From an uncultured Lachnospiraceae bacterium (GTDB taxonomy: Bacteria; Bacillota; Clostridia; Lachnospirales; Lachnospiraceae), in assembly GCA_944384025.1 (NCBI GenBank), contig CALWRS010000005.1, positions 50,758 through 114,757 on the forward strand: a stretch of 64,000 nt of DNA, read 5' to 3'. Made by a program: the position numbers and the translations under genes. The notes beneath the pieces are model-generated. The model was not told the DNA's origin, searched no databases, and was given only the letters and a program-made list of their open reading frames with translations. The first letter of the stretch is position 1. Each line of letters begins with the position of its first letter. This document shows positions 1 to 64,000 of this stretch, piece by piece.

Positions 1-16
1 GGAGGGAAAACTTAAA

Positions 17-838
17 TTGAACGCGGTTTTGTGTTCGACAGGCTGTCTGATTGGACGCCCGAACGGAAGAAATTTCCGACTGTTGGAGACGTGTATTGAC
101 CGACTTATATGCGACGGATTTGAATTTATGGTTTACGAGGATTGGTACGCATGTATGCCGGAGCTTGCCGACTACTTAAAGAGGCTGCCTGCGGCGTTTC
201 CAACCCTTCACTGCGAAAAAAAGATTGGTGAGAAGCTTAGCAGCGAACAGTACGAAGAACGGGAAGAGGGATTTGCCTGCTTTCTTAAAAATTGCGAGCT
301 GGCGGAGGCGATTGGAAGCCTGCGGCTGGTTTTGCATCTTTGGAACGGGATGGTGTCCGATTCTCATATCGAGCGAAATTTGGAAGCGTTTGGACGGCTT
401 TTTGAGACGGCAAGGGCGCACGGACTGGAACTTACGGTGGAAAATGTTGTCTGTAACCACGCCGACCCGTGGTCGCACTGGAACGCGCTTTTAAAAGAGT
501 ATCCGGATGCCTCGTTTACGTTTGATACAAAGATGGCGGCTTTTCACGGACAACTGGAACTTTTGTATGAGCCAGAGAACGAACCAGTGCTGCAGCACAT
601 CCATCATTTTCATGTAAACGATTATGGCGGCGGCTACAAAGATTGGAGCCATTTGAAAACTTTGCATATCGGAAGCGGAAACGTGGAATTCGCCCCGTTT
701 TTTTCGTATCTGGGAGAGCAGGGGTATAAAGGCTATCTGACTTTAGAAGAGACTTCTTTCGCAGCGGACGGCACAATCGATTTTGAAACGCTAAATCAAA
801 GCATTCGCACAGTTCGCAGCTATTTGGAGCAGGCATAA
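17..838 (+). CDS. Sugar phosphate isomerase/epimerase-like TIM barrel protein
   Basis: Predicted cytoplasmic TIM-barrel enzyme of the AP-endonuclease-2/xylose isomerase-like family (273 residues). The family uses a divalent metal held by His, Glu and Asp at the barrel mouth, and the expected positions are present: HLWNG (His107), TVENVV (Glu142), FTFDTK (Asp170), HFHVND (His199, Asp202) and LTLEET (Glu244). Members act on sugar or inositol derivatives; the substrate cannot be told from sequence. The start is TTG at 17, with GGAGGG at 1-6 as ribosome binding site. It is followed by the hrcA promoter, so it is probably the last gene of an operon that begins outside the window. Family sure, substrate unknown. 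Confidence 0.8.
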   Translation: MNAVLCSTGCLIGRPNGRNFRLLETCIDRLICDGFEFMVYEDWYACMPELADYLKRLPAAFPTLHCEKKIGEKLSSEQYEEREEGFACFLKNCELAEAIGSLRLVLHLWNGMVSDSHIERNLEAFGRLFETARAHGLELTVENVVCNHADPWSHWNALLKEYPDASFTFDTKMAAFHGQLELLYEPENEPVLQHIHHFHVNDYGGGYKDWSHLKTLHIGSGNVEFAPFFSYLGEQGYKGYLTLEETSFAADGTIDFETLNQSIRTVRSYLEQA

Positions 839-892
839 GAAAACGTACCGTGCAAAATAAAAAAAATAGCGCTCTTTTTTGTAAAAACGGTG

Positions 893-921
893 TTGACAAA
901 CGCAAAAAAGGGTGCTATTTT
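893..921 (+). promoter_or_regulatory. SigA-type promoter of the hrcA-dnaK operon
   Basis: TTGACA at 893-898 and TATTTT at 916-921 are separated by 17 bases. Transcription would start about 7 bases further on, just in front of the CIRCE element, as is usual for HrcA-controlled genes. Confidence 0.8.
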
Positions 922-932
922 ATGTACAGATG

Positions 933-959
933 TTAGCACTCGGTGAGTTTGAGTGCTAA
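933..959 (+). promoter_or_regulatory. CIRCE operator (HrcA binding site)
   Basis: A perfect inverted repeat, TTAGCACTC at 933-941 and GAGTGCTAA at 951-959 with a 9-base spacer. This equals the CIRCE consensus. It lies at the expected transcription start of hrcA, so HrcA bound here should block its own operon until heat stress draws the repressor away through GroE. Family knowledge plus direct match. Confidence 0.97.
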
Positions 960-978
960 TAAAACAGGAGGGAGACCG

Positions 979-1995
979 TTGGATTTAAGCGATCGAAAAC
1001 TGAAAATTCTTCAGGCCATCATCCGGAACTACTTAGAGACGGGAGAGCCGGTAGGTTCCAGAACGATTTCAAAGTTTACGGATCTAAACCTTAGTTCCGC
1101 GACCATTCGCAACGAAATGTCGGATCTGGAAGAACTGGGACTGATTGTTCAGCCGCATACTTCCGCAGGACGGATTCCTTCTGATCGGGGATATCGCCTT
1201 TATGTGGATATGCTGATGCGGGAAAAGCAGGAGGAAATGGAGCAGCTTCAGGTGGAGCTGAACGCAAAATCGCAAAAGCTTGACACCATCTTAAAAGAAG
1301 CGGCAAAGCTTTTGGCAAACAACACCAACTACGCTTCCTTGATAACGACGCCGCAATACCGTACGCGGCGGCTGAAGTTTCTTCAAATCACACAGGTAGA
1401 TCCGGAAAATCTGCTCGCCATTATTGTTCTTGAGGGCAACATCGTAAAGAACAAAATGGTTGCCATTTCCACCCCGGTGGACGCAGACGTAGTGCTTCGG
1501 CTGAATTTGCTTTTGAATTCTTCCCTTCAGGGGCTTGACCTTAAAGAAATTAATCTGGGGATCATTCAAAAGATTAAAGCGGATTCTTCAGGTTACGGAC
1601 TGCTTGTCGGTGAAATTTTGGATGCGGTTGCAGAAACTCTTGGCGAAGAAGAGATGCAAACGTACACAAGCGGTGCGACGAACATCTTTAAGTATCCAGA
1701 GCTAAACGATTCCGAAAAAGCAAGCCATTTGCTTTATGCGCTGGAAGAAAAAAAACAGCTGACGGAGCTTATGTACAGCGAAGGAGACAACGAGCGGGGC
1801 ATACAGGTTTACATCGGAAACGAATCGCCGCTGGAAGCTACGAAAGACTGCTCGATGGTAACGGCAACGTACCATTTGGAAGACGGCGTATATGGCAAGA
1901 TTGGCATCATCGGACCTAGACGAATGGATTACGAAAAGGTCGTACAGGCGCTGCAAAACCTGATGCAGGAACTGGATGAAATTCTAAAAAAATAA
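979..1995 (+). CDS. hrcA: Heat-inducible transcription repressor HrcA
   Basis: Repressor of the CIRCE regulon (338 residues, normal length). The N-terminal winged helix is clear: DLSDRKLKILQAII, then GEPVGSRTISK, SSATIRNEMSDLEELG and HTSAGRIPSDRGYR, all hallmark HrcA segments; the rest is the dimerisation/effector region. I chose the TTG at 979 because AGGAGGG at 966-972 sits 6 bases before it. A longer frame from GTG 943 would start inside the CIRCE operator and has no ribosome site. It heads an operon with grpE, dnaK and dnaJ and is expected to be autoregulated. Confidence 0.96.
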   Translation: MDLSDRKLKILQAIIRNYLETGEPVGSRTISKFTDLNLSSATIRNEMSDLEELGLIVQPHTSAGRIPSDRGYRLYVDMLMREKQEEMEQLQVELNAKSQKLDTILKEAAKLLANNTNYASLITTPQYRTRRLKFLQITQVDPENLLAIIVLEGNIVKNKMVAISTPVDADVVLRLNLLLNSSLQGLDLKEINLGIIQKIKADSSGYGLLVGEILDAVAETLGEEEMQTYTSGATNIFKYPELNDSEKASHLLYALEEKKQLTELMYSEGDNERGIQVYIGNESPLEATKDCSMVTATYHLEDGVYGKIGIIGPRRMDYEKVVQALQNLMQELDEILKK

Positions 1996-2019
1996 ATGGG
2001 AAAGAAAGGGAGGAAGAAC

Positions 2020-4571
<2,552 letters not shown>

Positions 4572-4589
4572 GCATAATACGAACATCTT

Positions 4590-4613
4590 GGGGCTGGCTC
4601 TTGGGTCAGCTCC
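4590..4613 (+). other. Stem-loop between dnaK and dnaJ
   Basis: GGGGCTGGC at 4590-4598 pairs over 9 positions (some G-U) with GTCAGCTCC at 4605-4613, loop of 6. Only short, interrupted T runs follow, so it could be a weak terminator or an RNA-processing/stability hairpin that lets dnaJ be made at a lower level than dnaK. The structure is read from sequence; the role is inference. Confidence 0.55.
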
Positions 4614-4663
4614 TTTCGTGGTTTTCCCCAATCATTGCACAGGAATGGAGAGTATAAACAGTT

Positions 4664-5800
4664 ATGGACGAAAAAAGAGATTATTATGAGGTCTTGGGAG
4701 TCGGTAAAAACGCAACGGAAGATGAGCTGAAAAAAGCTTATCGGAAGCTTGCAAAAAAGTACCATCCGGACACGAATCCCGGGGATAAAAACGCGGAAAT
4801 GAAGTTTAAAGAAGCAAGCGAGGCATACTCTGTGCTAAGCGATGCGAATAAGCGCGCGCAGTACGATCGTTTTGGACACGCGGCGTTTGAGCAGGGAGGC
4901 GGAGGAGCGGGCGGCGGCTTTGACTTCAGCGGAGATATTAACGACATTTTCGATATGTTTGGTTTTGGCGACATGTTTGGCGGAAGCAGAAGCCGCAGCA
5001 GCAACGGCCCAAGAAGCGGAGCAAGCGTGCGTACTTCCATCCGGGTTACGTTTGAAGAGGCCGTATTTGGCTGCGAGAAGGATCTGGAAGTAAATGTAAA
5101 AGAAACGTGCAAAACTTGTAAGGGAAGCGGCGCAAAGCCGGGAACGAGTCCGGAAACTTGTCCGAAATGTAAGGGAAGCGGTACAATTTTGTATACGCAG
5201 CAGTCTTTCCTTGGCACGATTCAAAGCCAGAAGACTTGTCCGGAATGCCGCGGCGCCGGAAAAATTATTAAAGAGAAGTGCCGCGATTGTTACGGCTCCG
5301 GCTATGTGGCAAATCGGAAGTCGATTAAAGTTTCGGTTCCAGCGGGAATTGAAGACGGACAAAAAGTCCGGATTCGGGACATGGGCGAGCCCGGAATCAA
5401 CGGCGGCGAGCGCGGCAGCCTTTTGGTGGAAGTGCGCATAGCGCGGCATCCTTTCCTGCAAAGAAATGGATACGACCTGTATTCGTCGGCGCCAATTTCC
5501 TTTGCGCAGGCGGCTCTTGGCGGCGATGTCCGAATTTCTACGATTGACGGCGACGTTATGTATACGCTAAAGCCCGGAACACAGACAGATACGAAAGTGC
5601 GTCTGCGCGGCAAAGGCGTGCCATACCTAGAGCGTCCAAGCGTACGCGGCGACCATTACGTAACGCTTGTCGTGCAAGTTCCTACGCATATGACAAGCGA
5701 GCAAAAGGATCTTTTGCGCCGGTACGACGACGCTATGAACGACAGGACGCCTGCGGAGCCGGAAAAAGAGAAGAAAAAAGGCAAGCTGTTTGGAAAATAA
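4664..5800 (+). CDS. dnaJ: Chaperone protein DnaJ (Hsp40)
   Basis: Co-chaperone that stimulates the DnaK ATPase (378 residues). The J domain at residues 1-70 has HPD at 34-36; a Gly/Phe-rich stretch follows ([17 protein letters not shown]). Four CxxCxGxG zinc motifs follow ([32 protein letters not shown]), then the C-terminal substrate-binding domains. The tail is Lys-rich. It stands 92 bases after dnaK, with a hairpin between them, and 12 bases before prmA. Confidence 0.97.
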
Positions 5801-5812
5801 AGGAGAGGCCGG

Positions 5813-6802
5813 ATGAAGTGGAAAAGTATCTGCATCCATACAACAAGAGAAGCGGAAGATATTTTATGCAGCATTCTTTGTGATTTAGGTTTTGAGGGCG
5901 CACAGATTCAGGATTCCGAGCAATTGTCCGAGGAAGACAGAAAGAAAATGTTTATCGACATTTTGCCGGAAGTAGATGAGGGCGACCAAAGCGCCCTCGT
6001 AACCTGCTATTTGGATGAAGGCCGGTCTGTAGAAGAGGCTGTTTTAGCAATATGCAAAGAAAAAGATGCGTATGCGGACGCTGTTGATTTCGGCGATTTT
6101 TCCATTACGGTCTCCGAGACAGAAGATACGGACTGGGTCAACAACTGGAAAAAATATTTCCACGCGTTTCGAATTGACGATGCGATCGTCATTAAGCCGA
6201 CGTGGGAGCAGACGGATGCGTTTTCGGACGCAGACATGGTGATTACGATTGACCCGGGGACGGCTTTTGGAACCGGCGCGCACGAAACGACACGCCTTTG
6301 CATTTTAAATCTGAAGAAATATTTAAAGCCCGGAGATTCCTTGCTGGATATCGGCTGTGGAAGCGGTATCCTTTCCATTGTTGGAAGAAAGCTTGGCGCA
6401 GGCCTTTGCAATGCGGTTGATATCGATCCGGTTGCCGTAGCGGTTGCAAAGGAAAATACGCAAATCAATGAAATTCCGCTTTCGGATTCGAACTGTCCAT
6501 GCCGGGACGGGGAAGGCGTTACGTATGTATGCGGCGATTTGATTAGCGACAAAGCGTTTCGGGAGAGCTTCTTTACAGAGCATTACGCGGTCGTTGTAGC
6601 CAATATTCTGGCGGATATTATTCTTCCGCTTTCGGAAGTCGTCGGAGAGCTGCTGCGTCCGGGCGGTATATTTATTAGCTCCGGCATCCTGAATACGCGC
6701 GAAGAGCAGGTGTGTCAGAAGCTGGAACAGGAAGGGTTTTCCATTTTGGAAGTGACGCGCCAAAACGACTGGGTGAGCGTTGTAGCGAAAAAGCCGGAAT
6801 AA
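5813..6802 (+). CDS. prmA: Ribosomal protein L11 methyltransferase PrmA
   Basis: S-adenosylmethionine-dependent methyltransferase for ribosomal protein L11 (329 residues). The N-terminal substrate-recognition domain contains DTDWVNNWKKYFHAFRI, the PrmA signature. The Rossmann domain shows DPGTAFGTGAHETT, the SAM loop LLDIGCGSGILSI and the catalytic-region VVANILADIILPL. AGGAGAGG lies just before ATG 5813. Location behind dnaJ and before rsmE is common in Firmicutes. Confidence 0.95.
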   Translation: MKWKSICIHTTREAEDILCSILCDLGFEGAQIQDSEQLSEEDRKKMFIDILPEVDEGDQSALVTCYLDEGRSVEEAVLAICKEKDAYADAVDFGDFSITVSETEDTDWVNNWKKYFHAFRIDDAIVIKPTWEQTDAFSDADMVITIDPGTAFGTGAHETTRLCILNLKKYLKPGDSLLDIGCGSGILSIVGRKLGAGLCNAVDIDPVAVAVAKENTQINEIPLSDSNCPCRDGEGVTYVCGDLISDKAFRESFFTEHYAVVVANILADIILPLSEVVGELLRPGGIFISSGILNTREEQVCQKLEQEGFSILEVTRQNDWVSVVAKKPE

Positions 6803-6819
6803 AACAGCAGGAGGCGGTC

Positions 6820-7587
6820 GTGTCAAGATTTTTTGTAAACCGGGAGCAGGTGTTAGAAGACACCGTTATTTTGGAAGGCGGCGATGTGAGCCATATCCGC
6901 AGCGTTCTTCGTATGCGGAAGGGCGATAAAATCGAAATTTGTGATGGACAGGGCACGGATTATGATTGTATAATAGATGTGTTTGAGGATCGCCGCGCTG
7001 TTTTGAAAATTCTTTCCAAACACCCTTCGCAAGTGGAGCTTTCGGTGCGTTTAACGCTTTACCAAGGGCTTCCTAAGGGCGATAAAATGGAGCTTGTTAT
7101 TCAAAAAGCGGTAGAACTTGGCGCCACCGCCGTTGTGCCGGTGCTTTGCAAGCGCTCGGTTGCGCGGATTACCGATCCGAAAAAGGCCCAAAAGAAGCAG
7201 GAACGCTGGCAGGCGATTGCACAAAGTGCCGCCAAACAGTGCGGAAGAGGAATTGTCCCCCGCGTTTGTCCGGCGATTTCTTTTGCCGAAGCAGTGAAGC
7301 AGGCAAAGGCGGAAGGGCAGATTTTATTCCCCTACGAAAACGCGACAGGGATGCAGGCGACGAAGGAAGCCTTTTTGGAGGTTGTAAAAAGCAAAGCCGC
7401 AGCTATCTTCATCGGCCCGGAGGGCGGGTTTGACGCAGAAGAGGTTGCCCTTGCCGTGCAGGCGGGAGCAAAAGTCATTCGCCTTGGAAGGCGAATTTTG
7501 CGCACGGAGACGGCGGGGCTTACGGTCTTGTCCGCGTTAATGCTGCTAAGCGAGTGCGCCGAAGAAAATACAGCGAAGGAAACGTAA
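6820..7587 (+). CDS. rsmE: 16S rRNA m3U1498 methyltransferase RsmE
   Basis: SPOUT-family methyltransferase that methylates U1498 of 16S rRNA (255 residues). The N-terminal PUA-like region holds VNREQ and HIRSVLRMRKGD. The knotted SAM domain shows QGLPKGDKMELVIQKAVELG, SVARITDPKK, FIGPEGGFDAEEV and LGRRILRTETA, all diagnostic. GTG 6820 was chosen since AGGAGG at 6809-6814 lies 5 bases upstream; longer in-frame starts overlap prmA. The stop is 3 bases from the next start, so the two are translationally linked. Confidence 0.95.
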   Translation: MSRFFVNREQVLEDTVILEGGDVSHIRSVLRMRKGDKIEICDGQGTDYDCIIDVFEDRRAVLKILSKHPSQVELSVRLTLYQGLPKGDKMELVIQKAVELGATAVVPVLCKRSVARITDPKKAQKKQERWQAIAQSAAKQCGRGIVPRVCPAISFAEAVKQAKAEGQILFPYENATGMQATKEAFLEVVKSKAAAIFIGPEGGFDAEEVALAVQAGAKVIRLGRRILRTETAGLTVLSALMLLSECAEENTAKET

Positions 7588-7590
7588 GAT

Positions 7591-8778
7591 ATGGAGGTTT
7601 ATCTGGACAACGCTGCGACAACGCGTGCGGCAGAATCCGTTTTGCACGTTATGGGGCAGGTTCTGCGGGAGGATTACGGGAACCCTTCTTCCTTGCACCA
7701 AAAAGGAATGGATGCGGAGCGCTATGTGCGTCAAGCAAAGAAAACTGTTGCCGAAGCGTTAAAATGTCAGGAAAACGAAATTATTTTTACGTCTGGCGGT
7801 ACGGAATCCAACAACATGGCGCTGCTTGGAATCGCGCAGGCGAATGGCCGCGCCGGGAAGCACATTATTAGCTCCTGCATTGAACATGCTTCCGTTTACC
7901 AGCCGCTGCTCTTTTTAAAAGAACTCGGATACGAAATCACATTCCTTCCGGTTGACCGAAACGGTCTTGTAGATTTGCAACAGCTTCGCGATGCGATGCG
8001 CCCCGATACGATTCTCGTTTCCATAATGACGGTAAACAACGAAATCGGCGCGCTGGAACCGATTTCGCAGCTTGCAAAAATCGTGCACGACGCGAATCCG
8101 CATACGCTTTTTCACACAGACGCCATTCAGGCTTTTGGAAAGATACCAATTCATCCAAAGCGTATTGGCGTTGACGCGCTGTCTGCAAGTGGGCACAAGC
8201 TGTTTGGACCAAAAGGCTCCGGCTTTTTGTTTGTGCGGAGCGGCGTAAAAATCCGGCCGTATTTGCTTGGCGGCGGGCAGCAAAAAGGAATGCGCTCCGG
8301 AACGGAAAATGTGCCGGCGATTGCCGGACTTGAAAGAGCGGTTTCTCTTTTCCTTCAGGAAGGGGAGGTACGGCGGGAAAAGCTGTATGCACTGAAAGAA
8401 CGGTGGATTCAAAAAGTCAGCGAACTGCCGGGGACGAGAGTCTTTGGCATCTTTTCGGAAGACGAGAGCACGCCGCTTTCCGAGCGGATTCGAAAGACCG
8501 CTCCGCACATTGTAAGCGTTGGCTTTTCCGACGTTCGAAGCGAAGTTCTTTTGCACGCGCTGGAAGCAAAAGGCATTTATGTTTCTTCCGGATCTGCATG
8601 TTCTTCCAATCATCCGGCAATCAGCGGAACGCTTTCGGGAATCGGCGTTCCAAAGCCGTATTTGGACACGACGCTTCGCTTTAGCTTTTCGCATGAAAAT
8701 ACGTTTGAACAGATAGATTATGTTATTTCCTGCCTTTCGGAACTGCTGCCGGTGCTTAGTCGTTTTCGTCGCGGATAG
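7591..8778 (+). CDS. Cysteine desulfurase (NifS/IscS family)
   Basis: PLP enzyme converting cysteine to alanine and an enzyme-bound persulfide (395 residues). Seen: YLDNAATTRA at the N-terminus, TSGGTESNNMAL (PLP phosphate contact), HTDAIQAFGKIP, and SASGHKLFGPKGSG, with the PLP Lys in GHK. The active Cys loop is SSGSACSSNHPAISGTL. Because thiI follows 24 bases later, it is probably the dedicated sulfur donor for s4U8 tRNA thiolation, as for NifZ-ThiI in Bacillus. A general Fe-S role cannot be excluded. Confidence 0.93.
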   Translation: MEVYLDNAATTRAAESVLHVMGQVLREDYGNPSSLHQKGMDAERYVRQAKKTVAEALKCQENEIIFTSGGTESNNMALLGIAQANGRAGKHIISSCIEHASVYQPLLFLKELGYEITFLPVDRNGLVDLQQLRDAMRPDTILVSIMTVNNEIGALEPISQLAKIVHDANPHTLFHTDAIQAFGKIPIHPKRIGVDALSASGHKLFGPKGSGFLFVRSGVKIRPYLLGGGQQKGMRSGTENVPAIAGLERAVSLFLQEGEVRREKLYALKERWIQKVSELPGTRVFGIFSEDESTPLSERIRKTAPHIVSVGFSDVRSEVLLHALEAKGIYVSSGSACSSNHPAISGTLSGIGVPKPYLDTTLRFSFSHENTFEQIDYVISCLSELLPVLSRFRRG

Positions 8779-8802
8779 GAAAACAGGGAGGTTTTTACTG
8801 GC

Positions 8803-10005
8803 TTGAAGGAGAATAAATATCGGGCTTTTTTAATTAAATACGCTGAGATAGGACTAAAAGGAAAAAATCGCCGTTTTTTTGAAGACTGCCTTGTTACACA
8901 GATTCGCACCAGACTGGAGCTTTTGGGCGAGTATTTGGTGACGAAGGAGCAGGGGCGCGTTTTTGTAGAGTGCCCGGAAGACTTTGATTACGAGGATACG
9001 GTTGCGGCTTTAAAAACCGTGTTTGGCATTGCGTCGTTTAGCCCGGTAGTAATTATCGATACAATCGCATGGGACACGCTTTTGCCTGTGGTAGGAAACT
9101 ATGTAGACACGTTTTTTCCCGAGAAAAACTTCAGCTTCAAGGTGGAATGCAAGCGGGGAAATAAAGACTATTTTATGACTTCGCCGCAAATTTGCGTCGA
9201 GGTAGGAGCGTATCTTTTAAAACGTTTCCCTGAACTGCGCGTGGACGTGCATTGCCCGCAACACTACATTACTGTTGAGGTGCGCAACCGGGCGTATGTA
9301 TATTCCGAAGTTATTGCAGGACCCGGCGGTATGCCGGTGGGCTCCAGCGGAAAGGCGATGCTGCTTTTGTCGGGCGGAATCGACAGTCCGGTGGCAGGGT
9401 ATATGATTTCCAAACGAGGCGTGTCCTTAGATGCTGTCTATTTCCATGCGCCGCCTTATACAAGCGAGCGCGCGAAGCAAAAGGTTGTGGATTTAGCGGA
9501 AATTATAAGCGCTTATACCGGCCCTATACGCTTGCATGTTGTAAACTTTACGGACATCCAGATGTATATTTACGAAACCTGCCCGCATGAAGAACTGACG
9601 ATTCTTATGCGCCGCTATATGATGCGCATTGCGGAAACAATCGCAAAAGAAACGGCATGCCTGGCGTTAGTTACCGGAGAGAGCATAGGACAGGTAGCAA
9701 GTCAGACGATGCAAAGCCTTCAGGCGACAAATGCGGTTTGTACGATGCCGGTTTTCCGGCCGTTAATCGGGTTTGACAAACAGGAGATTGTAGAAATTTC
9801 CGAGAAAATCGGGACATACGAAACGAGTATTCTTCCGTACGAGGACTGCTGCACGATATTCGTTGCAAAGCATCCCGTTACGAAGCCGAGCATACGGGTA
9901 ATCGAGCGCTCGGAGAAGCTGCTTTTTGGGAAAATAGAGGAAATGGTAGATAAAGCGCTTCAGACAAGAGAAGTAATTTCCGTAGGAAACAAAACCCCGG
10001 AGTAA
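8803..10005 (+). CDS. thiI: tRNA 4-thiouridine synthetase ThiI
   Basis: Adenylates U8 of tRNA and transfers sulfur to it (400 residues). Domain order is NFLD (residues 1-60), THUMP (about 60-165) and PP-loop ATPase with LLSGGIDSPVAGYM near residue 190. The rhodanese domain found in enterobacteria is absent, as is usual in Firmicutes; CCTIF near residue 350 may take over cysteine chemistry. TTG 8803 follows GGGAGG at 8786-8791. The stop codon (10003-10005) lies in the loop of the convergent terminator hairpin. Confidence 0.93.
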   Translation: MKENKYRAFLIKYAEIGLKGKNRRFFEDCLVTQIRTRLELLGEYLVTKEQGRVFVECPEDFDYEDTVAALKTVFGIASFSPVVIIDTIAWDTLLPVVGNYVDTFFPEKNFSFKVECKRGNKDYFMTSPQICVEVGAYLLKRFPELRVDVHCPQHYITVEVRNRAYVYSEVIAGPGGMPVGSSGKAMLLLSGGIDSPVAGYMISKRGVSLDAVYFHAPPYTSERAKQKVVDLAEIISAYTGPIRLHVVNFTDIQMYIYETCPHEELTILMRRYMMRIAETIAKETACLALVTGESIGQVASQTMQSLQATNAVCTMPVFRPLIGFDKQEIVEISEKIGTYETSILPYEDCCTIFVAKHPVTKPSIRVIERSEKLLFGKIEEMVDKALQTREVISVGNKTPE

Positions 10006-10016
10006 TTACCCCGGGG
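9987..10016 (-). terminator. Rho-independent terminator of the HPr-like gene
   Basis: Arms CCCCGG at 9995-10000 and CCGGGG at 10011-10016 form a 6-bp GC stem. Read on the minus strand it is followed by TTTTGTTT (9994-9987). On the plus strand the following bases are not T-rich, so it serves the minus gene best, though it may also stop thiI transcripts. Confidence 0.7.
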
Positions 10017-10027
10017 AAATGCTTTTC

Positions 10028-10258
10028 TTAGTCCATATAAGGAGACAGTGTTTCCAGAATCTTGTCCATTTCTTTATCGTTGTGGATATTCAGCGTGATC
10101 GGTTTTGACAGGTCAAGGCTGAAGATACCCATAATGGATTTTGCGTCGATGACGTATCGGCCGGATACCAGATCAAAATCGGAATTAAATTTCGTGATAT
10201 CGTTTACGAAATTCTTTACTTTATCAATGGAATTCAGTGTGATAGATACGGTTTTCAT
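10028..10258 (-). CDS. HPr-like protein lacking the active-site histidine
   Basis: A 76-residue protein with the HPr/Crh fold. The segment IDAKSIMGIFSLDL matches the HPr region around regulatory Ser46 (KSIMG). The N-terminal HARPA motif with phosphorylatable His15 is replaced by SIDKVKNFVND, so it cannot carry phosphate from PTS enzyme I. By analogy with Crh it could be a Ser-phosphorylated regulator; this is inference. It has its own promoter, a strong GGGGAGGA site 7 bases before the ATG and its own terminator, and is the only protein gene on the minus strand here. Confidence 0.82.
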   Translation of the reverse strand: MKTVSITLNSIDKVKNFVNDITKFNSDFDLVSGRYVIDAKSIMGIFSLDLSKPITLNIHNDKEMDKILETLSPYMD

Positions 10259-10291
10259 GTGAAATCCTCCCCGGAAAGTATTCTAATTCTT

Positions 10292-10320
10292 ATACTAGCC
10301 CGATAAAAAATAAAAGTCAA
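10292..10320 (-). promoter_or_regulatory. Promoter of the HPr-like gene
   Basis: On the minus strand TTGACT (10320-10315) and TAGTAT (10297-10292) are separated by 17 bases, 34 bases upstream of the ATG. It faces away from mtaB, whose own promoter is not obvious. Confidence 0.65.
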
Positions 10321-10378
10321 TAATCAAAATTCTTTTTTTTCCTTTTGGGAGGAAAAAAGTGAAGATTGAGGTCGGAAT

Positions 10379-11767
10379 ATGCAAAATTATATAGAAAATC
10401 TGAGAATTGCCTATCTCTCCCTTGGCTGCAAAGTGAACGCCTGCGAGACTGCTTCGATACGCAGCCAGTTGGAAGCTTGCAAAAGCAGAACGGTCGGATT
10501 TCGGGAAATTGCGGATGTTTACCTAGTAAATACCTGCACAGTAACGAATATTGCAGACAGAAAATCCAGACAGATGCTTCGCCAGGCAAAAAAACGCAAT
10601 CCTTCCGCCATTGTCGTAGCAACCGGCTGTTATGTACAGGAGTTTTACGAGAACCACCAAGACGACGATACGATTGATTTACTTATTGGCAATCGCCGCA
10701 AACACGAAGTCGCCGCACTTTTACAGGGGCTTTTAGAGGCAAGAGCGTGTAAAAAGGAATTTCCGCGTGTCTTTGTTACGGATGAGCGCTCTTTGTGCGA
10801 ATACGAGTCTATGGAGCACGCCGCTGCTACAGAAAAGACGCGCGCGTACATTAAAGTGCAAGACGGCTGCGATCAGTTTTGCAGCTATTGTATGATTCCT
10901 TATGCAAGGGGAAGAATTTCCAGTAGGACGCCGGAAGATGTGCAAAGCGAAGTGGAAGCGCTTGCAAAGAAAGGCTTTCAGGAATTTGTTCTGACAGGAA
11001 TTCATCTCTCGTCGTATGGATTGGAGGACGCGTCGCCAAAAGAGCGGCAGTCGCTGTGCCGACAAGACGGCAAAGCGCCGCTGCTTGCCTTAATTTCTGC
11101 CATCGCAAGCATACCGGGCGTGCGGCGGATTCGCTTAGGGTCGCTTGAGCCGCGAATCGTAACGGAAAGCTTTGTTCAAGCGCTTTTTATGCAGCCGAAA
11201 GTCTGCCCGCACTTTCATCTTTCTTTGCAAAGCGGATGCGACGAAGTGCTGCGCGCCATGAACCGCAAATACACAACGGAGCAATACTTGCAAAGCTGCC
11301 GCCTGTTAAGAAAGTACTACAAGCAGCCGGCAATTACAACAGACTTGATTGTCGGCTTTCCCGGCGAAACGAAGGAGCAGTTTCAAGAGACGGAAGCGTT
11401 TGTGCGTCGTTGCGCGTTTTCACAAATGCACGTATTTCCTTATTCGCGAAGAAGAGGGACCGCAGCCGACAAAATGGACGGGCAGGTAAGCGAAGAAGAA
11501 AAGCAGCGTCGGGAACACCGGATGCTTATTGTCGCGCAGGAGCTTTCGGATTTGTACCGCCGGGAGAATGCGTTTAGGCAAACGGAACTTCTAACGGAAG
11601 AAAAGGCGGTTGTAGAAGGAAGAACATATTGGACAGGGCATACGTTAGAGTATTTAAACGCGGCGGTTTTGGCAGAGGAGGGAATTGCGGAAAACCGGCT
11701 GCTTGCCGTGGAGATTACGGAAGAAAATGTGGGGAAGTACATTTTGGCGCGCAGGGTAAGGCAGTAG
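10379..11767 (+). CDS. mtaB: tRNA t6A37 methylthiotransferase MtaB
   Basis: Radical-SAM enzyme that adds a methylthio group to t6A at position 37 of ANN-decoding tRNAs (462 residues). The N-terminal MTTase domain has three cluster Cys in [16 protein letters not shown] and ATGCYVQ. The radical-SAM Cys triad is in [17 protein letters not shown] near residue 165, and a C-terminal TRAM-like region follows. GAGG at 10368-10371 precedes ATG 10379. An 11-codon frame from GTG 10359 with a much better ribosome site overlaps this start and may couple translation. Confidence 0.92.
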
Positions 11768-11795
11768 AAAATCCGCCTGTCGGAAGGGAATTCTA

Positions 11796-11824
11796 TTGCT
11801 ATTTTCCAAAAGATGCGATAAAAT
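11796..11824 (+). promoter_or_regulatory. Promoter of the ireB-ruvX operon
   Basis: TTGCTA at 11796-11801 and TAAAAT at 11819-11824 with a 17-base spacer, about 30 bases before the ireB start. It lies just after mtaB. Confidence 0.65.
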
Positions 11825-11855
11825 TACTACGATGGATTTAGAGGAGGAGCTTTCG

Positions 11856-12116
11856 ATGCAGGAAAATCAAGGAACACAATACTTCAAAGTTGAGAATCGA
11901 CCGGAACAGTTTGTTCGAAATGTCATTGACACCGTTTACGTAGCGCTTGCGGAAAAAGGCTATAACCCGGTCAGTCAGATGGTAGGGTACATTATGTCGG
12001 GAGATCCGACGTACATTACCAGCCATATGAACGCCAGAAGCCTGATTGCAAAAGTGGAGCGGGACGAAATCATTGAGGAACTTCTGCGTGATTACATCGA
12101 CCTGCATTTGAAGTAA
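11856..12116 (+). CDS. ireB: IreB family regulatory phosphoprotein (UPF0297)
   Basis: Small conserved protein (86 residues). In Enterococcus IreB is phosphorylated by the PASTA kinase IreK and tunes cephalosporin tolerance. Family hallmarks are [40 protein letters not shown] and [17 protein letters not shown] 11856 follows GAGGAGGAG at 11841-11849; an upstream in-frame ATG lacks a site. The ireB-ruvX-DUF1292 trio is the conserved Firmicutes order (yrzL-yrrK-yrzB in Bacillus). Confidence 0.93.
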
Positions 12117-12130
12117 ACCCGGAGGAGCGT

Positions 12131-12625
12131 ATGAAGCTGATGGGACTGGACTACGGTTCCGCAACCGTAGGAACGGCAGTGAGCGACGATTTGTTTTTGA
12201 CTGCACAGGCCGTAGAAGTGATTCGAAGAAAACATGCGAATAAGCTTCGGCAGACGTATCAGCGGATTGAACAGCTGATTGCGCAGCGAAACGTAGATGC
12301 GCTTGTAGTAGGATATCCAAAGCATTTGGACAACTCCATTGGAGAACGTGCAAAGCTCTCCGAAGAGTTTGCCGATGCGCTGCGCCGAAGAACAGGTCTT
12401 CCCGTGATTTTGTGGGACGAACGTCTGACGACGGTAATGGCGCACCGCTTTTTGGACGCTGCCGACACCGGTTGGAAGAAAAAACGCGAAGTAGTTGACC
12501 AAGTTGCTGCCGCAATCATTTTGCAGTCGTATATGGACTACTTGCGCGAACACGAAGAAGCAAGAAAGGAATTGGAGGAAGAGATCCGTGAGCGAAAAGG
12601 AACCGACAATTCGTTTTGTAACTGA
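12131..12625 (+). CDS. ruvX: RuvX/YqgF family nuclease
   Basis: RNase H-fold nuclease (164 residues) named putative Holliday junction resolvase but also implicated in pre-16S rRNA processing. Seen: [15 protein letters not shown] with the first catalytic Asp, [32 protein letters not shown] and [15 protein letters not shown] with the last Asp. It is 14 bases after ireB. The C-terminus is rich in Glu/Arg and overlaps the next gene by 38 bases. Confidence 0.93.
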
Positions 12626-12848
12626 AGACAACGAAGTTGTCTTGTTTAACGTAATTTCAGAGACACGCGTGGGAGGTGTGAACTATCTGCTTGTTACGGA
12701 AAACGAGGAAGACGAAGAAACGTACATTTTAAAAGAAATTTCCGAAGAAGGTTCGGATATTGTATACGAAATGGTATCGGATGAGAAGGAGTTGCGAATT
12801 ATCGCTGACGTATTTGAGGAGCTGCTGGAAGACGTCCAGATTGAGTGA
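12588..12848 (+). CDS. DUF1292 protein (YrzB-like)
   Basis: Acidic 86-residue protein: [35 protein letters not shown] and [18 protein letters not shown] fit DUF1292, which has no known function. GTG 12588 was chosen because GGAGGAAGAG at 12574-12583 precedes it; the start lies inside the ruvX reading frame, suggesting translational coupling. The place after ireB-ruvX is conserved across Firmicutes. Confidence 0.88.
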
Positions 12849-12866
12849 AAAAAAGAAAGGATTTAT

Positions 12867-14537
12867 ATGAAACAAAAAAGTACAAGTCGAACACTAAAGA
12901 TTATCCCGTTGGGAGGCTTGGAACAAATAGGAATGAATATCACTGCATTTGAGTATGGGGATTCGATTGTAGTGGTAGACTGCGGACTAGCGTTTCCCGG
13001 AGAGGATATGCTGGGGATTGACCTTGTGATCCCGGATGTGACGTATTTAAGGGACAATTTAAGCCGCGTGAAGGCGTTTATTATTACGCACGGGCATGAG
13101 GATCACATCGGCGCACTGCCGTATGTATTAAAGCAAATTCCGGTTCCCGTTTACGGAACCCGCTTGACAATTGCGATTATCGAAAATAAGCTTAGCGAAC
13201 ATGTGATGCCAACGAAGACAGAGCTTTGCGTGGCAAATTACGGAGATGTTGTAAACTTCGGAGAGCTTAGCGTGGAATTTATCCGCACGAATCACAGCAT
13301 TGCGGATGCAAGTGCGCTTGCGATTTCCTGTCCGGCGGGGACAGTGATTCACACCGGAGACTTTAAAGTGGATTTTACGCCGGTGTACGGCGAAACTATT
13401 GACTTGCAGCGCCTTGGCGAGCTGGGCAGCAAAGGCGTTTTGGCGCTCTTGTGCGACAGCACGAACGCTATTAAGCCGGGGCTGACGATGTCGGAAAAGA
13501 CGGTTGGAAAAACTTTTGACAATATTTTTATGGAAAATCCGAACCATCGGATTATTGTAGCGACGTTTGCTTCCAACGTAGACCGGGTTCAGCAGATTAT
13601 CAATTCTGCGGAAAAATACCACCGGAAAGTTGCTATTGAAGGCCGGAGCATGATCAACATTGTCTCTACGGCTTCGGAGCTGGGATATATCCGTATTCCG
13701 GACGGACTTCTTATTTCGCTGGAAGAAATAAAAAATTATCCCGATGAGCAAATTGTTTTGATTATGACTGGAAGCCAAGGAGAGCCGATGGCGGCGCTTT
13801 CGCGTATTGCCGCGTCTTCGCACCGAAAAGTATCCATTATGCCCGGAGACGTTGTGATTATCAGTTCGACGCCGATTCCTGGAAATGAAAAGAGCGTTTC
13901 TAAGTTAATTAACGATTTGTCGATGCTTGGCGCTACGGTAATCTTTCAGGATACGCACGTGAGCGGCCACGCAAATCAGGAAGATATAAAACTGATTTAC
14001 CGAATTGTAAAACCGCAATTCTCGCTTCCGATTCACGGCGAGTACCGGCACCGGATTGCGCAAAAGGAACTGGCTTGTCAGCTTGGAATGAATCCGGAGA
14101 ACGTTGTAATTATGAAATCCGGCGACGTGGTGGAACTGAATAGAAAGAAAGCGGTGATTACCGGCAGCGTTCCTGCAAGAAGCGTTCTTGTAGACGGCCT
14201 TGGCGTTGGAGACGTGGGCAACGTCGTACTAAAGGAACGCCAGTATCTTTCGGAAAACGGAATCGTCGTTGTCACTATTGCAATGGACACAACGGAGCAT
14301 TTGGTATTAAGCGAGCCGGAAATTTTAACGCGCGGCTTCGTCTTTGCAAAAGAAGCGGAGGATTTGCTGGAAAACGCAAAGACAGTGATTGAGGAAACGC
14401 TAAATCGCTACGTAAGCGACAGCCACTTTGACATTGGTCGCGTGAAAAACGAAATCCGCAACAACTTGATGGACTATTTCTGGAAGACAATCAAGCGTCG
14501 TCCGATGATTGTTCCGGCTGTAATTGATATCGGATAA
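12867..14537 (+). CDS. rnj: Ribonuclease J
   Basis: Metallo-beta-lactamase/beta-CASP ribonuclease (556 residues) with 5'-3' exo- and endonuclease activity, central to mRNA decay in Firmicutes. The zinc motif HGHEDHIGALP lies near residue 75, TGDFKVDFTP and CDSTNAIKPG follow, and the beta-CASP motifs are IVATFASNVDR, MTGSQGEP and HVSGHANQEDIK. IHGEYRH completes the active site. It lies 18 bases after the DUF1292 gene. Whether it is J1 or J2 cannot be decided. Confidence 0.96.
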   Translation: MKQKSTSRTLKIIPLGGLEQIGMNITAFEYGDSIVVVDCGLAFPGEDMLGIDLVIPDVTYLRDNLSRVKAFIITHGHEDHIGALPYVLKQIPVPVYGTRLTIAIIENKLSEHVMPTKTELCVANYGDVVNFGELSVEFIRTNHSIADASALAISCPAGTVIHTGDFKVDFTPVYGETIDLQRLGELGSKGVLALLCDSTNAIKPGLTMSEKTVGKTFDNIFMENPNHRIIVATFASNVDRVQQIINSAEKYHRKVAIEGRSMINIVSTASELGYIRIPDGLLISLEEIKNYPDEQIVLIMTGSQGEPMAALSRIAASSHRKVSIMPGDVVIISSTPIPGNEKSVSKLINDLSMLGATVIFQDTHVSGHANQEDIKLIYRIVKPQFSLPIHGEYRHRIAQKELACQLGMNPENVVIMKSGDVVELNRKKAVITGSVPARSVLVDGLGVGDVGNVVLKERQYLSENGIVVVTIAMDTTEHLVLSEPEILTRGFVFAKEAEDLLENAKTVIEETLNRYVSDSHFDIGRVKNEIRNNLMDYFWKTIKRRPMIVPAVIDIG

Positions 14538-14558
14538 AACGGCAGAAAAGGGGAGAGT

Positions 14559-14975
14559 ATGAAAAAAAAGGCATCGGAATCCGGCAAATTTATTCTGAAA
14601 ATGTCAAACGGCATGATTCGGTTATTTTTTGATTTGCTGCTGTACGTAACGGTCAGTATCGTTGTAGTGCAGTCCTGTCGGTATGCGTACGATTTCTGCT
14701 ATCAGATATTCGGCCCTGTTTCGGTTGCCGAGCAGGAGGACGGGGAAGAGATTGAATTTTATATCGCCTCCGGAGACTCCACGCGCGAAATTGCAAAGAA
14801 AATGGAGCGAAGCGGTTTGGTTCAAAACGAGCTGGCGTTTTTCATTAAGGCGCAGTTAAACGATGCGAACATCCAACCGGGGACATATGTGCTGAACTCC
14901 TCGATGACGTACGGAGAGATTTTAGACGCAATCTCAAGCCTGCCTTCGGTTCCTTTGGAGGATATGCTGCAATGA
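14559..14975 (+). CDS. Short MltG/YceG-like membrane protein
   Basis: A 138-residue protein with one membrane segment (about residues 21-45) and an extracellular LysM-like part: IEFYIASGDSTREIAKKMERSGLVQNELAFF, then IQPGTYVLNSSMTYGEILDAIS. This matches the N-terminal, non-catalytic part of endolytic transglycosylase MltG; the catalytic YceG domain is missing. In Bacillus the full-length homologue (yrrL) sits at this same place before trmR. It may be a family-specific short form rather than a broken gene, since the frame ends cleanly and overlaps trmR by 4 bases. Confidence 0.68.
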   Translation: MKKKASESGKFILKMSNGMIRLFFDLLLYVTVSIVVVQSCRYAYDFCYQIFGPVSVAEQEDGEEIEFYIASGDSTREIAKKMERSGLVQNELAFFIKAQLNDANIQPGTYVLNSSMTYGEILDAISSLPSVPLEDMLQ

Positions 14976-15652
14976 TTGCTACAATGCTTCAAAACCCGCG
15001 GATTTCCGACTACCTGCTCTCTTTTGAGCCCAATTTATCGGACGAGATGGAAGCGTTTCGAAAGGATGCAGAGGAAAGAGAAGTTCCGATTATCCGCAGG
15101 GAAGCGCAGGCGCCGCTTCGCTTTTTGGCGGTTTTGCGTCAGCCAAAAGAAATTTTGGAAGTCGGCACGGCAGTTGGGTTTTCCGCGTGTTTTTTAAGCG
15201 ATCTTCTTCCAGAAGCAAACATTACGACAATCGAAAAAGTTCCGGCAAGAATTGCAGAAGCGAAAAAGAATTTTTCGCGGCTTGGAAAAGAGCAAATTCA
15301 ACTGTTAGAGGGCGACGCGGCGGACGTTTTGCGCCTGCTCTTTGAAGAAAAAAAGAGGTATGATTTTATTTTCTTAGACGCTGCAAAAGCGCAATACGGA
15401 GTTTATCTGCCGTACCTTTTTTCCATGCTTTCAAAAGGCGGGCTGCTTGTTACAGATAATGTATTTCAGGAGAGCAGCCTAGCGGACTCCAAATTTACCG
15501 TTACACGCAGAAACCGAACGATTCACATGCGTATGCGTGAATACGTGGAAAGTCTGTTTGCATGGGACGGCTTAACAACGGTTTTGCTTCCGATTGGAGA
15601 CGGCATGGCAGTATCGGTGAAACAGACAGAGCATACGCATACACAGGAATGA
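14972..15652 (+). CDS. trmR: tRNA 5-hydroxyuridine methyltransferase TrmR-like
   Basis: SAM-dependent O-methyltransferase of family 3 (226 residues). Seen: RREAQAPLRFL, ILEVGTAVGFSACFL (SAM loop), DFIFLDAAKAQYGVYLPYL and LLVTDNVFQE. TrmR methylates ho5U34 of tRNA to mo5U34. The next gene encodes the U32 protein TrhP, which makes ho5U34, so the pair forms one pathway. The start overlaps the previous stop (ATGA), with GGAGG 10 bases upstream. Confidence 0.88.
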   Translation: MIATMLQNPRISDYLLSFEPNLSDEMEAFRKDAEEREVPIIRREAQAPLRFLAVLRQPKEILEVGTAVGFSACFLSDLLPEANITTIEKVPARIAEAKKNFSRLGKEQIQLLEGDAADVLRLLFEEKKRYDFIFLDAAKAQYGVYLPYLFSMLSKGGLLVTDNVFQESSLADSKFTVTRRNRTIHMRMREYVESLFAWDGLTTVLLPIGDGMAVSVKQTEHTHTQE

Positions 15653-15660
15653 GGAAGAGC

Positions 15661-16893
15661 ATGAGGACGGAGAAAAAACCGGAGCTGCTAATTCCGGCGG
15701 GCAGTTTGGAAGTTTTAAAAGTCGCCGTTATTTACGGAGCCGACGCGGTTTACGTCGGCGGAGAACTGTATGGTCTGCGTGCAAAGGCCAAAAACTTTTC
15801 AACGCAGGATTTGCGCGAAGGGATTGCCTTTGCGCATGCACACGGAAAGAAGCTTTATGTAACTGCGAACATTACGGCGCACAACGAGGATATTCCCGGG
15901 ATTCGGGAATATTTTGCTACATTGGCAAACGAAAAGCCCGACGCGCTTATTATATCCGACCCCGGCGTGTTTTTGCTTGCGCGGGAACTTTGCCCGGAAA
16001 TTCCGGTGCATATCAGTACGCAGGCTAACAACGTAAATTATATGACGTATCGCTTCTGGCACCGTCAGGGAGCCGTGCGCGTCGTAAGCGGCAGAGAACT
16101 TTCTTTAGCGGAAATTGCTAAATTGCGGGAGAAGATTCCGCCGGAGCTGGAAATTGAAACGTTTGTGCACGGCGCAATGTGCATCTCTTACAGCGGACGC
16201 TGCTTGCTTTCCAACTACATGACCGGGCGGGACGCAAATCAGGGAGCCTGCACGCATCCTTGCCGCTGGAAATACTACCTGATGGAAGAAAAACGCCCCG
16301 GTGAATATTTTCCGGTAGAGGAAAACGAGAGAGGGACATACATTTTCAACTCCAAGGATTTGTGTATGGTATCGCACATTCCGGATCTTGTAAATGCCGG
16401 TATCGATAGTTTTAAAATCGAAGGACGGATGAAGACGGCGCTCTACGTTGCCGTCGTAACAAGAACTTACCGCAAGGCGATTGACGACTTTTTGGAAGAC
16501 CCGAAACGCTATGCGCAAAATCTTTCGTGGTATCAGGAAGAAATTAGCAAATGCACTTACCGAAGCTACACGACCGGCTTCTTCTACGGAAAACCGGGGA
16601 CGGACGCGCAAGTGTACGAAGATAACTTTTACAACAGAGAATACGTTTATTTAGGACTTGTATCCGGATGGGAAGACGGTTTTGTCCGGATCGAACAAAG
16701 AAATAAGTTCTCGGTTGGCGAAGAGATTGAAATTATGCGGCCGGACGGCGGCAACTGCACAGCGCAGGTTCTGGAAATGCGCGATGCAAACGGGACGCCG
16801 ATGCAGTCCTGCCCGCACCCTAAGCAGACAGTGTTTGTCCGTTTGTCCGAGCCGGCAGCCGAATACGATATTCTGAGAAAAAAAGGCTCTTGA
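15661..16893 (+). CDS. trhP: U32 family tRNA hydroxylation protein TrhP
   Basis: Peptidase-U32-type protein (410 residues) needed for prephenate-dependent hydroxylation of U34 in tRNA. Hallmarks are ELLIPAGSLEVLKVAVIYGA, AVYVGGELYGLRAKAKNF, VHISTQANN and the Cys-rich signature GAMCISYSGRCLLSNYMTGR, followed by QGACTHPCRW and FKIEGRMKT. A C-terminal beta domain follows. ATG 15661 is preferred because GAGG at 15651-15654 precedes it; an in-frame ATG at 15649 is too close to any site. It follows trmR with an 8-base gap. Confidence 0.9.
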   Translation: MRTEKKPELLIPAGSLEVLKVAVIYGADAVYVGGELYGLRAKAKNFSTQDLREGIAFAHAHGKKLYVTANITAHNEDIPGIREYFATLANEKPDALIISDPGVFLLARELCPEIPVHISTQANNVNYMTYRFWHRQGAVRVVSGRELSLAEIAKLREKIPPELEIETFVHGAMCISYSGRCLLSNYMTGRDANQGACTHPCRWKYYLMEEKRPGEYFPVEENERGTYIFNSKDLCMVSHIPDLVNAGIDSFKIEGRMKTALYVAVVTRTYRKAIDDFLEDPKRYAQNLSWYQEEISKCTYRSYTTGFFYGKPGTDAQVYEDNFYNREYVYLGLVSGWEDGFVRIEQRNKFSVGEEIEIMRPDGGNCTAQVLEMRDANGTPMQSCPHPKQTVFVRLSEPAAEYDILRKKGS

Positions 16894-16956
16894 TGGAAAA
16901 GCAATTTTTGCGTCCGCTTCGCATAATCTGTTACATCTTGGAATCCGGAGTCTTGT

Positions 16957-17595
16957 GTGAAAGCATTTCCAAAACCTCTGGCCGCCGAAGAAGAGGCGAA
17001 AGCGGTAGCTGCTCTTCAAAACGGAGACCGGCAGGCACGGGACGTCCTGATACGGCATAACTTGCGCCTTGTTGCGCACATTGCAAAGAAATACGGTTTC
17101 CCTGAAAGGGATATGGATGATTATCTTTCCATTGGAATTATTGGGCTGATTAAAGCGATTGACACCTTTGACAATACAAAGGGAATTCGTCTTGCAACCT
17201 ATGCCTCCCGATGCATTGAAAACGAAATACTGATGGCAATCCGGGGGAATAAAAAACAGAACCGGGAAGTGTACCTAAACGACTCCATAAACAGCGACAA
17301 AGAAGGAAAAGAAATTCATTTGCTTGACATTATGGAGGAACCGCAAGAAGACTTGAGCGAACGGCTTGTAATGGAAGACGATGTCCGGGCGCTTCGCAAA
17401 GCGATGAAAGAACAGCTTTCGCCAAGGGAATACGAGATTTTACAGCTTAGGTACGGATTTACAACCGGAAGAGAATATACGCAAAGAGAAGTGGCCGGCA
17501 AATTTGGCATTAGCAGAAGCTATGTCAGCCGGATTGAAAAAAAAGCGATCGCAAAATTGCGCAGCGCGCTAGAAGAGAGGAATCGGAGAACATGA
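16957..17595 (+). CDS. sigK: Sporulation sigma factor SigK
   Basis: Late mother-cell sigma factor (212 residues). Region 2 contains RHNLRLVAHIAKKYG, DDYLSIGIIGLIKAIDTF and LATYASRCIENEILMAIR; the linker reads DSINSDKEGKEIHLLDIM, typical for SigK; region 4 has REVAGKFGISRSYVSRIEKKA. GTG 16957 with GGAG at 16947-16950. The protein starts right at KAFPKPL, where mature Bacillus SigK begins, so no pro-sequence is present, and the gene is not split by a skin-type element. GCATAATCT at about 16920 resembles a SigE -10 box, but I see no good -35. Confidence 0.9.
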   Translation: MKAFPKPLAAEEEAKAVAALQNGDRQARDVLIRHNLRLVAHIAKKYGFPERDMDDYLSIGIIGLIKAIDTFDNTKGIRLATYASRCIENEILMAIRGNKKQNREVYLNDSINSDKEGKEIHLLDIMEEPQEDLSERLVMEDDVRALRKAMKEQLSPREYEILQLRYGFTTGREYTQREVAGKFGISRSYVSRIEKKAIAKLRSALEERNRRT

Positions 17596-18374
17596 GAGGA
17601 CTTATCAAAACAGGGAGTTGTATTTTGCTGATCCTTGTTCTGGTCGTTGGATGTCAAAAAACAGGAAGCAGCCAAAGCGTTACGCAGCCACAGGGCATTA
17701 CCATTCTGCCGACGTATACCCCGACGCCCTGGGCGACGAAGGACCCGGTAGTTCATCCGGTATCTGCAGAGTCGTATCGTCTCGCGCCGATGCTGTCCGG
17801 GGGCTACGAACCGATATGGGATAGCTGCGAGTCTATACCTATAGAGACGGTTGTTCGGGGAAAAGGAAGCACGGAAGCGTCCTATAAGTTTATATGGTCG
17901 GAAGACAGGATTTATGTCCAGGTGCATGTAACAGATACAACGCCCGACGTTTCCGGCTCCGATTATCTGAAAAAAGATTCCGTTGTCTTTTATTTGAATG
18001 AAAACGGACAGAAAAACGAACGCTACGGAATTGGCGACTCTTACTGTGCGGTAGACCGCGAGGGCATCTTATACAGAGGCACCGGCTGCGATGAAGAAGG
18101 TTTTCGCGCGGTTTGTTACGAAGAAGTGGACGAAAACGGCGAATGCATCGGCTATTACGCGGAAGCGTCGATTCCGCTTTTGACGATTCGGGCGGAGCAA
18201 GGTGTAACGATTGGTTTTGACGTGCGCGTAAACGACGCGCAGGATGCGAGACTGCGCTACGCCCTGCAATGGTCCGACGGAAGTTCGCACACCGATGTGA
18301 ACTTGCACGGCGTAGGTCTTTTGACACTTGGAGACGTGAAGGAGGAAGGAGAGAGCAATGAAACCGATGAATAA
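17592..18374 (+). CDS. CBM9-like carbohydrate-binding lipoprotein
   Basis: A 260-residue lipoprotein: hydrophobic segment LILVLVVGC with the lipidated Cys21. After a short Thr/Pro spacer (residues 35-50) comes one family-9 carbohydrate-binding domain: IWDSCESIPIE, YKFIWSEDRIYVQVHVTD, DSVVFYLNENGQK, YYAEASIPLL, TIGFDVRVNDAQ and ALQWSDG. CBM9 modules bind sugar chain ends. The start overlaps the sigK stop (ATGA), so it may be co-expressed with sigK late in sporulation; this is inference. The same domain recurs in the next gene. Confidence 0.83.
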   Translation: MRGLIKTGSCILLILVLVVGCQKTGSSQSVTQPQGITILPTYTPTPWATKDPVVHPVSAESYRLAPMLSGGYEPIWDSCESIPIETVVRGKGSTEASYKFIWSEDRIYVQVHVTDTTPDVSGSDYLKKDSVVFYLNENGQKNERYGIGDSYCAVDREGILYRGTGCDEEGFRAVCYEEVDENGECIGYYAEASIPLLTIRAEQGVTIGFDVRVNDAQDARLRYALQWSDGSSHTDVNLHGVGLLTLGDVKEEGESNETDE

Positions 18375-19365
18375 AAAATCTCATGCCGGCTTTTTCTTGT
18401 TTGCAGCGGCTGGTTTTTTGCTGTTTGTCTCCTTTCTCTTTCTTTGTGCCAGGCAGGTTTTTGCCGAACAGGAAGAAAATGCAGATGCGCCGACTGCTGA
18501 ACCTACGCAGGACGTGGCTGCTCCCGTAACGCCGGAAGATACGCCCACGCCGGAGCCGACGGATACGCCGACCGATACGGCGACGCCTACGATCGAAGTT
18601 TCGCCGACCGATGCGCCCTCGCCTACGCCCGTTCCGACGCCTACGCCGGAAGCTACGCCGGAGCCGACGCCTCCGGAAGTTTCTCTAACGCCCAGCGCAT
18701 CGCCTACGCCGTCTTGCACGGCGACGCCTACGCCTACGCCGTATGCTACGGTCATACCGCCGGATGAGGAGACGCATTACAATGTTCCTGAAACCGACAA
18801 GTCGGCCAGCGTTTCCGAAATTCTGCGAATCGACGTAGATGCAAGTGTGGAAGAAGCGTGGAACTGGTATAGCCAGATTCCTATCGAAAACGTTTCTTGG
18901 GGAGAGAACGGAGCGACCGGGTCGTTTCAGGTGATTTGGACGGATGATGCGCTCTACGTTTTGGTACGCGTAGTCGATGCAACGTACGACGTTTCTTCCG
19001 AGCTGTTTTCTCGAAAAGACTGCGTGGAAGTGTTTCTGAACGAGGCAGGGAATCTGCCATCTGCATACGGCGCCGGTGACCAGCATTATCTAGTGTCGCG
19101 TGCCGGTGAAGTAAAGTACGGCAGCGGTGCAAACGAAGAGAGCTTTCTTGCGGCAGCAGCAGAGACGGAAGACGGTTATATTGTGGAAATGAAGATTCCT
19201 TTTCAGATCATTCGCCCGTCGAAAGAGACAACGATTGGCTTTGACGTAAGAATTAACGATTCGCATGGACAGGGAAATCGGGATTATATGATACAGTGGA
19301 GCGACACATCTATGTATACGCATGTGGATTTGTCGAAGATTGGTACGATTTTGCTAAAAGAGTAG
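18358..19365 (+). CDS. Membrane or secreted CBM9-like protein with Thr/Pro linker
   Basis: A 335-residue protein: N-terminal hydrophobic segment (residues 10-31, FFLFAAAGFLLFVSFLFLC) with a possible cleavage after VFA. A 100-residue linker made of TPTP, EPT and DTPT units follows, then a CBM9-like domain from about residue 150. The domain repeats the landmarks of its neighbour: FQVIWTDDALYVLVRVVD, DCVEVFLNEAGN, VEMKIPFQII, TIGFDVRINDSHG and IQWSDT. The two genes are tandem paralogues. It overlaps the previous gene by 17 bases, with GGAGGAAGGAGAG before the ATG. Confidence 0.82.
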   Translation: MKPMNKKSHAGFFLFAAAGFLLFVSFLFLCARQVFAEQEENADAPTAEPTQDVAAPVTPEDTPTPEPTDTPTDTATPTIEVSPTDAPSPTPVPTPTPEATPEPTPPEVSLTPSASPTPSCTATPTPTPYATVIPPDEETHYNVPETDKSASVSEILRIDVDASVEEAWNWYSQIPIENVSWGENGATGSFQVIWTDDALYVLVRVVDATYDVSSELFSRKDCVEVFLNEAGNLPSAYGAGDQHYLVSRAGEVKYGSGANEESFLAAAAETEDGYIVEMKIPFQIIRPSKETTIGFDVRINDSHGQGNRDYMIQWSDTSMYTHVDLSKIGTILLKE

Positions 19366-19395
19366 GACGATTGTTCACCGGAAATGAGGAGTAGT

Positions 19396-20940
19396 ATGAT
19401 CAGTTTAATGAGTCCGGACAGACCGCTTTCGTACGAGGAAGTTGCAAAGCTTGTAAAGCCAGATTTTATGGAAGATCTGAGTTTGGATTACGTAATTTCC
19501 AACGTGATGGCTGTACGGGAGGAGCAGGAGCTGCGACCGTATTTTTACTGGACTTCGCCGGATTTTGAGACGAGCCGTTACCGGCAGGAAGTTAGCCGGG
19601 ATCTGCGCGACCCTGCGATTCGCGCGACCGTAACCGACTTTATTGCAGGCGTGACGACGGCGGTTCGCTATTTGCAGTTTTCCGAGGCGGTATCGATTTC
19701 TGCGCAGAAGTGGAAATGGCGGCTGGACGGTATTTTGACGTATTATCAGGCGCTTGAGGATCTTTGCACCCGCTTTAACGAAGTGCAGCCAAGAGCGAAA
19801 GCGTTTTACGCCGCGCACCAGAGGTTTTTTGAAATTTTAAGCTCGCAGGAAGTGCAGAAGCTGCGCGGGAAATCGCAAAATCTAAACCGTGAATTCCTTG
19901 CGATGCGCTATCACCTTACGATTAACAAAGACCGGGCGACGCTTACGTTTCAATACGACGATACAGATTATTGCTTTCCGATTCGCGATGCGTTTGCGCA
20001 TGGAAACGCCGACCCGTCTCCGGTATATTTTGAGGGAAGTCCTTTTTCTTCCGGAATGGAACTTTCTCCCCTGGAAGAATTTATCCTAAACCAGTTTTAC
20101 AAAAACAACCGAGTTCTCTTTCGCGATTTGGAAACTTTTTGCGGAATACGCAGAGAGATTGTCACGCAGGAGACGCTTGATTTTATACGGGAAATCCGGT
20201 TTTATCTGATGGTGCTTGAATTTGAAGAGAAGCTAGAGGAAAAAGGGTTCCCGTTTACTGTTCCGCTTATTGTAAAGGACAAGGAGCTTTATCTGGATGA
20301 CTGCTACGATATGGCGCTTGCCATACACCACGCGGAAATTAAAAAAGAAGTCGTGTTTAACGACATTATGAAAGCCAATTTCGAAAAAGCGATTATCGTA
20401 ACGGGACCGAACCAAGGCGGCAAAACAACGCTTGCAAAAGCGTTTGGACAAGCGTTTTATCTAGGCATGATGGGCTTTCGCGTTCCGGGCCGTCTTGCGA
20501 AACTTCCTTTTGTCAATCAAATTTATACGTTGTTTTCCTGCAAAAATGCCGGAATTAACGTCGAAAGCCGCCTGCATACGGAGTTGCGGCGCGTTCAGGC
20601 AATGCTTGAGACAATTGGAAACCGCAGCATTGTAATTATGAACGAGCTTTTCACATCCGCGCCAACGATGGATGCGCTGGCGATGAGCCGCGCGCTTATG
20701 CAAACGCTTTTAAAGAACGTGCACGCTATTTGCTTTTGCGTGACGCATACGTATGAGCTGGCCGGCGATTCCGACGATTACGTCAGCCTAGTAGCAACGG
20801 TTGTGGAAGACGGAACGTTTCGGCGGACGTTTCGCATTGTTCGTAAGGAGGCAAACGGAATTGCGTTTGCGAATTCCATAGCAGACAAGTACAAGCTTGA
20901 CTACAGCCATATTAACTATCGGATTCAAAAGAACGGGTAG
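19396..20940 (+). CDS. MutS-like ATPase, first of a tandem pair
   Basis: A 514-residue protein with MutS core and ATPase domains but no mismatch-recognition domain. A domain III-like helical part (residues 1-290) precedes the ABC-type ATPase: Walker A GPNQGGKTT at residue 337, Walker B IVIMNELF and the His loop CVTHTYELA. In MutS the Walker B ends Asp-Glu; here it is Asn-Glu. ATG 19396 is preferred over ATG 19384, since GAGGAG at 19386-19391 overlaps the latter. It is a paralogue of the next gene; mismatch repair is unlikely and the true role is unknown. Confidence 0.82.
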   Translation: MISLMSPDRPLSYEEVAKLVKPDFMEDLSLDYVISNVMAVREEQELRPYFYWTSPDFETSRYRQEVSRDLRDPAIRATVTDFIAGVTTAVRYLQFSEAVSISAQKWKWRLDGILTYYQALEDLCTRFNEVQPRAKAFYAAHQRFFEILSSQEVQKLRGKSQNLNREFLAMRYHLTINKDRATLTFQYDDTDYCFPIRDAFAHGNADPSPVYFEGSPFSSGMELSPLEEFILNQFYKNNRVLFRDLETFCGIRREIVTQETLDFIREIRFYLMVLEFEEKLEEKGFPFTVPLIVKDKELYLDDCYDMALAIHHAEIKKEVVFNDIMKANFEKAIIVTGPNQGGKTTLAKAFGQAFYLGMMGFRVPGRLAKLPFVNQIYTLFSCKNAGINVESRLHTELRRVQAMLETIGNRSIVIMNELFTSAPTMDALAMSRALMQTLLKNVHAICFCVTHTYELAGDSDDYVSLVATVVEDGTFRRTFRIVRKEANGIAFANSIADKYKLDYSHINYRIQKNG

Positions 20941-20951
20941 CGAGGAACTGC

Positions 20952-22496
20952 ATGAAGGTACATTTGTTACAACCAAAAGATAGAAACGTCTACGAAACCG
21001 TTGCGCCGTTTCCAAACGACTTATTCGAGGATTTGCAGCTCGATTCTATTTTACAGATTATGGCAAAGCAGGATCGGTACGTTTATCAGTCGTGCCGGAG
21101 GATTTTACTGGATCCGCTTACGGACCTTTCGGTTATCCAATATCGCCAAAAGGCGATTGAAGACGTTTTGCAAAATAAAAAGAGCATTCTGGAACTTTAC
21201 GTAACGGTAGCGGAAGTTGTTACGGATTTGAGTAATTACAAGGACCGCTTAAAAAAGCGCGGAAATCCGTCCGCTGCCATCCGTGTGATTGATTCGATTG
21301 AGATGCTTGATATTTTGGCGGTGGGGCTTGAAAAACTAAAAGCGGAGATTACGAACACGTACGGACACTTTCACTCAGAAAATTTCCGCGAGTTTTACGA
21401 TACGTTTTTGCAGGAATTCGATTCGAATTTCATGCAAATGATCCATCAAAAGCGTCAGACGCTGCAGGCGCTGCAAGTAGGCGGAGAAATCCAAATCAGC
21501 GCGCAGCTTGGCGCCGGACTAAAAAGCGAGCGATTTCTTGTAAATTCGGTTGCGGAGTATCAAAGCAAGCACAAATTTGACAAGATTGAGTCGCTGTTTT
21601 CGACCCTGATAAAAAAAGACGAAATCCGAATCAACTACGATGATCTGCGTCTTTCTGCGGACTGCAAAGACCTAGAAAATGCAGGGCTTCTTCATATTGC
21701 CAATTACTTTGACTCTTTTTCCAGAGAAATTCAGCGTCTGTTTGAGAGCCTTCGTTCGCAGCTTGCCTTTCTTTACGGCTGCGCGAATTTGCATACGCAT
21801 ATGTCCGGCATGACGTTTCCGGTTTGCTTTCCGGAATTTGACGTTGAGCAGCAAAGCCCGATGGCACTTGACTTGTATGACTTAAGTCTTGCAATCAAGA
21901 CGCTTCGCACACCGGTGACGAACCGTTTGTCGGACGGAGAAGTGCTGCTTTATCTTGTTACAGGAACGAACCAAGGCGGAAAGACTTCTTTTTTACGCAG
22001 CGTAGGCACGGCGCAATTAATGGCGCAAAGCGGCTTGTTTGTACCGGCGGGCACGTTTCGGACGTGCATTTACCGCGGCATTTATACGCACTTTATCCGA
22101 AACGAAGACATTACGATGACAAGCGGGAAGCTCGAAGAAGAACTCTCAAGGCTTAGTAAGATTATTGACCGCGTAAAGACCGGCTCGCTTATTTTACTAA
22201 ACGAGTCGTTTGCCACGACATCGGAGCGGGAAGGGGCGAATATTGCCGAGGAAATTGTCCGGGCGTTTTACGATAACGGCATTACCTGCTTTTTTGTCAC
22301 GCATATTTATGCGTTTGTAAAAAAAGCGTACGAGGAAGCGTGGGAGCGCACGCAGTTTTTGCAGGCGCAGCGGCTCGATGACGGGACTAGAACGTTTCGG
22401 ATTTTGCCCGGAGAACCAAGCAGCACCGGCTACGGAATGGAACTGTACCGGCAAATTATCGGCGAAGCGGGCGCGGGGACAGATAGAGAAGCGTAA
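20952..22496 (+). CDS. MutS-like ATPase, second of a tandem pair
   Basis: A 514-residue paralogue of the previous protein, 11 bases downstream. Shared landmarks include an N-terminal FPNDLFEDLQLDSIL (VKPDFMEDLSLDYVI in the partner), a domain III-like helical region, Walker A GTNQGGKTS at residue 338, Walker B LILLNESFATT (again Asn-Glu), and FVTHIYAF. It lacks the DNA-mismatch domain. Equal length and nearly equal position of Walker A suggest duplication and perhaps a heterodimer; this is inference. A C-terminal tail ends GMELYRQIIGE. Confidence 0.82.
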   Translation: MKVHLLQPKDRNVYETVAPFPNDLFEDLQLDSILQIMAKQDRYVYQSCRRILLDPLTDLSVIQYRQKAIEDVLQNKKSILELYVTVAEVVTDLSNYKDRLKKRGNPSAAIRVIDSIEMLDILAVGLEKLKAEITNTYGHFHSENFREFYDTFLQEFDSNFMQMIHQKRQTLQALQVGGEIQISAQLGAGLKSERFLVNSVAEYQSKHKFDKIESLFSTLIKKDEIRINYDDLRLSADCKDLENAGLLHIANYFDSFSREIQRLFESLRSQLAFLYGCANLHTHMSGMTFPVCFPEFDVEQQSPMALDLYDLSLAIKTLRTPVTNRLSDGEVLLYLVTGTNQGGKTSFLRSVGTAQLMAQSGLFVPAGTFRTCIYRGIYTHFIRNEDITMTSGKLEEELSRLSKIIDRVKTGSLILLNESFATTSEREGANIAEEIVRAFYDNGITCFFVTHIYAFVKKAYEEAWERTQFLQAQRLDDGTRTFRILPGEPSSTGYGMELYRQIIGEAGAGTDREA

Positions 22497-22502
22497 ATTT
22501 GC

Positions 22503-22532
22503 AAAAAAAAAGGGAAGTCCAAACGACTTCCC
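22503..22532 (-). terminator. Terminator of tRNA-Leu
   Basis: On the minus strand GGGAAGTC (22532-22525), loop of 5, GACTTCCC (22519-22512), then nine T (22511-22503). A strong Rho-independent terminator directly after the tRNA; it may also stop the plus-strand MutS-like transcript, though no T run follows on that side. Confidence 0.9.
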
Positions 22533-22534
22533 AA

Positions 22535-22617
22535 TGCGGATGGCGGGACTTGAACCCGCACGAGCGTGAACTCGGCAGATTTTGAGTCTGCTGCGTCTGC
22601 CATTCCGCCACATCCGC
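22535..22617 (-). tRNA. tRNA-Leu(CAA)
   Basis: Minus-strand class II tRNA of 83 bases. Acceptor GCGGATG (22617-22611) pairs with CATCCGC (22542-22536), with discriminator A at 22535. The anticodon arm is GCAGA-CTCAAAA-TCTGC, giving anticodon CAA, which reads UUG. A long variable arm follows and the T arm contains GGGTTCAAGTCCC. The CCA end is not encoded. A promoter and a terminator flank it closely. Confidence 0.96.
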
Positions 22618-22628
22618 TAACGAATGGC

Positions 22629-22657
22629 ATTTTACCATAGGACTTTTCATTTTGCAA
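22629..22657 (-). promoter_or_regulatory. Promoter of tRNA-Leu
   Basis: Minus strand TTGCAA (22657-22652) and TAAAAT (22634-22629) are separated by 17 bases; transcription would begin a few bases before the tRNA. Confidence 0.75.
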
Positions 22658-22688
22658 TACCCAAAAAAAATTTTTGGAGAGGATAGCT

Positions 22689-23210
22689 GTGGATTGTAAG
22701 GAAGCAAAATCACTGATAGAGGCTTATATTGAGCATAAAATCCCTGCCGGAAAGCTGCCGCAGTTTTTGGATCACATGCAGCAGTGCAAAACTTGTCTGG
22801 ACGATTTGCAGGTGCAGTACGCGATTTGCACGGCCATTGAGCAATTAAACCGTGGGGAAGACTTTTCGGACGACTACAACTCCGAAGTGCAGCGCGATTT
22901 AGCAAAAAACAGGCAGCAGCTTATGCGCCATGCCAGAAAAATCCGCTTTCTTCGCGTAGTTACGCTGCTTTTGTTTGTCGTATCCGGGTTTGCGATTGGT
23001 CTAACGAATACAAAAAATGTTTTCCGCACGTATCTGCCTTCTACGCAGGAGTCTCGGTTTTCTCTTGACTACTACGGGATTGACCGTTCGCGCGACCCAG
23101 TTTACCAGGCAATTCAAAAGTATAACGAAGAAGTGATTGCAAAACTTCGCGAGCTTGAGGCCGAGCAAAACAAAGAGCTTCCGGACGAAGAGAGGATGGG
23201 ACAGGAATGA
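22689..23210 (+). CDS. Anti-sigma-like zinc-finger membrane protein
   Basis: A 173-residue protein. The cytoplasmic N-terminus begins DCKEAKSLIEAYIEHKIPAG and carries HMQQCKTC, a His-x3-Cys-x2-Cys motif of zinc-binding anti-sigma factors (zf-HC2). One membrane segment follows (VVTLLLFVVSGFAIGL, about residues 99-115) and then a 55-residue outer tail ending in a charged helix. No sigma factor gene stands next to it. GTG 22689 is chosen from GGAGAGG at 22676-22682. The stop overlaps the polA start by 4 bases. Function is not known. Confidence 0.7.
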   Translation: MDCKEAKSLIEAYIEHKIPAGKLPQFLDHMQQCKTCLDDLQVQYAICTAIEQLNRGEDFSDDYNSEVQRDLAKNRQQLMRHARKIRFLRVVTLLLFVVSGFAIGLTNTKNVFRTYLPSTQESRFSLDYYGIDRSRDPVYQAIQKYNEEVIAKLRELEAEQNKELPDEERMGQE

Positions 23211-25966
23211 GCAAGGATTACCTTTTGATTATTGATGGTTCGAGTTTATTGTCAACGCAGTTTTACGGCAACCTTCCAAGAGAGGTGCTAATGGCAAAGA
23301 CGCCCGAAGAACGCGAGCGGTTTTATCATAAAATCATGAAAACGTCTACCGGTGTTTTTACAAACGGCATTTATGGGTTTTTGCGGGCGCTGTTTAAGAT
23401 TATGCAGCAGCAGCCACCGGCCTATCTTGCCGTTACATGGGATTTAACGAGAGATACGTTTCGGCGGAAGCTGTATGCGGACTACAAGGCGAATCGTTCC
23501 GAGACGATGCCTCCGCTTGCCGAACAGTTTGCGAAAATGCAGGAAATTCTTGGGCGCATGGGCATTCGGCAATTTATGGACATGCGTTACGAAGCGGACG
23601 ATTTTAGCGGAACGCTGGCGCGGAAGTTTGAAGCCGAAGTTCCGGTTTGCATTTTGACAAAAGATCACGACTACCTGCAGCTGGCGTCAGAGAATACGAC
23701 CATCTGGATGCTTTTGTCCGCGCAAAAAAAAGCCGACGAATTGTTTGAAAAATATCACATGACAAAAGAAGAGGCAAACTGTCCGGAGAAAGTATTTCCT
23801 TTAACGCCGGAGCTTGTGAAAAAAGAATACGGCGTGCCGCCGGCCTCTATTGCCGCCCTTAAAGGACTTATGGGCGACAATGCGGACAACATCAAAGGAG
23901 TTCCCGGCGTTGGCCCGGCGACCGCAGTGGCGCTTATTGCGCACTACGGTTCAATTGAAGCGCTGTACGAGGCGATTGACGCGGACGCGCAATCCGGCTA
24001 TGCGCACATCACGGCGCAGTGGAAACAGGAGCTTTCCATAAAACGTAATCCGCTCTCTTTTTTGTTAAAGGAAAACGACAAAGAGCTTGTTGGCAGAAAG
24101 GCAGCGAATTTAAGCAGGCAGCTTGCGACAATTTGTACCGACTTGCCGGTATCCGAATCGCTTGCAGACTTGAAGCTGGCGCCCAATTGGCAGGAAGCCG
24201 ACCGAATTTTGCGGGAACTGGAAATTACAAGCTTGCATCTTCCTGCGGGCTGCGACGCCGGTGCGGCAGAGGAGAAAGGCTTTAAAAAGCCGGAGCATAT
24301 AGAGCGTATCGCGGATTTGGCGCGGGCAGAGCAGGTGCTTTGCGGGGAAGCATGGGAAGGCGAATGGATTGGCATCTTCCGCGAGGTTACAAACGAAAAT
24401 ACGGTTTGGTGGCTGGCAAACGGACATACGGCGTACGGCGTAGAAATTGGCAATTTCCTTTCCGAAGAGCTGCTTTCGCAGCGTTTGGAAGCCTTGGCAA
24501 AAAGAGGTATGCGCTATGCGGTCTGGGACTTTAAGGCCCACTTGCCGGTTCTTCCAAAGGACAGCCGGAGCGTATTTGACTTGTGCCTTGCCGATTATTT
24601 GCTTCGCCCGCTCACAACGGAGCATGGCCCGTTAGAGGTGGCTGCCGTTTGGTTTGAGAATCGTTTTGAGCAGCTTAGCGGCGCACAACTTGCCCTGTTT
24701 TCGCTTTCGGCACGGGAAAAGCTTGACGAGGAGCTTGCAAGCAAAGGACTTACAACGCTTTACGAGACGATTGAACTGCCGCTTGTTCCGGTGCTTTATG
24801 AAATGGAGAAAAACGGAATTGGCGCGGATTATGAAGCGCTTGTTGCCTACGGGGAGGCGATGGTTTCCGCTATTGAAGAAGAACAAGCGGAAATATATCG
24901 CCTTGCCGGAGAGACATTTAACATTAACTCCCCTAAGCAGCTGGGAGAAATTTTATTTGTAAAGCTGAAGCTTCCGTACGGGAAAAAGACAAAAAGCGGG
25001 TATTCGACCGCGTCGGATATTTTGGAGAAGCTTCAGGAGGAATACGAAATTGTGCGCCGCGTCCTTCATTACCGGCAGCTGACGAAGCTAAAATCCACTT
25101 ACGTGGACGGAATGAAGGATTGCATCCGGGAGGACGGAAGAATTCACAGCAGCTTCAACCAGATGATTACGGCTACGGGGCGGTTAAGTTCCACGGAACC
25201 GAACTTGCAAAATATTCCTATCCGTTTTGCTCTTGGAAGAGCGCTTCGAAAGGTGTTTGTTCCGGAAGAGGGCTTTGTGTTTCTGGATGCAGACTATTCG
25301 CAGATTGAGCTGCGGCTGATGGCGCACATGTCGGGAGACGAATCGCTGATTGCAGCCTTCCAAAATCAGGAAGATATTCATCGTTCGACCGCGTCGCAGG
25401 TTTTTGGCGTGCCTTACGAACAAGTGACGAACCAGCAGCGAAGCGCCGCTAAGGCCGTGAATTTTGGAATCATTTACGGAATCAGTTCCTTTTCGTTGGG
25501 ACAGGATTTGAATATCCCGCGCAAACAGGCTGAGGAATATATTCAAAATTACTTCACGCGTTATAAAAAGGTAAAGCAGTATCTGGATCAGCTTGTTGCG
25601 GATGCCAGACAAAATGGAGAGGCAAAAACGTTATATGGTCGAATTCGCCCCATTCCGGAGCTTTCGTCCTCCAATTTTATGCAGCGCGCCTTTGGAGAGC
25701 GGGTTGCTATGAATATGCCAATTCAAGGAACGGCGGCGGATATTATTAAAATTGCCATGCTGCGCGTTTTTCGTGCGCTAAAGGAGCAGGGACTTCGCTC
25801 GCGTCTTTTGCTTCAGGTGCACGACGAGCTTTTGATTGAGACGGTAAAAGAAGAAGTGGAACAAGTAAAGAAGCTGCTTGCAGAAGCAATGACCCATGCG
25901 GCGGATCTTTTGGTGTCGCTTGAGGTGGATATTCACGAAGGAAACAACTGGTATGAGGCGAAATAG
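23207..25966 (+). CDS. polA: DNA polymerase I
   Basis: Repair and Okazaki-fragment polymerase (919 residues). The 5'-3' exonuclease domain (1-310) shows YLLIIDGSSLL, DRFxRK-type basic residues in DTFRRKLYADYKANR, TKDHDYLQL and GVPGVGPATAVALI. The middle 3'-5' domain lacks the paired Asp-x-Glu of proofreading enzymes (EWIGIFREV instead) and is probably inactive. The polymerase domain has ATGRLSSTEPNLQNIPIR, DADYSQIELRLMAHMSGD near residue 692, AAKAVNFGIIYG and VHDELLIE. It is followed 12 bases later by coaE, a common neighbour in Firmicutes. Confidence 0.97.
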   Translation: MSKDYLLIIDGSSLLSTQFYGNLPREVLMAKTPEERERFYHKIMKTSTGVFTNGIYGFLRALFKIMQQQPPAYLAVTWDLTRDTFRRKLYADYKANRSETMPPLAEQFAKMQEILGRMGIRQFMDMRYEADDFSGTLARKFEAEVPVCILTKDHDYLQLASENTTIWMLLSAQKKADELFEKYHMTKEEANCPEKVFPLTPELVKKEYGVPPASIAALKGLMGDNADNIKGVPGVGPATAVALIAHYGSIEALYEAIDADAQSGYAHITAQWKQELSIKRNPLSFLLKENDKELVGRKAANLSRQLATICTDLPVSESLADLKLAPNWQEADRILRELEITSLHLPAGCDAGAAEEKGFKKPEHIERIADLARAEQVLCGEAWEGEWIGIFREVTNENTVWWLANGHTAYGVEIGNFLSEELLSQRLEALAKRGMRYAVWDFKAHLPVLPKDSRSVFDLCLADYLLRPLTTEHGPLEVAAVWFENRFEQLSGAQLALFSLSAREKLDEELASKGLTTLYETIELPLVPVLYEMEKNGIGADYEALVAYGEAMVSAIEEEQAEIYRLAGETFNINSPKQLGEILFVKLKLPYGKKTKSGYSTASDILEKLQEEYEIVRRVLHYRQLTKLKSTYVDGMKDCIREDGRIHSSFNQMITATGRLSSTEPNLQNIPIRFALGRALRKVFVPEEGFVFLDADYSQIELRLMAHMSGDESLIAAFQNQEDIHRSTASQVFGVPYEQVTNQQRSAAKAVNFGIIYGISSFSLGQDLNIPRKQAEEYIQNYFTRYKKVKQYLDQLVADARQNGEAKTLYGRIRPIPELSSSNFMQRAFGERVAMNMPIQGTAADIIKIAMLRVFRALKEQGLRSRLLLQVHDELLIETVKEEVEQVKKLLAEAMTHAADLLVSLEVDIHEGNNWYEAK

Positions 25967-25978
25967 GAGGAAGCTTGC

Positions 25979-26590
25979 ATGAAAGTCGTTGGAATTACCG
26001 GCGGCGCCGGAAGCGGAAAGAGCTACGTGTGCCACTTGCTTGCGCAAAATTTCGGCTATCCGGTGATTGACTCCGATTCGGTGGCAAAATCGTTAATGCA
26101 CGCAGGCTCGCCGATTCTCTCCAAGATTGCGGCGACGTTTGGCGCGGAATATTTAAAAGAAGACGGGACGTTAGACCGCGTTAAGATGGCGAAGCTTGTT
26201 TTCTCTAACGAGCAAGCATTAAAAAAGCTGAACGGGCTTGTGCATCCGGCGACCATACAAAAGATTCGGGAGCTTTTGGATGCGTACGAGCGGGACGGCT
26301 GCGTGGTTGCGGTTGTGGAATCGGCAATTGCAGACAAAGCCGAATACCGGAACTTTTGCGACGAACTCTGGCACGTAACCGCGTCCCAAAATACGCGAAA
26401 AGAGCGGCTTGCGGCGCGCGGATATTCGAGGGAGCGTATTTCGCAGGTAATGCAAAGCCAGTCCGATCCCGTGCAGTTTGCGTCTGTTTGTCAAAGAACT
26501 ATTTATAATGAAAAGGATACGGACGATGCACAGCTGCTTTGCCAGCTGAAACATCTGTTTCATGAAATGGATTCCAATCTTTCGTTGTGA
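25979..26590 (+). CDS. coaE: Dephospho-CoA kinase
   Basis: Last step of coenzyme A synthesis, phosphorylating the ribose 3'-OH (203 residues). P-loop GITGGAGSGKSYV, then PVIDSDSVAKSLM (substrate Asp), LVHPATIQKIRELL and the lid RGYSRERISQVMQSQ. AGGAGG stands before ATG 25979. The stop codon is embedded in the -35 box of the next promoter. Confidence 0.96.
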   Translation: MKVVGITGGAGSGKSYVCHLLAQNFGYPVIDSDSVAKSLMHAGSPILSKIAATFGAEYLKEDGTLDRVKMAKLVFSNEQALKKLNGLVHPATIQKIRELLDAYERDGCVVAVVESAIADKAEYRNFCDELWHVTASQNTRKERLAARGYSRERISQVMQSQSDPVQFASVCQRTIYNEKDTDDAQLLCQLKHLFHEMDSNLSL

Positions 26591-26613
26591 TGCCGGAAAA
26601 GTTGTGTTATAAT
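26585..26613 (+). promoter_or_regulatory. Promoter of the metallo-hydrolase to recU operon
   Basis: TTGTGA at 26585-26590 (overlapping the coaE stop) and a perfect TATAAT at 26608-26613, 17 bases apart, about 45 bases before the next start. Confidence 0.8.
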
Positions 26614-26658
26614 ACACAGGTATGGCAATTTGCAAAAGACAGAGCAGGAGGAAGATGA

Positions 26659-27453
26659 GTGGAGTTTTTTAGCATTGCAAGCGGCAGCAGCGGAAACTGC
26701 GTCTGTATTGGTGCAAAGGCAGGAAAGTTTTTAGTGGATGCGGGAATTAGCACAAAGCGCATTCTTGCCGGACTACAAACGCAGTGGATTCAAGGAGAAG
26801 ACCTGCGGGCCGTCTTCGTTACGCACGAGCACAGCGACCATATCAAAGGCTTGCCCGTGCTTGTGAAGAAATATAACATCCCTGTATACGCAACCGTGGA
26901 AACGCTGCGCAAAATACGCGAAAGCGCACAGGGCGCATCCCTGCCGACACAGCTTCTTCATCCTGTTTGTCCGGGAGAAACTTTGTGCTTTGACTGCCTG
27001 AAGGTAAAAGCATTTTCGGTTCCTCACGACGCTGCAAATCCGGTCGCTTATACGTTTTGCGAAGACGAAACGAAAATTGCTATGGCGACGGATTTGGGGT
27101 ACGTAGACGAAAGCGTTGCAAAACAGCTTCGGGATGCAAACCTGCTTTACATAGAGTCCAACTACGACCGGAACATGCTTTTGGTCGGCGTTTATCCTTA
27201 TCCGTTAAAGCAGCGGATTTTAGGCGAGTATGGGCATTTGTCCAACGACGATTCCGCTACCGTTGTGCGCAGCCTTTTGCACGAAAGATTAAAAGCCGTT
27301 GTGCTGGCGCACCTGAGTAAGGAAAATAATTACCCAGAGCTCGCTTATCAGACGATGGAAAACGAATTGCGGGAAGCGTGGCATTACAAAAGTGAACGGC
27401 CGCATCTTATGGTAGCGAAAAGAGACGAGCCGACGGAGCTCATAAGAGTATAG
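26659..27453 (+). CDS. MBL-fold metallo-hydrolase, YycJ/WalJ-like
   Basis: Cytoplasmic metallo-beta-lactamase-fold protein (264 residues). Seen: FFSIASGSSGNCVCIG at the N-terminus, VDAGISTKRI, the metal motif THEHSDHIKG, FSVPHDAANPVAYTF, MATDLGYV and ESNYDRNML. These are landmarks of the YycJ/WalJ group, linked to DNA repair and cell-wall coordination in Bacillus. Its usual walRK neighbours are not here. GTG 26659 is preceded by AGGAGGAAG at 26647-26655. Confidence 0.87.
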   Translation: MEFFSIASGSSGNCVCIGAKAGKFLVDAGISTKRILAGLQTQWIQGEDLRAVFVTHEHSDHIKGLPVLVKKYNIPVYATVETLRKIRESAQGASLPTQLLHPVCPGETLCFDCLKVKAFSVPHDAANPVAYTFCEDETKIAMATDLGYVDESVAKQLRDANLLYIESNYDRNMLLVGVYPYPLKQRILGEYGHLSNDDSATVVRSLLHERLKAVVLAHLSKENNYPELAYQTMENELREAWHYKSERPHLMVAKRDEPTELIRV

Positions 27454-27471
27454 GCAGCAGGAGGAGAACAG

Positions 27472-27744
27472 ATGAAAAAAGCAATTATAACCGTAATCGG
27501 ACAGGACCGCGTGGGAATTATCGCAAAGGTTTGTACTTATCTGGCAGAAAAGCGGGTAAACGTTTTGGATATTTCTCAGACGATTGTTTCGGGATACTTT
27601 AACATGATGATGATTGTAGACGTGGCGCAGGCTGAAGTATCGTACGACATGTTGGCGGAACAACTGGAAGAAATTGGAAGTCAAATTGGCTGTGTCATAA
27701 AAATCCAGTTGGAGGATATCTTTAATATGATGCACCGTATTTGA
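27472..27744 (+). CDS. ACT domain protein (UPF0237)
   Basis: A single ACT domain of 90 residues: AIITVIGQDRVGIIAKVCTYLAEKRVNVLDISQT matches UPF0237, a small-ligand-binding family without a settled role. It is always followed by a PFL protein in many Firmicutes, as here (24-base gap), so the two probably work together. A good AGGAGGAG lies before the ATG. Confidence 0.9.
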   Translation: MKKAIITVIGQDRVGIIAKVCTYLAEKRVNVLDISQTIVSGYFNMMMIVDVAQAEVSYDMLAEQLEEIGSQIGCVIKIQLEDIFNMMHRI

Positions 27745-27768
27745 TGACTGCATGGAGGAAGAGGTAGT

Positions 27769-29133
27769 ATGCTGAACCGAAGCGAAATTATAGAAACGAA
27801 CCAGATGATTGAGAAGGAAAACCTAGACGTACGCACGATTACGCTGGGCATTTCCCTGTTAGACTGCATCGACAGCGATTTGGGCAGGCTGAACGAAAAA
27901 ATATACCAAAAGATTACAACGGTTGCAAAAGAGTTGGTTTCTACCGGCGAGGAGATTAGCAAAGAGTACGGTATTCCGATTGTCAACAAGCGTATTTCCG
28001 TAACGCCCGTTGCGCTCGTTGGAGCTTGTGCCTGCCGGAGCAAGGAGGATTTTGTTTCCATTGCGAAAACGCTGGATCGCGCGGCACGGCAGGTCGGCGT
28101 CAACTTTATCGGCGGATATTCTGCGCTTGTTGCAAAAGGAATGACGGCGGCGGACCGGCTGCTTATGGAATCTATTCCGGAGGCGCTTGCGGCAACGGAG
28201 CGGATTTGCAGCTCCGTAAACCTTGGCTCTACGCGCACCGGAATTAATATGGACGCTGTACGGCTTATGGGAAGCATTATTTGCGAGACTGCAAAGCGAA
28301 CCGGAGACCGGGATTCCTGCGGCTGCGCAAAACTCGTTGTATTTTGCAACGCGCCGGACGACAATCCGTTTATGGCGGGAGCGTTTCATGGAGTTACGGA
28401 AGCCGACGCTGTGATTAACGTTGGCGTAAGCGGCCCCGGCGTTGTGAAAAAAGCGCTCGAAAAAGCGCGTGGACAGAGCTTTGAAGTTTTGTGCGAAACC
28501 ATCAAAAAGACAGCGTTTAAAATCACGCGTGTTGGACAGCTGGTTGCAAAGCGCGCGTCGGAAATGCTGGGCGTTCCTTTTGGCATCGTGGACTTGTCTT
28601 TGGCGCCTACGCCTGCGGTAGGCGACAGCGTAGCGGAAATCCTTCAGGAAATCGGGCTGGAATATCCGGGAGCTCCGGGAACGACCGCCGCGCTTGCGCT
28701 CTTAAACGATCAAGTAAAAAAAGGCGGCGTTATGGCATCTTCTTATGTGGGAGGACTAAGCGGCGCGTTTATTCCTGTGAGCGAAGATCAGGGAATGATT
28801 GACGCAGTTAACATTGGCTGTTTGACACTGGAGAAACTGGAGGCAATGACTTGCGTATGCTCCGTCGGGCTTGATATGATAGCGGTACCGGGCGATACGA
28901 AAGATACGACGATTGCCGGAATTATCGCAGACGAAATGGCGATCGGAATGGTGAACCAAAAGACAACGGCGGTTCGGCTGATTCCTGTGTTCGGAAAAGG
29001 CGTGGGCGATACCGCAGAATTTGGCGGGCTGCTTGGCTATGCGCCGATTATGCCGGTCAATTCGTTCTCCTGCGACACGTTTGTAAACCGCACAGGAAGG
29101 ATTCCTGCACCGATTCATAGCTTTAAGAACTAA
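27769..29133 (+). CDS. PFL family protein (UPF0210/DUF711)
   Basis: A 454-residue protein of a family with a structural likeness to pyruvate formate-lyase but no proven activity. Seen: [93 protein letters not shown] and the C-terminal [10 protein letters not shown]. There is no glycyl-radical motif. Paired with the ACT gene, which may sense its ligand. Confidence 0.9.
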
Positions 29134-29135
29134 TT

Positions 29136-30209
29136 ATGACGGAAAATAAATACGAAGAAATACAAAAGAAAAAACGTCCGATGAGACGGCTGTTCTTTTT
29201 GCTGCTGCTTTCCTCCCTGTTTTGCATTGGGACGATGCTTTATGTGACCGATTACTGGAAAGTTTTGCTCTCGAAATTTGCTGGTGGTTTTTTATCGGAC
29301 AATATGAACCGCTTTACCGAGGAGGAGTTGCAAGCGACGTTTGAAAAGCCGGAAGTGGTTCCCGAAGGCTGGCAATACGACGCGTCGGTTGTCAATGTAT
29401 TGCTTGTTGGCGTGGAAGGAATTGGAAGCAGCGACGCACATGCGGGGCGCTCGGATTCGATGATCCTTGTTTCCCTTCAGCTGAAAACGGGGCGGATAAC
29501 GCTTGTGTCTTTGCTTCGCGATACGTACGTTGAAATTCCTGCGCACGGCGGCTGCAAGCTCAACGCCGCGTACGCTTACGGCGGGCTGGATTTGTTAATT
29601 GAGACGATACAAAACACGTGGAAAATTTACATTAACGGCGTTGTGCGCGTAAATTTTGACGAATTTGAATCGGTGATTGACACGCTTGGAGGCGTTAGCA
29701 TTTCTCTGACGCAGGAGGAAGCGGATTATTTAAATCGAACCAATTACATTTCGGACAAGAAAAATCGGACGATGGTTGCGGGAGAAAACCGCATGAACGG
29801 AAATCAGGCGCTTGGCTATTGCCGCGTGCGAAAAGTCGCTACGATGGACGGCGATCAGCTCGTTTCCAACGATTACGGCAGAACGGCGCGGCAGCGCAAG
29901 GTGCTCTCCGCCATTTTCCAAAGCTATAAGGATTACGATAAAACAAAATTGTTGTCCGTTACAAAAGAAATCCTTGGAATTTTGACTTGCAGCATGAGCG
30001 AGGAGCAGATTACGGAGTGCATTAACGCATATCTTACGCACCCGACCGATCGGCTTTTGCAGCAGCAAATTCCGGCGAAGGGCTATTTTACCGGAGAAAC
30101 AAAAGAGTGCGGAGACTGTTTGGTGCCGGATTATGCGGCCAATGTAGCGATTTTGCACCATTGGCTGTACGATACGCCGCTGCCGGATGGCGTCGCGCTG
30201 ACCGAGTAA
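29136..30209 (+). CDS. LytR-CpsA-Psr (LCP) cell wall ligase
   Basis: Membrane-anchored LCP protein (357 residues): a cytoplasmic N-terminus, one membrane segment (residues 19-38), then an extracellular LCP domain with VLLVGVEG, GRSDSMILVSL, VSLLRDTYVEIP, KLNAAYAYGG and YGRTARQRKVL, which together hold the Arg and Asp residues of the pyrophosphate-lipid pocket. The family attaches teichoic acids or other glycopolymers to peptidoglycan. It begins 2 bases after the PFL stop with no clear ribosome site, so it is probably translated by coupling. Confidence 0.9.
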   Translation: MTENKYEEIQKKKRPMRRLFFLLLLSSLFCIGTMLYVTDYWKVLLSKFAGGFLSDNMNRFTEEELQATFEKPEVVPEGWQYDASVVNVLLVGVEGIGSSDAHAGRSDSMILVSLQLKTGRITLVSLLRDTYVEIPAHGGCKLNAAYAYGGLDLLIETIQNTWKIYINGVVRVNFDEFESVIDTLGGVSISLTQEEADYLNRTNYISDKKNRTMVAGENRMNGNQALGYCRVRKVATMDGDQLVSNDYGRTARQRKVLSAIFQSYKDYDKTKLLSVTKEILGILTCSMSEEQITECINAYLTHPTDRLLQQQIPAKGYFTGETKECGDCLVPDYAANVAILHHWLYDTPLPDGVALTE

Positions 30210-30230
30210 GAATCAGGAGTTGGGGTTATT

Positions 30231-31034
30231 ATGGAAATACAATTATGGCGGGAAATTTTGGAGCCATATTCCTTGGCAGTTGACGAACTGCTTATAAAAT
30301 TTAATCACGTCCAGCGCGCTTTCCAAAAAGCGAACGATTACTGCCCGATAGAACTCGTTCAAGGGCGGGTAAAGACAATTGCCAGCATTTTGGAAAAAGC
30401 AGGGAGAAAACAGATTCCGCTGGACAAACTGGAAGAGCAAATGGGTGACATTGCGGGAATTCGGCTGATTTGTCCTTTTGTGGAGGACTGCTATGCGGTT
30501 GCGGATTTGATTCGCAAAAGAACAGACATGGAAATAGTGTCGGAGGACGACTATATAGCAAATCCAAAGGAGAGCGGATACCGAAGTTTTCATATGCAAA
30601 TTCGCTACACGGTCCAGACGCTTCAAATGCCAAAGACGATTTATGCGGAAATTCAGATTCGCACGCTTGGGATGAATTGCTGGTGTACGATTGAACATTC
30701 CCTGCAATACAAATACCGAGGCAATGTGCCGGAGGAATTGAGCCGCCGCCTGCAGCATACGGCGGACGGCATGATTGCGACCGATAAGGAACTCTCGTCC
30801 ATTCGAGACGAAATTCAGGCCGCAAAAATTATGCAGCAGGAAGAAGACCGCATTGTGAGCGATATTCTCGTGACGATTCAAAATCTTTACAAGCTGGCAA
30901 GCCGCCGGGAGGCGGTGCGGATGCAGGAAGAATTTTTCCGCATTTATCAGGAACAGGATTTAAGCAGGCTGAAGCATTTTGCGACAGAGCTTGACATTTT
31001 AGCGGAAGGGTATCGAGCGCAGAGTCTTTATTAG
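30231..31034 (+). CDS. relQ: Small alarmone synthetase (RelQ-like)
   Basis: Stand-alone (p)ppGpp synthetase (267 residues) without hydrolase or regulatory domains. Diagnostic segments are RVKTIASILEKAGRK, MGDIAGIRLICPFVEDCY, PKESGYRSFHMQIRY and the catalytic AEIQIRTLGMNCWCTIEHSLQYK. C-terminal helices promote tetramer formation in RelQ. It belongs to the LCP-to-recU operon. RelQ or RelP type cannot be fully separated by eye; RelQ is favoured by the long C-terminal helix. Confidence 0.9.
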   Translation: MEIQLWREILEPYSLAVDELLIKFNHVQRAFQKANDYCPIELVQGRVKTIASILEKAGRKQIPLDKLEEQMGDIAGIRLICPFVEDCYAVADLIRKRTDMEIVSEDDYIANPKESGYRSFHMQIRYTVQTLQMPKTIYAEIQIRTLGMNCWCTIEHSLQYKYRGNVPEELSRRLQHTADGMIATDKELSSIRDEIQAAKIMQQEEDRIVSDILVTIQNLYKLASRREAVRMQEEFFRIYQEQDLSRLKHFATELDILAEGYRAQSLY

Positions 31035-31051
31035 CCGAAGAAAGGAACCTT

Positions 31052-32449
31052 ATGGGACAACTGCCGGAACAATTTGAAGAGCGCATGAAGATTCTTCTAA
31101 AAGAAGAAGCCGCAGATTTTTTTGCAAGTTACGAAAAAAAACCAAGCGCCGGTTTAAGGGTGAATACGCTCAAGCTCTCGCCGGAGGAGTTTTCAAAAAA
31201 AGTAGACTGGCAAATGCGCCCCATCCCGTGGATTAAAAACGGCTATTTTTACCCGGATGAGGTGACGCCCTCAAAGCATCCGTGGTATTACGCAGGATTG
31301 TATTACTTGCAAGAGCCAAGTGCAATGACTCCGGCAAACTTGCTTTTCGTAAAGCCAGGAATGCGCGTGCTTGATTTGTGCGCTGCACCCGGCGGCAAGA
31401 GTACGGAGCTCGCTGCAAAACTAAAGGGCGAGGGCGTGCTTGTTGCAAACGATATCAGCAGTACGCGGGCAAGAGCGCTTCTTAAAAATCTGGAGCTGTT
31501 TGGCGTTCGAAACGCACTTGTAACAAGCGAAACACCGGCGGCGCTTGCCGCCCGCTTCCCGCAATACTTTGACGCAATTCTTGTAGATGCGCCCTGTTCT
31601 GGAGAGGGGATGTTTCGCAAGCAGCCGGCCATAAGAAAAAACTGGGAACAGTATGGAACCGGCTATTACGCAAAGCTGCAAAGAGACATTCTCCCGCACG
31701 CCGTCGCCATGCTTCGCCCCGGCGGTTTTTTGATGTATGCGACTTGTACGTTTTCGCCGGAAGAAGACGAGGAGACGATTGACTGGCTACTGCGGCGCGA
31801 GCCGTCTATGCGCCTTGCAAAAATGATTCCAAGCGAAAGGGAAGCTGCGTACGAAGAAATGGGTTTTGCAAGCGGAAGACCGGAGTGGATGCGGTTTCCG
31901 CGAGAAGAAATAAAAAAAACGGTGCGCCTGTTTCCGCATCGGCTGGAAGGAGAAGGACACTTTCTGGCGCTTTTGCAAAAATCTCCCGAAGAAGAAGCAA
32001 GCCTGCCGGAGAGAAGCCATTCTTTTTCAAAGCAAAAGCTTCCCAAAGAGCTGACCGAATTTTTTGCGGACTGCAAGCTGCCGATGGACTTCTCCCGCGT
32101 TGTTTGCAAAGGTGAAAAGTACTTCCTTTTGCCGGAAGGACTTCCCGAACTTTCTGGTCTGCGGGTTTTGCGAAGCGGACTATTGCTTGGAGAATGTAAG
32201 GCAGGACGGTTTGAACCGGCCCAAGCGCTTGCGTGCGCCTTAAAGGCGCAGGAATATCCGAATTGCTGCTCTCTTTCGGTAGACGACGAACGAGTAATCC
32301 GCTATTTAAAATGCGAGACGATTGCGCTTCCGGAGAGTGTATCGGACGGTTTTGTACTTTTGTGCGCGGATCGCTTTCCGCTTGGCTTTGTGAAGAAAAA
32401 GGGCGGAAGCGTTAAAAACAGATATTTGCCCGGCTGGCGTTTATTGTAG
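31052..32449 (+). CDS. rsmF: RsmF-type rRNA cytosine-C5 methyltransferase
   Basis: SAM-dependent m5C methyltransferase of the NOL1/NOP2/Sun family (465 residues). Seen: GLRVNTLKLSPEEF, YLQEPSAMTPANLL, LDLCAAPGGKST (SAM loop), ILVDAPCSGEGMFRK with the motif-IV Cys, and MYATCTFSPEEDEET with the motif-VI catalytic Cys. A C-terminal PUA-like RNA-binding part follows (residues 330-465), as in the RsmF/YebU branch. The exact target base in 16S rRNA is not deducible. Confidence 0.9.
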   Translation: MGQLPEQFEERMKILLKEEAADFFASYEKKPSAGLRVNTLKLSPEEFSKKVDWQMRPIPWIKNGYFYPDEVTPSKHPWYYAGLYYLQEPSAMTPANLLFVKPGMRVLDLCAAPGGKSTELAAKLKGEGVLVANDISSTRARALLKNLELFGVRNALVTSETPAALAARFPQYFDAILVDAPCSGEGMFRKQPAIRKNWEQYGTGYYAKLQRDILPHAVAMLRPGGFLMYATCTFSPEEDEETIDWLLRREPSMRLAKMIPSEREAAYEEMGFASGRPEWMRFPREEIKKTVRLFPHRLEGEGHFLALLQKSPEEEASLPERSHSFSKQKLPKELTEFFADCKLPMDFSRVVCKGEKYFLLPEGLPELSGLRVLRSGLLLGECKAGRFEPAQALACALKAQEYPNCCSLSVDDERVIRYLKCETIALPESVSDGFVLLCADRFPLGFVKKKGGSVKNRYLPGWRLL

Positions 32450-32465
32450 CCGGAACGAGGTTGTT

Positions 32466-33842
32466 ATGTGGATTCGATTGGATAAGTGTCTGGCGCAGTG
32501 CGGTGGTATGACGCGCAGTCAGGCAAAAGAAGCTTTGAAAAAGAGACAGGTTGCTGTAAATGGACAGATCGTAACCGACGGAGAAAAAAAGGTTGACCCC
32601 GAACAGGCGGTCATATCTTTTTGCGGAGAGTTGCTTAACGCAGAAGCGGAAGAGTATTACCTTTTACATAAACCGGCGGGATGCGTGACCGCTGCCAGTG
32701 ATGCGCTTTATAAAACGGTAATGGAGCTGCTTCCGGAATCCGCCAGGCGGCGCTGCCGCCCGGTAGGAAGGCTTGACAAAGACACAACGGGGCTTCTTAT
32801 TGTTACAAGCGACGGGGAACTTGCGCACGAGCTCATTTCTCCAAAGAAGCACGTGGAAAAAACGTACCGCGTTGTGGCGAATGGGTACGTCAGCAGGGAA
32901 GGAGAGGAGCGTTTGCAATCCGGAATTGAATTTTCGGATTTTAAGTCGGCTCCGGCGCTTTACAAACAGCTGTCTTACGATCCCGTTAAAAACGAGACGA
33001 CGGCGCTTCTTACGATTTCGGAAGGCAAATACCATCAGGTAAAACGGATGTTTCACGCAATTGGAAACGACGTACGGGAGCTCTCCCGCATTTGTATCGG
33101 GGGACTACAGCTGCCCGAGGATTTGCAGGAGGGCGCTTACCTTAAAGTGACAAAGAAATGGCTTCTTGACCGTATTTACCCATCTATGCGGCCGCTTTGG
33201 GAGAATCGCAAGGGAATTCTTTTTGATCTGGACGGAACGCTTGTCGATTCGATGTGGATGTGGCGGAGAATTGACGAAGAATATTTGGGAAGATTTGGAC
33301 TTGCTTTGCCGGAAAACCTTCAAACGTGCATTGAAGGCATGAGCTTTCATGAAACTTCCGTTTACTTCAAGGAGCGGTTTCAGATTCCGGATTCGTTAGA
33401 GAAAATTAAAGCGGATTGGAACCGTATGGCGTTTGAACATTACAAAAACGACGTTCGCTTAAAAGACGGTGCGCTTTTGTTTTTGCAAGAGCTTCGCGAG
33501 CGCGGGATAAAAACAGGGATTGCAACGAGTAATTCCAGAGAGCTGCTCGATACCGTTTTGGACGCGCTTTCGGTGCGGGAGTATTTTACAAGCACGCATA
33601 CGTCCTGCGAAGTTTTGCGCGGAAAACCCGCGCCGGATATTTATCTTCACGCGGCGCAGGCGATTGGCTGCAAGCCGGAGGAGTGCCTCGTTTTTGAAGA
33701 CATTCTGCCCGGCGTACAGGCGGGAAAAGCGGCGGGCATGGCCGTATGCGGCGTAGCGGATTTGTATTCCGAAAAGGTGCGCTGGCGCATTCGGCAGGAA
33801 ACCGACGAATTTATTTATTCTTATCGCGCGCTGCTGCGGTAA
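32466..33842 (+). CDS. RsuA-family pseudouridine synthase fused to a HAD phosphatase
   Basis: One unbroken 458-residue frame. Residues 1-238 are an RsuA-type rRNA pseudouridine synthase: S4 domain (RLDKCLAQCGGMTRSQAKEAL), YYLLHKPAGCVTA and the catalytic RLDKDTTGLL with Asp104, then KYHQVKRMFHAIGN. Residues 248-458 are a HAD hydrolase of the phosphoglucomutase-like group: FDLDGTLVDS, TGIATSNSR, GKPAPDIYLHAA and VFEDILPGVQAGKAAGM. No stop or internal start with a ribosome site separates them. The next gene is another pseudouridine synthase. The HAD substrate is unknown. Confidence 0.93.
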   Translation: MWIRLDKCLAQCGGMTRSQAKEALKKRQVAVNGQIVTDGEKKVDPEQAVISFCGELLNAEAEEYYLLHKPAGCVTAASDALYKTVMELLPESARRRCRPVGRLDKDTTGLLIVTSDGELAHELISPKKHVEKTYRVVANGYVSREGEERLQSGIEFSDFKSAPALYKQLSYDPVKNETTALLTISEGKYHQVKRMFHAIGNDVRELSRICIGGLQLPEDLQEGAYLKVTKKWLLDRIYPSMRPLWENRKGILFDLDGTLVDSMWMWRRIDEEYLGRFGLALPENLQTCIEGMSFHETSVYFKERFQIPDSLEKIKADWNRMAFEHYKNDVRLKDGALLFLQELRERGIKTGIATSNSRELLDTVLDALSVREYFTSTHTSCEVLRGKPAPDIYLHAAQAIGCKPEECLVFEDILPGVQAGKAAGMAVCGVADLYSEKVRWRIRQETDEFIYSYRALLR

Positions 33843-33856
33843 CGGGAGGAACGCAT

Positions 33857-34891
33857 TTGAAACAATTGCAGGTGACAAAAGCGGAGCAGGGACAGCGCCT
33901 GAACAAGTACTTGGCGCGCATACTAAAATCGGCTCCGCAGAGCTTTCTTTACAAGATGATGAGAAAGAAAAACATCACCTTAAACGGCGCCAGAGCCGAA
34001 GGCTCGGAAATTTTAAAATCCGGAGACGTCGTCTGTTTTTTTCTCTCTGATGAGACTTTTGCAAAATTTGCAGGAGAGGCGCAGGAAAGAGAAGAGCTTT
34101 TCTTTTGCGAGACAGCGCTAAAAAAAGAAGCTATCCGTTACGAAGACGCGCAAATTCTGATTGCCTACAAACCGGCAGGTCTTCTTTCACAGCGCGATAA
34201 AAGTGAAGAAGCGTCTATCAACGAAAAAATCCTGCAATACCTTGCAGATGGCGGAGAGCTGACACCGGATATGCTTCGCACCTTCCGGCCGTCCGTGTGC
34301 AACCGGCTTGACCGTAATACAGGCGGGTTGATTTTATTTGCCAAAACGCTGGGCGCGCAGCAGCAAATAAGCAGGGCGCTGCACGACCGTACGATAGAGA
34401 AATATTATCTTTGCATCGTACACGGAACCGTAACCGCCCCTTTTGTACACAAAGGATATTTACAAAAAGACGCAGCAAAAAACCGCGTTGTTATCGGGCA
34501 GGAAAATAAGGCGGGAGATAAGAAAATTCAAACCGAAGGCTGGCCGCTTGCGGCAAACGGAGAATTGACGCTTATGCGCATCAAACTGGATACCGGGAAA
34601 CCGCACCAGATTCGCGCGGTCATGCAGGCGCTTGGACATCCTATTTTGGGAGATCCGAAATACGCGGGTTTGCCGGATGGCGAAAAAAACTTTCGCGCCG
34701 CAAGCAAGCGGTTACGGATTTCTTCGCAAATGCTTCTTTCTTATGAAATTGTAATGCCAAAGTTTGCAGGAAATCTTTCGCATTTATCCGGCAGACAATT
34801 TTTTTCACCGCTTTGCGGAGATTTTGGGCGCGTTCTTAAAGAGGAGTTTCCGGAGGCGGCGTCGCTTATGCAGCAAGGAGGCAGCAGATGA
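33857..34891 (+). CDS. RluA-family pseudouridine synthase
   Basis: Large-subunit rRNA or tRNA pseudouridine synthase (344 residues). An S4-like N-terminus (GQRLNKYLARILKSAPQSFLYKMMRKKNITLNG) precedes ILIAYKPAGLLSQ, the catalytic VCNRLDRNTGGLILFAKT, and LDTGKPHQIRAVMQALGHPILGD, all typical of RluA/RluC/RluD. TTG 33857 is chosen because GGGAGG at 33844-33849 precedes it. Its last 4 bases overlap recU. Confidence 0.92.
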   Translation: MKQLQVTKAEQGQRLNKYLARILKSAPQSFLYKMMRKKNITLNGARAEGSEILKSGDVVCFFLSDETFAKFAGEAQEREELFFCETALKKEAIRYEDAQILIAYKPAGLLSQRDKSEEASINEKILQYLADGGELTPDMLRTFRPSVCNRLDRNTGGLILFAKTLGAQQQISRALHDRTIEKYYLCIVHGTVTAPFVHKGYLQKDAAKNRVVIGQENKAGDKKIQTEGWPLAANGELTLMRIKLDTGKPHQIRAVMQALGHPILGDPKYAGLPDGEKNFRAASKRLRISSQMLLSYEIVMPKFAGNLSHLSGRQFFSPLCGDFGRVLKEEFPEAASLMQQGGSR

Positions 34892-35421
34892 GCTGGAAAT
34901 CAAGGGGGCTTCGCGGCTCTTTTTTTGAGGAACTTGTGAACCGCACAAACGAGCACTACCGGGAACGCGGCATTGCGCTTGTGCAAAAAATTCCTACGCC
35001 GATTACGCCGATTGAAATCGACAAAAGCAGCCGTCATATTACGCTTGCGTACTTTGACCAGAAAAGCACGGTGGATTATATCGGTCTGGCGCAGGGCGTT
35101 GCCATTTGCTTTGACTGCAAGGAGTGCGCCAGCGACACGTTTGCGTTGCAAAACGTCCACGAGCACCAGATTGCCTATATGAAGGATTTTGAGGCGCAGG
35201 GAGGAATCGCCTTTTTGCTCATCTATTACGGGAAGCGGGAACAAATCTATTACATGCGCTACAGGGAGCTGGCTCGCTTTTATGAGCGGGCTGTGCAAGG
35301 AGGAAGAAAAAGCGTCCGCCTTGAAGAACTGGATCCGAAATATCTTCATCCGGTTCACCAGTCGCTGTTTGTTAATTACTTGGCGTTTGTGAATCAGGAT
35401 TTGGCGCAAAGAGATGCTTGA
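34888..35421 (+). CDS. recU: Holliday junction resolvase RecU
   Basis: Firmicutes junction resolvase (177 residues): RGLRGSFFEELVNRTNEHYR, FDQKSTVDYIGLAQGVAICFDCKEC with the catalytic Asp and Glu/Lys, and HQIAYMKDFEAQGGIAFLLI. AAGGAGG precedes ATG 34888. Its stop is embedded in the -35 of the his promoter. The usual ponA partner is not adjacent. Confidence 0.93.
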   Translation: MSWKSRGLRGSFFEELVNRTNEHYRERGIALVQKIPTPITPIEIDKSSRHITLAYFDQKSTVDYIGLAQGVAICFDCKECASDTFALQNVHEHQIAYMKDFEAQGGIAFLLIYYGKREQIYYMRYRELARFYERAVQGGRKSVRLEELDPKYLHPVHQSLFVNYLAFVNQDLAQRDA

Positions 35422-35446
35422 CAGAGCGAAAAAGGTTTGTTATAAT
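35418..35446 (+). promoter_or_regulatory. Consensus promoter of the his operon
   Basis: TTGACA at 35418-35423 and TATAAT at 35441-35446 with exactly 17 bases between: a full consensus SigA promoter overlapping the recU stop. The 65-base leader behind it is too short for a T-box and shows only small stems. Confidence 0.92.
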
Positions 35447-35511
35447 CTGTTGCGTTATCGAGTTACTGCTTTAATTCGGTAAAGTGAAAAAGGGACGAAA
35501 GGAACATCGGA

Positions 35512-36633
35512 ATGATACAACTCTTACATACACCCGAAGGGGTTCGCGATATTTACGGGGCGGAGGGTCGCGAGATGGACGAGCTTCGCGGCGCAATTAC
35601 ATCCTGTATGCATCTTTACGGGTTTGAAGGCATCCAGACGCCTTCCTTCGAGTTTTTTGATATTTTCAACAAGGAACGCGGAACGGTTCCGTCGAAGGAT
35701 ATGTATAAATTTTTTGACCGCGACGGAAACACGCTTGTTCTGCGGCCGGATATGACGCCGTCGGTTGTTCGCTGCGCGGCAAAGTACTTCCGCGAAGCAA
35801 CCGGCCCGCTGCGCCTTTGCTATTGCGGCAATACGTTTGTAAATAACAGCAGCTACCAAGGGCGCCTAAAAGAGACGACGCAGATTGGAGCAGAGATGTT
35901 TTCCGACGCTTCGGTTCTTGCGGATGCGGATATGATTGCGCTTACCGTAGACTGTTTGCGTGCGTCCGGCTTGTCTGAGTTTCAGATTGAAATCGGAAAC
36001 GCAGATTTTTTTAAGGGGCTGATTGAAGAAACAGAGCTTACAGAGGAAGAGCAGGAAGAACTTCGCGTATTGATTAAAAATAAAAACATCTTTGGTGCGC
36101 AGACGTTTCTTTCCGGCAAAAGCATTCCGCAGACGCTTCGAAATCTTTTTGTGAAACTGCCGGAAATGTTTGGCTCTGTAGAAATTTTGCGCGATGCAAA
36201 AGCGCAGACGAAAAATCCGCGCGCTCTAAAGGCGCTGGAGCGTCTAGAGCAGCTTTATTCGCTTTTGTGTGCGTACCAATGCGAAAAATACATTTCATTC
36301 GACCTTGGAATGCTTAGCAAATACAAGTACTACACCGGAATCATCTTCCGCGCAATTACGTACGGAACAGGCGAGGCGGTTGCTTCGGGCGGCCGCTACA
36401 ATCAGCTTGCTGGTCAGTTTGGATTTGACACGCCGGCGATTGGCATGTCGATTGTGTTAGATTACCTGATGATTGCTCTGGAAAGACAAAACCGCCTGGC
36501 GGACCATCCCGCGCCGGTTGCCTGTGTATCGTATACCGAAAAGACGATGGAAGAGGCGGCAGGAGAAATCGCCGCTTTGCGGAAAAAAGGAATTGCGGCG
36601 GCGCTTTGCGTGAAAGAAGACGGGAAGGAATAA
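35512..36633 (+). CDS. hisZ: ATP phosphoribosyltransferase regulatory subunit HisZ
   Basis: Class II aminoacyl-tRNA-synthetase-like paralogue of HisRS (373 residues) that forms a complex with short HisG. Seen: TPEGVRDIYGAEGREM, IQTPSFEFFDIF, FFDRDGNTLVLRPDMTPSVVRCAA, GAEMFSDASVLADADMI and YYTGIIFRAITYGTGEAVASGGRYN. It lacks an anticodon-binding domain. It is the first gene of the operon and overlaps no other gene; hisG begins 8 bases after its stop. Confidence 0.94.
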   Translation: MIQLLHTPEGVRDIYGAEGREMDELRGAITSCMHLYGFEGIQTPSFEFFDIFNKERGTVPSKDMYKFFDRDGNTLVLRPDMTPSVVRCAAKYFREATGPLRLCYCGNTFVNNSSYQGRLKETTQIGAEMFSDASVLADADMIALTVDCLRASGLSEFQIEIGNADFFKGLIEETELTEEEQEELRVLIKNKNIFGAQTFLSGKSIPQTLRNLFVKLPEMFGSVEILRDAKAQTKNPRALKALERLEQLYSLLCAYQCEKYISFDLGMLSKYKYYTGIIFRAITYGTGEAVASGGRYNQLAGQFGFDTPAIGMSIVLDYLMIALERQNRLADHPAPVACVSYTEKTMEEAAGEIAALRKKGIAAALCVKEDGKE

Positions 36634-36641
36634 GACAGAAT

Positions 36642-37301
36642 ATGAGAGATATTACGATAGCCCTTGCCAAAGGGAGGTTAGCCAAAAAAGCAATGGAAAT
36701 CCTTGCGCAGGCCGGAATTTGCTGCGAGGAAATGAACGAGAAAAACACTCGGAAGCTTATTTTCCGAAACGACGAGCTTGGAATACGGTTTTTTCTTGCG
36801 AAGGCAAACGACGTGCCGACTTATGTGGAATACGGCGCGGCAGACATTGGCATTGTCGGCAAGGATACCATCTTAGAGGAAAACAGACGTCTGTACGAAG
36901 TCATCGATATGAACATTGGAAGGTGTCGGATGTGCGTAGCCGGACCGCCGGACGCTCGGTCGCTTCTTGGCAGCGGCAAGCTGATTCGTGTGGCAACAAA
37001 GTATCCGAAAATTGCCAAAGACTATTTTTATAACCAGAAGCACCAGACAGTGGAGATTATTAAATTAAACGGTTCGATTGAACTGGCGCCGCTTGTCGGA
37101 CTTTCGGAAGTGATTGTAGACATCGTAGAGACGGGCTCGACGCTTCGTGAAAACGGCCTGGAGGTTTTGGAAGAAATCGTACCGCTTTCCGCGCGGATGG
37201 TTGTAAACCAGGTGAGCATGAAGATGGAAAAGGAGCGGATTGGCGGATTGATTGCCGCTATTCGGGCCGAGCTTGAGAAACAGGCAAAGGAGGAAGAGTG
37301 A
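36642..37301 (+). CDS. hisG: ATP phosphoribosyltransferase catalytic subunit HisG (short form)
   Basis: First enzyme of histidine synthesis, joining ATP and PRPP (219 residues, the short form that needs HisZ). Seen: ITIALAKGRLAKKAMEIL, VEYGAADIGIVGKDTI, RVATKYPKIAKDYF, LNGSIELAPLVGLSEVIVDIVETGSTLRENGL with the PRPP loop. ATG 36642 gives the family N-terminus; longer in-frame starts overlap hisZ. The stop overlaps the hisD GTG. Confidence 0.95.
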   Translation: MRDITIALAKGRLAKKAMEILAQAGICCEEMNEKNTRKLIFRNDELGIRFFLAKANDVPTYVEYGAADIGIVGKDTILEENRRLYEVIDMNIGRCRMCVAGPPDARSLLGSGKLIRVATKYPKIAKDYFYNQKHQTVEIIKLNGSIELAPLVGLSEVIVDIVETGSTLRENGLEVLEEIVPLSARMVVNQVSMKMEKERIGGLIAAIRAELEKQAKEEE

Positions 37302-38611
37302 CGGAAATGAGAATTGTGGAGCTGAACGAAAAAACTAGACAGGATCTTCTTGCAAAGCTTCTTCGCAGAAGCCCGAACCAATATCCGGAGCAGGAAAAAA
37401 CGGTTGCGCAGATTCTTTCCGACGTACGGCTTCGAAAGGACGAGGCTGTGTTTGATTATACGGAGCGCTTTGACGGAATCCGTTTAACGCCGGATACGCT
37501 TCGCGTAACAAAAGAAGAGTTTGCGGAAGCTTACAAACAAATTGATGAGGCGTTTATTAGCGTACTGCGAAAAGCCATTGCAAACATTGAAAGCTACCAC
37601 GCTATGCAAAAAAAGACGAGCTGGTTTACGACGCAGGAAGGTATTTTGCTTGGACAAAAGCTGACGCCGATTGCTTCCGTAGGCGTTTATGTCCCCGGCG
37701 GCAAGGCTGCGCTTTCTTCCTCCGTTTTAATGAACGTAATTCCTGCGAAGGTAGCGGGCGTTTCGGACATTCGAATTATGACGCCGTGCAGAAAAGACGG
37801 GACGATAGCGCCGGCGATTCTTGTAGCCGCAAAGGAAGTAGGCGTAGAGACGGTGTATAAGGTAGGAGGCGCGCAGGCAATTGCCGCGCTTGCTTACGGC
37901 ACGGAGTCCATTCCTAAAGTGGATAAAATTGTAGGCCCCGGAAACATTTACGTAGCGCTTGCGAAAAAGGCTGTTTACGGAAACGTTGGAATCGATTCCA
38001 TCGCGGGCCCAAGCGAAATTTTAGTGCTGGCGGACGAAACAGCAAATCCGCGCTACGTGGCAGCGGACTTGCTTTCGCAGGCAGAGCACGACGCGCTTGC
38101 CTCTGCTATCTTAATTACGACAAGCGAGGAACTCGCAAAGCAGGTTACGGAAGAAGTAGAGCGCTTTGCCGATACGCTCTCGCGCAGAGATACCATTCTT
38201 GCTTCTTTAGAAAACTACGGCTATGTGCTTGTGGCAAAATCCATGGAGGATGCGATTGCGGCGACGAACGAGATTGCGTCCGAGCACTTGGAGATTTTAA
38301 CAGAGAATCCGATGGAGACGATGACGCATATAAAAAACGCGGGCGCGATTTTCCTTGGCGCGTATGCAAGCGAGCCGTTAGGAGATTATTTGGCGGGGCC
38401 AAACCACATTTTGCCAACCAACGGCACTGCAAAGTTCTTCTCACCGCTTAGCGTAGACGACTTTGTAAAAAAAAGCAGCGTCATTTCCTACAGCAAAGAC
38501 GCGCTTGCGGCCTGCGGCAGAGACGTTATCCGCTTTGCGCAGGAGGAAGGGCTGACGGCACATGCGAATTCCATTGCCGTACGGTTAGACGATATGCAGA
38601 GTACAAAATAA
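37298..38611 (+). CDS. hisD: Histidinol dehydrogenase HisD
   Basis: NAD-dependent zinc enzyme for the last two oxidation steps of histidine synthesis (437 residues). Seen: VGVYVPGGKAALSSSVLMNVIPAKVAG, KVGGAQAIAALAYGTESIPKVDKIVGPGN, GIDSIAGPSEILVLAD, SQAEHDALA (zinc ligands) and LAGPNHILPTNGTAKF. GTG 37298 sits 4 bases behind AGGAGG; ATG 37307 is an alternative start. Confidence 0.96.
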   Translation: MTEMRIVELNEKTRQDLLAKLLRRSPNQYPEQEKTVAQILSDVRLRKDEAVFDYTERFDGIRLTPDTLRVTKEEFAEAYKQIDEAFISVLRKAIANIESYHAMQKKTSWFTTQEGILLGQKLTPIASVGVYVPGGKAALSSSVLMNVIPAKVAGVSDIRIMTPCRKDGTIAPAILVAAKEVGVETVYKVGGAQAIAALAYGTESIPKVDKIVGPGNIYVALAKKAVYGNVGIDSIAGPSEILVLADETANPRYVAADLLSQAEHDALASAILITTSEELAKQVTEEVERFADTLSRRDTILASLENYGYVLVAKSMEDAIAATNEIASEHLEILTENPMETMTHIKNAGAIFLGAYASEPLGDYLAGPNHILPTNGTAKFFSPLSVDDFVKKSSVISYSKDALAACGRDVIRFAQEEGLTAHANSIAVRLDDMQSTK

Positions 38612-38622
38612 AGGAGGCGCAC

Positions 38623-39210
38623 ATGCGAACTTATACGGTAGAACGAACCACAAAGGAAACTAAGATTACGCTTACTTTGAATCTGGACGGCAAGGGAGAG
38701 GCCGATATTCAAACGGGGATCGGATTTTTCGACCATATGCTGCACGGATTTGCCCGCCACGGGCTGTTTGATTTGACGCTTCGGGCGCAGGGCGATTTGC
38801 AAGTAGATTCGCATCATACGGTGGAAGACGTTGGCATTGTGCTTGGCAGCGCAATCCGCGAGGCGCTTGGAAACAAAGAAGGCATCCGCCGCTACGGAAG
38901 CTTTTTGCTGCCAATGGACGAGGCGCTTATTTTGTGCGCGATCGATTTGTCGGGGAGACCGTATTTCGTCTACGACGCTGCGACTACGGTAGATCGTTTA
39001 GGCGAAATGGATGTAGAGCTTGCCAGAGAATTTTTCTACGCTGTTTCTTATTCGGCGGGCATGAATTTGCACATCCGGATGCTTTCGGGCGAGAACAATC
39101 ACCACATTTTGGAAGCTATGTTTAAGGCGTTTGGCAAGGCGCTAGATTTGGCGACGCAAATCGACGAGCGGATTGAAGGCGTGCTCTCAACGAAAGGAAC
39201 AATTGCATGA
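38623..39210 (+). CDS. hisB: Imidazoleglycerol-phosphate dehydratase HisB
   Basis: Mn-dependent dehydratase (195 residues), the monofunctional form. Seen: [41 protein letters not shown], the metal-binding repeats, and [35 protein letters not shown] precedes the ATG. The stop overlaps the next start by 4 bases. Confidence 0.96.
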
Positions 39211-40484
39211 AAAAAATAATTGCTTACATTAACGCGGAAACAGAATACGCCTCCAACGTGCTTGAGCTTGCGCAGCAGTACGAATACGACGGAGCGGACG
39301 GGCTGTATATTTATAATTTCGATGAAAACGAAACGGCGCAAACCGAATTTTTGCAAACTGTGAAATTGATTTTAAAGCGCGTGGACATTCCGTTGTATCT
39401 GGGTTGCTTTGTGCGCCGCTTTGAGGATGTGAAAAAGGCGCTTTATACCGGGGCTTCTCACGTGGTTGTTCCTTACAATGCGCGGTATCCGGAAAAAGAA
39501 GTGCAGCTTGCGATTGACCGCTTTGGCAAAAATAAAATTATGGTGGAGTTCAATGCGGACACTTACGCGCCGAGCCATCCGTATCGGGACGCGGCTCTTT
39601 TAGAGCGTTTAAAAGACAGCGGAATTGCCGGATTCTTTTTTAAGCATGTGACGCTTACCGAGCAAAACCGGCGGATTTTTGCGGATTCGCCGCTGCCGGT
39701 TGTTATCCGCGACAGTCTTGTGCGAAACGACATCGAAGCGCTGCTTTCGTTAGAAGGCGTTGAAGGCGTAGCGACGAACTACTACAAGGGAAAGAATCTG
39801 CTCTCTGTGAAAAAGTCGCTTGCGATGTCCGGTCTTGAGACAAAATGCCTAAAGAGCAGTATGCCTTTTTCTGAATTTAAAACCGGTTCGGACGGATTGA
39901 TTCCGGTTGTCGTGCAGGATTATCGTACGCTTGCCGTTTTGATGGTTGCATACATGAACGAAGAAGCGTATAACCAGACAATTGAAACCGGAAAGATGAC
40001 GTATTACTCCAGAAGCAGGCAGGAGCTGTGGATTAAAGGAGAGACTTCCGGGCACTACCAGTACTTAAAAGAGATTTCCGTAGACTGCGACCGCGACACG
40101 CTGCTTGCAAAAGTTCGACAGCTGGGCGCCGCCTGTCATACTGGAAATACGTCGTGCTTTTATACAACGCTTGCAGCCAAGGAGTACGATACTACAAATC
40201 CGCTGTCGGTATTGACGGAGGATTACAATATTATCATGGATCGAAAGGTGCATGCGAAGCCGGGGTCTTATACAAACTATTTGTTCGACAAGGGAATCGA
40301 TAAGATTTTGAAAAAGTGCGGGGAGGAAGCGACGGAGATTGTAATTGCCGCGAAAAACCCGGACGCAGAAGAGTTAAAGTACGAAATTGCCGATTACTTG
40401 TACCACCTGATGGTTCTGATGGTAGAGTGCGACGTCGACTGGAACGACATTGTAAAGGAATTAGCAAATCGCAGGCAAAAATAA
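39207..40484 (+). CDS. hisIE: HisIE bifunctional enzyme with N-terminal HisA/HisF-like domain
   Basis: A 425-residue fusion. Residues 1-215 resemble the HisA/HisF TIM barrel ([36 protein letters not shown]) but the barrel Asp residues and the GGGI phosphate loop are changed, so it is probably not an active cyclase. Residues about 216-335 are HisI, AMP cyclohydrolase ([38 protein letters not shown]). Residues 340-425 are HisE, ATP pyrophosphatase ([19 protein letters not shown]). It catalyses steps 2 and 3. hisC, hisH, hisA and true hisF are not in this window. Confidence 0.9.
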
Positions 40485-40535
40485 TGCTTGCATTTTCTTG
40501 AAAATTATGTTACTTTCTTAGGGTAACGTATCGTA

Positions 40536-40571
40536 TTAGTAAGGAGTGGGCAGCGGTCCACTCCTTATTAA
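40536..40571 (+). promoter_or_regulatory. Hairpin leader upstream of rimP
   Basis: TAAGGAGTGG at 40540-40549 and CCACTCCTTA at 40558-40567 form a perfect 10-bp stem, extendable to 14 pairs (one G-U) over 40536-40571, loop of 8. The 5' arm looks like a ribosome binding site, the 3' arm like the 16S anti-SD. No T run follows, so a plain terminator for the his operon is less likely. I see no convincing promoter in 40485-40610 (best guess TTGCAT 40488, TACTTT 40511). Confidence 0.55.
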
Positions 40572-40610
40572 ATGCTGGAAATCGAGTTTTTTTGTCGTGG
40601 AGAGGGACGA

Positions 40611-41075
40611 ATGGCAAAGCGAGAAATTTACGAAGCGCGCGCAGAAGCGCTTGTGCAGCCGATTTTATCGGAGCACGGTTTTGAACTGGTGGACGTTGAG
40701 TATGTAAAGGAGGCGGGAAATTGGTACCTTCGCGCATACATTGACAAGGAAGGCGGCATTACCATTAACGACTGCGAGACAGTCAGCCGCGCTTTTAGCG
40801 ATGAGCTTGACAAGGCGGACTTTATTGAGGACGCTTACATTTTGGAAGTCAGCTCTCCGGGGCTGACAAGACCGTTAAAAAAAGAGAAAGATTACGAACG
40901 CAATCTTGGGAAAATGGTTGAGTTTCGGCTGTTTCAGCCGGTTTGCGGAAGCCGTGAGCACCAAGCGGAGCTGCTTTCTTACACCCCGACGGAAATTACG
41001 GTTTTGATTGAGAAAAAGCCGGTGACGGTAGAGCGGACGAATCTGGCCATGATCCGTCAGGCATTTGTAGAATAA
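40611..41075 (+). CDS. rimP: Ribosome maturation factor RimP
   Basis: 30S assembly factor (154 residues): ALVQPILSEHGFELVDVEYVKEAGNWYLRAYIDKEGGITINDCE, then EVSSPGLTRPLKKEKDYERNLGK. The N-terminal alpha/beta and C-terminal Sm-like domains are both present. ATG 40611 follows GGAGAGGG at 40599-40606; an in-frame ATG at 40572 lies at the hairpin and lacks a site. First gene of the nusA-infB operon. Confidence 0.94.
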   Translation: MAKREIYEARAEALVQPILSEHGFELVDVEYVKEAGNWYLRAYIDKEGGITINDCETVSRAFSDELDKADFIEDAYILEVSSPGLTRPLKKEKDYERNLGKMVEFRLFQPVCGSREHQAELLSYTPTEITVLIEKKPVTVERTNLAMIRQAFVE

Positions 41076-41107
41076 AAACAAAAGAAAACAAAAGGAGGAT
41101 ATCAATT

Positions 41108-42169
41108 GTGGAAAAAGAAAACAGGGAATTAATCGAGGCGCTGGACCTTATAGAAAAGGAGAAGGAAATCAGCAAAGAAGTAATGCTGGAAGCAATTGAA
41201 AACTCGCTGCTTGCCGCTTGCAAAAACGAGTTTGGCAAAGCCGACAACATTTCCGTTTCCATCAACCGGGAAACCGGCGCTGTCAGCGTTACCGCAGCCT
41301 ACGAAATTGTAGAAGAAGTGGAGGATGAAACCTGCCAGCTGACTTTGGAGCAGGCAAAGGTGAAGTTCCCGCACAACAGCGTGGCGCTTGGCGATACCGT
41401 TCGGGCGGAAGTGACGCCGAAAAACTTCGGGCGGATTGCGGCGCAGAAAGCAAAACAGGTCGTTGTGCAAAAAATCCGCGAAGAAGAGCGCAAGGTTATT
41501 TACGGACAGTTTTGCAACAAAGAAAAGGAAGTTGTAACTGGTATTGTTCAAAGATACATTGGAAATAACGTCAGCATTAACCTTGGCAAGACCGACGCAA
41601 TTCTTACGGAGAGCGAGCAGATTCGGGGAGAAGTTTTCCGCCCGACAGAGCGCGTAAAAGTTTACGTGCTGGAAGTAAAGGATACGACAAAGGGACCAAG
41701 AATTACGGTATCAAGAACGCATCCGGAGCTTGTTAAGCGGCTGTTTGAAAACGAAGTTGCCGAGGTTGCGGACGGAACGGTTGTTATTAAGAGTATCAGC
41801 CGGGAGGCCGGACAGAGAACGAAAATGGCAGTTTGGTCGAATAATCCAAACGTCGATCCGATCGGCGCGTGCGTTGGCGTAAACGGTTCCCGCGTAAACG
41901 TAATTGTTGAGGAGCTTAAGGGGGAGAAAATCGACATCATTAACTGGAGTGACGATCCGGAAATTCTGATTAAAAACGCGCTGTCTCCGGCGCAGGTTGT
42001 TTCGGTTTCGGTCGATCCGGAAGAAAAGAGCGCGCGTGTTATTGTGCCGGATTATCAGCTGTCTTTGGCAATCGGCAAAGAAGGGCAAAACGCTCGTCTG
42101 GCAGCCAGACTGACCGGGTATAAGATTGACATAAAGAGCGAGACGCAGGCACAGCAGATGTGGGAATAG
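41108..42169 (+). CDS. nusA: Transcription termination/antitermination protein NusA
   Basis: RNA-polymerase-binding elongation factor (353 residues). The N-terminal domain ([29 protein letters not shown]), S1 domain ([24 protein letters not shown]) and KH domains ([21 protein letters not shown] and [23 protein letters not shown]) are all seen. The acidic C-terminal repeats of Escherichia coli NusA are absent, normal for Firmicutes. GTG 41108 follows AAAGGAGGA at 41091. Confidence 0.96.
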
Positions 42170-42196
42170 GCAAAGGTTTACGAAAAGAGGTGCCTT

Positions 42197-42496
42197 ATGA
42201 CGCAACAAAAACCCGGAAGCAAACGAAAAATCCCTATGAGAAAGTGCTGCGGCTGCGGAGAAATGATGCCGAAAAAAGAACTGCTGCGCGTAATCCGTAC
42301 GCCGGAAAATGAGATTGTACTGGATCTGACTGGGAAAAAGAACGGACGCGGCGCATATTTGTGCAAAAGCACGCAGTGCTTTTTGAAGGCGAAAAAGAGC
42401 AAGGTGCTGGAACGCTCTTTAGAAGTAGCGATTCCGGATTCCGTTTATTCTTCCCTTTCTGAACAGCTGGAGCAGGAAACGGCAGAAAAAACCTGA
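42197..42496 (+). CDS. rnpM: RNase P modulator RnpM (YlxR)
   Basis: Small basic protein (99 residues): PMRKCCGCGEMMPKKELLRVIRTPE and GRGAYLCKSTQCFLKAKK match YlxR, which binds the RNase P RNA and modulates its activity. It sits between nusA and ylxQ as in nearly all Firmicutes. Confidence 0.92.
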   Translation: MTQQKPGSKRKIPMRKCCGCGEMMPKKELLRVIRTPENEIVLDLTGKKNGRGAYLCKSTQCFLKAKKSKVLERSLEVAIPDSVYSSLSEQLEQETAEKT

Positions 42497-42506
42497 GGAA
42501 TAAAAA

Positions 42507-42818
42507 ATGGTAAATCGAATTTACTCGATGCTTGGAATCGGACGAAAAGCCGGAAAAGTTTTCGGCGGAGAATTTAAAACCGAGGAGAGCATTAAAACAG
42601 GCAGGGCGCGGCTGGTTATTCTTGCACAGGATGCGTCTAACAATACGAAAAAGAAGTTTCAAAATATGTGTTCTTATTATCAGGTTCCCTGTTGTGTTTA
42701 TGGAACCAAAGAGGAAATCGGTCATGCAATCGGACTTGAGTTCCGGGCATCCGTAGTAGTTAACGATGCGGGAATTGCAGACAAGATTGCGGACTATTTG
42801 AATATGGAGGTAACTTGA
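42507..42818 (+). CDS. ylxQ: L7Ae-family RNA-binding protein YlxQ
   Basis: Ribosomal L7Ae-like protein (103 residues): MLGIGRKAGKVFGGE, ARLVILAQDASNNTKKKF and GHAIGLEFRASVVVNDAGIA. Members bind kink-turn RNA. The stop touches the infB ATG directly, so translation is probably coupled. Confidence 0.9.
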   Translation: MVNRIYSMLGIGRKAGKVFGGEFKTEESIKTGRARLVILAQDASNNTKKKFQNMCSYYQVPCCVYGTKEEIGHAIGLEFRASVVVNDAGIADKIADYLNMEVT

Positions 42819-45704
42819 ATGGCAAAAATGAAAGTCCATGAATTGGCAAAGGAGCTGGATGTTCCGAGCAAAGATCTGGTATCCTATCTTCGTGAAAAGG
42901 GAGTGGACGTAAAGACCCATTTCAGTTTTCTTGAAGATCGGGAAATCAAGATTGCCGAAGATTTTTTTGGAAGACCGAAAAAGTCTGCGGCATCGGAAAA
43001 AAAGGCTGCTCCGGAAGGCAAACAGCGCAAGCAGCTGTTTGACGCAAACGGAAATCCGATTAGGCGCAAGTTTGACAAAGACGGAAAGCCGTTGCCAATT
43101 ACCGAGCCGGTATTTGACGCGGACGGAAAGCCTGTGCAGGTGCGTAAACAGCTCTTTGACGCAAACGGCAATCCGATTCGGCGAAAATTTGATAAAGACG
43201 GGAAACCGCTCCCAATTACGGGCCCTGTGTTTGATGCGGAAGGAAGACCTGTGCAGTTAAAACGCAGAGGAATGGAAGCCGGAGCTGCGCCGGCAGAAGA
43301 AAAGAAAACCGAAAATAAGCAGGCAGACACTGCCCTTGCACCCGAGAAAAAACCAGAGCCTGCCGCGGTGGAAGAGACGAAAAAGGCAGAGTCTGCAGAA
43401 AAAGGCAGCGCAGGCTTCTCTGCCGGAAGAGACCGCCGTCCGAGCGGACAAAATGTCGGAGGTGAACGCCGGTTTAGAGACGGGAAAAATGCCGGAGGGG
43501 AAAGACGCCCGGCAGGACAGGGACAAGGATTTGGAGAAAGACGCCCGGCGGGACAATCCGGATTTGGCGAGAGGCGCCCGGCAGGCGGCTTTTCTGGAAA
43601 TCGGTTCCCTGGCGGAGGCGGCATGCGCAAACCCGCAGGGCAGGGAGGCTTCCATCGCAATGCAGGCGGCGCCGGCTTTGACAAAGACAAAGACGAAGAA
43701 AAGAAGCCGTTTACACGCAGAAACGATCACAGAAGCGGCCAAGGCGGCATGAAGTCCGATTTGGGAATCGACATGTCCAAAGAGCAAAGAGCAGCTGCCT
43801 ACAGCGACCGCAACCGGGACAAAAACCGCAACTCCCGCGACTTTGACTCGGAAGACAAAAACCGTCGCTCAAAGAAAAAAGACCCGAACCGCAAAGGCGC
43901 ATTTATTATGCCAAAGCCGGTTCCGGCGAAAAAAGAAGATCCAAACGAAATCCGTACAATCACAATCGGCGAGACCATTACCTTAAAAGAACTTGCTGAT
44001 AAGATTAAGCAAAACGCGGCGGCAATTGTAAAGAAGCTGTTCCTTGCCGGAAAAGTTGTCAATATTAACTCGGATTTGACATTTGAAGAGGCGGAAGAAA
44101 TTGCGCTGGAATACAACTGCATCGTGGAAAAAGAGGAAATTGAAGACGTTGTGGAAACGCTGACGATGGACACGGAGGATCCGGAGGAATCGCTTGTGAA
44201 GCGGCCGCCGATCGTGTGCGTTATGGGACACGTTGACCACGGAAAAACTTCGATTCTGGATGCGATTCGCTCCACAAACGTTACTTCCCGCGAGGCAGGC
44301 GGAATTACACAGCACATCGGCGCGTATATGGTTGAAATTAACGGCGAGAAAATTACGTTTCTAGATACGCCGGGACATGAAGCGTTTACGACGATGCGAA
44401 TGCGCGGTGCAAAATCTACGGATATCGCGATTCTTGTCGTAGCGGCGGACGACGGCGTGATGCCGCAGACGATTGAGGCGATTAACCACGCAAAAGCCGC
44501 GGAAGTGCAGATTGTCGTTGCCATGAACAAAATGGATAAAGAAGGCGCGAATCCAGACCGCGTTATGACCGAGCTTTCCGAGCAAGGACTTGTTGCGGAA
44601 GCTTGGGGCGGCGATACGGTTGTCGTTCCGGTATCGGCAAAGACCGGTGAAGGAATCGAGCAGCTTTTGGAAATGATTCTTCTGACGGCGGAAGTTTGCG
44701 AATTGAAGGCGAATCCGAACCGGCGCGCGCGCGGTATTGTTATTGAGTCGAAGCTGGACAAAGGCAGAGGCCCGGTAGCTACGGTCCTGATTCAAAAAGG
44801 AACGCTGCACGTCGGCGATAACGTTGCGATTGGCTCTTGCCACGGCAAGGTGCGCGCAATGATTAACGATCAGGGAATGCGCGTAACGGTGGCAACGCCT
44901 TCGACACCGGTTGAGCTGCTTGGCTTAGACGGCGTTCCCGGCGCAGGCGACACGATGCTTGCAACAGAGACCGAGAAAGAAGCCAGAAACATCGCGGAAG
45001 CGTTTATTGCCCAGAGCAAGGAACGGCTGCTTGCGGAAACAAAAGCGAAGCTCTCGCTTGAAGGACTGTTTGACCAGATTCAGTCCGGCAATATAAAAGA
45101 GCTTAACATTATCGTAAAAGCGGACGTTATGGGTTCGGTTGAGGCGGTAAAGCAGAGCCTTTTGAAGCTTTCAAACGAAGAAGTTGCGGTGCGCTGTATT
45201 CACGGCGGCGTTGGAAATATCAACGAGTCGGACGTAATTTTGGCAAGCGCGTCCAATGCGATTATTATCGGCTTTAACGTAAAGCCGGACAATAACGCAA
45301 AAGATACGGCGGAGCGCGAGAACGTTGACGTTCGTCTCTACAGCGTCATTTACAACGCCATCGAGGATATCGAAGCCGCTATGAAGGGTATGTTAGATCC
45401 GATTTACGAAGAGCGTGTCATCGGTCATGCAGAAGTTCGCCAGCTGTTTAAGGCAAGCGGGCTTGGCGTTATTGCAGGTTCGTATATTCTGGACGGCAAG
45501 GTTGTAAGAAACTGCAAGGCGCGGATTACGCGTGACGGCGAGCAGATTTTTGACGGAAATTTAGCGTCTCTTAAGCGTTTTAAAGACGATGCAAAGGAAG
45601 TGGCGGCAGGCTACGAATGCGGTCTTGTGTTTGAAAAATTCGACGCAATTATGGAACAGGATTTGATTGAGTTTTATATTATGCAGGAGGTTCCGCGAAA
45701 GTAA
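42819..45704 (+). CDS. infB: Translation initiation factor IF-2
   Basis: GTPase that positions initiator tRNA (961 residues). An N-terminal IF2_N domain ([20 protein letters not shown]) is followed by a long variable region (residues 60-370) with a 39-residue tandem repeat (71-148) and Arg/Gly-rich ERRPAGQ units. A second IF2_N copy follows, then the G domain: [24 protein letters not shown] and [12 protein letters not shown]. Domains II to IV end in [20 protein letters not shown] at 42805 precedes the ATG. Confidence 0.98.
43029..43262 (+). repeat. 39-residue tandem repeat inside infB
   Basis: Two adjacent 117-base units (43029-43145 and 43146-43262) encode nearly the same peptide, starting [20 protein letters not shown] and continuing PLPIT, PVFDA, PVQ. 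Many third codon positions differ between units (AGG/CGG, AAG/AAA, GGA/GGC) while the peptide is kept, so the repeat is not a very recent slip and is probably under protein-level selection. Confidence 0.9.
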
Positions 45705-45711
45705 TCGAATT

Positions 45712-46086
45712 ATGAAAAAGAACAGTATAAAAAATACGAGAATTAACCAAGAAGTGCAGAGGGAACTCAGTTCCCTTCTGCAAAGGGAGGTAAAAGATCC
45801 CCGCATTGCGCCGATGACTTCCATTTCTGCGGTGGAAGTTACGCCAGATTTAAAAAACGCGAAAGTGTATGTCAGCGTGTTCGGCTCCGAAGAAGCGAAG
45901 GAAGCGACAATGAAAGGCATTAAAAGCGCCGCGCCGTTTTTGCGGTCGCAGCTTGCGAAAAATTTGAATCTGCGCAATACGCCGGAGCTTCGCTTTTTGG
46001 CGGACGATTCCATTGCCTACGGCGTTCGAATGACCGGTTTGATTGAATCAATGCAGACTTCGGAAAAAGAGGAGAGCGAAGAATGA
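45712..46086 (+). CDS. rbfA: Ribosome-binding factor A
   Basis: 16S rRNA maturation factor (124 residues) with KH fold: INQEVQRELSSLLQREVKDPRIAPMTSISAVEVTPDLKNAKVYVSVFG and RSQLAKNLNLRNTPELRFLADDSI. ATG 45712, 7 bases after infB, has no clear ribosome site, so coupled translation is likely. The stop overlaps nrnA by 4 bases. Confidence 0.94.
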   Translation: MKKNSIKNTRINQEVQRELSSLLQREVKDPRIAPMTSISAVEVTPDLKNAKVYVSVFGSEEAKEATMKGIKSAAPFLRSQLAKNLNLRNTPELRFLADDSIAYGVRMTGLIESMQTSEKEESEE

Positions 46087-47063
46087 ACGTTTTAATGAAA
46101 GCGCTTTTAGAATCTGCGGACATTGCGCTTTTTGGACACGTAAACCCGGACGGAGACTGCGTAGGCTCTTGTCTGGCTTTGCGGCAGTATTTGCAGGATA
46201 ACGAGCCGGAAAAGCGGGTGCGCGTTTATCTGGAGTCGGTTGGGCGAAACCTTTTGTTTCTTTCCGGGGCAGATCAGGTTTTGCCGTTAGAAGAAGCGTC
46301 TAACTTTGACGGAGATTTGTGCATTTCGCTTGACGCCGGAAGCCTAGATCGCTTGGGAGAGGCGGGAGAAGTATTTCGCAAGGCAAAGAAAACGCTTGTA
46401 ATTGACCATCACATCACGAATACGCATTTTGGGATGGAAAATTGGGTGGACGGCGCGGCAAGCAGCTGCTGCCAAGTGCTTTACGAGCTTTTGGACGACG
46501 AAAAAATATCCAAGCCGTGCGCGGAAGCGCTTTATACGGGCATTGTCCACGATACCGGCGTTTTTCGCTTTAGCAATACGAGCGAGCGAACCATGCAAAT
46601 TGCAGGACGGCTGATGAGCCGGGGACTTGCTACAAACGAAATCATTGACCGCAGCTTTTATCAAAAGACGTTTTTGCAAACAAAAGTAATGGCAAAGGTG
46701 GTCGGGGAGGCCCGCATGATGGCGGATTCTAAAGTGCTGCTTGGCGTTTTAACGAACGAGCAAATGCACGTTATGGGAGCGACGTCGGAGGATACGGACG
46801 GGATTATCGACCAGCTTCGGCTTGTAAAAGGCGTTGAAGTCGCTATTTTTGCCAGAGAGGACGCTCCCCACGTTTTCAAATTCAGCCTTCGCTCTAACGG
46901 AAAGGTGGACGTTTCGGCCGTCAGCACGTATTTTGGAGGAGGCGGCCATCGGCTGGCTGCCGGTTTCACTGCAAAAGGGGAACTAGAGGACATTTTAAAC
47001 GAGCTTATGGCGATGATTTTATCAGATAAGGGAAAGTATGGATGGAATCCTATTAATCAATAA
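46083..47063 (+). CDS. nrnA: DHH phosphoesterase, NrnA-like
   Basis: Bifunctional oligoribonuclease and pAp phosphatase (326 residues). DHH motifs: FGHVNPDGDCVGSCLAL, SLDAGSLDRLG, LVIDHHITN, TGIVHDTGVFRFSNTS. DHHA1 part: FSLRSNGKVDVSAVSTYFGGGGHRLAAGF. It degrades 2-5 base RNA ends, completing RNA decay begun by RNase J and PNPase. It overlaps truB by 26 bases. Confidence 0.93.
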   Translation: MNVLMKALLESADIALFGHVNPDGDCVGSCLALRQYLQDNEPEKRVRVYLESVGRNLLFLSGADQVLPLEEASNFDGDLCISLDAGSLDRLGEAGEVFRKAKKTLVIDHHITNTHFGMENWVDGAASSCCQVLYELLDDEKISKPCAEALYTGIVHDTGVFRFSNTSERTMQIAGRLMSRGLATNEIIDRSFYQKTFLQTKVMAKVVGEARMMADSKVLLGVLTNEQMHVMGATSEDTDGIIDQLRLVKGVEVAIFAREDAPHVFKFSLRSNGKVDVSAVSTYFGGGGHRLAAGFTAKGELEDILNELMAMILSDKGKYGWNPINQ

Positions 47064-47946
47064 AGAGGCAGGCTATACGTCGCACGACGTTGTAGCAAAG
47101 CTGCGCGGTATTTTGCGCCAGAAAAAAATCGGACATACCGGGACGCTTGACCCGCAGGCTACCGGACTGCTGCCAATTTGCCTTGGAAACGCGACGCGTG
47201 TGTGTGAACTTCTGACTGGCAAAGAAAAAGAATACGTTGCAGGAATCCGCTTTGGCGTCGTTACGGATACGCAGGACCAATTCGGAGAAGTATTGCAAGA
47301 ACAGCCTTCTTTTGTAGACAAAGAAGCGTTTCTTCGCGCACTTGCCAAAATGAACGGCGAGCAGCAGCAGCTTACGCCAATGTATTCGGCGCGCAAAGTT
47401 GGCGGGAAAAAGCTGTGCGATCTCGCAAGACAGGGCGTAAGCGTCGCGCGCGAGACAAAGACGATTTTTATACACGAAACGGAGCTTCTTGAATTTAGCA
47501 AACAGACACAGGAAGCAAAGTTTCGCGTTGTTTGCAGCTCGGGCACATACGTTCGGACGCTTTGTCATGACCTTGGGCAAAAGCTTTTGTGCGGCGCTTG
47601 CATGACGTCTTTAAAAAGAACGCGCGTAGGAAGCTTTTCCCTAGCGGACGCTTTTTTATTGTCCGAAATAGAAGCCCGTATGAAAAACGGAACAGTTTCC
47701 GAAGTCATTTCGCAAGTGGACGCGCTTTTTGCGGACACTAAAAGAGCGGAAGTTTGTTCGGAAGAAGGCAGGCGGCTTCTTTTAAACGGAAATCTCCTGC
47801 GAAGGGACATGCTTTCGCAGTCGGTGCAGGGACGCGTGCTTGTGTACGACAGAGGAGAATTTCGGGCGATTTATGAAAGTGTGGACGGAATAGTTTATCG
47901 CCCAGTAAAAATGTTTTTACCGGATAAAAAGGAATCGACTTCATGA
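47038..47946 (+). CDS. truB: tRNA pseudouridine 55 synthase TruB
   Basis: Makes pseudouridine 55 in the T arm of tRNAs (302 residues). Seen: GILLINKEAGYTSHDVVAKLR, KIGHTGTLDPQATGLLPICLG with the catalytic Asp, EYVAGIRFG, QQLTPMYSARKVGGKKLCDLAR and CSSGTYVRTLCHDLG. The start lies inside the nrnA frame; the stop overlaps ribF (ATGA). Confidence 0.96.
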   Translation: MDGILLINKEAGYTSHDVVAKLRGILRQKKIGHTGTLDPQATGLLPICLGNATRVCELLTGKEKEYVAGIRFGVVTDTQDQFGEVLQEQPSFVDKEAFLRALAKMNGEQQQLTPMYSARKVGGKKLCDLARQGVSVARETKTIFIHETELLEFSKQTQEAKFRVVCSSGTYVRTLCHDLGQKLLCGACMTSLKRTRVGSFSLADAFLLSEIEARMKNGTVSEVISQVDALFADTKRAEVCSEEGRRLLLNGNLLRRDMLSQSVQGRVLVYDRGEFRAIYESVDGIVYRPVKMFLPDKKESTS

Positions 47947-48905
47947 AATTATACGAATATACGGAAGCTCTGCGGACACCGCCAAGCGCCGTTATGCTAG
48001 GAAAGTTTGACGGAATGCACACCGGACACCAAGGATTGCTTCGCTGCATGAAAGAAGAGGCCTTGCCTTACCAAAGAGGACTGCTGACCTTTGATTTTTC
48101 CTGCGCGGCAGACAGCTTTTTGGATCACGGGCAGCTTTTTACGAAAAAGGAGCGGGAAAAGATTGCAGCGGCATACGGTTTTAATTGGATGATTCGCCTG
48201 CCGTTTACAGACAAAATCCGAACGATGCTTCCGGAAGTTTTTTTTCGGAAAATTCTAATGCAGCAGTGCAGCGCATCGGCCGTTTACGTAGGAGAGGATT
48301 ATCGCTTTGGCTATATGCGGCAAGGAGACGCTGCAATGCTGCAGCGCCTTTGTCAGGCGGAAGGCGTTCACTTTCGCGCCATTCCGGAAATTCAATACGA
48401 AAACGAGAAAATCAGCAGTTCCCGCCTTCGCGCGCTTGTTCTTAAAGGAAAGCTCGACGAAACGAGGGCGATGCTTGGCTATCCGTTTTTTGTAAACGGG
48501 ACGATTGTCCACGGGAAGCACATCGGACGCACGATTTCGTTCCCAACAGCCAATCTCCTCTGGGAAGAAGGCAAGCTGCTTCCGCCGATTGGCGTTTACG
48601 ATACGTACTCTTTGCTAAAAGGAAAAGGGTATTTCGGGATTACGAACATCGGCAATAACCCTACCGTGCGTACCGACAAGGAAAATCCGCTGTCGGTAGA
48701 GACGCACCTGCTCGATTTTTCGGAAACGGTTTACGGAGAAGAAATGCAAACGTTTTTCCTAAGAAAGACAAGAGAGCAGAAAACGTTTTCCGGGCTTCCC
48801 GCGCTTCGAGGGCAGCTTGAAGAAGATAAGAGCAACTTAAAAGAGAATTGTGAAAAGTATAATATAAGCGATATAAGCCGCTTTGAAATGGAAGAGAAAA
48901 GATGA
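47943..48905 (+). CDS. ribF: Bifunctional riboflavin kinase/FAD synthetase
   Basis: Makes FMN and FAD from riboflavin (320 residues). N-terminal adenylyltransferase: VMLGKFDGMHTGHQGLL, VGEDYRFGYMRQGD and EKISSSRLRALV. C-terminal flavokinase: GRTISFPTANL, IGVYDTYSLLKG, GITNIGNNPTV and ETHLLDFSETVYGEEM. It overlaps the next gene by 4 bases. Confidence 0.95.
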   Translation: MKLYEYTEALRTPPSAVMLGKFDGMHTGHQGLLRCMKEEALPYQRGLLTFDFSCAADSFLDHGQLFTKKEREKIAAAYGFNWMIRLPFTDKIRTMLPEVFFRKILMQQCSASAVYVGEDYRFGYMRQGDAAMLQRLCQAEGVHFRAIPEIQYENEKISSSRLRALVLKGKLDETRAMLGYPFFVNGTIVHGKHIGRTISFPTANLLWEEGKLLPPIGVYDTYSLLKGKGYFGITNIGNNPTVRTDKENPLSVETHLLDFSETVYGEEMQTFFLRKTREQKTFSGLPALRGQLEEDKSNLKENCEKYNISDISRFEMEEKR

Positions 48906-49372
48906 ATGAAAAACAAAAATATCTAGTCGTTGCAGTGGTAATTCCCGCTGTTTTATGTGTAGTGCTGTTTGTTTTATTGTTAAAAAAGGATGACGGGGCA
49001 ATAAGCGGACAAAACCCTACAGGGCAGTCGCCTTCCCGTGTTGTGCAGACACAGACCACTTATGAGCTTCCGAACAATATGACGTATCGGCTTGATGAAG
49101 AAGCCGGGACGGTTACTTTGATGAGCGAGCAGTTTATTAATGCGCCGGACAATACACTGGCGATTCAGTACAGCATCCAGCTGAAATCAGACGGAAGCGC
49201 ATTATACGAATCAGAAAAACTTTTGCCAGGAGAATCTATCCCAGAAATCACCTTCCCGTTTGACGTACCATCCGGTGAATACGAAATCTACCTTGTGTGC
49301 GCGTCGCTTGACGCGGCCACCGGCGAGGAAAGAAGCTCCATTCTAACACCGTTAACAATCCTTGTTCCGTGA
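48902..49372 (+). CDS. Single-pass membrane protein of unknown function
   Basis: A 156-residue protein with a membrane segment at residues 8-27 (VVAVVIPAVLCVVLFVLLL), a short Gln/Ser/Pro stretch and an extracellular domain about 100 residues long (YRLDEEAGTVTLMSEQFI, then YSIQLKSDGSALYESEKLLPGESI, ending TPLTILVP) that looks like a small beta sandwich. I do not recognise the family. Last gene of the rimP operon; its stop lies in the stem of the terminator. Confidence 0.72.
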   Translation: MNEKQKYLVVAVVIPAVLCVVLFVLLLKKDDGAISGQNPTGQSPSRVVQTQTTYELPNNMTYRLDEEAGTVTLMSEQFINAPDNTLAIQYSIQLKSDGSALYESEKLLPGESIPEITFPFDVPSGEYEIYLVCASLDAATGEERSSILTPLTILVP

Positions 49373-49394
49373 AGATATCGAATCTTCACTTTTT
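49369..49394 (+). terminator. Terminator of the rimP-ribF operon
   Basis: GTGAAGAT at 49369-49376 pairs with ATCTTCAC at 49382-49389, loop of 5, followed by five T (49390-49394). The TGA of the previous gene is part of the stem. Confidence 0.85.
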
Positions 49395-49419
49395 GGCGTT
49401 TTACTTGCAGAATTTACTA

Positions 49420-49448
49420 TTGCTATTCTTGCGGGACGCTGTTATAAT
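49420..49448 (+). promoter_or_regulatory. Promoter of the adhesin gene
   Basis: TTGCTA at 49420-49425 and TATAAT at 49443-49448, spacer 17, about 48 bases before the ATG at 49496. Confidence 0.78.
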
Positions 49449-49495
49449 AACTCTACTACAAAATGAAAGTGTGCTATGGAGGAGAGGCGATCGGT

Positions 49496-52400
49496 ATGAA
49501 AGAAAAAGCAAAGCGGCTGCTTGCCTTATTTTTAAGCGTTTTGCTTGTTTTGACAAGCGTCGGACTTAATAATCGGAGTAGTGCCGCCAGTGATGGACTG
49601 ACAATCTCGGACATTTCTATCGTTGTTGACGGAAAACCGCTGGAAAACGGGCAGACGGTGAACAACGGATCTGAGGTAAATATTAACTTTGAGTGGTCTA
49701 TCGCGAATGACGCTATCAATCCTGCGTCCAAGTTTTCGGTAGATCTGCGCGCAGAAGGGATGGAACTTCAAAATTACCCGGAAGCGGATCTGCTGGACGA
49801 GGGACGTCGTACTGTCGGAAAATACAGTATTACGGACGGAGTTTTGACGATCACTCTTGACGACGACTATTTGGACGAGAGTGAGTTAAATGGCTTTGCG
49901 CACACCAGCGGTTACATTGACATGGACGAAAGCCAGAGCGAGGCAGGAACAGGAGAAACTGTCTCTTTTGGCGACAAGTCTTATATTGTCAACATTGACT
50001 TTAACAAGCCGGCCAGCTACCTGAGTGTTGATAAAAACGCAATTGGCAGCGCTGTGCGAAACGGGAATACGCTGACGCAGGAGTTCTCCGTTACGCTTGG
50101 CGCACACAACGGACAAGTTTCCGGCTTAAAAGCTACGGATATTCCGGGAGAGCTTTTGAGCGATCCTTACGGGATTGTCTGGAATGGTGCTACATATAAC
50201 AGCATTGACGAGTTAAACGCTGCACTTGCAAACGTTACACTTTCGGCAGGGGAAAGTACGTCCTTTACCTACAAGGCGGACGTTAGTTTGGATGCGTACG
50301 CGCAGGGAAATTCTGGAAAATATTACAACGGAATTTCGGTTAATTATAAAGACAGTGAGAGCGGAGACAGAACTTCGACCGACCACAGCAGTGCCATTTT
50401 AAGCCGCCCGGAAGTTAGTAAATCCGGCAGTTTGGACGAAGCGAACCGCCAGATTACGTGGACAGTTACGCTGAAGCTTGGAGATTATAGTCTTGACGAC
50501 GTTATTAATCTTAAAGACCAGCTGGGAGATTACTTGCAATACGCAGGCGGCACACAAGCGGGACAAACTTCCGTAACGGCTGCTACGATTGATGATTTCT
50601 GCGCACAGCTTGGAGCAACGTATACTTACGACATAAGTTCAAAAACGGTGAAAATTACCTATGTGACGAGTGTCGATGAAAGCGGGTTTGGCAATATAGG
50701 CGACACGAAGGTTACTAACAACTTCTCGGTTGACTTTGACGATGAGCCAAACGACTATACTTATTCGACAAATCAGAGCGTCTCTCTTCCAAAAGCACCG
50801 CCTTTCTTGGAGAAGACTTTGCAGGATGTAAAATTTTCCGAGGATGATTCAACCGCATATTTGACATATCAGATAGAAATCAATATACCGGATAATCTTG
50901 AAAGGTTAAGTTTTACGGATGGTTTTGATACGGATCCTTATCAAGGAAATCAGATTTTCTTCTTCACGGGCGATCTGTATATGGATGGCACTGCTCTTGT
51001 TTCAGACCATGAATTGACAGATGCTGGAAACCGTGTACTGAGCAATTACCAGCTAAACACTTATTATCCGCGTGCTTTTGAGCTTACCTTCGATAGTGAC
51101 TTTATCGCGGCAAACCGCGGAAAAACAGTTACTTTGACGTATACGATGTACACGCAGGGAGAACGTGACAATATCACCTTCGAGAACCGGATTCAAAATT
51201 GTAGATACACGATCGTTGGCGAATCGGAGTCCAGTTACCCAGAGCAGGAAGTTTCCTGGCTGGATGATCGTGTTATTCAAAAAGAAGGTGAAGATCAGAA
51301 CAACGGAACCATCCAGTACGATATCGTTGTTGACTTAGGAAAAGTTTCGACTCTGGACGTCGGATCGGTTATTGAACTTACGGACACGCTTCCGGAGGGA
51401 CTTGTAATGGCCGGTGATGTGTCGTTTGATACGTACGAGTTCTGGACAATTTATAACAATGTGCGTCGAACAAATCTTGATCCGGAGCTTGTTTCCAGCG
51501 ATTACGAAGGCGGAGTTGCAAAGTTTGCTTTTGTTGTCACAGAAGCGATGAAAGAGTATCAGGATAACTGTACGGATAGCACTTTGCAGGTTCACGTTAT
51601 TTATACGATGAAGCCGGAAAATTATAAGGAGTTTCTGGAATCGGACGGCGCAACGTATGTGAACGTTGTTACGGGACATTGCGGTGCGGAATCGCTTGGA
51701 GGCAATACATGCAGTAACGAGCTGAAACCGGCTCCGCTTGTTGATAAGAGCTTGTTATACGAGGAGACACACCCCAATTATGTCTCTTATACGGTTGATG
51801 TAAATGCAGGCGCATATCAGCTTTCGGACGAGGGCTGGATTTATGCAGAGGACAGCATGGGCAGTGCGCTTGTTTTGGATATTTCTACAGTTCAGGTGCA
51901 AAAAGAGTTGTCTGACGGAAATTGGATTTCCTTAACGGCAGGAACAGACTATCAATTCACCTACGACCCAGAGGCGAACCAGACGTCGTTCGTGCTTCCG
52001 GATGCGGCGCATTTGAAGATTACCTATAATGCTCTTGTTAACCTGAAGGAGGATCCGAGAAATCCGAGCGCGAACGAGGAATTCACTCAGGCAAATTCTA
52101 CGAATAGCTTTAAAATTACCGGGTTCACCTCCAGCACTACGCAGGATTCGATTAGCCTGAGTGGTAAGAGATATTCGGTTGCCGTCGGCGCATACAGTGA
52201 ACTTGGCAGCATTACGCTGTTTAAGTACTGGAACAATGCGGATTCGCAGATGGTAGCCCTCCCGGGCGCTGTCTTTAAGCTGGTCGAAAATACTTTTGAT
52301 CAGACGACAGGCACCTTAACAGAAGGAGATACAGTTCGAGAGAATATTCGTATAGAAGAAGACGCATCGATTGTTATTGATGAACTGAAATTGGATACCA

Positions 52401-55186
52401 TCTATACTTTGTACGAAACGCAGGCGCCGAACGGTTTTGCAATTGCAACCGAGCCGTACTATTTTGTAATTACTGGTTCTGCAGGCGTTGATTTGGATTT
52501 ACTTGCTAGTAAGGGAATCGAAGTACGCGAATTCCGTACTTCTGCTATGCCTGTTTACTATGAGAACTCTCCTGAAGAGACACCGACGGAAACACCTACG
52601 CCTTCAATTTCGGAAACGCCGGTGAACACACCGACAAACTCACCAGTGCCTACCAACTCGCCGATACCGGCGCTTGGCACGATTCAGGTGCAGAAGAACA
52701 ACGCTGCCAAAGAAGGCTTGGACGGAGTAGAGTTTACACTTTACAGCGACTATGGTTTGGGTGATGTAGTTTCGGTCAAGGAAACGGCAAACGGCGGTAA
52801 GGTAGAGTTTACAAATCTGGAACCGGGCGAATACTGGCTGAAGGAAACGAAGACGCTTGCGAACTACGCACTTCCGGAGACGGTTTACCATGTAGTGATT
52901 GCTCGAAATGAAGCGAACGTAGTTACGATAACGATTAATTATGACAATGTTACAATTACGGATGAGACGCTTGAGGTAGTAAACCTGACGGTAACGCCTA
53001 CGAATACACCGACACCTACGAATTCGCCGACACCTACGAATTCGCCGACACCTACGAATACACCGACACCTACGAATTCACCAGTACCTACGAATACACC
53101 GACACCTACGAATTCACCGGTACCTACAAATTCGCCAGTACCTACGAACTCACCAGTACCTACGAACTCACCAGTACCTACGAATTCACCGGTACCGACG
53201 AATACACCGACACCTACGAATTCACCGATACCGGCGCTTGGCACGATTCAGGTGCAGAAGAACAACGCTGCCAAAGAAGGCCTAGACGGAGTAGAGTTTA
53301 CACTTTACAGCGACTATGACTTGGGTACTGTAGTTTCGGTCAAGGAAACGGCAAACGGCGGTAAGGTAGAGTTTACAAATCTGGAACCGGGCGAATACTG
53401 GCTGAAGGAAACGAAGACGCTTGCGAACTACGCACTTCCGGAGACGATTTACCATGTAGTGATTGCTCGAAATGAAGCGAACGTAGTTACGATAACGATT
53501 GATTACGATAATGTTACAATTACGGATGAGACGCTTGAGGTAGTAAACCTGACGGTAACGCCTACGAATTCACCAGTACCTACGAATTCGCCAGTACCTA
53601 CGAATTCACCGATACCTACGAATTCACCGATACCTACGAATTCACCGATGCCTACGAATTCGCCAGTACCTACGAACTCACCGGTACCTACGAATTCACC
53701 GACACCTACGAATTCACCAGTACCTACGAATTCACCGACACCTACGAATTCACCAGTACCTACGAATTCGCCGACACCTACGAATTCACCGACACCTACC
53801 AACTCACCGATACCGGCGCTTGGCACGATTCAGGTGCAGAAGAACAACGCTGCCAAAGAAGGCCTAGACGGAGTAGAGTTTACACTTTACAGCGACTATG
53901 ACTTGGGTACTGTAGTTTCGGTCAAGGAAACGGCAAACGGCGGTAAGGTAGAGTTTACAAATCTGGAACCGGGCGAATACTGGCTGAAGGAAACGAAGAC
54001 GCTTGCGAACTACGCACTTCCGGAGACGATTTACCATGTAGTGATTGCTCGAAATGAAGCGAACGTAGTTACGATAACGATTGATTACGATAATGTTACA
54101 ATTACGGATGAGACGCTTGAGGTAGTAAACCTGACGGTAACGCCTACGAATTCACCAGTACCGACGAATTCACCGACACCTACGAATTCACCAGTACCTA
54201 CGAATTCACCGACACCTACGAATTCGCCAGTACCTACGAATTCACCGATACCTACGAACTCACCAGTACCGACGAATTCACCGACACCTACGAACTCACC
54301 AGTACCGACGAATTCACCGACACCTACGAATTCACCAGTACCGACGAATTCACCGACACCTACGAATTCGCCAGTACCTACGAATTCACCGATACCTACG
54401 AACTCACCAGTACCGACGAATTCACCGACACCTACGAATTCACCAGTACCTACGAATTCACCAGTACCTACGAATTCACCGACACCTACGAATTCACCAG
54501 TACCTACGAATTCGCCAGTACCTACGAATTCACCGATGCCTACGAATTCACCGATGCCTACGAATTCACCGATGCCTACGAATTCGCCAGTACCTACGAA
54601 TTCACCGATACCTACCAACTCGCCGATACCGGCGCTTGGCACGATTCAGGTGCAGAAGAACAACGCTGCCAAAGAAGGCCTAGACGGAGTAGAGTTTACA
54701 CTTTACAGCGACTATGACTTGGGTACTGTAGTTTCGGTCAAGGAAACGGCAAACGGCGGTAAGGTAGAGTTTACAAATCTGGAACCGGGAGAATACTGGC
54801 TGAAGGAAACGAAGACGCTTGAGAACTACGTACTTCCGGAGACGGTTTACCATGTAGTGATTGCTCGAAATGAAGCAAACGTAGTTACGATAACGATTGA
54901 TTACGATAATGTTACAATTACGGATGAGACGCTTGAGGTAGTAAACCTGACAGTAACGCCGACGAATACGGTAACGCCAACAGAAACACCAACAGCTACG
55001 GTAACACCAACGGCAACGGCCACGCCTAGCCCTACGGCAACGGCAACACCTAGCCCTACGCCTACGCCGGGACCTCAGCCGCAGACAGGAGACGATTCCA
55101 ACGTTACAATGTATGCGATTTTGCTGCTGATTTCGTTCGCATGTTTCGCAATGATTCTTTATAAGAAACGCGTGGAAGACCGCTAA
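49496..55186 (+). CDS. Large sortase-anchored adhesin with repeated CnaB modules
   Basis: A 1896-residue surface protein. A signal peptide (1-30, RLLALFLSVLLVLTSVG) precedes about 870 residues of Cna/SpaA-type adhesive domains. A prealbumin-like SpaA module follows at about 903-1020 (FKYWNN to ETQAPNGFA). Four 110-residue CnaB modules begin near 1058, 1246, 1440 and 1712, each with the Lys (IQVQK), Glu (YWLKET) and Asn (VVNL) expected for an isopeptide bond. Hexapeptide PTNSPx linkers of 13, 14 and 27 units separate them. The C-terminus has PQTGD at 1862, a membrane helix and KKRVEDR: a sorting signal. ATG 49496 follows GGAGGAGAGG. It has its own promoter. Confidence 0.92.
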   Translation: MKEKAKRLLALFLSVLLVLTSVGLNNRSSAASDGLTISDISIVVDGKPLENGQTVNNGSEVNINFEWSIANDAINPASKFSVDLRAEGMELQNYPEADLLDEGRRTVGKYSITDGVLTITLDDDYLDESELNGFAHTSGYIDMDESQSEAGTGETVSFGDKSYIVNIDFNKPASYLSVDKNAIGSAVRNGNTLTQEFSVTLGAHNGQVSGLKATDIPGELLSDPYGIVWNGATYNSIDELNAALANVTLSAGESTSFTYKADVSLDAYAQGNSGKYYNGISVNYKDSESGDRTSTDHSSAILSRPEVSKSGSLDEANRQITWTVTLKLGDYSLDDVINLKDQLGDYLQYAGGTQAGQTSVTAATIDDFCAQLGATYTYDISSKTVKITYVTSVDESGFGNIGDTKVTNNFSVDFDDEPNDYTYSTNQSVSLPKAPPFLEKTLQDVKFSEDDSTAYLTYQIEINIPDNLERLSFTDGFDTDPYQGNQIFFFTGDLYMDGTALVSDHELTDAGNRVLSNYQLNTYYPRAFELTFDSDFIAANRGKTVTLTYTMYTQGERDNITFENRIQNCRYTIVGESESSYPEQEVSWLDDRVIQKEGEDQNNGTIQYDIVVDLGKVSTLDVGSVIELTDTLPEGLVMAGDVSFDTYEFWTIYNNVRRTNLDPELVSSDYEGGVAKFAFVVTEAMKEYQDNCTDSTLQVHVIYTMKPENYKEFLESDGATYVNVVTGHCGAESLGGNTCSNELKPAPLVDKSLLYEETHPNYVSYTVDVNAGAYQLSDEGWIYAEDSMGSALVLDISTVQVQKELSDGNWISLTAGTDYQFTYDPEANQTSFVLPDAAHLKITYNALVNLKEDPRNPSANEEFTQANSTNSFKITGFTSSTTQDSISLSGKRYSVAVGAYSELGSITLFKYWNNADSQMVALPGAVFKLVENTFDQTTGTLTEGDTVRENIRIEEDASIVIDELKLDTIYTLYETQAPNGFAIATEPYYFVITGSAGVDLDLLASKGIEVREFRTSAMPVYYENSPEETPTETPTPSISETPVNTPTNSPVPTNSPIPALGTIQVQKNNAAKEGLDGVEFTLYSDYGLGDVVSVKETANGGKVEFTNLEPGEYWLKETKTLANYALPETVYHVVIARNEANVVTITINYDNVTITDETLEVVNLTVTPTNTPTPTNSPTPTNSPTPTNTPTPTNSPVPTNTPTPTNSPVPTNSPVPTNSPVPTNSPVPTNSPVPTNTPTPTNSPIPALGTIQVQKNNAAKEGLDGVEFTLYSDYDLGTVVSVKETANGGKVEFTNLEPGEYWLKETKTLANYALPETIYHVVIARNEANVVTITIDYDNVTITDETLEVVNLTVTPTNSPVPTNSPVPTNSPIPTNSPIPTNSPMPTNSPVPTNSPVPTNSPTPTNSPVPTNSPTPTNSPVPTNSPTPTNSPTPTNSPIPALGTIQVQKNNAAKEGLDGVEFTLYSDYDLGTVVSVKETANGGKVEFTNLEPGEYWLKETKTLANYALPETIYHVVIARNEANVVTITIDYDNVTITDETLEVVNLTVTPTNSPVPTNSPTPTNSPVPTNSPTPTNSPVPTNSPIPTNSPVPTNSPTPTNSPVPTNSPTPTNSPVPTNSPTPTNSPVPTNSPIPTNSPVPTNSPTPTNSPVPTNSPVPTNSPTPTNSPVPTNSPVPTNSPMPTNSPMPTNSPMPTNSPVPTNSPIPTNSPIPALGTIQVQKNNAAKEGLDGVEFTLYSDYDLGTVVSVKETANGGKVEFTNLEPGEYWLKETKTLENYVLPETVYHVVIARNEANVVTITIDYDNVTITDETLEVVNLTVTPTNTVTPTETPTATVTPTATATPSPTATATPSPTPTPGPQPQTGDDSNVTMYAILLLISFACFAMILYKKRVEDR
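52995..53230 (+). repeat. PTNSPx linker array 1 (13 units)
   Basis: Thirteen 18-base units such as CCTACGAATTCACCGGTA, each coding Pro-Thr-Asn-(Ser/Thr)-Pro-x with x = Val, Thr or Ile. Most units contain GAATTC. Confidence 0.93.
53561..53812 (+). repeat. PTNSPx linker array 2 (14 units)
   Basis: Fourteen 18-base units of the same type as array 1, here without PTNTP units and with Met and Ile variants. Confidence 0.93.
54143..54628 (+). repeat. PTNSPx linker array 3 (27 units)
   Basis: Twenty-seven 18-base units. The order V, T, V, T, V, I recurs in larger blocks (for example around 54210-54310 and 54310-54420), showing that groups of units, not only single units, were copied. Three adjacent Met-type units lie near 54528-54580. 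Confidence 0.93.
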
Positions 55187-55193
55187 AAACCGC

Positions 55194-55222
55194 TTTACAA
55201 AGTGAGAATGTTGTGTTATAGT
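55194..55222 (+). promoter_or_regulatory. Promoter of rpsO
   Basis: TTTACA at 55194-55199 and TATAGT at 55217-55222 with a 17-base spacer. The leader of about 80 bases can form CTTCT (55239-55243) with AGAAG (55272-55276); S15 often represses its own leader, but I cannot match a known S15-binding fold. Confidence 0.75.
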
Positions 55223-55307
55223 CTCAAATGTTGAGCCGCTTCTCAGTTCTTGGACTCTCCAGCCGGAGCTTAGAAGATGGTGATTTAAGAAAATGGAGGA
55301 ATTTGCG

Positions 55308-55574
55308 ATGATTAGCAAAGAAAAGAAGGCTGCCATTATTGCAGAATATGGCAAGACCCCGACCGATACCGGTTCGACAGAAGTACAGATTGCGATTCTT
55401 ACTGCAAGAATTGAGGAATTGACGGAGCACTTGAAGAAAAATCATGCGGACAATCATTCCAGAAGAGGTCTTTTCATGATGGTAGGACAGAGACGTGGAC
55501 TTTTGGACTACCTGAAGAAGAAAGACATCGAAGCATATCGTGCTTTGATTGCGAAACTTGGAATCCGTAAGTAA
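55308..55574 (+). CDS. rpsO: Small ribosomal subunit protein S15
   Basis: Primary 16S-binding ribosomal protein (88 residues, standard length): [52 protein letters not shown] and [15 protein letters not shown] 55308 follows GGAGGA at 55295-55300, which excludes the ATG at 55293. Own promoter and strong terminator, so monocistronic. Confidence 0.98.
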
Positions 55575-55580
55575 GAGCAA

Positions 55581-55616
55581 AAATCCCACAACAGTTTTGT
55601 TGTGGGATTTTTTTTT
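55581..55616 (+). terminator. Terminator of rpsO
   Basis: A 13-bp perfect stem, 55581-55593 with 55598-55610 (core ATCCCACAACA / TGTTGTGGGAT), loop GTTT, then T's to 55616. Confidence 0.96.
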
Positions 55617-55634
55617 GGAGCTATACGGTTTTGC

Positions 55635-55663
55635 TTGAATTTAAAGAGCCGGTATGGTATTCT
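55635..55663 (+). promoter_or_regulatory. Promoter of the folT-folC-folC operon
   Basis: TTGAAT at 55635-55640 and TATTCT at 55658-55663, spacer 17. Transcription would start around 55670, just before the riboswitch. Confidence 0.68.
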
Positions 55664-55675
55664 GTGTGCAGATAC

Positions 55676-55782
55676 TCGCAGAGTAGAATTGCGTGCGTTA
55701 AGTGCCGAAGGAACGGGGAGTTGTCCTTCGGACGAAAAGAGAAATCTTGCGGTACGCAGTTCGCATCCCGCTGCTACCCTTG
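55676..55782 (+). promoter_or_regulatory. Tetrahydrofolate (THF) riboswitch
   Basis: The region carries the conserved THF-I core: GAGTAGA at 55681, GCGTTAAGTGCC near 55694, a hairpin CCGAAGGA/TCCTTCGG, GACGAAAAG near 55731, then TTGCGGT and GCATCCCGCTGCTAC (55763-55777) closing the aptamer. Downstream, TCCTTTC at 55791-55797 can pair with GAAAGGA at 55816-55822, which is the ribosome site of folT, so THF probably shuts translation; a T run behind it might also allow termination. The class regulates folate transport and synthesis, as the next genes fit. Confidence 0.93.
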
Positions 55783-55831
55783 GAAGAATTTCCTTTCGTA
55801 GCTCTAAAACGGGAAGAAAGGAGATTTTTTT

Positions 55832-56404
55832 ATGAAAAAAGAAAAAAAGTTTGATCCTCGCACGTCTACGCTTTTGCTGGCGTGTATGGGGCTGTTTGTT
55901 GCTCTGGAACTGGTGTTTGAGCGCGTATTGGTCATTAACATTGGCAGTACAACGAGGTTTTCGCTGACGTTTGTTCCGCGCGCCATTACCGGGCTTTGTC
56001 TTGGCATTCTTCCGGCGTCGATTGTCGGCGTAGTTGCGGACTTTATCGGAGCGTTTTTGTGGTATGGCAGTGTGAATCCGGGAATTACGCTTGCCGCCGG
56101 TCTTCGCGGTGTTTTGTACGGAACTGCATTCCACAAAAAATGTTCGGTTCCGCGCGCAGTGACGGCCGCTTTTATTAACCAGTTTTTGATTGGCTGGGGG
56201 ATTGTTTCTTTGTCCTTATGCCTGTTTGGCGGCGTGCCTGTTAGCTGGGCGTTCTTTCTAGGACGGCTTCCGCAGTGCGTGAGCATGTTTGTTGTAGAGA
56301 GTATTCTTCTTAGCCTGCTAAGCCAAGGCTTCTTCCCGCAGTTTAAGAAGATGACGGACGCTTACCTTGGCGGCAGAAGAGTTGCGCAAAAGGCGGAAAA
56401 ATAA
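55832..56404 (+). CDS. folT: Folate ECF transporter S component FolT
   Basis: Integral membrane substrate-binding subunit (190 residues) with about six hydrophobic segments: LACMGLFVALELVFERVL, TRFSLTFVPRAITGLCLG, ASIVGVVADFIGAFL, GLRGVLYGTAF and a typical N-terminal TRFSLTF loop. It works with the shared ECF module (EcfA/A'/T), encoded elsewhere. The THF riboswitch in front and folC genes behind make folate the substrate. Its Shine-Dalgarno AAGAAAGGAG is the switchable element. Confidence 0.9.
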   Translation: MKKEKKFDPRTSTLLLACMGLFVALELVFERVLVINIGSTTRFSLTFVPRAITGLCLGILPASIVGVVADFIGAFLWYGSVNPGITLAAGLRGVLYGTAFHKKCSVPRAVTAAFINQFLIGWGIVSLSLCLFGGVPVSWAFFLGRLPQCVSMFVVESILLSLLSQGFFPQFKKMTDAYLGGRRVAQKAEK

Positions 56405-56408
56405 GCGG

Positions 56409-57680
56409 ATGAAATCAATAGACTTCGAACAGGCTGTAGAATTGCTTTGTAATGAGCGCACGCGGGTGTCCAAACCGGGAATTTCCCGCGTGCGGGAGTT
56501 GCTTCATCGCTTAAAAGATCCGCAGAAGGACTGTCCAATCGCACATATTGTCGGAACGAACGGAAAAGGTTCGGTAACAACGATGCTTTCTGCCATATTT
56601 ACGGCGGCAGGGTATCGCGTTGGAGCGATGCTTTCGCCATTTCAGGAAAGCGTTTACGACTACTACCGGATTAATACAGCGCTTGTAAATAAGCAGGAGT
56701 TTTGCCGCGCGGCAGAGCTTGTGACAAAGGAAGCGGAGCAGATGGCGGACGCGCCGACCGAGTTTGAACGCTGTGTTGTCGTGGGATTGCTTTTGTTTGC
56801 TTCCGCAGGCTGCGAAATTGTTTTTTTGGAAGCCGGTATGGGCGGCGGAAACGACGCTACGCACGTAGCCGAGCACGCGCTGCTTACGGTTGTTACGCAT
56901 ATTGCCCTTGATCATACGCAGTGGCTTGGGGATTCGCTTAAAAGCATTCTTCAGGAAAAAATGAGCATTGCCGGAGAGGGTGACTCGGTTCTTCTTTCGC
57001 CAAATTCGCCGCAGGTACAAGCACTAGCAAAAGAAATTGCCGCGCAAAAAAATCAAAAGCTGTACTTTTGTGAAAGGCAGGCGCTTTCGGAAGCGGATGG
57101 GACAGTTTCTTACGGAGATTTTAAAAAGCTGCGCCTTGGTATGGCGGGGCGCTATCAGCATCGAAACTTAGCGGCTGTTCTGGAAGCTCTGCCGCATCTA
57201 AAAAAGAGCGGATTTGTTGTTTCCAAGCAGGCTGTGCGCGAGGGACTAATGCGGGCGGGACTTGCATATCGTTTCCAGATTTGCAGAGAAAACCCTTATT
57301 TAATCTTAGACGGCGGACATAATCCCGACGGCGTAGAAGCGCTTTGCGAATCGCTTGCGCTGCTGCCGGCAAAAGAGCCGTTTTGCGTTGTGACCGGAGT
57401 TATGAAAGACAAAGCGTACGAGCAAATGTACGCGTGTCTTGACGCTTTTTCTGCAGAGTATCTTACGATTTCGCCGGAAAATCCAAGAGCCTTTGACGCT
57501 AAGGAGCTTGCCGCTTATTTAAAGCGTTATAAAAAGCCTGTTGGCGCGGCTGCAGATTACAAGGAAGCGGCGAAATGGATTCGGTCGCGGCTTAACGAGA
57601 ATCGTCCGGTTTTGGTTACCGGAACATTATATATGATGCAGGCACTTATGACTGCATTAAAAGAGGAGCATGTACTTTGA
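56409..57680 (+). CDS. folC: FolC paralogue 1 (folylpolyglutamate synthase family)
   Basis: Mur-ligase-type enzyme (423 residues): VGTNGKGSVTTMLSAIF (P-loop), GAMLSPFQESVYDYYR, FLEAGMGGGNDATHV, HIALDHTQWLGDSLKSILQEKMSI and DGGHNPDGVEAL. Several motif residues differ from the common form (GLGGxxDATN and TNIGLDH), while the Lys of the EK motif is kept. It may have only one of the two FolC activities; the next gene is a more standard copy. The long frame starting at 56367 overlaps folT; ATG 56409 is preferred. Confidence 0.85.
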   Translation: MKSIDFEQAVELLCNERTRVSKPGISRVRELLHRLKDPQKDCPIAHIVGTNGKGSVTTMLSAIFTAAGYRVGAMLSPFQESVYDYYRINTALVNKQEFCRAAELVTKEAEQMADAPTEFERCVVVGLLLFASAGCEIVFLEAGMGGGNDATHVAEHALLTVVTHIALDHTQWLGDSLKSILQEKMSIAGEGDSVLLSPNSPQVQALAKEIAAQKNQKLYFCERQALSEADGTVSYGDFKKLRLGMAGRYQHRNLAAVLEALPHLKKSGFVVSKQAVREGLMRAGLAYRFQICRENPYLILDGGHNPDGVEALCESLALLPAKEPFCVVTGVMKDKAYEQMYACLDAFSAEYLTISPENPRAFDAKELAAYLKRYKKPVGAAADYKEAAKWIRSRLNENRPVLVTGTLYMMQALMTALKEEHVL

Positions 57681-58954
57681 ACTACGAGGAAATGGTTTGC
57701 CGCTTGACATCGAAAAGTTTTTTTTCGCCGTTTGCCGGGCTTTACCGCATGAAAAAGATGATGGATCACTTTGGCAATCCGGAAGAAAAGCTTTCCTTTG
57801 TTCACGTGGCAGGGACGAATGGAAAAGGCTCTGTCTGCGCGATGCTGCACGCTATTTTAAAAGAAGCGGGGTATCGGGTCGGTTTGTTTACTTCTCCGTA
57901 TTTGCGAGATATCCGGGAGAGGATTCAAATATCCGGCGAGTATATTCCAAAAGAAGAGCTTCACGCGATTGGCGAAGAAGTTCTTGGATACGCGGAAAAG
58001 CTGTACGAGCCGCCAAACCAATTCGAGGTATTAACGGCGATTGCACTCATCTATTTTTACAGACAGCAGTGTGACGTCGTTGTATTGGAAACCGGACTTG
58101 GCGGTACGTACGATGCGACAAACATCATCCCCGGTTCGCTTGTCAGCATCATTACCAACATCGGCCTTGACCACTGCGCGGTACTAGGCGATACGATTTC
58201 GCAAATTGCATCGGCCAAAGCAGGGATTATAAAACCGCATGGAAATGTTATTTTGTATCCTTCAAAAAAAGAAGCCCTCGACGTTATAACGACGGTTGCA
58301 ATGAAGCAGAACGCCCGCCTAATCTACGTAGAGAAAAACGATGTTCGCCGCCATCCGACTCCGGAAGACGGTGAAGAGTTTGAATACAAAGGGATGCGCG
58401 TTCGCATTCCCTTGTCCGGAGAGCACCAATGTTATAATTGCGCGGTTGCGCTGGAAGCCGTGCATGTGCTAAATCGCGGCGCGTTTTTCATTAGCGATTC
58501 CGACATGGTGAATGCGCTTTTAGGCGTTTGTTGGCCGGGCCGGCTGCAGCTTGTCCGGCAAAAGCCGCGCATTTACGTAGACGGCGGGCATAATCCGCAG
58601 GGCGTTCGGGCGGCAGTACAATTTTTTCAGGAACGGTTTCCTGACCGGAAGCACTATTATCTGGTTGGGATTTTAAAAGACAAGGATTATCGCCGGATGC
58701 TCCGGACGCTTAAAGAGGATGCCGAAGAGATTTATTTTTTGCGCACCAATCTGTCTCGCGGTTTTTCTGAGGAAGAATGGGAAGCGCTGTGCGACGAATT
58801 CGGTATGCAACCGGTGACGGATTTGTCGAAGCTGTTTCCGGAACTTTTAGCGAAGGTGCCGGAAGATTCTGTGATATGCTGCATTGGGTCGCTGTATTTG
58901 GCAGATACGTTTATCAAATGGGGGATGACCCCCGCAGCTATAGACGGTGCGTGA
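57677..58954 (+). CDS. folC: FolC paralogue 2 (folylpolyglutamate/dihydrofolate synthase)
   Basis: Adds glutamate to folates (425 residues) with canonical motifs: VAGTNGKGSVCAML, GLFTSPYLRDIRERIQI, LETGLGGTYDATNII, TNIGLDHCAVLGDTISQIASAKAGIIK and DGGHNPQGVRAAV. TTG 57677 overlaps the previous stop by 4 bases, with AAGAGGAG 8 bases upstream. Third gene under the THF riboswitch. Confidence 0.92.
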   Translation: MNYEEMVCRLTSKSFFSPFAGLYRMKKMMDHFGNPEEKLSFVHVAGTNGKGSVCAMLHAILKEAGYRVGLFTSPYLRDIRERIQISGEYIPKEELHAIGEEVLGYAEKLYEPPNQFEVLTAIALIYFYRQQCDVVVLETGLGGTYDATNIIPGSLVSIITNIGLDHCAVLGDTISQIASAKAGIIKPHGNVILYPSKKEALDVITTVAMKQNARLIYVEKNDVRRHPTPEDGEEFEYKGMRVRIPLSGEHQCYNCAVALEAVHVLNRGAFFISDSDMVNALLGVCWPGRLQLVRQKPRIYVDGGHNPQGVRAAVQFFQERFPDRKHYYLVGILKDKDYRRMLRTLKEDAEEIYFLRTNLSRGFSEEEWEALCDEFGMQPVTDLSKLFPELLAKVPEDSVICCIGSLYLADTFIKWGMTPAAIDGA

Positions 58955-58994
58955 AACTAACTTGTATCAGCGGTGAAAGTCGGGAGGTTTTTAC

Positions 58995-60833
58995 ATGGAC
59001 GAACAAAAAACAGAAAAAATCGACGAGAGCAACGTAGAAAACGTAGAAAATGTAGAAGAAGCAGCGACGCCCGAGCAGCCGAAAAAAAAGGAAAGAGTCT
59101 GCCTGGCTGTACCGGTTTTTCTCGTTATTTTGTTTCTTTGCATTACGGGAGGCTGGCTGATTGGCCGTCAGATTGAACGCAGCAAAGAGACAGAAGGAAT
59201 CGTGCAAGGCGTAGTTACGGAAGGCCCCACGGGTACGCTTACGCCTACGAATACGCCGGAAGGGACGCTTAAGCCAACGAATGCGCCGGAAGGTACGCTT
59301 ACGCCAACGAATGCGCCGGAAGGTACGCTTACGCCAACGAATGCGCCGGAAGGTACGCTTACGCCAACGGATACGCCGGAGGGGACGCTTACGCCTACAC
59401 AAGGGCAGACGGGGACACTTTTGCCTACGAAAAAACCGACGAGCACGCCAAAGCCTACAAGCAAGCCGGAGAATACGCCGACACCCGGCAGCGACAGCGC
59501 GGAGACTCCAGTGGCGCAGCACGGCGCACTCTCTGTTAAGGGCGCTAAGCTCGTAGATAAAAACGGGGATGTTTATCAGCTTCGCGGCGTTAGCACGCAC
59601 GGTTTGCAATGGTTTCCGCAGTATGTAAATAAAGCGGCGTTTCAGACGCTTCGCGACGAGTGGAACTGCAACGTTGTACGTCTTGCCATGTACACAGCGG
59701 AGAGCGGCTATTGCGAAGGCGCAGACAAAACCGAGATGAAAAAGCTCGTGAAAAACGGCGTGAATTACGCAACTGAGCTTGGCTTGTATGTCATTATCGA
59801 CTGGCACGTTTTAAACGACAGAGACCCAAACAAGTACAAATCCGAAGCCATTGCCTTTTTTGAAGAGATGGCAAAGGAATACAAAAATCATGTCAATGTC
59901 ATTTACGAAATTTGCAACGAACCAAATAGCGGCGTTGGCTGGAGTTCAATCAAAAGCTACGCGGAGGATGTAATTTCGGCAATCCGCGCTATTGATACGG
60001 ACGCTGTGATTATTGTCGGAACGCCTAACTGGAGCCAGCAGGTGGACGAAGCTGCGGCGGATCCGATTACCGGAGAGAAGAACATTATGTATGCGCTGCA
60101 TTTTTATGCGGGAACGCACAAAGACGACTTGCGCAACAAGATGATTCGCGCCGCAAAAGCGGGACTTCCTATTTTCTGCTCAGAGTTTGGAATCAGCGAC
60201 GCATCTGGAAACGGCAGCTTAGATATCGAATCCGGCAATAAGTGGATTGCGATTATGGACGAGCTAGATATCAGCTACGTTTGCTGGAACCTTGCAAACA
60301 AAAGCGAGTCTTCGTCACTTTTAAAGAGCAGCTGCAAAAAAACGGCCGGTTGGGCGGAAAACGAAATTTCCGAGCAGGGAAAATGGCTGATTCAAGTATT
60401 AAAAGGGACGCTTGAAGGCCTTGGAAATATTGACGGAGAAGAGCTTGTAGAAAATGCGGAAAACGGCGGCACAGGCCAAGCCGCAGATGTTCCGGAAGCC
60501 ATTTCCTACGAGAAGACGTCCGGCGGATTTCGGATTCAGATTGATGCAAGCAATACTTGGAGCAGTGCGGACGGATGTTTTTATCAGCTGGCTCCCGTTC
60601 TTTTCAATCAAAAGGGAAGCGCTGTTTCCGACTGGAAACTAACCGTCGTCTTTGATCAGGAAATTTCGGTTACGGAATGCTGGGGCTGTGAAACGTCTGT
60701 TTCCGGGAAAACGCTTACGATCACGCCGCTTTCGTATACGGCAAATATAGAAAACGGTACGACCATGAATAACTTAGGACTTATTATTTCGGCGAAGCAG
60801 GAAGTCACTATTCGGCAGGCTTCTTGTGAATAA
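58995..60833 (+). CDS. Membrane-anchored GH5 endoglucanase with repeat linker
   Basis: A 612-residue cell-surface glycoside hydrolase. A charged cytoplasmic N-terminus (1-35) and one membrane helix (36-57) form a type II anchor. A repeat linker of 10-residue GTLTPTNAPE units follows (80-145). The GH5 domain (about 170-470) has QLRGVSTHGLQWFP, VVRLAMYT, IIDWHVLNDRDPN, the acid/base Glu309 in ICNEPNS, ALHFYAGTH and nucleophile Glu397 in FCSEFGIS. The C-terminal 110 residues (from IQIDASNTWSSADG) resemble a CBM2-like cellulose-binding sandwich; this last call is tentative. GGGAGG precedes the ATG. Confidence 0.9.
   Translation: MDEQKTEKIDESNVENVENVEEAATPEQPKKKERVCLAVPVFLVILFLCITGGWLIGRQIERSKETEGIVQGVVTEGPTGTLTPTNTPEGTLKPTNAPEGTLTPTNAPEGTLTPTNAPEGTLTPTDTPEGTLTPTQGQTGTLLPTKKPTSTPKPTSKPENTPTPGSDSAETPVAQHGALSVKGAKLVDKNGDVYQLRGVSTHGLQWFPQYVNKAAFQTLRDEWNCNVVRLAMYTAESGYCEGADKTEMKKLVKNGVNYATELGLYVIIDWHVLNDRDPNKYKSEAIAFFEEMAKEYKNHVNVIYEICNEPNSGVGWSSIKSYAEDVISAIRAIDTDAVIIVGTPNWSQQVDEAAADPITGEKNIMYALHFYAGTHKDDLRNKMIRAAKAGLPIFCSEFGISDASGNGSLDIESGNKWIAIMDELDISYVCWNLANKSESSSLLKSSCKKTAGWAENEISEQGKWLIQVLKGTLEGLGNIDGEELVENAENGGTGQAADVPEAISYEKTSGGFRIQIDASNTWSSADGCFYQLAPVLFNQKGSAVSDWKLTVVFDQEISVTECWGCETSVSGKTLTITPLSYTANIENGTTMNNLGLIISAKQEVTIRQASCE
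59232..59411 (+). repeat. 30-base tandem repeat in the GH5 linker
   Basis: Six units of 30 bases (GGTACGCTTACGCCAACGAA plus TGCGCCGGAA) coding GTLTPTNAPE; units 3 and 4 are identical in DNA, unit 6 is decayed and a partial seventh follows. Confidence 0.92.
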
Positions 60834-60867
60834 GAATACTTAAGATTGATTCAAAAAGAAAAAAAGC

Positions 60868-60896
60868 TGGATATTGTCCGCAGCCTGTGCTATAAT
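60868..60896 (+). promoter_or_regulatory. Promoter of pnp
   Basis: TGGATA at 60868-60873 and perfect TATAAT at 60891-60896, spacer 17. The start would fall near 60902, leaving a leader of about 180 bases. Confidence 0.65.
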
Positions 60897-60927
60897 TCAA
60901 GTTGGTGCTTCTTGTGCCAACTTGAAT
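60895..60927 (+). repeat. 11-bp perfect inverted repeat over the pnp promoter
   Basis: ATTCAAGTTGG at 60895-60905 and CCAACTTGAAT at 60917-60927, with a centre that can add G-U pairs. It overlaps the -10 box and the start site. It could be an operator or the terminator of the GH5 transcript (TTTATTCTTT follows). Confidence 0.75.
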
Positions 60928-60962
60928 GCTTTATTCTTTAGCAGAAGCAGTTTCCGTAACTT

Positions 60963-61000
60963 CTGAAAAGGGCATATGCGACGGTATGTGCATTTTTCAG
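60963..61000 (+). other. Hairpin in the pnp leader
   Basis: CTGAAAA (60963-60969) pairs with TTTTCAG (60994-61000); inside, GCATAT pairs with ATGTGC. A second small stem GCGGA/TCCGC lies near 61049-61068, just before the ribosome site. In enterobacteria pnp is autoregulated through RNase III cleavage of a leader stem; a similar role here is only inference. Confidence 0.5.
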
Positions 61001-61082
61001 TTGTTGCGGCAGCTTCGCTAAAGTCGGTACGGGAAGCAAAATGAGAGGGCGGATGCAGGAGTGTCCGCAGAATGGAGGATTT

Positions 61083-63167
61083 ATGTACAAAAGTTTTTCA
61101 ATGGAACTTGCAGGAAGAACGCTGACCGTTGACATTGACCGCGTAGCTAAGCAGGCGAACGGTGCCGCGTTTATGCATTACGGAGATACGACGGTGCTTT
61201 CTACCGCTACGGCGTCGGAAAAGCCCAGAGACGGGATTGACTTCTTCCCGCTTAGCGTAGAGTACGAAGAAAAACTGTATGCTGCCGGAAAAATTCCCGG
61301 CGGATTTAACAAAAGAGAAGGAAAAGCAAGCGAAAACGCGATTTTGACATCCCGCGTTATTGACCGTCCTATGCGTCCGCTGTTCCCGAAGGATTACAGA
61401 AACGACGTAACGTTAAATAACATGGTTATGAGCGTAGACCCGCAATGTGCGCCGGAAATTACGGCTATGCTTGGCTCTGCGATTGCTGTAGCCGTATCGG
61501 ACATCCCGTTTGACGGTCCGTGCGCGATGACGCAGATGGGCATTGTAGACGGCGAGTTTGTCGTTAACCCCACTACGGAGCAGAAAAACGTATCGACGCT
61601 TGCGCTTACGGTTGCATCGACAAGAGAAAAAGTAATCATGATTGAAGCCGGCGCAAAGGAAATTTCGGACGAAGTTATGATCGAAGCCATTTACAAGGCG
61701 CACGAAGTGAACCAGACGATTATCGCTTTTATTGACCGAATTGTAGCGGAGTGCGGAAAGCCGAAGCATAGTTATACAAGCTGCGCAATTCCAGAAGAAT
61801 TGTTTGCGGCTATTAAAGAAATTGTTCCGCCGGAGCAGATGGAAGAGGCTGTATTTACCGACGTAAAGCAGGTTCGAGAAGAAAATATCCGCGTGATTAA
61901 GGAAAAACTTGCGGAAGCTTTTGCAGAAAACGAAGAGTGGCTTGCGCTTATCGACGAGGCCGTATACCAATATCAGAAAAAGACGGTTCGTAAGATGATC
62001 CTTAAAGATCACAAGAGACCGGACGGACGTGCCATTACGCAGATTCGTCCGCTTGCCGCGGAAGTGGATATTATCCCCAGAGTGCATGGTTCCGCTATGT
62101 TTACGAGAGGACAAACACAGATTTGTACCGTAACTACGCTTGCTCCGCTTAGCGAAGCGCAGCGCTTAGACGGACTGGATACAACGGAAGTCAGCAAGCG
62201 CTACATGCATCACTACAACTTCCCGTCCTACTCTGTAGGAGAGACGAAAGTTTCTCGTGGCCCGGGAAGAAGAGAAATCGGGCACGGCGCATTAGCGGAA
62301 AGAGCGCTGATTCCGGTACTGCCAAGCGAGGAGGAATTCCCGTACGCAATTCGTACCGTTTCCGAGACGTTTGAATCCAACGGTTCCACTTCGCAGGCTT
62401 CCGTTTGCGCATCGACGATGTCGCTTATGGCTGCCGGTGTTCCGATCAAAAAACCGGTTGCAGGAATTAGCTGCGGTTTGGTAACCGGAGAAACCGACGA
62501 CGATTACATCGTACTTACCGACATTCAGGGGTTGGAAGATTTCTTTGGCGATATGGACTTTAAAGTTGCGGGAACAAGGGACGGCATTACCGCAATCCAG
62601 ATGGACATTAAAATTCACGGTCTGACAAGACAAATCGTAGAGGAAGCGATTCGCCGCACGCACGAAGCTCGTCTTTTCATTATGGACGGCGTTATGAAGG
62701 ATGCGATCGCTGCGCCAAGACCTTCCGTAAACGCTTACGCGCCGAAGATTATTCAGATTCAGATTGACCCTGCGAAGATCGGCGAAGTAGTTGGACAAAG
62801 AGGAAAGACCATCAACGCGATTATTGAGCAGACTGGTGTGAAGATTGACATTACCGACGACGGTGCGGTTTCGATTTGCGGAACCGACGCTGAGGCGATG
62901 GCAAAGGCGCAGAAATTAATCGAGATTATCGTTACGGATTTCGAAGAGGGAATGGTGCTTGAAGGCAAGGTTGTCAGCATCAAAGACTTCGGCGCATTTT
63001 TGGAATTTGCACCGGGCAAGGAAGCGATGGTTCATATTTCTAAAATTGCGAAAGAGCGCATTAACCGCGTAGAAGACGTTTTGACGCTTGGCGATGTCGT
63101 TCGCGCAGTTTGTCTTGGAAAAGACAAGATGGGAAGAATTAGTTTCTCTATCAAAGATGTAAAGTAA
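61083..63167 (+). CDS. pnp: Polynucleotide phosphorylase
   Basis: Phosphorolytic 3'-5' exoribonuclease (694 residues). Two RNase PH domains: RTLTVDIDRVAKQANGAAF, GFNKREGKASENAILTSRVIDRPMRPLFP and the second with RPDGRAITQIRPL, TRGQTQICTVTTL and YNFPSYSVGETKVSRGPGRREIGHGAL. Then KH (GKTINAIIEQTGVKIDI) and S1 (GKVVSIKDFGAFLEF) domains. ATG 61083 follows GGAGGA at 61075; an ATG at 61041 has no site. The rpsO neighbour of many bacteria is 5.5 kb upstream here. Confidence 0.97.
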   Translation: MYKSFSMELAGRTLTVDIDRVAKQANGAAFMHYGDTTVLSTATASEKPRDGIDFFPLSVEYEEKLYAAGKIPGGFNKREGKASENAILTSRVIDRPMRPLFPKDYRNDVTLNNMVMSVDPQCAPEITAMLGSAIAVAVSDIPFDGPCAMTQMGIVDGEFVVNPTTEQKNVSTLALTVASTREKVIMIEAGAKEISDEVMIEAIYKAHEVNQTIIAFIDRIVAECGKPKHSYTSCAIPEELFAAIKEIVPPEQMEEAVFTDVKQVREENIRVIKEKLAEAFAENEEWLALIDEAVYQYQKKTVRKMILKDHKRPDGRAITQIRPLAAEVDIIPRVHGSAMFTRGQTQICTVTTLAPLSEAQRLDGLDTTEVSKRYMHHYNFPSYSVGETKVSRGPGRREIGHGALAERALIPVLPSEEEFPYAIRTVSETFESNGSTSQASVCASTMSLMAAGVPIKKPVAGISCGLVTGETDDDYIVLTDIQGLEDFFGDMDFKVAGTRDGITAIQMDIKIHGLTRQIVEEAIRRTHEARLFIMDGVMKDAIAAPRPSVNAYAPKIIQIQIDPAKIGEVVGQRGKTINAIIEQTGVKIDITDDGAVSICGTDAEAMAKAQKLIEIIVTDFEEGMVLEGKVVSIKDFGAFLEFAPGKEAMVHISKIAKERINRVEDVLTLGDVVRAVCLGKDKMGRISFSIKDVK

Positions 63168-63180
63168 AGAAACTACTGTT

Positions 63181-63238
63181 GTAAGAAAAGAAGGCATCAT
63201 AGCCATGGAAATACTTCCGGATATGATGCCTTTCTTAC
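63181..63238 (+). terminator. Terminator-like stem behind pnp
   Basis: GTAAGAAA (63181-63188) plus GGCATCATA (63193-63201) pair with TATGATGCC (63222-63230) and TTTCTTAC (63231-63238), a 17-pair stem with a 4-base bulge and 20-base loop. There is no T run after it, so termination is only probable; it may instead be a protein- or RNA-level control site of the next gene. Confidence 0.45.
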
Positions 63239-63266
63239 CATACAGTACCTATGGGGGAGGTAGCAG

Positions 63267-64000
63267 ATGAAAAAGACAATGACGTACCACGAAAACGCCG
63301 CCGTACTGCATGTCAATACGGAAGCGGACCACAACTATTTTATCCCTTTTGCAAAGGAGCAGGATCCGTTTTTGCAAAGAGAGGAATCGAAGCGTTTTCA
63401 GCTGTTAAACGGAGAATGGGATTTTGCTTATTACGAAAGCTTCTTCGATATGGATGAGAACTTTCTGAACCGTCCCTTCGAAGAGAAAATACCGGTGCCC
63501 TCCTGCATTCAGCTGCAGGGCTACGACCAGCTGCAATACGTAAACGTGCGCTATCCGATTCCTTACCAGCCGCCGTTTGTCCCGTCGGACAATCCGGTTG
63601 CCGTGTATCACCGCACGGTGGAATACGAGCCGGACGGCGATGAGATTTACTTGGTATTTGAAGGGGTTGACAGCTGCTTTTATTTGTTTGTAAACGGCCG
63701 CCTTCACGGCTACAGTCAAGTTTCGCACGGAACGAGCGAATTTCGGATGAACGACGCGCTGATTCCCGGAACGAACCATATTACGGTAGCTGTGTTAAAG
63801 TGGTGTGACGGAACGTATTTAGAGGATCAGGATAAGTTTCGTTATACCGGCATTTTCCGTGACGTCTATCTTTTAAAGCGCGAGCCGGAACATATTACCG
63901 GGTATCAAGTGCAGTGCTCGCTTTCTTTAGAGGAGCAAAAGGCAGGTATCCATGTGCAGATTTTTGGAACGTCTTGCGCAAGCATTTCTCTTTATGACCC
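63267..64000 (+). CDS. lacZ: Beta-galactosidase, GH2 family (5' part, cut by window edge)
   Basis: An open frame of 244 codons runs off the right edge. ATG 63267 follows GGGGGAGG at 63253-63260. The N-terminal sugar-binding domain of GH2 is clear: FQLLNGEWDFAYYES, VPSCIQLQGYDQLQYVNVRYPIPYQPP, FEGVDSCFYLFVNGRLHGYSQ and the diagnostic KWCDGTYLEDQDKFRYTGIFRDVYLL. The catalytic barrel lies beyond the window. Hydrolysis of lactose or plant beta-galactosides is expected. Confidence 0.9.
   Translation, partial: MKKTMTYHENAAVLHVNTEADHNYFIPFAKEQDPFLQREESKRFQLLNGEWDFAYYESFFDMDENFLNRPFEEKIPVPSCIQLQGYDQLQYVNVRYPIPYQPPFVPSDNPVAVYHRTVEYEPDGDEIYLVFEGVDSCFYLFVNGRLHGYSQVSHGTSEFRMNDALIPGTNHITVAVLKWCDGTYLEDQDKFRYTGIFRDVYLLKREPEHITGYQVQCSLSLEEQKAGIHVQIFGTSCASISLYD

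Follow-up and report, generated by a model that had tools for sequence, protein, structure and literature searches.

A MutS4-type gene pair in an uncultured Lachnospiraceae bacterium and its fluoride-riboswitch-associated sister pairs

Among described systems, the gene pair analyzed here most resembles MutS4A and MutS4B. In the available text of Kim 2017 (PMC5742357), which credits Lin 2007, these are adjacent genes in which a stop overlaps a start. The same text proposes MutS4 as a driver of recombination in mycobacteria, and reports more insertion of rpoB fragments in Mycobacterium smegmatis with the MutS4 operon. A mutS gene behind the crcB RNA motif was interpreted as DNA repair in the available part of Weinberg 2010 (PMC2864571). 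The accessible portion of PMC6317114 names a mutS on a plasmid and, separately, a CrcB gene, and enolase is counted in the fluoride regulon in the accessible portions of two reviews (PMC11139923, PMC7266159). The main text of the first of these, a 2024 fluoride review (PMC11139923), is without the words “MutS”, “mismatch” and “DNA repair”. A literature search, with most subscription papers outside its reach, returned no paper linking MutS4 with fluoride.

The window, a stretch of 64,000 nucleotides from an uncultured Lachnospiraceae bacterium, holds two adjacent genes that fit the published MutS4A/MutS4B subfamily. The pair is neither a chance likeness nor wholly undescribed. The first-pass annotation had considered it a candidate for an undescribed system, a claim that falls with MutS4A/MutS4B (PMC5742357) and the mutS behind the crcB motif (PMC2864571) already in print, as far as the available parts of both papers go. 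Because the two genes are separated by an 11-base gap, with no stop/start overlap, we call the pair MutS4-type and not a strict member. Its relatives are often annotated as “DNA mismatch repair protein MutS”.

The gene pair in the window

Both genes encode 514 residues, with Walker A starting at residues 337 and 338, respectively, and the open reading frames agree with the first-pass annotation in these values and in the spacing. The start of gene A was taken at 19396, because the GAGGAG at 19386-19391 is well spaced for it, and not at an alternative in-frame ATG at 19384, which would give 518 residues. The features are as follows.

17592-18374 and 18358-19365, plus strand: two CBM9-domain genes directly upstream of gene A (Pfam CBM9_1 above cut-off in both)
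19386-19391, plus strand: likely ribosome-binding site of gene A, GAGGAG (read from the sequence)
19396-20940, plus strand: gene A, MutS4A-like subunit, 514 aa (open reading frame, Pfam MutS_V, A clade in trees)
20404-20427, plus strand: Walker A of gene A, GPNQGGKT, residues 337-344 (alignment)
20641-20646, plus strand: Asn-Glu closing Walker B of gene A, residues 416-417 (63/63 A rows)
20942-20946, plus strand: likely ribosome-binding site of gene B, GAGGA (read from the sequence)
20952-22496, plus strand: gene B, MutS4B-like subunit, 514 aa (open reading frame, Pfam MutS_V, weak MutS_III, B clade in trees)
21963-21986, plus strand: Walker A of gene B, GTNQGGKT, residues 338-345 (alignment)
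22200-22205, plus strand: Asn-Glu closing Walker B of gene B, residues 417-418 (63/63 B rows)

Both proteins match Pfam MutS_V (74.9 bits for A and 75.4 bits for B, cut-off 30.2), and B also matches MutS_III below the Pfam cut-off. The mismatch and connector domains, MutS_I and MutS_II, gave no Pfam match at E up to 1 in either protein. In a profile-profile alignment, B is matched through its core and ATPase domains with MutS1 positions 305-778, so that the alignment starts at MutS1 position 305. The reading of a MutS core and ATPase without mismatch recognition is therefore upheld, for B by Pfam and the profile alignment, and for A by its length and Pfam. Against the family profiles, the pair lies above the MutS_V cut-off and below those of MutS2 and KamC. 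The window genome has its own MutS1 and MutS2 genes, apart from the A-B pair.

Ancient paralogues in two sister clades

Relatives were examined in 80 bacterial and archaeal loci, the best of 570 named ones when ranked by their similarity to window B and thus not a random sample. Both genes are present in 78 of these loci, always with A directly before B; the other two are cut off at contig ends. A 4-base overlap of A and B is found in 58 of the 78. The window proteins score 585 (A) and 627 bits (B) on their own models, and 121 and 175 bits on the other. In the trees, built by quick searches and supported by SH-aLRT values alone, 15 A rows and 15 B rows form separate clades with a support of 100 each, and each of these splits into the same L and F groups (support of 80 and 98 for A, 99 and 99 for B). 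A and B are ancient paralogues that form a strict twin, in two sister clades, and the collinear paralogues proposed by the first-pass annotation are thereby confirmed.

Clade L comprises 18 loci, mostly from Lachnospiraceae, and includes the window pair. Clade F comprises 62 loci, five of which (L150, L158, L174, L184 and L202) are not in the tree and were placed as non-clade-L by name list; the A gene of L150 is split across two frames and was omitted from the alignments. The twin occurs in bacteria, archaea, and plasmids of enterobacteria and soil bacteria, with the organism names of metagenome bins possibly wrong. In the window genus, a match to A (E up to 1e-25) was found in 22 of 22 genomes, at full length in 21; in the remaining genome it spans residues 4-191 and lies at a contig end. 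That most relatives might be single genes, a concern raised earlier, does not apply to the A-B clade, but does in part to more distant Asn-Glu relatives, which include many singles. In a more distant lineage, two such proteins are naturally fused into one of 1116 residues.

The alignment places the Asn-Glu, found where MutS has Asp-Glu, within Walker B, as the first-pass annotation had read it. In the alignments from the named loci, Asn-Glu and the P-loop Gly-Lys are each invariant (63/63 A rows and 63/63 B rows). Asn-Glu is also a mark of the wider family, with 284 of 296 rows, counting fragments and some genomes entered by two routes. The other 12 rows are two with Asp-Glu, one suspected assembly artefact and nine gapped at this column. 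The MutS1, MutS2 and KamC rows all have Asp-Glu (12/12). Because relatives without a fluoride link also carry Asn-Glu, the motif is older than this link, and we rejected it as a fluoride adaptation. The clades are divided by residue 451 of A, the position of the ATPase His, which is His in 17/17 clade L rows and Phe in 46/46 clade F rows. In clade L, including the window pair, the ATPase His is kept in both subunits. The Ser used in trans by MutS is mostly kept in B, and mostly Gly in A.

Two further candidates were discarded. For a phage origin of the pair, a search of 50,697 phage records gave a single match, a partial one covering 48% of the query, and for a role in anti-phage defence PADLOC gave three weak P-loop matches for A (best E 0.013) and none for B.

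Fluoride riboswitches in clade F and their absence from the window

An Rfam scan detected the riboswitch RF01734 in 10 of 11 loci, which were chosen partly for their fluoride-type neighbours. A fluoride-riboswitch model, R1, gave 74 matches in 41 of the 62 clade F loci and none in the 18 clade L loci, with about 0.56 matches expected; its E-values are rough, and its 20 seeds were drawn from 10 of the 41 positive loci. Of the 54 clade F pairs that could be evaluated, 31 have a match at most 400 bases upstream of A. Outside the model-building set were 26 of these 31 sites, and 26 reach at least 28 bits, those below being in five loci (L148, L161, L186, L196 and L197). No match was found in 21 of the 62 loci over the stretch examined, or just upstream in 23 of the 54 evaluable pairs.

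Among the neighbours in the 62 clade F loci, we found MFS (15), DUF190 (14), dynamin-like (14), enolase (12), CrcB (8), universal stress protein (Usp, 8) and Na/H exchanger (4) genes, each of which was found in 0 of the 18 clade L loci. A sister pair on the Escherichia coli plasmid p027_SK3a lies in an annotated fluoride island, and all five mycobacterial pairs found have a riboswitch just upstream. The Mycobacterium yongonense island with the MutS4 pair also carries an enolase. By the search used, four mycobacterial stretches of 18-19 kb showed no CrcB or enolase, and two of them an MFS match. On a Rhodococcus plasmid, the sole R1 match is at crcB, not before A.

A fluoride role of the window pair itself was checked by riboswitch, CrcB and neighbour searches, and not found. 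The window has no RF01734 at Rfam gathering scores, and none at E up to 1 over positions 15000-23500. Its locus has no R1 match, and its genome neither a CrcB nor a fluoride-riboswitch match. In the genus, RF01734 occurs in only one of 22 genomes, away from the pair, and the seven fluoride-type neighbour classes are absent from the 15 loci of the genus and window. A constant partner gene in the Clostridia was rejected too, since the only genes common to their loci are generic ABC-transporter and radical SAM genes. Four clade L pairs that are close relatives of one another have a DEAD_2 helicase gene upstream, and an rmuC, identified by eye, adjoins a deep-branching, degenerate twin.

A possible clamp for stress-jammed targets

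As the sister pairs are often behind fluoride riboswitches, the window pair probably serves in the response to a cellular stress, and not in mismatch correction. Our main reading, to which we give a probability of about 0.45, is a heterodimeric clamp, driven by ATP, for targets that are jammed under stress; it would be linked to fluoride in clade F and lack the riboswitch in the window.

From the computed family, pairing, motifs, clades, and riboswitch and neighbour associations, we infer the following mechanism. A and B would form an obligate heterodimer of the MutS4A/MutS4B type, with the MutS lever and ATPase domains and no mismatch or connector domains. In MutS proteins, the dimer interface carries composite ATP sites made by the two P-loops. 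Such sites would lie between A and B, with ATP driving the lever arms to open and to close on a target. Where Asn replaces the Asp that binds Mg, the Mg-nucleotide should be bound less tightly and hydrolysed more slowly, which would favour a clamp that stays in its ATP-bound state for long. The two sites are predicted to be unequal, B mostly having the trans Ser of MutS and A mostly Gly. In clade F, the job would be coping with fluoride, because the module is often found behind fluoride riboswitches, with exporters and spare fluoride-inhibited enzymes. Most likely, the pair would there act on a protein or ribonucleoprotein that metal-fluoride has jammed, freeing or protecting it. In clade L, the window pair is expected to carry out the same kind of remodelling on a stress target unconnected with fluoride. 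This reading draws on the shared L and F split of A and B, their strict order with its frequent overlap, the natural fusion, the invariant P-loop Lys and Asn-Glu, the His/Phe marker, and the riboswitches and neighbours of clade F, including the annotated plasmid island and the mycobacterial pairs. Counting against it are the absence of any fluoride link at the window, the clade F loci with no riboswitch match, the mycobacterial stretches lacking CrcB and enolase, the Rhodococcus match at crcB, the rpoB-fragment insertion, the DNA-related neighbours, and an Asn-Glu older than the fluoride link.

In a bolder version, MutS4A/B would be wrongly filed under DNA repair and would be a machine for fluoride stress, a MutS-fold heterodimer whose remodelling releases metal-fluoride-jammed enzymes, GTPases or ribosomes. 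The Asn-Glu sites would make it an ATP-locked clamp, the lost ATPase His of subunit A would mark the fluoride-specialized branch, and the window branch would be the same machine for another jam in Lachnospiraceae. We consider this version speculative and rather unlikely.

Less likely than the main reading is that the heterodimer acts on DNA, binding branched or damaged molecules and promoting recombination or repair, as has been suggested for the MutS4 of mycobacteria, with clade F responding to fluoride-associated DNA damage. The MutS fold, the rpoB-fragment insertion in M. smegmatis, the DNA repair interpretation of the crcB-linked mutS, and the helicase and rmuC neighbours in some lineages would fit. 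However, neither subunit has a mismatch domain, the window genome has separate MutS1 and MutS2 genes, and recombination leaves unexplained the enolase of the M. yongonense island and the riboswitches at 5/5 mycobacterial pairs.

It is improbable that the pair is a sensor or signalling switch, in which an ATP-bound dimer would relay the nucleotide or Mg state without remodelling. The Asn-Glu sites, as general chemistry would predict from the computed motif, should be slow, and the motifs of A and B are asymmetric, yet there is no constant partner gene. No neighbour family occurs in more than 15 of the 80 named loci, and the Clostridia twins have only generic neighbours in common. A local role in the window genus, tied to the CBM9-domain operon and the cell surface, is a slightly fainter prospect. 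The pair lies downstream of CBM9 genes in the window and of CBM9-related genes in five named genus loci, and its full-length presence in 21/22 genomes agrees with such a role, but the neighbours differ at a second pair in the genus and at further pairs of clade L; the functional tie is only a candidate.

That the genes are relicts with no present role is very doubtful: the pair is missing from most other genera of the family sampled, but both genes are intact, with invariant motifs, and are kept in 21/22 genus genomes and across two clades. Least credible of all is a KamC-type reactivase for a B12 enzyme, an identity we dropped, since, although KamC is the top NCBIfam match of B and is an example of a MutS relative with an annotated action on protein, the scores (53.3 bits for A, 76.4 bits for B) are far under the family cut-off of 300 bits, which nothing in the window genome exceeds, the KamC Walker B is Asp-Glu in 6/6 rows, its partner gene is not MutS-like, and it groups with MutS2 in the tree.

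The riboswitches in 41/62 clade F loci, present despite the MutS repair annotation, point to an unstudied step of fluoride resistance. The 2010 observation of a mutS under the crcB motif, taken as DNA repair, becomes testable. The riboswitch-free clade L, with its ATPase His intact, offers a natural comparison for what changed, and the association also bears on the published proposal of MutS4-driven recombination in mycobacteria.

Among known systems, the window pair is by description most like MutS4A/MutS4B, in being two adjacent MutS-type genes, A then B, with core and ATPase only, and it groups with the twin of Mycobacterium kyorinense. It differs in its 11-base spacing and in belonging to clade L, without a riboswitch link and with His, not Phe, at residue 451 of A. 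MutS1 has alignable core and ATPase domains (compared in window B), but also mismatch and connector domains, an Asp-Glu Walker B, and 860 aa in the window genome against 514 aa for A and B. MutS2, which acts on collided ribosomes as well as DNA, resembles A and B in its core and ATPase (46.9 and 61.5 bits, cut-off 400), but is much longer and has Asp-Glu. KamC, the lysine 5,6-aminomutase reactivase ATPase (NCBIfam NF052383), is likewise a MutS-type ATPase, of comparable length and with an enzyme as its annotated target, whereas the window has two MutS-like genes with Asn-Glu. Finally, the sister pairs of clade F follow RF01734 or adjoin the usual genes of the fluoride-riboswitch regulon, while none of these elements or neighbours is found at the window pair.

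The pair and its family

The two adjacent MutS-like genes are arranged in the window as follows.

19396-20940, + strand, gene A, 514 residues
20952-22496, + strand, gene B, 514 residues

Both proteins exceed the Pfam cut-off for MutS_V, and B additionally has a MutS_III match below the cut-off. MutS domains I and II were not found by Pfam in either protein, and the profile alignment of B with MutS1 starts only at MutS1 position 305. The alignments bear out the first-pass annotation, which had placed the start of Walker A at residue 337 in A and 338 in B, and had read Asn-Glu at the close of Walker B in both. The family and the pairing are secure for the window.

Across many hosts, the A proteins and the B proteins fall into two clades, supported at 99 each in one tree and at 100 each in another. 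Within both, the same split recurs between a mostly Lachnospiraceae branch that includes the window pair (clade L) and its sister branch, often linked to fluoride riboswitches (clade F), with support of 80 and 98 for A, and 99 and 99 for B. A tree of the joined proteins separates clade L from clade F as well (support 98 and 100). The pair is ancient. A scan of named genomes gave at least 593 pattern matches, with 570 relatives among the matches listed. In the best 80 of at least 570 loci, which were retained, both genes occur in the order A then B in 78, the other two ending at contig ends, and 58 of these 78 pairs overlap by 4 bases. Other clade L loci, for example L134 and L135, retain this overlap, and the 11-base gap of the window is a local departure from it. 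Among the matches listed, the closest named relative, 86% identical to B, comes from a Lachnospiraceae metagenome bin (L129).

Asn-Glu is invariant in the alignments (63/63 rows for A, 63/63 for B). In the wider family of 296 rows, 284 have Asn-Glu, two Asp-Glu, one a suspected artefact, and nine are gapped at the column, while all 12 comparison rows from MutS1, MutS2 and KamC, the lysine 5,6-aminomutase reactivase ATPase, have Asp-Glu. Asn-Glu is a mark of the family. In such ATPases, the Walker B Asp contributes to Mg binding and the Glu is the base that activates water; replacing the Asp by Asn should thus loosen the hold on Mg and leave the catalytic base in place. The MutS ATPase-motif His is present in all 63 B rows; in A (residue 451) it is His in 17/17 clade L rows and Phe in 46/46 clade F rows. 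MutS also has a Ser acting in trans at the ATPase site, and the column matched to it by eye is Ser in 49/63 B rows and Gly in 56/63 A rows. Together, these patterns suggest that the two composite ATP sites should differ from each other, and also between the clades.

Among the remoter relatives with Asn-Glu are single genes, other twins and one natural two-protein fusion, a single 1116-aa gene (L110, 6038-9388); a second such fusion is cut by a contig end (L122, 6082-7999). Deep-branching twins at L115 (4284-8402), L117 and L118 have no recognisable MutS Walker A. Another lies, by eye, within an apparent peptide/non-ribosomal biosynthesis cluster (L102, 1559-18001, G275:C3) with YcaO-like, radical SAM and acyl-carrier genes, and a small membrane protein just upstream of the twin; a small gene upstream at L114 resembles it.

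Of the 22 genomes examined from the window's genus, 21 have full-length A and one has a fragment where its contig ends; a second pair occurs in 13 of the 22. In one genus member (G011; L123, 10863-12485) the P-loop of A is altered to GPEKSGKT with Asn-Glu retained. At Walker B, the B gene of the second pair in G002 (L057, 7249-8928) has FFFNDTATTE, a suspected remnant of adapter in the assembly. The window's genome (1.9 Mb, 19 contigs) has three more MutS_V genes. Judging from their sizes and profile scores, we take two of them to be MutS1 and MutS2, and the third to be a further MutS-like gene of 560-575 aa (about 562) with Asp-Glu, directly upstream of mutS1.

5050-6738 of locus L060 (G000:C2), third MutS-like gene, beside mutS1

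The window also contains a THF riboswitch (55677-55775, + strand, 97.5 bits).

Fluoride riboswitches and neighbouring genes

Weinberg 2010 (PMC2864571), in its text on the crcB motif, already named mutS under this motif and read it as DNA repair. In a first Rfam scan of 11 loci, chosen partly for fluoride-type neighbours, the fluoride riboswitch RF01734 was found in 10. Our own model, R1, was built from the 20 sites, and gave 74 matches in 41 of the best 80 of at least 570 loci, all in clade F. Positive loci were thus 41/62 in clade F versus 0/18 in clade L (expectation about 0.56 matches, given the match density of 10 genomes that carry the pair). Among the 54 clade F pairs of this set with enough upstream sequence, 31 have an R1 match within 400 bases upstream on the same strand and 23 have none; R1 had been built without 26 of the 31 sites. 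A second Rfam scan agreed with R1 in 11/11 loci, selected as R1-positive, and an Rfam scan of ten clade L loci found no RF01734. R1 was also run on 52 further loci, among them the window, loci of its genus, single genes and other twins; five matched, all clade F twins. On the joined tree, none of the 27 clade L rows has a riboswitch; the 61 clade F rows, which carry 14 phylum labels, have it upstream (32), elsewhere in the locus (11) or not at all (18). Other riboswitches near clade F pairs are a c-di-GMP-I (L147, 13180-13269) and a cobalamin riboswitch (L172, 4437-4645).

MFS transporters, DUF190, dynamin-like GTPases, enolase, CrcB, universal stress proteins (Usp) and Na/H exchangers neighbour the pairs across the named loci, which suggested fluoride resistance. 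In the best 80 of at least 570 loci, their respective clade F tallies out of 62 are 15, 14, 14, 12, 8, 8 and 4, and each is 0/18 in clade L.

Relatives of the clade F B gene occur in 48 of 72,556 plasmid records, many annotated 'DNA mismatch repair protein MutS'; 21 of these plasmids are typed conjugative. The E. coli plasmid p027_SK3a has two annotated fluoride riboswitches in groups that face each other: one with an antiporter, Usp, A and B, the other with genes for a DHHA2-domain protein, Usp, enolase, phosphoglycerate mutase, CrcB and a P-type ATPase. By near-identity search, its pair is in one of 5,426 E. coli genomes. An Enterobacter plasmid is arranged similarly. On a Rhodococcus plasmid, the pair has CrcB and enolase close by, and the sole R1 match is at crcB, with none before A. 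A was found in five of 148 mycobacterial genomes, one being the previously counted M. kyorinense, and all five pairs have an R1 match just upstream. The search applied to four 18-19 kb stretches around mycobacterial pairs detected neither CrcB nor enolase; two of the stretches contain an MFS match.

A fluoride role has good support in clade F. For the window pair it is unsupported, because neither Rfam nor R1 matched a fluoride riboswitch at its locus, CrcB has no match in its genome, and none of the seven fluoride-type neighbours occurs in the 15 genus and window loci. RF01734 was found in 1/22 genus genomes, away from the pair (L209, G004:C4:26495-26572), where it precedes, by eye, an antiporter-like gene.

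Proposed mechanism and relation to MutS4A/MutS4B

The most economical mechanism would be a heterodimeric clamp, with a dimer geometry that we infer: A and B, predicted to associate, would close under ATP gating onto a target jammed by stress. Candidate targets are protein, ribosome or DNA. DNA-related neighbours of pairs exist elsewhere. A helicase-like gene adjoins the pair upstream in four clade L genomes that are close relatives of one another (L140, L142, L143, L145; DEAD_2/Helicase_C_2 assigned by Pfam on L140 only), and an rmuC-like gene, by eye, directly follows the degenerate twins of L115, L117 and L118.

MutS4A and MutS4B of Mycobacterium yongonense, whose description PMC5742357 credits to Lin 2007, are likewise adjacent, and the window pair groups with the M. 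kyorinense twin in the trees. In M. yongonense, however, the A stop overlaps the B start (PMC5742357). Because this overlap is absent in the window, and the comparison drew on the M. kyorinense twin in place of the published MutS4 sequences, we name the window pair "MutS4-type". According to the same source, the M. yongonense island contains enolase, and insertion of an rpoB fragment was increased in M. smegmatis with the MutS4 operon, an observation in favour of a DNA role.
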